A stretch of DNA of 36,327 nt. Source: a virus. The notes beneath the pieces are model-generated. The model saw nothing but the letters and a program-made list of their open reading frames with translations, was not told the DNA's origin and did not search any database. Below, one piece after another: positions 1-36,327 of the stretch. Both the position numbers and the translations under genes were made by a program. The stretch spans positions 1 through 36,327 of IMG/VR virus record IMGVR_UViG_3300022752_000195. One strand, written 5' to 3'. Each line of letters starts with the position of its first letter. Within the stretch, counting starts at the first letter, position 1.

Positions 1-2
1 GT

Positions 3-236
3 ATTGGTTCGAATGGTAATTTTAGCATAGAGTCAGGTGGAGGTGGTGGAGGTGGTTATACTGGATCCGGTGGAAATGGTGCATACACTTATTACGCAGG
101 TGGTGGCAGTTATACTTATACTGCAGGTTCAGCAGGAACCGGATATGGATCAGGCGGTGGTGGTGGTGGAAATTCAACATACCCGAATGGATATGCCGGT
201 GCACCTGGAATAATAATCGTCTGCTGGGTTGAATAA
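3..236 (+). CDS. Glycine-rich tail fibre/adhesin, C-terminal end (5' truncated)
   Basis: An open frame runs in from the window edge and stops at 234-236. The 77 visible residues are dominated by Gly, Ser, Tyr and Thr, with runs such as GGGGGGG, and end in APGIIIVCWVE. Gly-rich stretches closed by a short hydrophobic strand (APG-I/V-x-I/V-W) are typical of the C-termini of phage tail fibres and adhesins, where polyglycine helices pack at the receptor-binding tip. The next gene, a collar-type fibre with its own ribosome site (AAGGAG), follows after 11 nt, which supports a tail-tip context. The upstream part is outside the window, so length and N-terminal domains are unknown. The opposite strand reads as a His-rich shadow frame and is not a gene. 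Confidence 0.7.
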   Translation: MGSNGNFSIESGGGGGGGYTGSGGNGAYTYYAGGGSYTYTAGSAGTGYGSGGGGGGNSTYPNGYAGAPGIIIVCWVE

Positions 237-247
237 GGAGAAATAAT

Positions 248-949
248 ATGACTGCTAAAAATATACTTGGTAATTATTCAGATCCAACTGGAGTGTATAC
301 ATTCGATGGACTTGGTCTTGTTCCAATTGGTGGGATTATTGCAATTGGCGATGCCGGTGCATGGACGCTTCCCGCTAATGGTCAAATAAAAGACGGCTGG
401 GCTCTATGTAATGGACAAGCAAAATCTGGCTTAACTGGAGCTGCTGCAGGTATTGCAGCAAATCTTCCAGATCTTACGGATGATAGATTTTTAAATGGAT
501 CTACAGTTACTGGGGGGACGGGCGGAGCAGCATCAAAAACTACAACTGGAATAGCTGTAACTACTTTATTTAAGAAAGATATATTAAATACTGGACAAAT
601 TAATCATACTCACGATAACACACATAAACATAGATGGTCTTATACTCAAGATGACGGAGCTGGAGGGAGCAATTTGCGATCATGGGACACGAGCGGAGTT
701 GATACTCTTATAGGTGGAGAAGGCGGAGCCACTTCAACAACAGGGACGAATAGATTTAACATTATAAACAATAATTCTTGGTATACAGAAAATTCTAACA
801 TATCAGGTGGAAGCGCTGCAACTTGGACAGCTTATAATAGTGGAACTTCTAGTACTTTTGAAAATATTTCTGGAACAGTTACTCAAGGTACAATTGCAGA
901 TATTCGTCCTAAATATTTAAATGTAGTATACGTGATGAGAGTTAAATAA
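248..949 (+). CDS. Tail fibre protein with phage tail-collar-like domain
   Basis: A 233-residue protein preceded by AAGGAG at a good distance. Residues about 25-90 read PIGGIIAIGDAG..., then DGWALCNGQ and LPDLTDDRFLNGS followed by GGTGGA. This is the signature of tail-collar (microcystin-dependent-like) domains, in which a Gly-Trp-Cys-Asn-Gly-Gln segment precedes a PDL-x-RF strand. A His cluster follows (HTHDNTHKH, about residues 120-130), resembling the HxH motifs that bind metal in trimeric fibres such as T4 gp12. The C-terminus RPKYLNVVYVMRVK is also typical of the family. It probably forms a trimeric host-binding fibre tip and may work with the Gly-rich protein just upstream. The family is confident; the exact position in the virion is inferred. 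Confidence 0.8.
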   Translation: MTAKNILGNYSDPTGVYTFDGLGLVPIGGIIAIGDAGAWTLPANGQIKDGWALCNGQAKSGLTGAAAGIAANLPDLTDDRFLNGSTVTGGTGGAASKTTTGIAVTTLFKKDILNTGQINHTHDNTHKHRWSYTQDDGAGGSNLRSWDTSGVDTLIGGEGGATSTTGTNRFNIINNNSWYTENSNISGGSAATWTAYNSGTSSTFENISGTVTQGTIADIRPKYLNVVYVMRVK

Positions 950-950
950 T

Positions 951-1190
951 ATGCAAGAGTATGTTATTACTTATAAGTATTCAAGATCTTGGTTTTGGAA
1001 AAAACAAACAATAACTGGACATAGTTATCAAAAAGATTTTGACAAGCTTGTTTTGTTTAAAAAAGATGGTTCGATTGAAGAAATACCGGAATGGTCTAAG
1101 CATCATGTTAAATTAGGTGCAGATTTTATCTTAGCTCAAAAGAAGCAGATGGAAAAAGAATCTGGAGTAGATATTAAGTTAAGTGTATAG
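951..1190 (+). CDS. Hypothetical protein, 79 aa
   Basis: Begins one base after the tail-fibre stop, with a purine-rich GAGAG upstream, so it is probably translated from the same transcript. The sequence is basic and aromatic at the N-terminus (YVITYKYSRSWFWKKQTITGHSY), followed by a mixed alpha/beta segment containing EIPEWSKHHVKLG. No signal peptide, membrane segment or cysteine pattern is visible. I do not recognise the family. Its position after the fibre gene would suit a fibre-assembly factor, but nothing in the protein itself shows this. Confidence 0.6.
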   Translation: MQEYVITYKYSRSWFWKKQTITGHSYQKDFDKLVLFKKDGSIEEIPEWSKHHVKLGADFILAQKKQMEKESGVDIKLSV

Positions 1191-1200
1191 TTTGCAAAAG

Positions 1201-1251
1201 TAAGAGTATGCTTATTATTAGTATAACTAACACACTCTTAAGGAGAATAAT
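1201..1251 (+). promoter_or_regulatory. Leader hairpin and possible promoter before the 248-aa gene
   Basis: TAAGAGTATG (1201-1210) pairs with CACACTCTTA (1231-1240) with one A-C mismatch. The hairpin ends directly at the Shine-Dalgarno AAGGAG and leaves the ATG at 1252. The loop holds GTATAAC (1221-1227), a motif that recurs upstream of other genes here. TTGCAA at 1192 with TATTAT at 1213 is a possible sigma-70-like pair, but its spacing of 15 is short. Function is inferred. Confidence 0.3.
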
Positions 1252-1998
1252 ATGTCTGATCTTATAGTGAGAGATGCTACCACTGCTGTTTCTAATATGC
1301 TTGATACAATTCGACCAATGTCTGTTATCAAGAAAGAAGATCAGCAATTTTTGGTTGCTCATAAAGAACACTTTGCTCAAGTGTTCGAAAAAACACATAT
1401 CTGGCGAACTGATACTCAAAAGAGATCGATCGTATCAGATACTTACCATCCAACTCTTCACTCTAAGTTTCACCAATCCATTCTTGAGCAAAAGGTTCAG
1501 CTTGAGCAAAGTTTCTATCTTGCTAAAGATTTTGAACTAAAAAAGCTAGAGATAGAAGAATTAATGCTAGACTTGGAAGATTTAGCAGATCCAGAAACAG
1601 CAACCGCTAGAGATAATATTAAGCGTAGAAAACTTGAAGTTGAAATTCAATTCAAGAAGTATGAACTTGATCAGATGGTTATTGCGATGAACTATCGTAT
1701 GTCAGAAGTTAAAGGCTGGCAAAATATTCAGGATCAACTTCTAGAAGAGATGCGTGCTTCTGGAATGGACGAAGATACTATTTGGACAAAAGATGCTGGA
1801 GAAGTTGAGGCCATGTTCTTCACTACTCTCACAAATCTTCAAGGTCTTGCTAAAACCACAGATGGAGCTGAAGCAACGAATCTTATTGCTCTTGCTAAAT
1901 TCTATGTTCAAAAAGTTTTTGAAGCTGGAAGATTGCCTGAGCTTAAAGCGAAGTGTAATGCTGCTCAACTTGACTCATTGAAATTCTTGGGATTCTAA
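1252..1998 (+). CDS. Hypothetical helical protein, 248 aa (possible structural protein)
   Basis: Start chosen at the ATG following AAGGAGAATAAT. The protein is almost wholly predicted alpha-helical. Residues about 80-150 form a charged heptad-rich region (LEQKVQLEQSFYLAKDFELKKLEIEELMLDLEDL... RRKLEVEIQFKKYELDQM) that looks like a coiled coil. A second helical domain ends in KFLGF. It is the last plus-strand gene before a convergent minus-strand operon, and its stop codon lies inside a perfect inverted repeat. It follows tail-fibre genes, so a virion or assembly role is plausible but not shown. I do not recognise a family. Confidence 0.65.
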   Translation: MSDLIVRDATTAVSNMLDTIRPMSVIKKEDQQFLVAHKEHFAQVFEKTHIWRTDTQKRSIVSDTYHPTLHSKFHQSILEQKVQLEQSFYLAKDFELKKLEIEELMLDLEDLADPETATARDNIKRRKLEVEIQFKKYELDQMVIAMNYRMSEVKGWQNIQDQLLEEMRASGMDEDTIWTKDAGEVEAMFFTTLTNLQGLAKTTDGAEATNLIALAKFYVQKVFEAGRLPELKAKCNAAQLDSLKFLGF

Positions 1999-2009
1999 TT
2001 TAGAATCCC
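1989..2009. terminator. Convergent-gene palindrome, possible bidirectional transcript end
   Basis: GGGATTCTAA (1989-1998) and TTAGAATCCC (2000-2009) are perfect inverted copies around one base. As RNA this gives a 7-bp GGGATTC/GAATCCC stem with a 7-nt loop on either strand. Both stop codons of the convergent genes lie within it. No T-run follows on either side, so classical rho-independent termination is uncertain. It may instead protect 3' ends. Confidence 0.45.
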
Positions 2010-2410
2010 CTCAAAAGTCCCCAAGAAACATCTATATATGTTGATTCTATATTATTTTTATCAGAAAAATCTCTGCTCCAATCGACTCTTATTCCCTTAA
2101 GGGTCATATCTTCTACACAGTCTGCTTCTGAAAAATCTAATACGATCTTACATTCAATATCAAATAGACACAATCTTCTCTTTAGATCTTTACACGATTC
2201 ATATATGCCTTGTCTTAAGACCAAAGCAGATTGATCGTCTCTTTTTTCATTTTCTATATTAAACTTAACAATAAGTGAGTTTATCTCATTTATTGTATTA
2301 AATATTATAAGCTCTGCGTCATCGTTTTTTGCTGTCTCTTTTGCGACTTTGTTTCTCTCCATCTTTCTTTTTATCATGCGATTGACTGCATCTCGACTAG
2401 TCCAAGTCAT
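2000..2410 (-). CDS. Hypothetical protein, 136 aa, end of replication operon
   Basis: The ATG overlaps the stop of the upstream helicase gene by four bases (ATGA), so it is very probably translationally coupled. The N-terminus is strongly basic (MTWTSRDAVNRMIKRKMERNK). A helical middle (ELIIFNTINEINSLIVKFNIENEK) follows, then a beta-rich C-terminus (CKIVLDFSEADCVEDMTLKGIRVDWSRDF...TYIDVSWG). No recognised domain. Coupling to the helicase/primase operon suggests an accessory replication role, which is inference from position only. Confidence 0.65.
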   Translation of the reverse strand: MTWTSRDAVNRMIKRKMERNKVAKETAKNDDAELIIFNTINEINSLIVKFNIENEKRDDQSALVLRQGIYESCKDLKRRLCLFDIECKIVLDFSEADCVEDMTLKGIRVDWSRDFSDKNNIESTYIDVSWGLLRGF

Positions 2411-3483
2411 ATCACATCCTCGCTACTGTTTGTCTTGTCTTCTATGCTTGAAGAGAGTTCTTTTAACCTATCTAGATTCATCTTATCGCGAAGATCTTTT
2501 AACTCTTCTTTTGTAACGTGACTAAACATTCCATTTTCATACTTACATGATATTGTAACTTCGTTCTTAAAGAACCGACCTTTTGCTACATAAAAATTAG
2601 AAACAGGCATTCCCTTGATTTTTATAACTTCTACGACAGCTGCCGCTGCTTCATATAGACCTCTTGCCCATTTAATTCTCTGCTCGAAGTTTCTCTCTGT
2701 CTCATCTGAACTTAAAGGGATTAGCTGTGTCATTAGAACTATAGGAGTCTTTGCGTGTTGCGCATAGTCTGTTATCATATCTTTAAAATTGTAGAGAGCC
2801 ATTGTTCTCTCTATGGTTGGGTTCTTTGTTGATTTGACAATTCGTTGAGCAAAGTCTATAACTACACAGGAATAGGATCCAGATCTGTCGATCTCGTGAA
2901 GAAGCTTCTCGATTGCTTCGATTGTAGTAGATCCAACAGGATCATCTGCTACGGTTATCATTGGCTCGATCTTTATTATCTCCATCGCGACCATCTTTCT
3001 AACTGACGATGGAAGTTTATCTTGAATATACTGATTAAAATCAATACCGAGCTCTGAGCATGCAACTCTTGCATATATCTTTGCAGCTGTTTCCTCGTTA
3101 GATATAACAAATGTTCTTTTTCCCTGCTTCATCAATGCATGTGCGATCGCAGCAGTTGTTGTTGATTTACCTGTACCAGAAGCAGCACCGATAAGATAAA
3201 GAGCACCTGGACAAAGTGGACAGACAGCAGATAAAGTTGGATTTATGAAAGTAACCGCTTGCCTTATAAGAGCAGCATCTCTTTCAAGAACGCCGATCAT
3301 CTTCTTAGCGTTATCTGCTCCCTTGCTGGCTTCTATCTCAGATAGAGAAAAATTCTTTAGCCTCTGATTTCTTTTTTCAGCTTCTTCAAATTTATTTATT
3401 TCAGCTTCAATTCGAGCTTGTTTTATTTTTTGCTCTTTCTCATAAACTTCAGCGCGAGACATAAGTTTGACAACATCACTCAT
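2407..3483 (-). CDS. DnaB-like replicative DNA helicase (RecA-fold ATPase)
   Basis: The frame is open to 3537, but I place the start at 3483 (MSDVVKLMSRAEV, 358 aa) because GAGGAGAT lies just upstream and the start overlaps the previous stop as ATGAGTGA. About 90 residues of charged helix come first. The ATPase core has Walker A GAASGTGKST, then VISNEE with the likely catalytic glutamate, Walker B-like VVIDFAQRI, and IVLMTQL followed by an ARGLYEAAAAVVEV segment corresponding to the DnaB-family sensor/arginine region. It would unwind the fork as a ring on the lagging strand. The N-terminal domain is shorter than in cellular DnaB, as in several phage helicases. The operon also carries primase and a probable loader/organiser. 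The alternative is a RecA/KaiC-type ATPase, but the primase neighbour favours helicase. Confidence 0.8.
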   Translation of the reverse strand: MSDVVKLMSRAEVYEKEQKIKQARIEAEINKFEEAEKRNQRLKNFSLSEIEASKGADNAKKMIGVLERDAALIRQAVTFINPTLSAVCPLCPGALYLIGAASGTGKSTTTAAIAHALMKQGKRTFVISNEETAAKIYARVACSELGIDFNQYIQDKLPSSVRKMVAMEIIKIEPMITVADDPVGSTTIEAIEKLLHEIDRSGSYSCVVIDFAQRIVKSTKNPTIERTMALYNFKDMITDYAQHAKTPIVLMTQLIPLSSDETERNFEQRIKWARGLYEAAAAVVEVIKIKGMPVSNFYVAKGRFFKNEVTISCKYENGMFSHVTKEELKDLRDKMNLDRLKELSSSIEDKTNSSEDVI

Positions 3484-4393
3484 CTTTATCTCCTCGGAGC
3501 TTTTCGAATTCGCGCATAATGGACTCGATAGTTGCATCTTCTGTCGTCATGGATATCGCGGCATCCAAAGATATCTCCCCATTCATTTGAGATGTTCTTT
3601 GTGATTCTTTTGATACCTTCTTTTCAGGAGCACTCTTTATCTCAACGGGCGTTAGAACTGCCATAGCTATTTCATAGTCATCTGTCGCTAGTTTAACGGC
3701 AATATCTTTACTCTTAGGTCCTATCCAAGGAGACAAAGCATCTTCTTTAAACTTTCTTGGAAGATCTTCCTCCTTGTGACCATAGGAACGAATGGTTTCA
3801 AATAAATTTTCTAAAAGAGAGCGGCGAGACTCAAAAGAGGGTCTTGGCGGAATTTCTGCTTTCCAGGAGGAGAGGATAGCTTTAACAGATGGCTTTTCTT
3901 GTTTTTCAAAATTTTCCTCCCGCTCCGTTTTATTCTTATTCTCTTTATTCTTATTAGCGGCGTCTTTTTCAGCCCTGTACTGGGCGTCTTTTTCAGCCCT
4001 GTACTGGGCGTCTTTTTCAGCCCACTGAGAATCATTAGACTTTTTGTCATTTCCTAAAGCCTCTAGAATCTTATCATCTTGAATATAATAGAAATTTCTA
4101 GAAGGTAGTCCTTTTTTCTTTATCTTTAAGAAACCGAAAGACTCTAAAAGTTTAGTTACTTGCTGACGCATCTCTTTTGTAAGATTAAGATCGAATTCTA
4201 TCTGCTCTGATAGACAATAAAAACCACCTTCTGAATCTAATTCGAGAAGGTTTTTGAAGAACTCTCTTCTTGAGAGAAGGTCGGCTAAAAGCAAAGCTGC
4301 ATCATTTGATTTGAGTATCTTTGCTATCTTCTTGTTGACCATCCAGAAAGCCCCATGTGAAAGGGTGCTGGATACAATGTTATTTGCCATCAT
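3476..4393 (-). CDS. Winged-helix replication initiator/replisome organiser-like protein
   Basis: 305 residues between primase and helicase genes. Residues about 10-115 look like a winged-helix DNA-binding domain: SNDAALLLADLLSRREFF, then LSEQIEFDLNLTKEMRQQVTKLLESFGFLKIKKKGLPSRNFYYI. This matches the arrangement of phage replisome organisers, in which helix-turn-helix and wing are followed by a charged linker. The linker here contains a perfect 8-residue repeat (AEKDAQYR) and a Lys/Glu/Asn-rich stretch. The C-terminal half (SWKAEIPPRPSFESRRSLLENLFETIRSYGH...) may be the helicase-interaction region. The likely job is to bind origin DNA and recruit helicase, inferred from fold and neighbours. 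The exact family is not certain. Confidence 0.6.
   Translation of the reverse strand: MMANNIVSSTLSHGAFWMVNKKIAKILKSNDAALLLADLLSRREFFKNLLELDSEGGFYCLSEQIEFDLNLTKEMRQQVTKLLESFGFLKIKKKGLPSRNFYYIQDDKILEALGNDKKSNDSQWAEKDAQYRAEKDAQYRAEKDAANKNKENKNKTEREENFEKQEKPSVKAILSSWKAEIPPRPSFESRRSLLENLFETIRSYGHKEEDLPRKFKEDALSPWIGPKSKDIAVKLATDDYEIAMAVLTPVEIKSAPEKKVSKESQRTSQMNGEISLDAAISMTTEDATIESIMREFEKLRGDKDE
3961..4023. repeat. 24-bp in-frame tandem repeat, about 2.6 copies
   Basis: The unit CGTCTTTTTCAGCCCTGTAC plus TGGG occurs at 3961-3984 and again at 3985-4008, and 15 bases of a third copy lie at 4009-4023. On the minus strand it encodes the 8-residue unit AEKDAQYR in the linker of the replication initiator. 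The full copies are identical at base level, which points to recent slippage expansion and probable copy-number variation among relatives. Confidence 0.9.
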
Positions 4394-4402
4394 AGTCTCT
4401 TC

Positions 4403-5287
4403 CTATGACTGTCTAACTCGCTTTAGAAAATACTCAGAAAGATTAATGTCATCTATTTTTAATAGATCATTCCAATCTTTTCCATCTTCATCTACCAAAG
4501 CATAGTGAGTACAGCAGTTTCTATTTCTCAACTTATCCAACATCTTTAAACCGGCTTCGTCATTGTCTGGTGCTGCGATTACTTTGTAGCCAAGATTTGT
4601 AATATCTTTTAATTTTTCTGCCTGATGATCACTTAAACCAGAGCCGCTTGTGGCTATACATTTGAATGGATTTTTAAGCATTCCGCCGTAAGATTTATTT
4701 AAAGCTTGCTGAAGGCTTATAGAATTGAAGGCACCTTCGGTAACTATAATGGCTTTTATATTTGACAAAAATTGTCCTTGATTCCAGCCGTAAAAGAGAT
4801 AACCTAATCTTGTGCCAGGTAACGTGGTTATTTTTACCTCATCTCCATCTTCCATTCTCCATGGATTCATCAAACGAATTTGAGCCCCGACGAATATATT
4901 TTCATAGTAATATGGAAAAACTATCCCTTTCCATTCATGATCGAAATACATATCGTTGGCAGGTTCTATCATTCTTGATCTTAAATATGAAATTCCATCT
5001 TTGGCCAATGGGTCAGATAGGCTCACGAATCTTCTTGGCCATGCTATGGCATTGACCTGATTGTCTTGTGCTTCTTCAAATGTCAGATTTGATTTCAGAA
5101 GATCTGAGAGAGATATGCCAGCTTCGTGACAATATTCAAATATCGAGTAACCTCTTTGGCACTTACCCGTGCAGTAGCACCAAATATCTCCGGTCGATTC
5201 ATCTTTGTGCCAATAGATGCAATCGTTCTTTCGACCACCTTTGCATATTAAACATTTTTTATGTTTAAAATTAAAATCATTGCTCAT
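4403..5287 (-). CDS. DNA primase with zinc-binding and TOPRIM domains
   Basis: 294 residues. The N-terminus carries cysteines in a zinc-binding pattern: C12-x2-C15, C23, then C37-x-C39-x3-C43. This resembles the template-recognition zinc domain of phage primases such as T7 gp4. The TOPRIM core is clear: AIIVTEGAFNSISL supplies the conserved glutamate and VIAAPDNDEAGLKML the DxD metal-binding pair. It should synthesise RNA primers for lagging-strand replication and act with the helicase encoded two genes downstream. It lacks a helicase domain of its own, so priming and unwinding are on separate chains here. The start overlaps the stop of the HNH gene by 11 nt, which suggests the endonuclease gene has been fitted into the operon. 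Confidence 0.85.
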   Translation of the reverse strand: MSNDFNFKHKKCLICKGGRKNDCIYWHKDESTGDIWCYCTGKCQRGYSIFEYCHEAGISLSDLLKSNLTFEEAQDNQVNAIAWPRRFVSLSDPLAKDGISYLRSRMIEPANDMYFDHEWKGIVFPYYYENIFVGAQIRLMNPWRMEDGDEVKITTLPGTRLGYLFYGWNQGQFLSNIKAIIVTEGAFNSISLQQALNKSYGGMLKNPFKCIATSGSGLSDHQAEKLKDITNLGYKVIAAPDNDEAGLKMLDKLRNRNCCTHYALVDEDGKDWNDLLKIDDINLSEYFLKRVRQS

Positions 5288-6011
5288 TGTAGTTAGAACT
5301 CTTCTTTTTGTTGTCTATTTCCCATAAGGGTTGTAGATTACTGAAATGACATGCTTCTTTAAACTCATCTATATTAGTGAGATCGTATGAAGATAACGGT
5401 CTTACGTGATCTAAATGCCATTTACCATAATTATGCCAATTCATTCCATCTGAAAATTTAGATTGTAAATGCTTTTTTAATTCTTCAATTGAACATCCTA
5501 AATCTTTTATTGCAGAAGAAACTTTTATTTTGCCTTTAATACAGTTTCGTATTCTATTGCGAAGATTTGCCGCTAATCTAGCGTTAATATTAGTTTTAAG
5601 CATTTCTTTTCTGTAGTTCGGATGTCTCTTTCTCCATGCAGAACTATTACATGCCTTAGAGCAGTATTTTGTATTACCTCTCTTGACAGTCAATTCTACA
5701 TTACAGTTTAAACAATTTGTTCTAGGTTTGTTTTTAGGTTTTCGATGTTTTTCATAGTGCTTTGCGCACATTGTTTTAAATAACATATGCTCGTCACAAC
5801 CTTCGATAGAGCATTTTTGTTTAGGTTTTTGTCTAACTTTTAGAGACTCTTTATTTGCTTTCTTTCCATTGCAACTACGACAAGGTCTGTTATGGCTTTC
5901 TATGTTTTTATAACCTTTATCTTTACCGCAAAGATAGCAAAATATTTTAAAATACTTTCTATTATTTTTTAGAATAAAATCATTTTGTTTAACATTTTTA
6001 TTTAAAATCAT
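5277..6011 (-). CDS. HNH endonuclease with several zinc knuckles (probable free-standing homing nuclease)
   Basis: 244 residues. The C-terminal third has the HNH pattern KWHLDHVRPLSSYDL (H199, D201, H202) followed by HFSNLQPLW (N225) and DNKKKSS, as in HNH homing nucleases. N-terminal to it lie three cysteine clusters: C25-x2-C28/C44-x2-C47; C67-x4-C72-x9-C82-x2-H85; and C100-x2-C103/C117-x3-C121. These are probable zinc modules for DNA recognition. The middle LGCSIEELKKHLQSKFSDGM is a common DNA-binding lead-in to this HNH type. It sits inside the replication operon, which is where phage homing endonucleases often invade. A hairpin lies just upstream of its weak ribosome site. The target site cannot be read from this sequence. 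Confidence 0.85.
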   Translation of the reverse strand: MILNKNVKQNDFILKNNRKYFKIFCYLCGKDKGYKNIESHNRPCRSCNGKKANKESLKVRQKPKQKCSIEGCDEHMLFKTMCAKHYEKHRKPKNKPRTNCLNCNVELTVKRGNTKYCSKACNSSAWRKRHPNYRKEMLKTNINARLAANLRNRIRNCIKGKIKVSSAIKDLGCSIEELKKHLQSKFSDGMNWHNYGKWHLDHVRPLSSYDLTNIDEFKEACHFSNLQPLWEIDNKKKSSNYNEQ

Positions 6012-6065
6012 ATATATATCTCTATATCATAGAGCTTTAACATATTTAAATTTAAATGTATATAT
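6012..6065 (-). promoter_or_regulatory. AT-rich leader of the HNH gene with hairpin
   Basis: CTCTAT/ATAGAG (6020-6025 and 6029-6034, 3-nt loop) forms a hairpin on the minus-strand transcript 9 nt before the HNH start. It contains the only purine-rich candidate ribosome site (TAGAGAT). ATTTAAATTTAAAT (6044-6057) is a perfect 14-bp AT palindrome. T4 homing endonuclease mRNAs are known to use hairpins that hide the ribosome site. A similar role here is inference. Confidence 0.35.
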
Positions 6066-6263
6066 TCAATCTTTTGGTTGATCTAATTTTTGCTCTTGCT
6101 GTTCTGTCTGACCTGTTTTTAGGTTTGTGACAAGAATTCTAACGCAACCGGTATTTTTATCGATTGCTTGAAGTTCGACTTTGTACTCATCGCCGATAAA
6201 GAACGGACGACGTTTGCTTAACCACCAGTACATAGAAGTAACTACTTTACGATCTGTAGACAT
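6066..6263 (-). CDS. Hypothetical small protein, 65 aa, first gene of minus-strand operon
   Basis: The frame is open upstream to 6344, but the start at 6263 (MSTDRKVVTSMYWWLSKRRP) has AAAGGAG nearby and leaves room for a divergent promoter. The protein is basic at the N-terminus, then beta-rich (FFIGDEYKVELQAIDKNTGCVRILVTNLKTG), suggesting a small barrel of Tudor/SH3 type, and ends in a Gln/Glu/Asp tail. I do not recognise it. As the promoter-proximal gene of a replication operon it may be an early regulator or accessory protein, but this is position-based only. Confidence 0.6.
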   Translation of the reverse strand: MSTDRKVVTSMYWWLSKRRPFFIGDEYKVELQAIDKNTGCVRILVTNLKTGQTEQQEQKLDQPKD

Positions 6264-6324
6264 TCGTATAATCTCCTTTGAGATAAAAACAAACAATAAT
6301 ATCATTGTACCACGAGATGAATCA
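6264..6324. promoter_or_regulatory. Divergent intergenic region, probable promoters for both operons
   Basis: These 61 bp separate the minus-strand replication operon from the plus-strand helicase operon. An AT-rich core (AAACAATAATATCATTGTAC) offers -10-like elements on both strands (TACAAT on minus, AATAAT/ATATCA on plus), but I see no convincing -35 for either. AAAGGAG for the minus gene is clear. The plus-strand helicase has only a weak GAGATGA. That a promoter exists follows from the gene arrangement; its exact position is not resolved. Confidence 0.4.
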
Positions 6325-8781
6325 ATGAAGGTCGAAATCCTCAATCATATAATAAGAATAGATGATCCTACAGAAGATTTAGAATCGGATCTTACTGAGA
6401 AATTATCATACATTGATAAATCTAAGCAATATCAAATAAAGAAGATGCAGAAAAATCCATTCTCAATGCGATCTAAACTTTATCAGCAGCTAGTTCAACA
6501 ATCAAAAGGCACTTTATTAGAAAAAGTTGACAATACTCTATTCGTTCCATGTGGTTTTTCTAATTATTTAATTAAAATATTATCAAATCAAGCAGTTGAG
6601 ATCAATGATCTAAGATCAGAAACCGGATCTACAATATCTCTACCTTGGGTTAATAAAAATAACATAATAGAATTAAGAGATTATCAAAAAGAAGCAGTTG
6701 AAAAAGCTATGTGCCATGCGAAAGGACAGTTGATATTGATGTTCGATGGCAGTTTAAAAGCTGTAGAAGATATTGTTGTTGGAGATAGGGTCATGGGTCC
6801 AGATTCAAAACCAAGAACTGTACTTCATACAACTTCTGGCTTTGGAGAAATGTTCAAAATAACTCCTGTAAAAGGAGATCCATTTATAGTTAATGGAAAT
6901 CATTTACTATCGCTTCGTCGCTCTTATTCTTCGCTTAATAGAAAAGTAAGTAAAAATAAATATCGTCATAAAAACAGTCAATTAGATGATAATGTTATTA
7001 ATGTTTCTGTTTATGATTACTTTAATCAAACAAAATCTTTTAAACATAAATATAAACTATATAGATCAGATTTAATAGAGTTTAATACTGAAGAACAAGA
7101 TCTACCAATAGATCCTTACATATTAGGTCTTTGGTTAGGAGATGGAATAAGTGCAGATTCTGCTATTGTAAATGTAGATAATGAAATAATTGATTCAATT
7201 TATCAATTCGCTAAAACCAATAACTTAAATGTTATTAAATACAAAGATAATATAACTTATAGATTAAGCGGCGATGGATCCTTAGGATCTAATATGTTTT
7301 TAACAAATTTAAAAGAGCTTAATTTATTAAAAAATAAACATATTCCCCATGTTTATAAAACAGCTTCTATTAATCAGCGACTACAGTTATTGGCTGGCTT
7401 ATTGGACACTGATGGACATTATAGTGAAGGTTTATTTGATATTTCTCAAAAAAATAAGAAGTTAGCAGAAGATATTGTTTATGTTGCTAGATCTTTAGGT
7501 TTGGCTGCCTATGTTAAAGAAAGATTCAAAGTAGCAACAAACAGTAAAGAAAAAATAAAAAGATCTTATTATAATATTACTATCTCTGGTCATATTAATA
7601 AAATTCCAACTAAAGTAATAAGAAAACAAGCATTAAACAGAAAACAAATTAAAAATGTGTTAAATGTTGGTTTTAAGATCGAAAAAGTGCAAGATAGTGA
7701 TTTTTATGGCTTTACTGTTGATCACGATCATTTATATCTATTAAATGACTTCACAGTTATTCACAACTGTAATTATCGTGGAATTATTAACTTGGCGACA
7801 GGGCTCGGTAAAACGAAATCCGCCATTGTTCTTATTCGTCAGATCAAGAAAAAAACTTTGATAATCTGCCCTTCTAACTCTGTTGCAAATCAATTTAAAG
7901 ATGAGTTAACTGCATCGTTTGGACCTGGAAGAGTAGGTTTTATAGGCGATGGTAAATACAGACCAGCAGATATAACTGTATGCATAGCTGCTTCTGCTTT
8001 TAATTCAATTGAAAAGATCAAGAAGATGGATCTTGGCTTGATCATATTTGATGAGGTTCATCATATAGCAGCAAATACTTTCTTTTCAATATCTCAAAAT
8101 CTATCGAGTGTAGGTCGAGTTTATGGATTAACAGCTACTTCTTTTAGATCAGATGGCAAAGATGTAATGATAACAGCTGGATGTGGGGATGTTTTAGTAA
8201 AGCGTGATGCTGCCTGGGGAGTTGCTAATAAATGGCTCGCTGATCCATATTTTATAGTTAGAAAGATTAAAACAACTGGAATAGATTTCAAGGATGACAA
8301 GCTCAAATCATATAAGACTCATGTTTTAAACTGTAAAGAGATGACATCCAGGATCGAATCTGATGCTCGTAAATTTATGGATGCAAAAAAATCTGTACTT
8401 ATATTAGTGGACGAAGTAGAGCATGGAGAGATGTTGTCAAAAGCCCTATCTATTCCTTTTGCTCAAGGAGAAGATAAGCAATCAAACACATATGTTGATC
8501 AGTTAAACAAAGGACTTATTCCCGGACTTGTTGGAACCGATGGAAAAATATCAGAAGGAACAGATACTAGAAATGTTGATGTTCTTATTTTGGCAAATTT
8601 TAGTGCATCAAAAGGAGCTGTTCTACAAGCTGTAGGACGAGGTCTTAGAAAGACAGATACAAAGAATTCAGTAATAATATTAGATTATATGCCAACCGGA
8701 TCTTCTATGTTAACCAGACATGCGAATCAGAGAATTTCTTACTATAAAGAAATTACTTCTAACATTAAGTTGGTAGAATAA
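6325..8781 (+). CDS. SF2 DNA helicase (UvsW-like), interrupted by an intein
   Basis: An ATG at 6325 gives 818 residues. The open frame further upstream would overlap the divergent gene. Removing the intein (residues 130-481) leaves a 466-residue helicase. Extein motifs: LRDYQKEAVEKAM (Q-motif region), ATGLGKTKSA (Walker A/motif I), IIFDEVHH (motif II, DEVH), GLTATSFRSDG (motif III) and LQAVGRGLRKTD (motif VI). This set and length fit phage UvsW-type helicases, which remodel recombination intermediates and stalled forks and drive recombination-dependent replication. RecA, SbcC, SbcD, SSB and a resolvase in the same window support that role. About 130 residues of N-terminal domain precede the ATPase. 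A related XPB-like helicase is the main alternative. Confidence 0.85.
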   Translation: MKVEILNHIIRIDDPTEDLESDLTEKLSYIDKSKQYQIKKMQKNPFSMRSKLYQQLVQQSKGTLLEKVDNTLFVPCGFSNYLIKILSNQAVEINDLRSETGSTISLPWVNKNNIIELRDYQKEAVEKAMCHAKGQLILMFDGSLKAVEDIVVGDRVMGPDSKPRTVLHTTSGFGEMFKITPVKGDPFIVNGNHLLSLRRSYSSLNRKVSKNKYRHKNSQLDDNVINVSVYDYFNQTKSFKHKYKLYRSDLIEFNTEEQDLPIDPYILGLWLGDGISADSAIVNVDNEIIDSIYQFAKTNNLNVIKYKDNITYRLSGDGSLGSNMFLTNLKELNLLKNKHIPHVYKTASINQRLQLLAGLLDTDGHYSEGLFDISQKNKKLAEDIVYVARSLGLAAYVKERFKVATNSKEKIKRSYYNITISGHINKIPTKVIRKQALNRKQIKNVLNVGFKIEKVQDSDFYGFTVDHDHLYLLNDFTVIHNCNYRGIINLATGLGKTKSAIVLIRQIKKKTLIICPSNSVANQFKDELTASFGPGRVGFIGDGKYRPADITVCIAASAFNSIEKIKKMDLGLIIFDEVHHIAANTFFSISQNLSSVGRVYGLTATSFRSDGKDVMITAGCGDVLVKRDAAWGVANKWLADPYFIVRKIKTTGIDFKDDKLKSYKTHVLNCKEMTSRIESDARKFMDAKKSVLILVDEVEHGEMLSKALSIPFAQGEDKQSNTYVDQLNKGLIPGLVGTDGKISEGTDTRNVDVLILANFSASKGAVLQAVGRGLRKTDTKNSVIILDYMPTGSSMLTRHANQRISYYKEITSNIKLVE
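6712..7767 (+). mobile_element. Intein with LAGLIDADG homing endonuclease, in the SF2 helicase
   Basis: 352 in-frame residues. They begin with Cys (CHAKGQLILMFDGS, block A, then KAVEDIVVGDRVMGPDS) and contain FIVNGNHLLSL (block B). Two endonuclease motifs are present: YILGLWLGDG and LLAGLLDTDGHYS. The end is FYGFTVDHDHLYLLNDFTVI-HN (blocks F/G), followed by extein Cys as the +1 nucleophile. All splice residues needed for the standard Cys pathway are present, so splicing should restore AM-CNYRGIINLATGLGKT. The insertion lies about 10 residues before the helicase P-loop. Both Asp-containing endonuclease motifs are intact, so homing may still be active. Confidence 0.93.
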
Positions 8782-8785
8782 AAAC

Positions 8786-8830
8786 ATTGAGAAATTATAA
8801 ACTCTCAATAGTTCTAAAGTCGTGGAACTA
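8786..8830 (+). terminator. Twin hairpins after the helicase gene
   Basis: ATTGAGA (8786-8792) pairs with TCTCAAT (8803-8809), 4 nt after the helicase stop. TAGTTC (8809-8814) pairs with GAACTA (8825-8830). The two stems share base 8809, so they stack or compete. No T-run follows, so this is not a textbook terminator. It may instead separate the helicase transcript from, or form the 5' part of, the RNA region that follows. Confidence 0.35.
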
Positions 8831-9058
8831 GATTACAAATTGTTAGCGGCATGGGAATGGCGACCCATTAAAAACTGATATCTATGCTGTTTGTCTTTTC
8901 ACACTGGCGGGCTCGTTGGATTGAGCATGTTTAATTGCCTTGTTTTGGGTTGTCTGGCTTCACAGCGGACTTTTTGGTACAGTTGCTAACTGCAGAAAGA
9001 AAAGACCTGCGACACAAGGGCGAGTGTATAAAATGCCCATATTTATTTAGGAGACAGT
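8811..9058 (+). ncRNA. Gene-free region: candidate structured RNA or long structured leader of the dUTPase gene
   Basis: The interval 8782-9058 holds no credible gene. 8821-9020 is about 45% G+C by count, against about 35% in a nearby gene. A hand fold gives a closing stem GTCTTTTC (8893-8900) with GAAAAGAC (8999-9006). Inside it are: a broken stem ACA-x2-GGC (8901-8908) with GCC-x-TGT (8937-8943), enclosing GCTC/GAGC (8911-8914, 8923-8926); GTCTG/CGGAC (8952-8956, 8966-8970); and CAGTT/AACTG (8980-8992). GTTAGC (8842-8847) could form a pseudoknot with GCTAAC (8985-8990). ATGGG/CCCAT (8851-8855, 8863-8867) is another hairpin. GGGCG/TGCCC (9018-9022, 9034-9038) lies just before the dUTPase ribosome site. 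It resembles no tRNA, RNase P or tmRNA that I know. Riboswitch, leader or free sRNA are all possible. Confidence 0.4.
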
Positions 9059-9487
9059 ATGAATCCAGAAAACAAATGTGCTAAACTTTGGAATCAAGAA
9101 GTTCCGCCGCTAAAACTTGAAGATCAAATGCTAAAAAAGATGTTTGAGATGCAAAACTCTCTACAGCTTCGTCTAGGTCAAGATTTTTCTAAGATGGATC
9201 TAAATGAAAGAGTTTCTCTCATAAAAGAGAATTGGACAGCTTTGACTTCTGAATACGTTGAATTATTGGAACGTCTTCCTTGGAAACCCTGGAAGAAATA
9301 CTCAGAAGAACAGAAGAAAGATTGGACTTCAGAAGAGCAAAAACTTGAAACATATTATGAAGTATGCGACATGATGCACTTCATGATAAACATATGTCTT
9401 CTAGTTGGCGTAGATGCAGATACTATGTGGAAACTCTACTATACAAAGAATGCAGAAAACTTCGCTAGACAAGATAGAGGATATTAA
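9059..9487 (+). CDS. dut: Dimeric all-alpha dUTPase (dUTP diphosphatase, MazG-related)
   Basis: 142 residues; the start follows TTTAGGAGACAGT. It hydrolyses dUTP to dUMP and pyrophosphate, keeping uracil out of phage DNA and feeding dTMP synthesis. The family signature is visible: acidic helix residues E65/E68/E71, then LPWKPWKKYS, then E101 and D104 in the ETYYEVCDMMHF helix, and the C-terminal YYTKNAENFARQDRGY. This combines the MazG-like EExxE...ExxD metal site with the dimeric dUTPase tail (N-x2-RQ-x2-GY). It is preceded by a long structured, gene-free leader and followed by a methyltransferase gene. Trimeric dUTPase is excluded by the all-helical sequence. A dCTP/MazG pyrophosphatase is a less likely alternative. 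Confidence 0.88.
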   Translation: MNPENKCAKLWNQEVPPLKLEDQMLKKMFEMQNSLQLRLGQDFSKMDLNERVSLIKENWTALTSEYVELLERLPWKPWKKYSEEQKKDWTSEEQKLETYYEVCDMMHFMINICLLVGVDADTMWKLYYTKNAENFARQDRGY

Positions 9488-9516
9488 GTATAACTCTAAT
9501 AAGAGGAGTGTCCTCT
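9488..9516 (+). promoter_or_regulatory. Ribosome-site hairpin and GTATAAC motif before the methyltransferase
   Basis: AGAGGA (9502-9507) and TCCTCT (9511-9516) are perfect inverted copies around GTG and abut the ATG at 9517. The Shine-Dalgarno GAGGAG therefore lies in the 5' arm. GTATAAC (9488-9494) lies just upstream. The hairpin would hide the ribosome site until melted or until a ribosome from the dUTPase gene passes. The structure is seen; regulation is inferred. Confidence 0.45.
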
Positions 9517-10206
9517 ATGTTTAATTCTTCGATAAAAATATCTCATTCTATGCCTATGGAATCATCTGCCATATGGCCTCATTCTGTTGAGATATGTATA
9601 ACTCGCATACCAATAAGAAAAAGAGATGGATATTCTTTAGAATTTATGAAAAGTTTGGCAAGTAAATTAAAAGCCTCCATGGCTCCAAATGGAATAGTGT
9701 ATTTAATATGCTATGCTCCTATTGAGTGTAAGTTTAGACCATTTGAAATTGGCAGCGAAATGGTTAAAGCAGGATTTAATCATGTTGATAATATAGTTGT
9801 AGAAAAAACTTGGCTTCCAGGAAAAAGGTCTGAAAATAACTTAGTAAACTCTCATGACTATGTCCTATTCTTCTGCAACGGCGATGTTTGGAAAATCGAT
9901 AGATCTCCAATTAGACAATATCTTATGTTAGATGAAGCGGCTCCATGTATTGGAAATACATGGTTGGTTGAAACAGGCTCTTTAGATGAAAGTTATTCGG
10001 ACGATTTGGCAGCATTGTTAATAAGAATGGCAGATCTTCTTCCAGGAAGTTCGGTCTTTGATCCCTTTATGGGCAATTCTGCAATATTAAAAGCATGTTT
10101 GAACATGGGTCATTCTTTGACTGGTTTTGAAATGGATAAGAGAAAAATTAAACAATATGAAAAAATAATAGAAGATTTTAAGAAAAAAGAATTAAATCAA
10201 AACTGA
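9517..10206 (+). CDS. Divergent DNA methyltransferase-like protein
   Basis: 229 residues. The ATG at 9517 is chosen over a GTG at 9508 because GAGGAG then sits at normal spacing. The C-terminal part has SVFDPFMGNSAILKACLNMGHSLTGFEMDKRK (residues about 179-210), with the FDPFxG S-adenosylmethionine-binding loop and the following strand ending in Glu-x-Asp. This order fits beta-class N6-adenine/N4-cytosine enzymes, where the catalytic DPPY/SPPY lies N-terminal. At that position, however, I read EICITRIPIRKRDGY (about 25-38) and no DPPY-like motif. Either catalysis has been lost or the motif is highly altered. Possible roles are DNA modification against host restriction, or a non-catalytic DNA-binding derivative. 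No partner restriction gene is seen. Confidence 0.7.
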   Translation: MFNSSIKISHSMPMESSAIWPHSVEICITRIPIRKRDGYSLEFMKSLASKLKASMAPNGIVYLICYAPIECKFRPFEIGSEMVKAGFNHVDNIVVEKTWLPGKRSENNLVNSHDYVLFFCNGDVWKIDRSPIRQYLMLDEAAPCIGNTWLVETGSLDESYSDDLAALLIRMADLLPGSSVFDPFMGNSAILKACLNMGHSLTGFEMDKRKIKQYEKIIEDFKKKELNQN

Positions 10207-10227
10207 GAATAGATGGAGTTTAATAAT

Positions 10228-11931
10228 ATGCTTTATGTTAAATCTAAATCTAAAGACATGATCGACAACGCTGACGATATTGAATCTATTGTCACCACTA
10301 CTTTATCTAGAATGGCAACTATAGTTTCTAGAACTCTAGGACCAGGTGGAAGACCTGTACTAATAGAGAGAGAAGGCATGCCGCCTCTCGTTACAAAAGA
10401 TGGAGTTACTGTTGTAAAAGCACTAGGTCTTCCTAGCGCTTCTCATAATATTGTTTTAGACACATGTAAAGAAATATCTCTTAATACAGCTCGAGATGCT
10501 GGCGATGGAACCACTACTGCAATTGTTTTAGCAGATGCTTTAGTTAAATCTGGTAAGCAATTTATGAAAGAAAATCCAAAATACAATCCACAAAAATTTG
10601 TTAATGAATTAAAAGATTGCTATAATAGAGTAATTTTGCCATACTTGAATCAAGTAGCAGTTCCGGTTAAGGATGAAGATTTAAATAAAGTAGCTATGAT
10701 TTCTGCAAATGGAGATGAAGAAATTGCAGACGTTGTGGTTAAAGCTGTTTTAGCAGCCGGAGACGATGGAACTGTCTTGATACAAGAGGACCAAGGCGGA
10801 GGAATGAGAGTTGAAACAATCGATGGCTATATTGTAACATCTGGTCTTAGAGATATTGGTGCTATAGGCAGTTCTTTCATCAATGATAGAGCTGGTCAGC
10901 GTGTAAGGATGGACGAAGGACTTGTTGTTCTTTTTGATGGAACTGTTAATGATCTAGTTCTTCCTGCTGCAATTCAATCAGCAGTAGAAAATGACGTATC
11001 TTATTTTGGAAAACCTATAATAGTTATGGCTCATGGTTTTGCTGACCCGGTTATTGAAAAATTCTTAGTAACCTCTAAAGGAGGTGTAACTGTTCTTCCG
11101 GTTATTGTTCCAAAATCTTCATTGGCAAACTCAAGAACTATGTTTTTATTTGATATGGCAGCGTATACATCGGCAACCGTCATGAATCCTGCTACAGCCG
11201 TAACCTTTGAATCAGTTAATTTTGGAACATTCAAATCTGCTCGAGTTAATACTTACGAAACCTTTATGCAATGTGAGTCAGATTCAGATCTGCTTGAAAG
11301 CAGGGTGAATGAGCTTAAAGCAATATTAAAAGATGCTCATTCAGAGCACGATAAGGCTCATTTGAGAGCAGCAATAGGCAAGCTTACGGGCGGAATATCC
11401 ACAGTGTGGGTAGGTGGAATGACGGACGCTGAGGTTAGAGAAAGAAGAGATAGGGTTCAAGATGCGGTTGAAGCTGTTAGGTCTGCGGTTGCGGAAGGAA
11501 TAGTCGCCGGAGGTGGAGGAACACATCTAGGAATTGTTGAAACAATTTTATCAGTAGAGCACCATGGTCCAAAAAGTTGGAAAGTAATGACCGAAGCCCT
11601 TGTTGCTCCCTTTAAACTTCTTATGACAAACTGTGGAGAGGAAGAAAATATAGAAAAAGCATTGTCTAAAATTATATCTAGTATGGATGAGTTTAAACGA
11701 CCAGCTTTAATATTCGATGCATCAGAACACAGGTACGTTAATCCATATAAGAATGGAGTTGTAGAACCCGCAAAGGTTCATCGTATTGCGATTGGAAATG
11801 CTATATCAGTAGCTTCTTTATTAACAACCCTTGGTGGTGTCGTAGTTTCTCCTAGAGACTATAATCTTGAAACTCAATTAGAAGTATCAAGAGCTGCGTT
11901 TAAAGACATGATTTCAGAAACAGGAGAATAA
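10228..11931 (+). CDS. groEL: GroEL-like chaperonin (Hsp60)
   Basis: I start at 10228 (MLYVKSKSKDM, 567 aa) because ATGGAG lies 8 nt upstream. The in-frame ATG at 10213 is part of that ribosome site. Diagnostic features are VSRTLGPGGRPV, VTKDGVTVV, the nucleotide loop AGDGTTTAIVLA (residues 91-102 with the ATPase Asp at 93) and the late equatorial segment ERRDRVQDAVEAVRSAVAEGIVAGGGG with the second conserved Asp. The length is slightly above E. coli GroEL. The C-terminus lacks the Gly-Gly-Met repeats that line cellular rings. No groES-like gene is in the window, as in some phage chaperonins that work without a co-chaperonin. It probably folds phage virion or replication proteins. It is followed after 1 nt by a membrane-anchored protein. 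Confidence 0.95.
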   Translation: MLYVKSKSKDMIDNADDIESIVTTTLSRMATIVSRTLGPGGRPVLIEREGMPPLVTKDGVTVVKALGLPSASHNIVLDTCKEISLNTARDAGDGTTTAIVLADALVKSGKQFMKENPKYNPQKFVNELKDCYNRVILPYLNQVAVPVKDEDLNKVAMISANGDEEIADVVVKAVLAAGDDGTVLIQEDQGGGMRVETIDGYIVTSGLRDIGAIGSSFINDRAGQRVRMDEGLVVLFDGTVNDLVLPAAIQSAVENDVSYFGKPIIVMAHGFADPVIEKFLVTSKGGVTVLPVIVPKSSLANSRTMFLFDMAAYTSATVMNPATAVTFESVNFGTFKSARVNTYETFMQCESDSDLLESRVNELKAILKDAHSEHDKAHLRAAIGKLTGGISTVWVGGMTDAEVRERRDRVQDAVEAVRSAVAEGIVAGGGGTHLGIVETILSVEHHGPKSWKVMTEALVAPFKLLMTNCGEEENIEKALSKIISSMDEFKRPALIFDASEHRYVNPYKNGVVEPAKVHRIAIGNAISVASLLTTLGGVVVSPRDYNLETQLEVSRAAFKDMISETGE

Positions 11932-11932
11932 T

Positions 11933-12619
11933 ATGTTGCTATCTGTATTGAAAAAACTTTGGGAAAATCAATTATTAAGATCGGTTTTGTTAGTACTGGT
12001 TGGATTGACAATAGGTTTAATTTTATACCCGTCAAATGACAAAGTTACTGAATTAGAGACTAAGCTTAAAGAAAAACAAACAGAAATATCTAATTTAAAC
12101 ATATCTACTCAAAAAAAAGTAGAAGAATTAGAATTTAAAAATGAAAAGATGCAAGCAGAATCTAATGAAAAAATTAGATTACTAGAAGTTGAGAATAAAC
12201 ATCTTACTAAGAATGTTAATTTTAAAAAGACAGTCACAACCCTTCCTGATGGAACTAGGAAAGAAGAGATAATAATTGTTAAAAAAGAAGTAGAAGTTAC
12301 TGAAAAAATGAAACAACTAGAAGAGGATTTAGTTAGAAAATATACTAAAGAAAAGCATTTTTTAAATTTAAAACATGAAGCCGCTATCAATCAATTAAAC
12401 GAGTCTCACGAAAAAGAGATGGAGAAACTTAAAACTGAAAAATTAAAAGAAGTAAGTTCTTCTAAAAAGCTTGGTATCGGTTTGAGATATTCTTCTGATG
12501 ATTCTGTTGGTGCTCATGTTCATTATCATCTAATTAGAAATGCATTTGTTATGTCTGGATTAGATCTTGTAAATAAAAACAAATTAAGATATTCAATAGG
12601 CTTGGGGTTTAGTTTGTAA
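11933..12619 (+). CDS. Membrane-anchored coiled-coil protein with beta-rich C-terminus
   Basis: 228 residues, starting right after the chaperonin stop. The layout is a short basic N-terminus, one membrane segment (about residues 16-33, SVLLVLVGLTIGLILYP), a long charged coiled coil (about 38-175, with repeated KLKEKQTEISNL- and EKMKQLEEDL-type heptads), then about 50 residues of Ser/Gly/Tyr-rich alternating sequence ending KLRYSIGLGFSL. The end resembles beta hairpins of outer-surface or outer-membrane proteins, including a terminal aromatic/hydrophobic strand. It may span the periplasm. A spanin-like or envelope role is conceivable, but there is no lipobox or second membrane helix, so I do not assign one. 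Confidence 0.6.
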   Translation: MLLSVLKKLWENQLLRSVLLVLVGLTIGLILYPSNDKVTELETKLKEKQTEISNLNISTQKKVEELEFKNEKMQAESNEKIRLLEVENKHLTKNVNFKKTVTTLPDGTRKEEIIIVKKEVEVTEKMKQLEEDLVRKYTKEKHFLNLKHEAAINQLNESHEKEMEKLKTEKLKEVSSSKKLGIGLRYSSDDSVGAHVHYHLIRNAFVMSGLDLVNKNKLRYSIGLGFSL

Positions 12620-12966
12620 TGCCAAAATACACATATCACTGCAAACAATGCGATGATAAAAAACAACTTTATAAAAACATAAATACAACAAACGTAGATT
12701 GCAAATGCGGTTCGCAGATGGAGAGACAAGTTCCAAGCGTAAACTCTCCATCTGTTAGAGAAACAATAGATAGCTATACAAATATAATGGTAGATCCAGA
12801 TAATAGAAATATCTTAGAAGAAAGATCTTCCGATCACTTTTGGCAAGTCATTGTTCCTAGGCTTTGCCAAGAACATTCAATAGAACACTGTCTAAAAGAA
12901 GGATGGATGTATATAGACGAGAAGGGTAATTTAAAAACCCATACAAAGCCTCCTCACAGGAGATGA
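12619..12966 (+). CDS. FmdB-type zinc-ribbon protein
   Basis: 115 residues; the A of the ATG is also the last base of the previous stop (TAATG), so translation is coupled. The N-terminus MPKYTYHCKQCDDKK...DCKCGSQMERQVPSV carries C8-x2-C11 and C28-x-C30, closely matching the FmdB-type regulatory zinc ribbon (YxYxCxxC...CxCG-x-MxR). The remaining 75 residues include a charged segment and LCQEHSIEHCLKEGW with two more cysteines. FmdB-like ribbons are common in phages but have no firmly known function. Zinc and nucleic-acid binding is the reasonable expectation. It directly precedes sbcC. Confidence 0.7.
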   Translation: MPKYTYHCKQCDDKKQLYKNINTTNVDCKCGSQMERQVPSVNSPSVRETIDSYTNIMVDPDNRNILEERSSDHFWQVIVPRLCQEHSIEHCLKEGWMYIDEKGNLKTHTKPPHRR

Positions 12967-12967
12967 T

Positions 12968-14713
12968 ATGCGTCTACTTTCTATTGATATTGAAAACTTT
13001 CTCAGTATTGAGAAAATACATATCGACTTTAATGAATCTGGAATGTTATTAATAGAAGGTTGGAATTATGACACCAACTCGGCAAATGGAGCTGGAAAGA
13101 CATCAATTGTTGCAGCTGTGTGTTTTTTATTATTTGGAAAAAATCCACGCGCATTAGGATCTAGCGTTGTTCGCAAAGGCGCAAAGCAAGCAACGTGTAG
13201 CGGTGTCATTGTAGATAAAAATGACACTTTTTTTCTTAAAAGATCAAAACCCGGTAAATTAAGTGTTACAAAAAACAATGTTGAAATATCTGAAGAAGAG
13301 TTTTTAAAAAATATAGTCATAGATTACGATGCTTTTCTTATAGTTCAATATTTCGCACAGGGATTGAGTCAGCGTTTCTTAGATTTAAGCGACACGGATC
13401 GTAAAGATCTTTTTATCAAGTTGACCAATTCGTTTGATTTTTCAAAAGCAAAAGAATCAATAGACTCAGAAATAAAGAAAATAACAAATAAAATAAATGA
13501 TTTAAATTTAAAAGAATCTTCTTTAGTGTCGCGTATAGAGGCGTATAAAGAATCTCTACAAGATATTGATGCGTTAATAGACGCCGAAAAAAAACTCATG
13601 TCAGCTATAGAAAACACTGTAAATGAAATAAATAAAATACAAAAAGTAGAAAAACCAGACCTATCTAAGTATTTAGATTTAAAAACAAAAGTGCAAAATC
13701 AACTAGATGAGATAGTTCAAAATAAAGGCACTTCTCAATTTTTACGCAATAAATTAAAACAAATAGAAAATGAAAAGCAACCAGAAGACGTGTGCGACGG
13801 TCTATGTCCAACTTGCTCAGAATCTATTGATATTGTCAATGGTCAATTTATTCGCCACGATTCTTCTTCCTTTGAAGAAAAGAAGAAGTCTTGGGGCGAA
13901 AGTATTAAAAATAAAAAGAAAGAAATCGTTGATAACATAAAACAGCTAGAGTCCTCCTTTCACAAGGAGGAAGAACTTAAAAACATAATTATAAAATGCC
14001 AAGATAAAATAAATGAACAAAGAGAGTCTTATGTAAGAACAGAATCTAGAATATCTGAATTAAGAAATTTTATTAAATTTAAAAAACAAGAATTAGAATC
14101 AGTTAAAACTTTTATAGAAAACCAATCAACAATTTCAGATAACATATTAAAATTTAAAAATATTTTATCAAATGTGTTAATAGAAAAAGAAAACACAACA
14201 AATGAAATGTTAGTTCTTCAAACCGCCTCTCAAATACTGTCTCCAACAGGTGTTCAAGCCTATGTTCTTGATTCTATTATAGAAACATTCAATGATAAGG
14301 TTAATTCAAATCTTCAATTAACATGGAGCGATTGTAGATATGAGTTGAAGTCTCATAAAGAGAATAAATCTGGATCTGTTGTTGCTAAAATGTCAGATAA
14401 TTTAACAATTAATGGAAACACAACAGACATAGGTGCCTTGTCGGGTGGAGAAAGAAAGTGTCTTGCTTTGTCAATAGATCTAGCTTTATTAGATACTTAT
14501 ATGTCTTATTGTTCTCTAGATTTAAGTCCAATTATTTTAGATGAGCCATTCGATCATTTAGACTCTGTAAACAGATTGAGAGTTTTTGAACTACTTCAAG
14601 AATCTTCAAAATCTAAACAAATCATTGTTATAGATCACTCATCTGAGTTTAAAACGCTTTTTGACAATATAATAACTATAAATAAAAGAAATGAAATATC
14701 CTCATTGGCATGA
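12968..14713 (+). CDS. sbcC: SbcC/Rad50-like recombination nuclease ATPase subunit (T4 gp46-like)
   Basis: 581 residues, close to T4 gp46 and far shorter than E. coli SbcC because the coiled coil is short. Features in order: N-terminal SMC-type ATPase half with Walker A NSANGAGKTS (G41-T45); a Q-loop region IVQYFAQG; coiled coil; zinc hook CPTC (C280-C283); returning coil; ABC signature LSGGERKCLAL; Walker B SPIILDEPFDHLD; and the switch histidine in VIDHSSEF. With the SbcD subunit encoded at 25977-26960 it should form the end-processing nuclease that makes 3' tails for RecA and helps degrade or resect DNA ends. A perfect CCTCC-rich hairpin lies in the coding sequence just after the hook (13952-13971). 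Confidence 0.92.
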   Translation: MRLLSIDIENFLSIEKIHIDFNESGMLLIEGWNYDTNSANGAGKTSIVAAVCFLLFGKNPRALGSSVVRKGAKQATCSGVIVDKNDTFFLKRSKPGKLSVTKNNVEISEEEFLKNIVIDYDAFLIVQYFAQGLSQRFLDLSDTDRKDLFIKLTNSFDFSKAKESIDSEIKKITNKINDLNLKESSLVSRIEAYKESLQDIDALIDAEKKLMSAIENTVNEINKIQKVEKPDLSKYLDLKTKVQNQLDEIVQNKGTSQFLRNKLKQIENEKQPEDVCDGLCPTCSESIDIVNGQFIRHDSSSFEEKKKSWGESIKNKKKEIVDNIKQLESSFHKEEELKNIIIKCQDKINEQRESYVRTESRISELRNFIKFKKQELESVKTFIENQSTISDNILKFKNILSNVLIEKENTTNEMLVLQTASQILSPTGVQAYVLDSIIETFNDKVNSNLQLTWSDCRYELKSHKENKSGSVVAKMSDNLTINGNTTDIGALSGGERKCLALSIDLALLDTYMSYCSLDLSPIILDEPFDHLDSVNRLRVFELLQESSKSKQIIVIDHSSEFKTLFDNIITINKRNEISSLA

Positions 14714-14725
14714 TACTATATACAT

Positions 14726-15154
14726 ATGAAGAAACTTGAAGAAATAGAAAAAGAACTGAATCTATTAAAAGCAACGTTGACCCCAGGGTTGCGTATGCCC
14801 GGACTTTCTGTTCCAAAGCCAAAGATTCCATCCTTAGCGCCTAAGATAAAAAAGAATCCAATCAAGGTTGCAGAGCAGATAAAGTCTCCAGAGGCAAAAC
14901 AATTCGCAATGCGAAATGCTATTTCTCAAGTCAAAGCCACTACTAATCAATTAGCATTTAAATCAGAAAACCCACCGCAAAAATTCCATGTAATAATTGA
15001 TGGAAAAGCAGTTCATCACGAGCCGCTTACTCAAGATGAAATAGAATCAAAATACAAATCTGAAGTAGAATCTGGAAAAGCTCAACTTGTTCCAGTGATT
15101 CAAGAAAAGCTAAAAATAGCCTCTAATGGACAGTGGCAGATTCAAAAGGTTTAA
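14726..15154 (+). CDS. Hypothetical protein, 142 aa
   Basis: Lies between sbcC (12 nt gap) and the resolvase, whose ATG follows its stop directly. The N-terminus is a short helix (MKKLEEIEKELNLLKATL), followed by a proline/lysine-rich unstructured stretch (LSVPKPKIPSLAPKIKKNP). A folded C-terminal half contains FHVIIDGKAVHHEPLTQDEIESKYKSEVESGKAQLVPVIQ. The upstream ribosome site is weak, so coupling to sbcC is likely. I do not recognise the family. Its position suggests an accessory to recombination or repair, but nothing in the sequence proves it. Confidence 0.6.
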   Translation: MKKLEEIEKELNLLKATLTPGLRMPGLSVPKPKIPSLAPKIKKNPIKVAEQIKSPEAKQFAMRNAISQVKATTNQLAFKSENPPQKFHVIIDGKAVHHEPLTQDEIESKYKSEVESGKAQLVPVIQEKLKIASNGQWQIQKV

Positions 15155-15793
15155 ATGAAAACAATATTAAGCTTAGATCCCGCTGAGTCTACGGGGTTTG
15201 CCGTAGCTCAAGTCGATGGTGATAATTGTGTAATAGTAGAATATGGCTTTATCGATGTCGATACGTCATCTGTCTATATGGGCGATTGGTGCATAGACCT
15301 TCAGAATAAAATAGAACTTATTTACAATAGAGTCAAACCAACTGAGATAGTTGTAGAAGATTATTTTTTTGGATCTAAATTTTCTTCTGGGGCAAATGTA
15401 AACTCTGCATATAGAACAGCTATACATATATGGTGTAGGCTTAAAAACGTTCATTATGAAATACTTAATATATCAAACTGGAAAGTCTTTGTTGCCGGAA
15501 GATCTATGCCTACTAAAGATCAAAAGCAAAAATGGGGAAAACAACCAGCAAAAAAAATAATGATAGTAGAAGCTCTTTGGAAGAGATGGAAAGTCAGGTT
15601 TCCTAACCATTCTTTGTCATCTAAGACTAGCAAACCAATAATGTTCAGATACGATGTTGCAGATGCTGTTGCTCAGGCTATGTATGGAGCTTTTTTGCTT
15701 TATAACTGTAAACAATATTCATGTACTGTTCCAGTTCCTCCTGACCATTGCTTTAAAAAAAATAGTAAAAAAATGTTTGTATACGATGAATAG
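15155..15793 (+). CDS. ruvC: RuvC-like Holliday junction resolvase
   Basis: 212 residues of RNase H fold. The four acidic active-site positions can be seen: D8 in ILSLDPAESTGFAVA, E68 in EIVVEDYFFGS, and D167 and D170 in RYDVADAVAQAMYG, the usual RuvC-family DxxD close. Between them a basic segment (KDQKQKWGKQPAKKIMIVEALWKRWKVRF) could contact junction DNA. It should cut four-way junctions and branched DNA made by recombination-dependent replication so that the terminase receives linear duplex, the job of endonuclease VII in T4. A second helicase such as RuvB is not seen. It starts immediately after the previous stop, so it is likely coupled. Confidence 0.85.
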   Translation: MKTILSLDPAESTGFAVAQVDGDNCVIVEYGFIDVDTSSVYMGDWCIDLQNKIELIYNRVKPTEIVVEDYFFGSKFSSGANVNSAYRTAIHIWCRLKNVHYEILNISNWKVFVAGRSMPTKDQKQKWGKQPAKKIMIVEALWKRWKVRFPNHSLSSKTSKPIMFRYDVADAVAQAMYGAFLLYNCKQYSCTVPVPPDHCFKKNSKKMFVYDE

Positions 15794-15830
15794 GTATAAC
15801 GAAAAACGGATCTAAAAAAAGGAGAAGCAT
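15794..15830 (+). promoter_or_regulatory. Possible promoter element and ribosome site
   Basis: GTATAAC (15794-15800) follows the resolvase stop and AAAAAAAGGAGAAGCAT gives a strong ribosome site for the next gene. The heptamer resembles the GTATAA motif upstream of several other genes here. Promoter activity is inferred. Confidence 0.25.
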
Positions 15831-16148
15831 ATGGCTAAGGAAAAGAAGATCAATTTGGGAAAAGCAGAACAAGTTCTTAGTAAGACTTTTTGTGACAATC
15901 ATAAAGACATTGCAGAAGATCAAGCTGCAGATCTAATTGTAAAGGCAGAAATGAGGGTTAAGGCTCTTAAAGAAGAAAGAGACAATGATGAAAAACTGAA
16001 AGCTGCTAAACAGATCGTTGCAGACTTGGGTTCTGGATATAAGGCAGCAATTGATTATGAAAAAGCAAAAATTGATTTCCTGCTCGACCGTATTTCTGAA
16101 ATTCAAAATGATGAAGTGAATCCAACATCCAGCTTGAAAGGTGGTTGA
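15831..16148 (+). CDS. Hypothetical charged helical protein, 105 aa
   Basis: The start follows a strong AAAAGGAG. The protein is nearly all helical and rich in Lys, Glu, Asp and Ala (QAADLIVKAEMRVKALKEERDNDEKLKAAKQIVADLGSGYKAAIDYEKAKIDFLLDRISEIQN), with a flexible SSLKGG tail. It has one cysteine and no membrane segment. Such small acidic/basic helical proteins are common in phage early regions. I do not recognise the family and assign no function. The next gene starts one base after its stop, which makes co-expression with the secreted protein likely. Confidence 0.65.
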   Translation: MAKEKKINLGKAEQVLSKTFCDNHKDIAEDQAADLIVKAEMRVKALKEERDNDEKLKAAKQIVADLGSGYKAAIDYEKAKIDFLLDRISEIQNDEVNPTSSLKGG

Positions 16149-16149
16149 T

Positions 16150-16386
16150 ATGATAAAAACCACATCAATAGGAATTTGTTTTATTTCTTGTTTTGCTTTT
16201 GCAACAGGTGTTAAAGAGACTCCAAACAAATCTAAAAATACAGATCTTCACTGTATTTTAACATCTTACAGAATTAAAAAATCAAATGACAACATTGATA
16301 CTGTAAATGTTAAAATCTGCAGTCAAGGCTCGGTTAAAACTGAACCAAGTAAAAAGCAAAGTTTGTCAGAAATAAAGTCAAAATAG
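16150..16386 (+). CDS. Small secreted protein, 78 aa, with signal peptide
   Basis: The ATG at 16150 is preferred over a GTG at 16141 because it gives a proper signal sequence and sits behind AAAGGTGG. MIKTTSIGICFISCFAFATG has a lysine, a hydrophobic core and a small-residue cleavage region near residue 20. The mature part is about 58 residues, polar and lysine-rich, with two cysteines (LHCILTSY and VKICSQG) that could form a disulphide in the periplasm. There is no lipobox. Candidates include superinfection exclusion, lysis inhibition or host-envelope modulation, none shown by sequence. It is the last gene before a strong terminator. Confidence 0.6.
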   Translation: MIKTTSIGICFISCFAFATGVKETPNKSKNTDLHCILTSYRIKKSNDNIDTVNVKICSQGSVKTEPSKKQSLSEIKSK

Positions 16387-16425
16387 TTATATTATTAATT
16401 AGTTAAATAGAAAAAAGATGTATAA

Positions 16426-16467
16426 TAAACCCTGTGTTTCATAAAGACACAGGGTTTAATTTATTTT
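16426..16467 (+). terminator. Rho-independent terminator
   Basis: TAAACCCTGTGT (16426-16437) pairs perfectly with ACACAGGGTTTA (16447-16458) across a 9-nt loop, giving a 12-bp stem followed by ATTTATTTT. This closes the 6325-16386 operon. A TATAAT at 16421-16426 overlaps the stem start and another lies at 16472-16477, so a promoter for the next gene may sit close by. Confidence 0.85.
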
Positions 16468-16508
16468 GTATTATAATTAACTTAATGTTATGAATCAAGG
16501 ATAGGCAA

Positions 16509-18116
16509 ATGACCAAGCCAGATAAGAAAACCTCTATAATAAAATGTTATGCTAAATTAGCAAAACAATTAAAAAGACATGTTCAAAATGAAGATTTGAA
16601 TTCTGTTGGAATAACTAGAGATATGGTTTCTCATCATTTTGGATCTCTTTCTAATTTAGAAAAAATAGCAAGAGAAAAACATCCAGGATATTTTTTTGAT
16701 GTGACAGTAGAATCTCTCCACTCTCCTAAAGCTTTGCAAGATCTTAGAGATATTGTTAAAAACAAGAAGAAATTTGTAATAACAACAGCTGTTCAGGGTT
16801 GCGAAGTTCATAAAGATTTTTATAAATCAATAAAGCAATATTGTCAGTTAAATGATGCTCATTTGTTAGTAATAGTAGCATCAGACCCGGCTGCCGCTCA
16901 TGGTAGCAAATGGGGAACAATATCGGCTCAATTGGCGAATGAAACAATTATTATTGAAGATACTAGATTGAATTCGAATGTATTCATAAGTACTATTAAA
17001 CTATCTGCAAAACACATAGATCCTACAACTGGACTTGGTCGAATTGGACAAAGAAATGGAACATTTATATATGCTTCTCCAAAGCAGAGACTAAAACCTG
17101 TTCCTGTTAGTAATTCAAAGTTGCCGCATTTTATGATGACAACCGGAGCTATAACAGTTGCAGATTATGATACGGATAAGTATATGTCTCAAAGAACGGC
17201 ATATATAGCTCAACATGACCATGTTATGGGTGCGGTTGTGTTTGAAATAGAAGATGATGAGACTTATCATTTTACTCAAATTCAATCAGATTCCAAGGGA
17301 TATTTTATAGATCGTGGTTATATCTACAGACCAACCGGAAGATCTCAAGTAAGACCTGAGGCTTTTGTTTTAGGTGATTGGCATTCAGGTGTTACAGATC
17401 CATTAGCTAGAAAAGCATGGGAAGAAATTTCTATAGAAATGAAACCTAAGAAGATAATTCTGCATGATGCATTTGATGGTTTGTCTATAAATCACCATGA
17501 GGAAAAAAATCAGCTTTTAAGAGCAAAAAGAGCAAAATTAGGTCAACTCTCATTAGAGAACGAGTGCATTAATTTTTGCAAAGATCTCATGGAGATGTCA
17601 GATCTTTGTGACGAACTTGTTATAGTTAAATCTAATCATGATCTTTTTCTTGCTAGATATTTAGCAGAGGGTAAATATACAAAAGATCCACAAAATCACA
17701 GGCTGTCGTTAATACTTGCTCTTAAGATGCTGGACGGAGAAGATCCATTGAAGGCAGCTGTTGAAATGTTTGTTGCTGCAAATGATCAAAAAAAGTTAAA
17801 TAAAATAAAATTCTTAAAGTCAGAGGAAGATTTTAAGATAGAAGGAATACAATGCGGAGCTCATGGGCACCAGGGTCCAAATGGAGCTAGAGGAAACATT
17901 GTAAATATGGAAGTTGCTTATGGCAACTCTGTAACCGGACATGCTCATTCTCCAGAGATACTTAGAGGTGCGTGGCAAGTTGGAACCTCATCCCTCCTAA
18001 AGCTAGAATATAACATAGGTGGAGCATCTTCTTGGCTTCATTCTTCATGTTTGATTTGGCCAGGGGGTACAAGACAATTGATAAATTCAATAAACGGAAA
18101 ATGGCAAATTAAATAA
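16509..18116 (+). CDS. Phage metallophosphoesterase, T5 A1-like (possible DNase)
   Basis: 535 residues. The N-terminal 60 residues are helical with a DNA-binding look (ITRDMVSHHFGSLSNLEKIAREKHPGY). The C-terminal half has metallophosphoesterase motifs in the correct order: GDWHSG (D290, H292), LHDAFDG, KSNHD (N376-H377-D378), GAHGH (H452, H454) and TGHAHS (H478, H480). The overall size and arrangement recall T5 protein A1, which is required for first-step DNA transfer and reported as a metal-dependent DNase. I recognise this from layout, not from an alignment. It is the first gene after a strong terminator, with no obvious strong ribosome site (AAGGATAGGCAA), so it may be separately controlled. 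The alternative is an uncharacterised phage phosphodiesterase. Confidence 0.6.
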   Translation: MTKPDKKTSIIKCYAKLAKQLKRHVQNEDLNSVGITRDMVSHHFGSLSNLEKIAREKHPGYFFDVTVESLHSPKALQDLRDIVKNKKKFVITTAVQGCEVHKDFYKSIKQYCQLNDAHLLVIVASDPAAAHGSKWGTISAQLANETIIIEDTRLNSNVFISTIKLSAKHIDPTTGLGRIGQRNGTFIYASPKQRLKPVPVSNSKLPHFMMTTGAITVADYDTDKYMSQRTAYIAQHDHVMGAVVFEIEDDETYHFTQIQSDSKGYFIDRGYIYRPTGRSQVRPEAFVLGDWHSGVTDPLARKAWEEISIEMKPKKIILHDAFDGLSINHHEEKNQLLRAKRAKLGQLSLENECINFCKDLMEMSDLCDELVIVKSNHDLFLARYLAEGKYTKDPQNHRLSLILALKMLDGEDPLKAAVEMFVAANDQKKLNKIKFLKSEEDFKIEGIQCGAHGHQGPNGARGNIVNMEVAYGNSVTGHAHSPEILRGAWQVGTSSLLKLEYNIGGASSWLHSSCLIWPGGTRQLINSINGKWQIK

Positions 18117-18131
18117 CATAAAGGAAGATTC

Positions 18132-21100
18132 ATGCGAAATCTTCTCTATCTTGATTCAGAGACAACCGGACTAGACTCTCGTCGTCACGATATTGTTCAA
18201 TTGGCATGCATACCTGTTTTAAATGGAGAAATAAAATCTTCATTTAATGAATTCGCAAAGCCAAATGATTTTTCTGCTATAGAACAAGAAGCTATAGCCG
18301 TGCACGGCATTTCTGTAGAAAGAATGGAGTCTTTCCAAGATCAGCGAAAGATGTTGGATAAATTTGTAACTTATGTTAAATCGTTTAATACAAAATTTAC
18401 AATAGCTGGCTATAATGTTGGATTTGATAAGGGATTTGTTAGTAGTCTGTTTGCAAAGCATGGCATGTCATCCGTTTATCACGAGCTATTCACTCCAGAT
18501 ATTCATGATGTATATAGAAGAATTAAGGCTATAAAGGAAAAGGCAAGCCTTGGGTCTTTGAAGTTGTCTAAGGCTTGCGAGATGTTTGGTATTGAAATAA
18601 ATGCCCACGATGCTCTTTCTGACATATCTGCAACCATATCCTTAGATGTCAAAGTGTCTGAGTTATTAGAAGACAATCAGGATCATAAAGAGCACATTGA
18701 TAGTATTGAATATCATTTTCCAGAATCTGCTCACATACATCTCCACTCAGAGTATAGCAATATAGATTCAATAGTCTCCGTTGAAGATTGGGTCCGATGG
18801 GCAATAAAAAATAAAACAAAATTCATATCTTTTCCAGATCATGGGTGGTCTGTTTCTCTTTATAAATCAATAAATATTAATTCTATAATAGAAAAAATAA
18901 ATAAAGAAGATAAGACTAATCATGATCCAGCTTCTGTAACTATAGTGCCTTCAATTAATTTAAATGTAACTCTTGATGATGCATCTAATTTTTTTAGACT
19001 GAATGCATGGGCTGTTTCTGAAAATGGGTATAAAAACTTAGTCAAACTAACATCACTTGGTTGGGATAACAAAGCAGTTGATGGGGACTTTGCTATTCCA
19101 GTTCTAAAAATAGACGAGGTTAGAAAATATTCGAATGGCGTCACCTTTGGAACAGGATGCGATAAGGGGTTGTTACATAATCTCGAGATTTATGCTGACT
19201 ATCAGCACCTTGAAGATAGATTCACAACTTTGTACGAAAAGCTTGACGGCAACATTTTGGTGGAACTCATCCCTATTGATGCATACAAAACCTACGATGC
19301 TCAAATAGGTTTTAGAAGTAATAAAATAACGAATCTTATGCCAGATGGAAATAAGATTAAGTCAATAAATCGCTGTCTTTTGACTTTTATTAAAAAATAC
19401 AATTTAGATTTTATAGTGTCGACTGCTGCTCACTTTATAGATCCAAAAGATAAGATTTTACAAGATATCGTATCAAGATCTTCATTCAAAGACGGCCGTT
19501 ATTTTTATGAATCTAGGCATCAGAAGAGTTATTCTGAATGCTTTGCGATTCTTAAGAGACAACTAGGTGATGAATTTACTGTTGATCTTATGAATAAGGC
19601 AATTGAAACAGCTGAAAAAATTGGAAAAAAAGCTTCTGAGATAAAGATAAAATACGATTACCATTTACCTAAGATAGAGATACCAAAATATATTCAAGAA
19701 AAAACAAAAGACTATAATCATCAACTTTACTATCTATTGATGGCTAAGATAAAAGAGCACAATAGATGGATTGATGATCCAGTTTATGTTGAAAGATTTA
19801 AAAAAGAATTAGACGTAATATGGAAAAACGAAAAACTAAATTTTATCCCTTATTTCTTACTTTATGAAGATATCGGAAGCTTTGCAAGATCTAATGGTAT
19901 CATACAAAACATTGGTCGAGGTTCCGCTGGTGGTTGTTTGATATCTTATTATCTTAAGATTATCCATGTGGATCCCATTAAGGAAGATATTCCATTTGAA
20001 CGTTTTTTAAGCCATGCTCGAATTAGAGCTGGCAGTTTTCCTGACATCGATGCAGACTATGGTGCTCGCGCCCCTATACTAAAGTATTTAAAAGATAAAT
20101 ATAAATTAGGCTTTGCTCAAATTGGCACTATTCAGAAGTTCAAGACAAAGTATGCTTTAAAAGAAACAATGTTTGCTATATATGGAAGAAATAGGAACGA
20201 CTTTGAGATTCTGGATATATGTAAAACAATACCAGATTCACCGCAGGGCATAGATGAAGTGGATTTTCTTAATGGATACACTGATTCAGAGGGTGAATAT
20301 CATCAAGGTCATCTAGAGCAGAATGAGAAGCTTCAGGCATTCTTCAAGCAGTATCCAGAGGCAGAAAAAACCGTAAGCAGATTAATTGGTCTTCCTAAAG
20401 AAATAGGCCGACATGCTTCTGCTTTCGTTATATCTACATTAGATCTGTCTCATGAGAGGGTTCCAACCCTTCAGATGCACGATGATGAACTTGGAGATGT
20501 GACAGTTACTCAGTTCGATGCTCCAATGATAGAAAAATTAGGTCTAGTTAAAGCAGATATTTTGCGAGTAACTACTATTAATACAATAAAAGAATGTGTT
20601 GATTTGATAAAGATTAGAAAACAAGAAGATCTTCTGCAGGAAGATGAAAAAGGTGTTCAGGCTATATATCGACTTCCAGAAGACAGAATGGTGTTTAAAG
20701 ATTTTTATGATCGAAAAACTGATTCATCTTTTCAATTCAATACAGATCTAATAAAGGGATATGTAAAAGAATTTGCGCCAGAATCTATAAAAGATCTAAG
20801 TAACCTAACAGCTTTGTGTAGACCTGGAGCTCTGGACGCTGCGTTCCTCGATACAACAGCTGCTCAATATTACATCGATGTAAGAAATGGTCGTCGCTCG
20901 TTAGAATACGTTCACCCTGATTTGGAACGAATTCTTAAAAAAACAAATGGTGTTTTTGTATATCAAGAAGATGTTATGCGGTTTCTAGTTGAATTTGTTG
21001 GCTATTCTCTTGAGAAATCAGACCAAATTAGATCTGCCATTGCTAAGAAAAAAAGAGATGTTATAATGAAAACCTTTGAAGATGTTAGATCTAGTTTAAA

Positions 21101-22121
21101 ACCTAAGGGATGGTCCGACAAGCAGATAGAGATTATAAATCAGCAAATTCTAGCATTCAGTTCTTATTCTTTCAATCTTTCTCACAGTTTTTGCTATGGA
21201 AAACTCGGTTATATAAGTATGTATTTAAAGCATTACTATCCGCTTGAATGGTGGTCTAGTGAACTTAATAATTCAGGAGAACAGAAAATTCGTCACTACG
21301 TGACAGTTCTAGGCGACATGATCACTCCGCCGACTCTATCTCATCCCTCTGACAAATTTACAATAGTCAAGGACAAGATAGCTGCTCCATTATCTGTTGT
21401 TAAAGGGGTCGGTGTGTCTGCCATTAAAGAATTGACTGCAAAAGGACCGTTTGTAGACATTGATGATTATATTAATAGAGTGGATCATTCTAAAGCAAAC
21501 GCAGGTATTTTTATAGCACTTGTTGCAGCTAGAGCTGCGGATTGCTTCATGGATAATGATATCGATTATATATCTGCCAGAAGAAAACTTGTTGAATATT
21601 ATTTCAAAAAAAGAAAAACTAAAAAAAATATAGAAATACCAAAAACTATGTTAGATGTTTTTTTGGAAGAAAGAGAAATTAATAAATGTTTTAATAAAAC
21701 TATATTATCTATATCAGAAATACAATCAATAGCTTATAAAAACTGGCCAGCTCTTTCTCCTACAGATAGTAGAGCAATACCTATGAGAATGGGCGACATT
21801 GTAGTTTTAGGAAGTGTTAAGGTTGCAAAAGGTTTGCTGAATAGACAAGAAGGTTCTGAAATTGGCTTTATAGGATTATATGAAGGATGTGAACACAAGT
21901 CTGGGATTTCTAAAAAATCAGGCAGAAAATGGTCTAATTTAACAATAAAACTATCTGATGGACTTGCATCCATAGACTGCGTCTGGTGGGATAAGAACAA
22001 GCCATTAAAGTATAAAACAAATTCAATAATATATATAAGAGGAAGATTAAAGACGGATTGGAAAGGAAATCCGTCTATTGAGATTCTAGATTTGGAAAAA
22101 ATAAATGAGATTCAGAAATAA
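18132..22121 (+). CDS. dnaE: DNA polymerase III alpha-type replicative polymerase with N-terminal proofreading exonuclease
   Basis: 1329 residues after AAGGAAG. Residues 1-180 form a DnaQ-like 3'-5' exonuclease: LDSETTGLDS (Exo I DxE), AGYNVGFDKGF (Exo II) and HDALSDISAT (Exo III). A PHP domain follows (about 195-480, HIHLHSEYSN and SFPDHGWS). The C-family polymerase core has GRGSAGG, PDIDADYG (D638, D640, D642) and VTQFDAP (D796). A helix-hairpin-helix region (VVKGVGVSAIKEL) and a C-terminal OB fold (about 1220-1320) complete it. The exonuclease is placed before PHP, not inserted in it as in PolC, and not separate as in most DnaE systems. It should be the phage replicase. Clamp and loader genes are not in the window. 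Confidence 0.93.
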   Translation: MRNLLYLDSETTGLDSRRHDIVQLACIPVLNGEIKSSFNEFAKPNDFSAIEQEAIAVHGISVERMESFQDQRKMLDKFVTYVKSFNTKFTIAGYNVGFDKGFVSSLFAKHGMSSVYHELFTPDIHDVYRRIKAIKEKASLGSLKLSKACEMFGIEINAHDALSDISATISLDVKVSELLEDNQDHKEHIDSIEYHFPESAHIHLHSEYSNIDSIVSVEDWVRWAIKNKTKFISFPDHGWSVSLYKSININSIIEKINKEDKTNHDPASVTIVPSINLNVTLDDASNFFRLNAWAVSENGYKNLVKLTSLGWDNKAVDGDFAIPVLKIDEVRKYSNGVTFGTGCDKGLLHNLEIYADYQHLEDRFTTLYEKLDGNILVELIPIDAYKTYDAQIGFRSNKITNLMPDGNKIKSINRCLLTFIKKYNLDFIVSTAAHFIDPKDKILQDIVSRSSFKDGRYFYESRHQKSYSECFAILKRQLGDEFTVDLMNKAIETAEKIGKKASEIKIKYDYHLPKIEIPKYIQEKTKDYNHQLYYLLMAKIKEHNRWIDDPVYVERFKKELDVIWKNEKLNFIPYFLLYEDIGSFARSNGIIQNIGRGSAGGCLISYYLKIIHVDPIKEDIPFERFLSHARIRAGSFPDIDADYGARAPILKYLKDKYKLGFAQIGTIQKFKTKYALKETMFAIYGRNRNDFEILDICKTIPDSPQGIDEVDFLNGYTDSEGEYHQGHLEQNEKLQAFFKQYPEAEKTVSRLIGLPKEIGRHASAFVISTLDLSHERVPTLQMHDDELGDVTVTQFDAPMIEKLGLVKADILRVTTINTIKECVDLIKIRKQEDLLQEDEKGVQAIYRLPEDRMVFKDFYDRKTDSSFQFNTDLIKGYVKEFAPESIKDLSNLTALCRPGALDAAFLDTTAAQYYIDVRNGRRSLEYVHPDLERILKKTNGVFVYQEDVMRFLVEFVGYSLEKSDQIRSAIAKKKRDVIMKTFEDVRSSLKPKGWSDKQIEIINQQILAFSSYSFNLSHSFCYGKLGYISMYLKHYYPLEWWSSELNNSGEQKIRHYVTVLGDMITPPTLSHPSDKFTIVKDKIAAPLSVVKGVGVSAIKELTAKGPFVDIDDYINRVDHSKANAGIFIALVAARAADCFMDNDIDYISARRKLVEYYFKKRKTKKNIEIPKTMLDVFLEEREINKCFNKTILSISEIQSIAYKNWPALSPTDSRAIPMRMGDIVVLGSVKVAKGLLNRQEGSEIGFIGLYEGCEHKSGISKKSGRKWSNLTIKLSDGLASIDCVWWDKNKPLKYKTNSIIYIRGRLKTDWKGNPSIEILDLEKINEIQK

Positions 22122-22148
22122 TTGTTTTTATGTATTTTTTAGAATTCT

Positions 22149-22208
22149 GTATAAATTAAACATGATCTTTTGTTAAGATATTTTATTTTTTTGGAGGACG
22201 AATTCATC
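22149..22208 (+). promoter_or_regulatory. AT-rich leader before the 187-aa gene
   Basis: GTATAAA (22149-22155) is a possible -10. The weak hairpin ATCTT/AAGAT (22165-22169, 22175-22179) followed by ATTTTATTTTTTT could be an attenuator or a terminator for the polymerase transcript. GGAGG then precedes the ATG at 22209 at long spacing (about 11 nt). All elements are weak. Confidence 0.3.
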
Positions 22209-22772
22209 ATGGATAGTGTTTATATTAAAGTTTTACAAGAACCATCTAATCTTTCTTCTAAAGAAATGGTTGTTACAAGGTTGAATTTTTTAAATGAACT
22301 TAAATTATGTAAATCTAAAAAACCAGCAACTGATTTAATTACTCTAAACTATATTAGAAATATTGCTGAAGAGATTGGGTCTAAATACGATAAGAGTTTT
22401 AATGTTTATAAAAATGTAATACCATCTGACTATCTTGGCATTAGGTGCCAGACAGATGAAGAATTGGCAAAAGTTATTGAATCTATGTTTTTGGCAACCT
22501 ATCCGCAGATTCTAGATAAGTATTTGGAAAATCAATTAAGAAAAAGACCACTTTTTATTCGAGTTATCTATGCAGTAGGAGATCTTGGAAGTTATGATGC
22601 TTTTGATAGGTTGAAGATTTCAGAAATTTCTGAAAAACAACTAGATTCTTATCTTGGCGATGCTAAGGTTGAAAAAGAAGAACCTGAAGTTGTTCAAGAA
22701 AAACAAGAACAACCTCTTCAAACTGAAGATGATTCAGGTGGTTTGAAGAAATTCTTTAAATTAAAGAAATAA
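22209..22772 (+). CDS. Hypothetical protein, 187 aa, with basic-aromatic C-terminal tail
   Basis: The ATG at 22209 is chosen over a TTG at 22170 because GGAGG lies between them. A globular alpha-rich domain (about 1-140, e.g. SSKEMVVTRLNFLNELKLCKSKKPATDLITLNYIRNIAEEIG) is followed by an acidic Gln/Glu linker and the terminal peptide GGLKKFFKLKK. The LxxFF pattern resembles clamp- or partner-binding peptides, and the gene sits between polymerase and SSB, so a replisome accessory is plausible. It matches T4 clamp-loader gp62 in length only; I see no sequence likeness. Unrecognised family. Confidence 0.6.
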   Translation: MDSVYIKVLQEPSNLSSKEMVVTRLNFLNELKLCKSKKPATDLITLNYIRNIAEEIGSKYDKSFNVYKNVIPSDYLGIRCQTDEELAKVIESMFLATYPQILDKYLENQLRKRPLFIRVIYAVGDLGSYDAFDRLKISEISEKQLDSYLGDAKVEKEEPEVVQEKQEQPLQTEDDSGGLKKFFKLKK

Positions 22773-22792
22773 CATATATAGATATATTTATA

Positions 22793-22839
22793 GTATAAAA
22801 TTATTGCAACAAAACGTCTATGTAGACAAGGAGAACAAT
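22793..22839 (+). promoter_or_regulatory. Possible promoter and ribosome site for the SSB gene
   Basis: An AT-rich stretch with TATAGATATATTTATAG ends in GTATAAA (22793-22799), about 40 nt before the ATG. AAGGAGAACAAT is a strong ribosome site. An abundant SSB needs strong expression, which fits, but no -35 is clear. Confidence 0.3.
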
Positions 22840-24018
22840 ATGGCAAAGATCAACATTAACATGAACTCTCTTAAAGAAAAAAAAGATTGGAAAAGACATT
22901 CAATTAATCAAGGCGATAATATCTATAGGATTCTTCCACCGTTTGGAGAGTCTGCTGATGGCTATCCGTATCGGAGGTGGGTTCTTGTTTGGCTGTCAGA
23001 CCCACAGACAGGAAGACTTCGACCATATGCTTCTCCATTTTCTTTTGGACATAAACACTGTCCAATTTATGAATATGTTTCTGCAGTAGAAACAGCTCTA
23101 AAAGAAGAAGAAGCTCGTCTTTTTTCTTCTGGAGAATTTTCAAAAGAAGAAATTAAAGAAAATCTAAAACCCGTAATGGATGTTCTTTGGAAAATCAAAC
23201 CTAAGCAAACCTATCTCTATAATGCTTGCAACAAATCTGGTGAAATTGGATTGCTAGAGCTAAAAAAGACAGCTCACGATGCTATGAAAAAAAATATGAT
23301 GCAATATGTCACAGACTATGGTCAAGATCCAACTTCTTTAAACTCTACATCAGAAGACTCTGGCGTTTGGTTCAAGGTCACAAGGACTGGCGAAAAAACA
23401 AAAACAGAATATTTTGTATCTAAAAATCAAGTTAAATTGAGAGATCAGAATACGGGCAAAATTTCCTGGGTAGATGATCAGGAGCCGCTTCCAGATAACG
23501 TTGTAGAAAACTATAACGATTTGGGGTATGATCTATCTAGTGTGTATAGAGAAGTTTCTTACGATGAGTTGAAAGAGGTTCTTCTTGCTAATCTAGGTTC
23601 TTTACTAGATCAGCATCCGGCCTTGCGTGTGCAAGGTTTTAATGCTTCAAGTGGACAGGTTCGGGGTCGTTCAAATGGAATGGTTGAGGAAGAACAAGAG
23701 AACGAGGACGAACTACGTCAGGGAAATGTATACGCGAATACACGGGCCGTTCGCGTCCAAACACATGATGTTGGAAATAACAATGGAGCGTTTGAAAATA
23801 AAACAACGAAACACCCATCGGTTCTCGGATCTGGAGTACCTGGACGACAAGTTGTACATTCTGACTTATCATCCAAAAAGCATGTGGAAAAGAATGAGAA
23901 AACAAATACACTTGATGATGAGGAATTTGTTTTAACGCAAAAAACCTCGCCAAAAGTTACTACTAAATTTTCTCAAGATGATGTTTTCGAATACGCTGAT
24001 CATATACTTAATAGTTGA
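22840..24018 (+). CDS. gp32-like single-stranded DNA-binding protein
   Basis: 392 residues. The start is at the ATG behind AAGGAGAACAAT; a TTG frame upstream is ignored. The core (about 1-260) has KDWKRHSINQGDNIYRILPPFG, YPYRRWVLVWLSD, SFGHKHCPIYEYV and KQTYLYNAC, the pattern of phage gp32-type OB-fold proteins with basic N-terminus and aromatic binding surface. The H-K-H-C and later Cys could bind zinc as in T4 gp32, but this is unsure. A long low-complexity linker (about 275-370), noticeably richer in GC-type codons, leads to an acidic/aromatic end DDVFEYADHILNS, which may be the protein-interaction tail. It coats ssDNA for the polymerase and RecA. The neighbours support the call. Confidence 0.75.
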   Translation: MAKININMNSLKEKKDWKRHSINQGDNIYRILPPFGESADGYPYRRWVLVWLSDPQTGRLRPYASPFSFGHKHCPIYEYVSAVETALKEEEARLFSSGEFSKEEIKENLKPVMDVLWKIKPKQTYLYNACNKSGEIGLLELKKTAHDAMKKNMMQYVTDYGQDPTSLNSTSEDSGVWFKVTRTGEKTKTEYFVSKNQVKLRDQNTGKISWVDDQEPLPDNVVENYNDLGYDLSSVYREVSYDELKEVLLANLGSLLDQHPALRVQGFNASSGQVRGRSNGMVEEEQENEDELRQGNVYANTRAVRVQTHDVGNNNGAFENKTTKHPSVLGSGVPGRQVVHSDLSSKKHVEKNEKTNTLDDEEFVLTQKTSPKVTTKFSQDDVFEYADHILNS

Positions 24019-24025
24019 GGTATCA

Positions 24026-24074
24026 GATGTCGATCGACATCGTTTCTATCGAGGGAGGCTTGGACTCCCTCGAT
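24026..24074 (+). promoter_or_regulatory. Start-codon palindrome plus 10-bp stem-loop
   Basis: GATGTCGATCGACATC (24026-24041) is a perfect 16-bp palindrome containing the ATG at 24027. Six bases later ATCGAGGGAG (24048-24057) pairs perfectly with CTCCCTCGAT (24065-24074) over a 7-nt loop. Both are far more stable than the local AT-rich background, and both lie in the first 16 codons. They could control translation of the pre-recA gene or be a protein-binding or recombination site. No function is known. Confidence 0.6.
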
Positions 24075-24500
24075 CTTCAAAGAATAGCTACGTATACTAA
24101 AAAATTAACAGATATTGGATCATCTTTTAACAAGATGCTTGCTCCAAATTATCTGCGTGATTTTATAATTGGATACGATATATCTTCTGTAATGCTGGCT
24201 AAGGCAATTGAATATGAGATAAAAGCCAAAGCAGCATTAGAAACAGCAGAAGCAATAGCATATTTAGACAAGGCCCCAGAGTACTTTAAATTAAAAAATG
24301 AAAAGCCAACAGTAGAATCTCGTAAAGCGTATGTTTCATTGGATTCTGATGTTCAAAAAGCAAAAGAAGTATACGCAAGATCTGTTGCTATGTGTTCTTT
24401 ATTAAAGAATAAAGTTCAAGAATTTAAGCATGCAATTGAAGTCACTAGGGACTTGTCTAGAGATGGATATTCAACTCCATACGAAGGAATGCGATCATGA
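24027..24500 (+). CDS. Hypothetical protein upstream of recA, possible recombination mediator
   Basis: 157 residues; start at the ATG after TGAGGTATCAG, just past the SSB stop. It is helical throughout: LDLQRIATYTKKLTDIGSSFNKMLAPNYLRDFIIGYDISSVMLAKAIEYEIKAK..., ending in helices rich in Lys and Ala. The ATG of recA overlaps its stop by four bases. A small helical protein placed between SSB and RecA is where T4-type phages keep the UvsY mediator that loads UvsX onto SSB-coated DNA. That role is my inference from size, helicity and position; I see no UvsY signature. Translation initiation sits in strong DNA/RNA symmetry. Confidence 0.6.
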   Translation: MSIDIVSIEGGLDSLDLQRIATYTKKLTDIGSSFNKMLAPNYLRDFIIGYDISSVMLAKAIEYEIKAKAALETAEAIAYLDKAPEYFKLKNEKPTVESRKAYVSLDSDVQKAKEVYARSVAMCSLLKNKVQEFKHAIEVTRDLSRDGYSTPYEGMRS

Positions 24501-25606
24501 GTGCTAATAAATGGATGAGCAAGCTTACAAAAGATTTTGGCCAAGTTGCCTCAGGTCTTAAAAAGAATGAACCACAAATCATTCCCTCATGGTCTCCTTC
24601 TTTAAACTGGGCAACTGGAATAGGTGGTTTTAAACCTGGAAAAATAAATATCCTATATGGACCAGAGAGCAGTGGTAAATCAATGCTTTCAATGATGGCC
24701 ATAGTAGAGTTGCAAAAAAGAGATCCAGAAGCGATTGGAATATGGTTTGATTCTGAATTTTCTTTTAATACAGATTTTTTCATTAGACTGGGCGGTGACG
24801 CTGATCGTTTAATTGTTAGAAAAAGCAACAACCCTCTTATGATATTTGATTACATTGGTGGAGAACTTCTTGAACTTCTTCAAGACGGAGCGCCTGTAAA
24901 GGCTATTGTAATAGATTCAATTCGATCTATTAGATACCCTAAGGACATGAAAAAGCAATCAACAGATATGGTAATGGGTGGTACTGGCGCAAACTATCTT
25001 CCATCTGCATTTAAAATGATTCTTCCTGTTATACATGAAAATAATCTATTAACTTTCTGTGTTCAGCAGGTGTCTATACAGATAGATCCAATGAAGGCAT
25101 TGAGAAATCCTTATGTTCTTCCAGACGGTCAAGCTCTAAAACACGCTGCAGATCTTATGTTAGAAATAACAAAATTAGATACAAAAGCAGGCGTTATAGA
25201 AAAAGGAGAAACCATAGCAGGAGGAGCTGCGCAATTAGGCCATAAGGTTAGAGTTAAAGTTCGCAAAAATAGGATGGGGATGCCTGCTCGAGTTGCTCAA
25301 TTTACTTTTCACTATGAGAAGGGAATAATGGATAGGGGCGGTGAAATCTTTGAATTGGCAAAATCATTAGGAATCATAAAACATCCTATAAATCCTGACA
25401 CTGGAAAAGAAAACAATCAAATGTGGGTTTTTGAAAACGATTCTCCAGTTAGAGGAGAACAGAATATGAAAAATCTAGTTATAAGTGATAGATTTCTTCA
25501 AGAAAGAGTAATCAACTCGTGTTATTCTTTTCAAGATTCTAAAACAGAAGTTGATGAACTTGGTTTTGTAGAAGATTCTGAAGAATCATTAGTTCAAATG
25601 GAATAA
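24497..25606 (+). CDS. recA: RecA/UvsX-like recombinase
   Basis: 369 residues, coupled to the previous gene by ATGA. The core ATPase has Walker A GPESSGKS (55-62), GIWFDSEFSFN, the Walker B strand VKAIVIDSIRSI, an L1/L2-type region (KKQSTDMVMGGTGANYLPSAFKMILP) and FCVQQVS as the sensor glutamine segment. A C-terminal part containing HKVRVKVRKNRMGMPARVAQFTFHYEKGIMDRGGEIFELAKSLGI matches the typical RecA end where the VRVVKNK-type strand is found. It should form filaments on ssDNA and drive strand exchange, using ends made by SbcCD. A short acidic tail follows. It may belong to either the bacterial RecA or phage UvsX branch. Confidence 0.93.
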   Translation: MSANKWMSKLTKDFGQVASGLKKNEPQIIPSWSPSLNWATGIGGFKPGKINILYGPESSGKSMLSMMAIVELQKRDPEAIGIWFDSEFSFNTDFFIRLGGDADRLIVRKSNNPLMIFDYIGGELLELLQDGAPVKAIVIDSIRSIRYPKDMKKQSTDMVMGGTGANYLPSAFKMILPVIHENNLLTFCVQQVSIQIDPMKALRNPYVLPDGQALKHAADLMLEITKLDTKAGVIEKGETIAGGAAQLGHKVRVKVRKNRMGMPARVAQFTFHYEKGIMDRGGEIFELAKSLGIIKHPINPDTGKENNQMWVFENDSPVRGEQNMKNLVISDRFLQERVINSCYSFQDSKTEVDELGFVEDSEESLVQME

Positions 25607-25609
25607 TAA

Positions 25610-25738
25610 ATGTTTAATGAATCTCAACGTAAAAAAATAAGAACACTATATTTTCTATATACATTAGATAAAATGTGCATTTATTCTTATTCTGCAGCCA
25701 TCGATAACGCTGTATCAAATGATGGTTTTTCAGGATAA
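25610..25738 (+). CDS. Small ORF, 42 aa
   Basis: Starts three bases after the recA stop (TAATAAATG) and reads MFNESQRKKIRTLYFLYTLD then KMCIYSYSAAIDNAVSNDGF and SG. It is a basic, aromatic helix followed by a polar end. Reading frame, tight spacing and a GGA before the start make it plausible, but 42 codons is short and nothing is recognised. Confidence 0.4.
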   Translation: MFNESQRKKIRTLYFLYTLDKMCIYSYSAAIDNAVSNDGFSG

Positions 25739-25741
25739 TAA

Positions 25742-25897
25742 ATGAAAACTGAGCACGACATAAAATCTTACATAATATGTATTAGATTTGCGAAAATGAT
25801 TATTAAGTTAAGGATGCACGAGTCTGAATGGGAGTTGTTTCAATGGGCACAACGCATATACGATATGCCGAAAAGGATTTCATATCAACCGGATTAA
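25742..25897 (+). CDS. Small ORF, 51 aa
   Basis: Follows the 42-aa ORF with 3 nt between and has AGGA six bases before its ATG. It reads MKTEHDIKSYIICIRFAKMI, IKLRMHESEWELFQWAQRIY and DMPKRISYQPD, probably two helices with a Trp-rich second half. The next ORF starts within its last third in another frame. Plausible but unconfirmed. Confidence 0.4.
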   Translation: MKTEHDIKSYIICIRFAKMIIKLRMHESEWELFQWAQRIYDMPKRISYQPD

Positions 25898-25980
25898 AAA
25901 TTTACGAAATAGACAATCCCAATGAAGCGGCTATTGTTTTTAGTTTTATAATATCACTTCGCCGCATGAGAATGGTATGA
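25843..25980 (+). CDS. Small ORF, 45 aa, overlapping and coupled to sbcD
   Basis: GGGAG lies 7 nt before the ATG, a better ribosome site than for either neighbouring small ORF. It reads MGTTHIRYAEKDFISTGLKI, YEIDNPNEAAIVFSFIISLR and RMRMV. The stop overlaps the sbcD ATG as ATGA, so its translation would feed sbcD. It overlaps the 51-aa ORF by 55 nt in another frame. Its real existence is moderately supported. Confidence 0.4.
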   Translation: MGTTHIRYAEKDFISTGLKIYEIDNPNEAAIVFSFIISLRRMRMV

Positions 25981-26960
25981 GAATATTATTTATTGGAGAC
26001 CTTCATCTTCGTCATACTCATTTGCAACTTAGCAAAAGTGTTTTAAATTGGATAGAAAAAATTATTATAGAAAAAAAACCTGATATTGTTGTAAATCTCG
26101 GTGATACATTTGATACTCATTCTGTCATTCGTTCAGAAATATTGTGTATTTTTTACGATCACTTGCTTAGAGTTTCTAATATTTTGAAAAACAATCTTCA
26201 TGGTTACTATGTCTGTTTGCTTGGCAACCATGATCAATACAAACCAAACTCTTCAGAGTATCATGCTTTTAGGCCATTTTCTTCTATTAAAAATGTCATT
26301 GTCGCTGATTCTAACATGCAGTACGATGGCATATCTTATGTTCCATATGTTGTTTCTAGAGATCTATGGCCTGAGACTAAGACAGATATTGTAGTTACAC
26401 ACAATACATTTATAGGTGCTGATTACGGTTATAAGCTTGCAGATCATGGTATAGAGACTAAAGATGTCAATGCGAACTTTGTGATATCAGGTCATGTTCA
26501 TAAGAAACAGATTCTTGATTCAAAAATCCACTATGTAGGTACTCCTTATGCCATGTCTGCATCTGATGCGGATCAAGTCAAAGGCCTTACTATCTTCGAT
26601 ACTGAGTCGTATAGGTTTGAATTTATAGAATCTCCATTTCCAATGTATAAAACCATAGAGCAGAACACAGGTGAACCTATACCAGATTTAGATGAATTCA
26701 ATTACTGGATAATGAATTTAAAAGGCCCTAGGGCGGAAATAAAATCCATATTAGAATCTAAGCAGATAAATGATTTAAGAAAAAGATCTAATTTAATAAT
26801 AAAAACAGAATCTATAGATAAAATAAAATCAGAAAAGGTATCTATACTTTCAACTAGTATTTCGTCTATGCTTGATGAGTATTTAGAAAAAGTATATAAA
26901 GGAAATCAAGATAAAGAAAAAATAAAGAAAATAATACTACAAAATACAGGTGTTAAATGA
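25977..26960 (+). CDS. sbcD: SbcD/Mre11-like nuclease subunit (T4 gp47-like)
   Basis: 327 residues. Metallophosphoesterase motifs appear in order: GDLHLRH (D8, H10), NLGDTFD (D43), LLGNHD (N84-H85-D86), VVTHNTF and ISGHVHKK. These coordinate the two Mn ions of Mre11-family nucleases. The length is close to T4 gp47. The C-terminal 90 residues are basic and helical, probably contacting the ATPase subunit encoded far upstream (SbcC, 12968-14713). Together they resect double-strand ends for RecA. The start overlaps the upstream small ORF (ATGA) and the end overlaps the next gene by four bases. Confidence 0.92.
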   Translation: MRILFIGDLHLRHTHLQLSKSVLNWIEKIIIEKKPDIVVNLGDTFDTHSVIRSEILCIFYDHLLRVSNILKNNLHGYYVCLLGNHDQYKPNSSEYHAFRPFSSIKNVIVADSNMQYDGISYVPYVVSRDLWPETKTDIVVTHNTFIGADYGYKLADHGIETKDVNANFVISGHVHKKQILDSKIHYVGTPYAMSASDADQVKGLTIFDTESYRFEFIESPFPMYKTIEQNTGEPIPDLDEFNYWIMNLKGPRAEIKSILESKQINDLRKRSNLIIKTESIDKIKSEKVSILSTSISSMLDEYLEKVYKGNQDKEKIKKIILQNTGVK

Positions 26961-27382
26961 ATGAAGAAAAAATAACTGAGATAATGGACCATATTAGATG
27001 GACTCTTAATAATGGAATTGTTACAGATATAGTTAAAAACAATCTATACATGTACGGCTCTCTTGTTCACAAGGACGTCAAAGCACTGGAAGTGGCTATA
27101 GATCCATCTACAAAAACAGTAGACTATGTCATTTATGGTCCCAAGTCGATGTTGGATGTTGTGACTAGGTATTATAGTATGAGAGATAAAAATGGAATTT
27201 TTGATCTTTGGAGATTAAAAAGGTTGTTAAAAAAACAGGGAAATTTAGATATAGATAGGATACTTAATGCTTTTGTCAAAGATCTTTGTGGTCCAAGTTG
27301 GAGAGCTACGTACTCACTGAAGAATATCAGTGAATACGTAGAACAGCCAAATGAACCAGAAGCAGAAAGAGATAAAAAATAA
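26957..27382 (+). CDS. Hypothetical protein, 141 aa
   Basis: Coupled to sbcD by a four-base ATGA overlap. The N-terminal half has beta strands around YMYGSLVHKDVKALEVAIDPSTKTVDYVIYGPKSMLDVVTRYY. The C-terminal half is helical and basic (LWRLKRLLKKQGNLDIDRILNAFVKDL), with an acidic end. No known motif is seen. It is in the recombination operon, so an accessory role there is possible but unproven. Confidence 0.65.
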   Translation: MNEEKITEIMDHIRWTLNNGIVTDIVKNNLYMYGSLVHKDVKALEVAIDPSTKTVDYVIYGPKSMLDVVTRYYSMRDKNGIFDLWRLKRLLKKQGNLDIDRILNAFVKDLCGPSWRATYSLKNISEYVEQPNEPEAERDKK

Positions 27383-27770
27383 AATAGACACAACAACTGA
27401 TGATTTAGACATTAGGCAAAGTATCTGGATTGAATATTTAGAAACAGACAATCAAGACATTGATTTTATTTGTAAAAAATTAATATTGCAAAAAAAAGCA
27501 ACTGAAGAAATAGAAGAAAAGATTAAAAAAATAGCAAATTCTGAAAAGTCAGATAATCTTATTGAGTTATTAGAAAGCTTTACAGAATTTGAACAAAGTG
27601 TATTATCTTTGTTATTTGTTGGTATTTCAATAAATTCAGTAGCGAAGTATAAAATGATAAAACCCATGAGGATTGTACAAATCATCAATTGTATTTCCTC
27701 GAGTTCTGCTTGGAGAGAGTACTTTGCAGAAAAAAACTCTAACGCCAAAAGAAAAATACGGCTTAAGTAA
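27351..27770 (+). CDS. Hypothetical protein, 139 aa
   Basis: Overlaps the previous gene by 32 nt in another frame and has no clear ribosome site, so the start is uncertain. The N-terminus is Lys/Asp-rich helix. The C-terminal third, TEFEQSVLSLLFVGISINSVAKYKMIKPMRIVQIINCI, resembles a helix-turn-helix like those of sigma-like or small regulatory proteins. It overlaps the probable small terminase by 47 nt. A DNA-binding role is an inference from that helix pattern only. Confidence 0.5.
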   Translation: MNQKQKEIKNKIDTTTDDLDIRQSIWIEYLETDNQDIDFICKKLILQKKATEEIEEKIKKIANSEKSDNLIELLESFTEFEQSVLSLLFVGISINSVAKYKMIKPMRIVQIINCISSSSAWREYFAEKNSNAKRKIRLK

Positions 27771-28344
27771 TGATCAGGTTTCTGAGGCCGAAAGATATTT
27801 AAAAAGACATAAAACAACTGGAATATTAAACAAACATGATGCTATGCCAATGTATGAATTGTACATACTTGGATATACGTTTGAAGATATCTCCAGAAGA
27901 TTTCCATCAATCCCTTATGGTAAATTGTTATTAACAGCCGCTCTGAACCAGTGGCCAAAAGATAGAGAAGCTGTTGCCACATCTCTTTATGACAGAATTA
28001 GAACTAGAATAATTAGATCAACAGTTGAGCAGGTTGAATTTTTAACAGATATGGTTTCTGTTTCAAATGTAGAGACTTCAGAGGAAGTAAGAAAATATCT
28101 ATCCGATCCAGTTAACAATCCTCCACCGTCTTTTAGAATTAAAACTATAAAAGATTATCAACAAGTTATAGACATGCTTGCTCAGGTTGCAGAATCCGTA
28201 AAAGGTATGGGGAATCCATCTAATGTTAGTGAAGATAATAAATCATTAACTGATAATAAAATGAAAAAGATAAATAAAAAACAATCCACTTCCAGTGAAG
28301 AAGCTGTTATATTGGCAGAACTAGTTGGAGACGTAGGTGAGTAA
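27724..28344 (+). CDS. Probable terminase small subunit
   Basis: I place the start at TTG 27724 (206 aa) because GGAGAG is 6 nt upstream; the frame is open to 27673. The N-terminal half contains MYELYILGYTFEDISRRFPSIPYGKLLLTAALNQW, a helix-turn-helix-like segment of the type used by small terminases to bind packaging sites. A helical middle (RTRIIRSTVEQVEFLTDMVS) and a Lys/Ser-rich tail follow. It directly precedes the large terminase, whose GTG start overlaps its stop by eight bases. The call rests mainly on location and the DNA-binding-like segment. The non-ATG start and 47-nt overlap with the upstream frame are unusual. Confidence 0.6.
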   Translation: MQKKTLTPKEKYGLSNDQVSEAERYLKRHKTTGILNKHDAMPMYELYILGYTFEDISRRFPSIPYGKLLLTAALNQWPKDREAVATSLYDRIRTRIIRSTVEQVEFLTDMVSVSNVETSEEVRKYLSDPVNNPPPSFRIKTIKDYQQVIDMLAQVAESVKGMGNPSNVSEDNKSLTDNKMKKINKKQSTSSEEAVILAELVGDVGE

Positions 28345-31300
28345 GTGTAAAATCCCAGGCTGCGATAAAGAAATTCTAGCAAAAGACTATTGTAAGCAGC
28401 ATTATAAAAAATTCATATCAAGACCTAAGCAAAAAGCAAAAAAAGCGGCAATAGCTCAAGTTGTCAAAGAAACAGAAGAAGTTGTCGTTAAAAATAAAGA
28501 AATAGATATAAAAACAGACTCAGATAAGGCAAAAGTACAACTAACAGCTTCTCAGTTGGAAAAGATATTTTTGTCTCCATGCAGAACCGAACAAGAACTT
28601 AAGAACTATATAAAGTTCTTTTTTGGTCTACATTTGCCAGATTTTAAAGTATCCAGATACGCAGACACAACCCCCTTCCATGCAATATGGGAAGTGTACA
28701 ACATAACAGTAAATAAACAAAACCCCAAAAATATCCAAGAAATTCTATATGTTGCAGGGCGTGGCAGCGGAAAATGCGTTCAGCGTGGAACAAAGATCTT
28801 AACTAAAATTGGTTTAAAAAATATCGAAGACGTCAATGTCGGCGATGAGGTGTTTACAGGTTGGTCCTGGAGACCTGTAGTTCAAACATTCGATGAGGGG
28901 GTAAAAGACGGCGTCACGGTCACCTCTAAGCAATTTACGAAAAATGGAGCGTGGTCTATTACAGGATCTTTAAAGCATAGAGTTCAGGCATTGGATCCAC
29001 AATCGGGCAAAATAGATTGGATCTACATGAGGGATCTTGTTGCGGGTCAAATTTTATATAGATCTATGGAATCGCTGACAGATACCGTAGATACAATTTC
29101 TAGTGATTATGAGCTTGGTTGGTTAGTTGGATGCATTACTGGAGACGGCTCTGTTAGTCGCCATGATAACACTATTACGTTTGCTGCTAAAGATAATGAT
29201 CAACTAATTCAATATCTTAATCTTATAAATAAGCATTTTAATATTCATGCTAAGGTCAAGAAAGATAAAAGATCTGACAAGTTAAATATCGTCTATATCT
29301 GTAGTTCTGTATTTAGATCTTTTTACGAGAGCTACATAGATGGCGAGCTTTGTTATTTTAAAAAACTCAAAAGTCTTAACCACAGTCCAAGTTTCTTGGC
29401 TGGTTTTATCTCAGGCATGATGGAAACCGATGGATCAAAGGATTCGCTAACATTAGCAAATCCCGTCTTAATAGAACAGATCGCTCAAATATTAAATGTG
29501 TTCGGTGTTCATGCTGTTATAAACAAACGTAGACGAGAGCCGTCTACCACAAAATTCGTCAAGAACCACATTGTCGAATATCATGCAGTAGATTACAAGA
29601 CTCCGTTGCCTAAATGCCTCATGCCCCTTTTTTCAAAGCGTCAAGCATTTATATCTTATGCAGATAAGATGAATCAGCAGTTTCGCTACCCATCCAAACT
29701 GCTCAAGCCGTTTGCAGATTATATAAAAAATAAATATGAGATATCAAACGGCTACTGGCGTCTTGAGTCTGGTAAAAAGACACACTCGAATATAGAATAT
29801 TCTAAAGATCTTTGGGGATCTGGTCAGAAGTCCAAAGAATCATATGTATATGGCTATAAAATAGATTATTTCATAAAATTAGCAAACCAACTTGCAGAAC
29901 ACGATTGGGCAGATTATCTTAGGTTCATAAGGCATGGTTGTTATGAGACTGTTGATACAGTTGTATTCGGTAAGCATTATTTTTATGATCTTGAGATAGA
30001 TACTGATCATGCTTACTGGTCCAATGGCTTCATAAGTCACAATACCCTTGGCATGGCCATAGCAGAGCTAATGGTTCTTATTCATGATCAAAGGGACGTT
30101 GTTCATGTGGGGGCGATTCTATCTCAGGCAAAGCGATGCTATGAATATCAGCAGAAATTTTTATTAAACGATAGAATAAAACCAATAGTTATGCCTCCTA
30201 AGACACCCGAAGACAATCGTATACTTGAAAAAACAACAATGGAAAGATCTGTTTTCAATGTAGGTTCTGAAAAGATAACGTTGGAAGTTCTTCCTTGTAC
30301 ACTAAAAGCGCTCAACGGTCCGCACGTTCCTCTAGTTGTTGTCGACGAAATTGATACGGTTTCTGGAGAATCTGTAAAGGCATACAAAGAAATATCAGGT
30401 ATGCTTGATTCTAAAAGAGGAAAAAGACCTTTAAGAGTTGGTATTTCTACTAGAAAAACTAGATACGGCCTCATGAATCAAGCTATTGAAAATGCAGAAA
30501 AACAAGGTAGAAATGTTAGAAGATGGACTGCTTTTGAATTTACAGAAAGATGTCCAGATTCTAGATCTGGAACCTCCAAGCTAGAATTGTACATAGATCA
30601 AAATTCTTTTGACGTAAGAGTTAAGCAAGATTACGAAAAACTTGCTGCTCAAAAGCAAAAAGACTATGAACGACATGAAATGTATGATGGGTGCTTAAAG
30701 TGCCCACTTGCACCTATTTGTTTAGGCGATGCCAAGAAACAAGTGTCAAAATCCCCTATGCTTAAATCTATAGATGAACTTGCTCAAAAGGTTCTATCCG
30801 AAGGTCCTGATTGGGCCATGGCTCAGTTGATGAACCTAAAACCAAGCGTAGAAGGAATTATCTACAAAGAATTCGACGAACGTACACATGTAAAATCTTG
30901 GAACCATATGTGGTTAATACTAACTGGAAAAGAGTTTCCAGGAGAATGTAATCACGATATATTTGTTAAAAAATGCTTTAGCGAAGATACAGAGGTTTTG
31001 ACAAACAACGGCTTTAAGTTGTTTAAAGATCTTACCGAATATGACACTATAGCTACACTCGACGATTGCGGTAAACTAAAGTATCAGAAGCCTATGGATC
31101 ACATCTCGTATCGTTATAAAGGAAAGATGGTAAATCTTTATAATGAGATAGGTGGAGGCAAGCATCATCTAGACCTTCTCATGACCCCTAACCATGATGT
31201 CGAGTATCTTCACGGTAGGAATTTTAGAAAGAAGCAAGAGATAAAATTACTAAAACAACGGGCCGATTCGCTGGATGAATTAAACGATTTTTACATACCA

Positions 31301-32839
31301 GCAACATGGCTTTCTGGTTCAAGCGTAAACGACACAGATATAGAGTCCCCCATAAGTTTTATGACAGGTGATCAGTTCATGGCCTTCATGGGACTTTGGT
31401 TAAGCGAAGGTTCCATGAGCTCCATAAGGGCAGGTAGCGAGTGGGGACACAATCAGGTAGAGGTTTCGCAATCTAAAAGCAGAGAAGCTTCTGACAAGGT
31501 TGAACAGCTTATGGCATCAATAGCGTGGCCGAGTAAGCTCCACAGAGAGTCTGATACGCGCGATCAGGTTGACTACACAACAAACTGGTCGATATATAAT
31601 AAAGAATTATATAATTATTTAAAGCCGTTAAAGTTTGCCGTTAACAAGTTGATACCAAGAAATATACTGGAAAAAGCGTCTAGAAGGCAACTGTCAATCC
31701 TTTTGGAGTGGCTATGCTTCGGCGATGGCTCTTATATGTTTGACGGCTCTAAACAGCAGCCTTATTATTCAACTGGTTCTGAGAAATTAGCGAACGATGT
31801 TCAAGAGCTTTGCTTCAGATTGGGGTATAAGAGTTCGCTTTCGATACAGGATAATCAGGGCAAAACGCACAAGAATACAGGTACAGAATATTTGAGACGT
31901 TTCAGAGTTAATTTTCACTTTAAGACAAATAACAAACCAGCGGATCGTTCATACTATATAAATAATGGAACCAATAAAAGTGAGTATTCTAACAAGATAC
32001 AAACCAACATCAGCGAAGTAGATTATGATGCAATGGTCTACTGTGTCACTATGCCTTCGTCTAGGTTGTTTGTTCGCCGAAATGGTGTAATATCACTGAG
32101 TGGCAATTGTCACTCTATGGGATTGCAAGCGTATGCCGGTATCGACTGGGGATGGTCAAATCCACATACACTAGTTGTTTTCTTTGTAGATAGTAGAGAA
32201 AACATATACGTGGTTAGATGCGATGGTCAGACATATATATCAAGACCAGCTTGGATGCATATAGTAAAACACAAATGGCACAATAACTATAGAACACAAT
32301 TGTATTTTCCTGATATGGCAGATCCTGGTGATGCTCAGGAGATGAGAAAGATGGGTCTTCCGACTACTACAAATTCTGAAAAAGCAAATATTAACACAGG
32401 CATACAGGTGATTAAGAAATGGCTTAGAACTCCGGGTTCTAATGAAGCAAAGATATTTTTTGCAAGTGAAACATGTAAGCCGCTTATTCAAGAATTTCAG
32501 TTATATCATTTCAAAGCAGATGCTGCTGGAAACATGACCGATGATCCGGATACAGAACATGATCATTGGCTGGATGCCTTGAGATACTGTATGGTTAATT
32601 TATTTGGAAAAAATACAATAGTGCTAGGATCTGCTGGTGTTGATTTAGAAACATCTAAGATAGTTGATTCTAGAGGACATTTTATTAAACCACCCACACC
32701 AGAAGAGTATGCCAAGGTAAACAACATACCATTTAGTTCTGACTACTCTACGGATAATATAGGTAAAATAGGAAAGTTGTCAGAATTAGATGAAGAAGAA
32801 GAAAAATCTGCCGAGGGTGGATTTATTTGGACCATGTGA
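28337..32839 (+). CDS. terL: Terminase large subunit (packaging ATPase/nuclease) with two inteins and an N-terminal zinc knuckle
   Basis: 1500 residues from a GTG start with GGAG six bases upstream. Removal of two inteins (residues 147-569 and 880-1257) leaves a 699-residue terminase. The N-terminus has C4-x4-C9-x9-C19-x2-H22. The ATPase has Walker A AGRGSGK-T, split by intein 1; Walker B VVVDEIDTV (D670, E671); and a motif-III-like RVGISTRKT. The nuclease has GIDWGWSNP (D1270), YFPDMADPGDA and DHWLDALRY as its acidic active-site positions. It packages DNA through the portal encoded next and cuts it. Both inteins must splice for the ATPase and for a normal link to the nuclease domain. A long acidic C-terminus ends in GGFIWTM. 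Confidence 0.93.
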   Translation: MSKCKIPGCDKEILAKDYCKQHYKKFISRPKQKAKKAAIAQVVKETEEVVVKNKEIDIKTDSDKAKVQLTASQLEKIFLSPCRTEQELKNYIKFFFGLHLPDFKVSRYADTTPFHAIWEVYNITVNKQNPKNIQEILYVAGRGSGKCVQRGTKILTKIGLKNIEDVNVGDEVFTGWSWRPVVQTFDEGVKDGVTVTSKQFTKNGAWSITGSLKHRVQALDPQSGKIDWIYMRDLVAGQILYRSMESLTDTVDTISSDYELGWLVGCITGDGSVSRHDNTITFAAKDNDQLIQYLNLINKHFNIHAKVKKDKRSDKLNIVYICSSVFRSFYESYIDGELCYFKKLKSLNHSPSFLAGFISGMMETDGSKDSLTLANPVLIEQIAQILNVFGVHAVINKRRREPSTTKFVKNHIVEYHAVDYKTPLPKCLMPLFSKRQAFISYADKMNQQFRYPSKLLKPFADYIKNKYEISNGYWRLESGKKTHSNIEYSKDLWGSGQKSKESYVYGYKIDYFIKLANQLAEHDWADYLRFIRHGCYETVDTVVFGKHYFYDLEIDTDHAYWSNGFISHNTLGMAIAELMVLIHDQRDVVHVGAILSQAKRCYEYQQKFLLNDRIKPIVMPPKTPEDNRILEKTTMERSVFNVGSEKITLEVLPCTLKALNGPHVPLVVVDEIDTVSGESVKAYKEISGMLDSKRGKRPLRVGISTRKTRYGLMNQAIENAEKQGRNVRRWTAFEFTERCPDSRSGTSKLELYIDQNSFDVRVKQDYEKLAAQKQKDYERHEMYDGCLKCPLAPICLGDAKKQVSKSPMLKSIDELAQKVLSEGPDWAMAQLMNLKPSVEGIIYKEFDERTHVKSWNHMWLILTGKEFPGECNHDIFVKKCFSEDTEVLTNNGFKLFKDLTEYDTIATLDDCGKLKYQKPMDHISYRYKGKMVNLYNEIGGGKHHLDLLMTPNHDVEYLHGRNFRKKQEIKLLKQRADSLDELNDFYIPATWLSGSSVNDTDIESPISFMTGDQFMAFMGLWLSEGSMSSIRAGSEWGHNQVEVSQSKSREASDKVEQLMASIAWPSKLHRESDTRDQVDYTTNWSIYNKELYNYLKPLKFAVNKLIPRNILEKASRRQLSILLEWLCFGDGSYMFDGSKQQPYYSTGSEKLANDVQELCFRLGYKSSLSIQDNQGKTHKNTGTEYLRRFRVNFHFKTNNKPADRSYYINNGTNKSEYSNKIQTNISEVDYDAMVYCVTMPSSRLFVRRNGVISLSGNCHSMGLQAYAGIDWGWSNPHTLVVFFVDSRENIYVVRCDGQTYISRPAWMHIVKHKWHNNYRTQLYFPDMADPGDAQEMRKMGLPTTTNSEKANINTGIQVIKKWLRTPGSNEAKIFFASETCKPLIQEFQLYHFKADAAGNMTDDPDTEHDHWLDALRYCMVNLFGKNTIVLGSAGVDLETSKIVDSRGHFIKPPTPEEYAKVNNIPFSSDYSTDNIGKIGKLSELDEEEEKSAEGGFIWTM
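28775..30043 (+). mobile_element. Intein 1 of the terminase, LAGLIDADG type, inside the P-loop
   Basis: 423 in-frame residues from Cys (CVQRGTKILTKIGLKNIEDVNVG, given here in parts: block A CVQRGTKILT then VNVGDEVFTG) to HYFYDLEIDTDHAYWSNGFI-SHN, followed by Thr as the +1 residue. The endonuclease motifs are LGWLVGCITGDGSV and FLAGFISGMMETDGS. Excision restores GRGSGKT, the Walker A, so unspliced protein cannot bind ATP normally. Block B is ITGSLKHRV, a Ser variant of the usual T-x-x-H. No internal stop; splice and homing residues look intact. Confidence 0.93.
30974..32107 (+). mobile_element. Intein 2 of the terminase, LAGLIDADG-like, before the nuclease motif
   Basis: 378 in-frame residues start with CFSEDTEVLTNNGFKLFKDL. 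They include LLMTPNHDVEY (block B TPNH) and end in LFVRRNGVISLSGN, followed by extein Cys as +1. The endonuclease motifs are degenerate: FMGLWLSEGSM and LLEWLCFGDGSY, each keeping one acidic residue. The penultimate residue is Gly rather than the common His, so splicing may be slower or rely on other residues. It is inserted 12 residues before the catalytic Asp of the nuclease (GIDWGWSNP). Confidence 0.92.
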
Positions 32840-32868
32840 TCCAGTAATATATTTAAGAGGGCTCTAAG

Positions 32869-34809
32869 ATGTCATGGTTTGAAGATCTAAAAAAATCTGT
32901 TCAAGATCGCTTGAAAGACGATATAGAGCAAATGACAAAGGCCGACGCAGACAAGCTCCCAGAAAAAACCCAGCAAGACACTCCAGACTCTAATTTAGTT
33001 AGAGGCAAGGCTATATTAACAGATCCATATTTTGAACAAGCAAGTAATAATTATTTTCTTTCAAAAAATAAACTTAGTCGAATTTCAAATAGAACATTAA
33101 GAGACATGTCTCAAAGAGACTGGCTTGTTAGTACTATTTTGCAAATTCGAGCCGATACTGTTTTAAGATTTTCAAGAAAACCAGAACGAAAATACGATAT
33201 GGGATTTCGTGTTGTTAAAACAAATCAGCATGAACCATTGACAGAAGAAGATATTCAAAATATAAAAATGTTAGAAAGTTATATATATAATTGTGGAAGA
33301 ACTGAAAACACACCTAAAGGACAGGAAATGCTGTTGGGTGAGTTTTTAAAATTAATAGTAAGAGATGGTCTTACTTTCGGATATGTCGCTGTTGAAAAGG
33401 TTTTGACAAGAACCGGATCTTTACATAGATTTCGTCCGCTTCCGGCAGAAACTATGTATTTAATTAATCAAGCTATAAGTAAGGAAGTTGTTGAAGATCA
33501 GGTTAAAGTAGCTATAGACATGTATCACAGAAAGAAAAGTGACAATGATCCTCGTGCAGATGGCTACCTAGCTCCCAGAGAAATTGATTATTACAAATAT
33601 GTTCAATTGTCTACTGACAACAGAGTTTTGAATGCTTTTGGTGATGAGGATATGGTTTTTAAACTATTCAATCCCCAAAATTATGCAGATTCAAATGGAT
33701 ATTGTATATCTGTTGTTGAACAAGCAATAATCATGATTACGAATCATTTGAACATAGAAGCTTATAATGCAAACTTCTTTACACATGGATATGCGGCACG
33801 AGGAATACTGCATTTAAAGGGAGCTGTGACTCAGAATACTTTAGCTTCTTTTCGCAGACAGTTTTATAACACAATATCAGGTTCTACTCATGCCTGGAGA
33901 ACTCCAATAGTAGCAGGATTGGACGATGTTCAATGGGTTCCGATGTCCGGATCCGCTCGTGAAATGGAATATATCAATTTCAACTCTCACATAATGAGAG
34001 CTATCTGTGCTCAATTTCAAATAGATCCAATTGAAGTTGGATTGGATTATCTTACAACCGCCAACGGAAGAGCAAGCTCTCAAGCTAAAGAATCTGGTCA
34101 GTTTAAAATTACATATTCACGTGAAAGAGGTTTGATTCCAATTTTAATGATCGTTGAAGACCTCTTTAACCAAGACATTCTTCCTTCTTTAGATAAAGAA
34201 CTAGCAAATAAATATAAGTTTAAATTTGTCGGATATACAGACGACACTGCTATGACTGACATAAGTTTAAGACAAGCTCAGATGACTGTTTTTTCTTCTA
34301 TGAACGATCTTCTTCATAATGAAGAAAAGAAACCAATTGAACACACTGCGGCAAATCTGCCTCTAAATCAGTCTTTCTGGAATCTTATTGAAAAAAACAT
34401 GACACGCGGAGAAATAAGAGAATTTTTCTTTGGAGATGTCGGTGCTTCAAAGAGACCCGAGCTTCAATACATACCAGCAGATCCAGCCTTTTTATCCTGG
34501 AATCAGTTGATGATGACAATAAATGCTCAACAGCAGCAGAAGCAGACTCAGAAAGAGCAAGCTAAGCAGCAACAGGCAATGCAAGAACATCAAATGCAAC
34601 TTCAACAAAGTCAAGATCAAAGAGAGCAAGAAGCACATGATGCTCAATTGGATCAAGCAAAACAAGAGCAAGCAAATTCTGTTGTCAGATCTCAAGATTC
34701 AAAGAGTCTTCAAGAAATGGCAAAAGAATATGGAGCTACAAAGGCTGTCAATATTGGCGGCAAAGAATTAAAAAATCCAATTAATGTAGCCGCAGAGACA
34801 GAAGAATAA
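32869..34809 (+). CDS. Portal protein
   Basis: 646 residues directly after terL. About 70 polar N-terminal residues precede a core typical of phage portals: RDWLVSTILQIRADTVLRFS, LIVRDGLTFGYVAVEKV, RPLPAETMYLI, then YNANFFTHGYAARGILHLKG, SFRRQFYNTISGSTHAW, MSGSAREMEYINFNSHIMRAICAQFQIDPIEVGL and SRERGLIPILMIVEDLFNQ. It should form the dodecameric ring through which the terminase pumps DNA. The C-terminal 110 residues are very Gln-rich (QQQQKQTQKEQAKQQQ...) and probably a flexible or coiled tail. The gene order small terminase, large terminase, portal supports the call. Confidence 0.9.
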   Translation: MSWFEDLKKSVQDRLKDDIEQMTKADADKLPEKTQQDTPDSNLVRGKAILTDPYFEQASNNYFLSKNKLSRISNRTLRDMSQRDWLVSTILQIRADTVLRFSRKPERKYDMGFRVVKTNQHEPLTEEDIQNIKMLESYIYNCGRTENTPKGQEMLLGEFLKLIVRDGLTFGYVAVEKVLTRTGSLHRFRPLPAETMYLINQAISKEVVEDQVKVAIDMYHRKKSDNDPRADGYLAPREIDYYKYVQLSTDNRVLNAFGDEDMVFKLFNPQNYADSNGYCISVVEQAIIMITNHLNIEAYNANFFTHGYAARGILHLKGAVTQNTLASFRRQFYNTISGSTHAWRTPIVAGLDDVQWVPMSGSAREMEYINFNSHIMRAICAQFQIDPIEVGLDYLTTANGRASSQAKESGQFKITYSRERGLIPILMIVEDLFNQDILPSLDKELANKYKFKFVGYTDDTAMTDISLRQAQMTVFSSMNDLLHNEEKKPIEHTAANLPLNQSFWNLIEKNMTRGEIREFFFGDVGASKRPELQYIPADPAFLSWNQLMMTINAQQQQKQTQKEQAKQQQAMQEHQMQLQQSQDQREQEAHDAQLDQAKQEQANSVVRSQDSKSLQEMAKEYGATKAVNIGGKELKNPINVAAETEE

Positions 34810-34830
34810 ACATACTCAATTAATACGAAA

Positions 34831-34859
34831 GTATAATCCCTCTACATGGGAGGGTTTGC
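34831..34859 (+). promoter_or_regulatory. GTATAAT motif and hairpin hiding the ribosome site of the kinase gene
   Basis: GTATAAT (34831-34837) is followed by CCCTC (34838-34842), which pairs with GAGGG (34850-34854) over a 7-nt loop. GGGAGGG, the only ribosome site for the ATG at 34860, lies in the 3' arm. This resembles the hairpin before the methyltransferase. Translation control is inferred. Confidence 0.4.
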
Positions 34860-35693
34860 ATGTCTTTCATTATAGTTGAAGGTTTGGATCGTACGGGCAA
34901 AACTACTCTAGTTAATTTTTATGCAAGCAAGGGCTACAAGCCAGTTCACTTCTCAGCGCCAGATAAAAAATACTCTCAATCAGGGTATTCTGGACCTTCA
35001 TATCTTGAAGATATTGTGGAAATGCTTGTGTCTCTGTCTGGGCAGGATGTTGTTCTGGATAGATCTCATTATGGAGAATTGGTTTGGCCATATATATATG
35101 GTCGAAGACCTTTGTTGAATCATTATGATTTAGAGATGTTGAGAGAAATAGAGGCGCAAAATGAAGCAAAATATATTTTGATGCATGATCCTGATATTGA
35201 CAACCACTGGAGAAGATGTGTTCAGTATAATGAACCGTTGACTAGAACTCAATTTGATTCTGCACGATCCATGTTTCAACATATGGCGGAACAGTATGAT
35301 TTTTCAAAAATGACATTAGAAGATTTGAGTATGTTGGCTAATGAAGATAAGAAAAAACAAACTTCAAAAGATACAGAGAATTCAACGATGGAAACGCAGA
35401 GCGTCAAAGATATCGATGTTTTTCCTACTGGAAAAAATAAGCATAATGACTTATTATCACCGGAACAATTAAAATTAGCGGAAGCAAATGCTATAAATGA
35501 AATACTAACATCTAGAATAGTAAAGAAAAAGGGCGATCATTTTGACGTTATAGAAGAAAAAATAAGATATTTTTTAAATAATCAATTAGCTGATTTGTTA
35601 GGAACTGGTAAGAATAATCAGTTTGAGAGTTTTTCAAAAGAAGAAATTGAGATGCTCAAAGCAGTTGTAAAAAGAATGAGGGAAAAGAAATGA
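34860..35693 (+). CDS. dNMP/thymidylate kinase-like protein with C-terminal extension
   Basis: 277 residues. Residues 1-155 carry P-loop EGLDRTGKTT (7-16), VVLDRSHYGELVWPYIYGRRP with the DR motif (67-68), and a basic lid-like helix HWRRCVQYNEPLTRTQFDSARSMF. These fit phage thymidylate/deoxynucleoside monophosphate kinases, which phosphorylate dNMPs for DNA synthesis and could use the dUMP/dTMP flow from the dUTPase. A Lys/Ser-rich linker then joins about 100 residues (SPEQLKLAEANAINEILTSRIVKKKGDHFDV...) of unknown helical domain. A kinase next to portal is odd: the extra domain may tie it to virion assembly or may be a fusion. The substrate is not determined by sequence. Confidence 0.7.
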   Translation: MSFIIVEGLDRTGKTTLVNFYASKGYKPVHFSAPDKKYSQSGYSGPSYLEDIVEMLVSLSGQDVVLDRSHYGELVWPYIYGRRPLLNHYDLEMLREIEAQNEAKYILMHDPDIDNHWRRCVQYNEPLTRTQFDSARSMFQHMAEQYDFSKMTLEDLSMLANEDKKKQTSKDTENSTMETQSVKDIDVFPTGKNKHNDLLSPEQLKLAEANAINEILTSRIVKKKGDHFDVIEEKIRYFLNNQLADLLGTGKNNQFESFSKEEIEMLKAVVKRMREKK

Positions 35694-36229
35694 AGATGAT
35701 CAACGAGCAAAAGCAGAACCAAGCGCAAAAGATTCAGGCTCTAGAGAAGAATATAGAAAATTTATCTATGGCATTGCGAGTTAATCAACTATTACTTAAA
35801 AAAGTAATGGACCAACTCCAGCCAATGCAGTCTGAACTTAAGAACAACACCGGCATGCTGAATGACTTCCAGTATAGAATACTTGGACTTCAGAAATGCT
35901 TGCCAGTAAACATAGAAGAATTGACTACAATTGTAGATAGTTTAAAATTAAAAGACTGGCAAGATGCCTCCGATAAAGACGATGAGTCAAACGGTCTGAT
36001 TGCTGCAGACTCTGTATCGTCGAAGGAAGATTTTGTAATATTGACTTCAAAGGTTTTAGGAGAAGAACCAGAACATGGAATTTTTAGAAGCAAGATAAAG
36101 TTAGAAGAAACAGGTCAAGAATTAACAGACGCTCTGCTTAATAAGAAAGTGGGACAATCAGTCGATGTGGAATTAAATGGCAAAACTCATCACGTGACTC
36201 TTCTTGGTGTTAGGGTTAAGAATACCTAA
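35690..36229 (+). CDS. Hypothetical protein, 179 aa, coiled coil plus beta domain
   Basis: Overlaps the kinase gene by four bases (ATGA). Residues about 1-70 form a coiled coil (KIQALEKNIENLSMALRVNQLLLKKVMDQLQPMQSEL). The C-terminal half is beta-rich (VILTSKVLGEEPEHGIFRSKIKLEETGQ...KVGQSVDVELNGKTHHVTLLGVRVKN). The GFFRSK-like and SVDVELNGK segments resemble small beta-barrel or FKBP-type folds, but I cannot name one. In portal-proximal clusters such proteins are often head scaffolds, connectors or proteases; this is position-based only. Confidence 0.6.
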   Translation: MKMINEQKQNQAQKIQALEKNIENLSMALRVNQLLLKKVMDQLQPMQSELKNNTGMLNDFQYRILGLQKCLPVNIEELTTIVDSLKLKDWQDASDKDDESNGLIAADSVSSKEDFVILTSKVLGEEPEHGIFRSKIKLEETGQELTDALLNKKVGQSVDVELNGKTHHVTLLGVRVKNT

Positions 36230-36327
36230 TGAGTGATTGTAAAGAACGTTTTAAACAAAAATGTCCTAGACAGCTAGATGAGCTGCCAAAAGGCTATTGT
36301 CCTTTGGCGGTTCATCGTTTAAAATGG
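36229..36327 (+). CDS. Partial CDS, N-terminal 33 aa, cysteine-containing
   Basis: The ATG shares its A with the previous stop (TAATG). The frame reads MSDCKERFKQKCPRQLDELP then KGYCPLAVHRLKW and is cut by the window end. Three Cys and a His in the first 30 residues (C4, C12, C24, H29) could be a zinc site. The tight coupling makes it a likely gene; its function is unknown. Confidence 0.5.
   Translation, partial: MSDCKERFKQKCPRQLDELPKGYCPLAVHRLKW

Follow-up and report, generated by a model that had tools for sequence, protein, structure and literature searches.

Riboswitches and cis-regulatory leaders of bacteria and phages are structured RNAs that lie directly before metabolic genes and carry invariant loops and covarying stems, and the candidate RNA described here, located upstream of a phage dUTPase gene, is alike in these respects. 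It differs from them in having no Rfam leader or riboswitch match, no terminator, and no sequestered ribosome site in its conserved fold. GOLLD and ROOL are far larger than this RNA. They resemble it as multibranched noncoding RNAs from phages or lake samples (PMC12286853), but nothing matched in the Rfam 15 scan of the present sequence. Candidate RNAs obtained by comparative genomics (PMC2864571, PMC8040213) are likewise conserved intergenic stretches with covariation and no known family, some of them near phage genes; here, in contrast, only two lineages are involved, and the absence of a known family was judged against Rfam.

The window, i.e., the whole stretch of DNA analysed (36,327 nt), is the 36-kb record of an uncultured tailed phage and carries genes for replication and repair, including DNA polymerase III alpha and RecA-like and SbcD-like proteins, together with genes for a portal protein and GroEL. 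The RNA region is flanked by two genes, one for a superfamily 2 helicase, with its stop codon at 8779-8781, and one for a dUTPase/dCTP pyrophosphatase, with its ATG at 9059. Downstream of the latter, in the same orientation, lie a DNA methyltransferase gene and then the GroEL gene. The helicase gene (6181-8781) contains an insertion with Hint and LAGLIDADG homing-endonuclease domains at about residues 178-530 of the protein; this insertion is an intein and is missing from the 467-aa helicase of the relative described below. A perfect hairpin, AGAGGAGTGTCCTCT, spans the likely ribosome site of the methyltransferase gene at 9502-9516 and is not present in the relative. The phage-encoded GroEL-like chaperonin (10213-11931) is 83% identical to that of the relative, and its scores fall well short of the curated NCBIfam cut-offs for cellular GroEL. 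A 535-aa protein encoded at 16509-18116 has a PHROG match (E 1.2e-97) to 'DNA transfer protein', a designation which we take to be associated with T5 A1.

A structured RNA before the dUTPase gene had been proposed in a first-pass annotation made from the window alone. The stretch between the helicase stop and the dUTPase ATG is gene-free, as claimed, with only ORFs of up to 49 aa touching it, and the G+C content is indeed raised (45.0% at 8821-9020 against a window mean of 34.7%, which places it in the top 2.1% of 200-nt stretches). For this to be the longest gene-free stretch, the small ORFs located in a 370-nt gap at 25607-25976 would have to be genes. That gap, between the RecA-like and SbcD-like genes, contains three small ORFs (42, 51, and 50 aa), which may be unannotated small genes. 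The 8-bp closing stem formed by GTCTTTTC (8893-8900) and GAAAAGAC (8999-9006) is exact. However, at least one perfect 8-bp stem occurs in 53% of 248-nt windows of the record, and the single-sequence folding energy is ordinary (z +0.24; -0.46 for 8786-9058; -1.11 for the relative), so that the evidence first put forward is weak by itself.

Rfam 15 at the gathering threshold gave no match in the window, and loose scans returned only minus-strand matches attributable to chance (E 2.4 and E 7.1); with both settings, and in both lineages, no credible Rfam match was obtained, which agrees with the original remark that the RNA did not look like a familiar family. ARAGORN predicted 0 tRNA or tmRNA genes in the window. 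A small protein gene on either strand was rejected: there is no conserved ORF, an ORF of 84 aa on the relative's minus strand shrinks to 26 aa in the window, and alignment gaps are not multiples of three.

The relative was found by a dUTPase search and consists of five IMG/VR contigs, which are mutually identical over 8.7 kb at the locus and were therefore counted as one lineage. Its gene order is the same (helicase stop, RNA, dUTPase start), its spacer is homologous, and the RNA is single copy at the same locus in both lineages. The whole comparison thus consists of two independent sequences, both uncultured, and invariant helices contribute no covariation to it. The spacers of the window and the relative are 71% identical over the BLAST match and 61-62% identical over the whole structure-blind alignment. 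Since four-fold synonymous sites nearby are only 46-58% identical, below the 61-71% of the spacer, purifying selection on the spacer is indicated. Searches at and around more distant dUTPase and helicase relatives did not turn up the RNA, which is likewise absent from other phages with a related dUTPase. BLAST against named phages and plasmids gave short chance matches only, and a DNA pattern scan of GTDB genomes gave five matches, which were judged to be due to chance. Loosened DNA patterns returned only the same five contigs plus matches judged to be due to chance, among which a model search found nothing credible.

The structured RNA would occupy 8786-9038 of the plus strand and is predicted to comprise hairpins A, B, and C, a closed multibranch domain that encloses three more hairpins, and a final small hairpin. 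These parts and the adjoining features are as follows.

8786-8809, plus strand: hairpin A, 7 bp, starting 4 nt past the helicase stop, outside the originally annotated range (8811-9058).
8810-8829, plus strand: hairpin B, 5 bp, lengthened to 6 bp in the relative through an inserted C-G pair.
8841-8880, plus strand: hairpin C, with outer stem TGTTAG (8841-8846) / CTGATA (8875-8880) and inner stem 8851-8855 / 8864-8868.
8885-9016, plus strand: multibranch domain D, with outer stem TGCTGTT (8885-8891) / GACACA (9011-9016) containing one bulge.
8911-8926, plus strand: hairpin E, inside D, with the near-invariant loop GTTGGNTT.
8937-8950, plus strand: hairpin F, inside D, with loop TGTTNT.
8952-8970, plus strand: hairpin G, inside D, with GTC/GAC and GCT/AGC kept.
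9018-9038, plus strand: hairpin H, 5 bp, located about 10 nt upstream of the ribosome site.
9040-9054, plus strand: AU-rich spacer and dUTPase ribosome site, ATTTAGG(AG).
9059-9487, plus strand: dUTPase/dCTP pyrophosphatase gene (dUTPase_2, E 1.2e-10; PHROG nucleoside triphosphate pyrophosphohydrolase).

The element begins about 25 nt earlier than first annotated, with the hairpins at 8786-8809 and 8810-8829. Compensatory changes in its stems were found in the one other lineage carrying the RNA. In five pairs, both partners differ between the lineages. Two of these belong to hairpin A, where ATTGAGA/TCTCAAT of the window corresponds to ATCAAGA/TCTTGGT of the relative and one of the two becomes G-U; the other three are among the four pairs of hairpin E (GCTC/GAGC to ATCC/GGAT). 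About seven further pairs changed on one side and still pair, and two are broken. Compatible changes include one in hairpin F (GCCT/GGGT to ACCT/GGGT) and two in hairpin H (GGGCG/TGCCC to GGGTA/TGCCC), while one U-G pair of hairpin G becomes a mismatch in the relative. Hairpin B reads AGTTC/GAACT in the window and GGCTTC/GGAGCT in the relative. The inner stem of hairpin C is formed in both lineages by different pairs, and its outer stem is invariant, with p=0.83 in the relative's own fold. The outer stem of domain D, which has 7 bp in the relative, continues into the 8-bp closing stem; the latter is invariant and so contributes no covariation. Helices A, D, E, F, G, and H have p >= 0.6 in the fold of the window alone (0.93 for hairpin A, compared with 0.35 for hairpin B). 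The minimum-energy fold of the window sequence departs in part from the consensus (-65.6 kcal/mol versus -45.5 kcal/mol for the consensus pairs alone).

The consensus fold was compared with folds of column-shuffled alignments, a test that is independent of the choice of structure. With structure-blind alignments, z ranged from -4.2 to -6.4, and 0 of 300 shuffles were as good. In a control that slid along 4 kb of aligned DNA, z was -6.7 to -6.8 for the element and +1.8 to -4.3 for windows not touching it; the consensus fold of the element was better than that of all nearby gene windows. A covariance model built from the window sequence and structure scored the relative at 65.0 bits versus 42.1 for a sequence-only model of that stretch, a gain of about 23 bits from structure between two models that are weighted slightly differently. 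In the covariance-model alignment, 97.5% of pair cells were standard versus 35-48% with partners slid by 1-3 columns, a control that leans towards this structure because it was picked after both sequences had been compared. A shuffle control on the pairs alone was weak (63 of 500 as high), as expected for two sequences. The helices are thus kept between the two lineages in a conserved plus-strand fold, and this comparative evidence makes it very probable that the region is a genuine, lineage-restricted structured RNA. The ordinary single-sequence energy and the commonplace 8-bp stem would suit an ordinary spacer with stems formed by chance, but the stability of the two-lineage consensus, the compensatory pairs, and conservation above that of synonymous sites make this highly improbable.

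The block AGTGTATAAAATGCCC, located between the domain and the dUTPase gene, is perfectly kept. Long invariant blocks of this kind would fit protein binding to DNA, and the region might then be a promoter, operator, or origin in which base pairs are incidental. This reading is unlikely in view of the compensatory pairs, the conserved G-U pairs, and the strand difference in consensus energy (-47.9 kcal/mol for the plus strand versus -31.5 kcal/mol for the minus strand). In an RNA, the invariant loops could make contact with a protein or a ligand or take part in a tertiary fold.

A pseudoknot between GTTAGC and GCTAAC had also been put forward. Both strands are present in the window (at 8842 and 8985), where GTTAGCGGC could form 9 pairs with GTTGCTAAC, G-U included, but at most 4 pairs remain in the relative, and it was rejected as a conserved feature. 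The pairing of TGTTAG with CTGATA was preferred because both strands are invariant and form 6 bp in the relative's own fold. A second candidate, pairing GTTGG of loop E with CTAAC (5 pairs in the window and 4 in the relative), was too short to claim. The original proposal of a structured RNA is therefore upheld by conserved stems with compensatory changes, and its pseudoknot and 5' boundary are not.

A competing helix, AGCGGCAT/ATGCTGTT, has p=0.94 in the window and uses strands of the conserved set, but this alternative is weakly supported by the relative. Since the two predicted helix sets compete for the same strands in the window, a switch is possible. The RNA would then be a novel riboswitch-like element controlling the dUTPase-methyltransferase-GroEL operon of the phage. 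It would move between two folds, AGCGGCAT/ATGCTGTT versus TGTTAG/CTGATA plus TGCTGTT/GACACA, in response to a nucleotide or to a factor of phage or host origin; we consider this rather unlikely.

The most likely reading, with a probability of about 0.5, is that the RNA is a cis-acting intercistronic leader of the dUTPase operon. The reasons are that the RNA takes up the spacer, beginning 4 nt past the helicase stop, that its locus is the same in the two lineages, and that it has no terminator of its own. In both lineages it lies, as would be expected of a riboswitch or leader, in the 5' spacer on the same strand as the dUTPase gene and ends about 10 nt short of the ribosome site. On the other hand, the consensus fold leaves the ribosome site unpaired and includes no terminator, so that it lacks the expression platform expected of a riboswitch or leader, and the absence of the RNA from other phages with a related dUTPase also counts against this reading. 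The motif ATTTAGG(AG) recurs at dUTPase loci that have no such RNA and so belongs to the gene rather than to the RNA. The RNA would be transcribed as an intercistronic part of the helicase-dUTPase-methyltransferase-GroEL message and would act in cis, the compact domain setting the processing, stability, or translation of the downstream message while the dUTPase ribosome site remains in the single-stranded AU-rich spacer.

The main rival, which we regard as possible without favouring it, is a free phage sRNA of about 230-250 nt acting in trans, either excised from the message or transcribed from a separate promoter within the 3' end of the helicase gene. A compact self-closed fold, raised G+C, and the perfect conservation of AGTGTATAAAATGCCC between domain and gene would all suit such a molecule, as would a weak promoter-like match ending at 8678. 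The dUTPase gene would then have its own promoter, for which a TATA-like box at 9027-9034 is a candidate; its overlap with hairpin H makes the membership of that hairpin in the RNA less sure. However, promoter-like matches and the TATA-like string both occur at chance level in the window. No intrinsic terminator was found at the 3' end of the RNA, although the phage has a clear one elsewhere (at about 16430), and the terminator match at 8911-8926 corresponds to hairpin E, within the fold.

The element would add to an uncultured phage group a structured RNA without an Rfam match. Its detection illustrates that covariation between just two lineages can reveal an RNA that is missed by single-sequence folding energy. 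Neighbouring genes serve nucleotide metabolism and DNA modification or encode the phage's chaperonin, and if the RNA controls the dUTPase, phage nucleotide pools would be subject to control at the RNA level.
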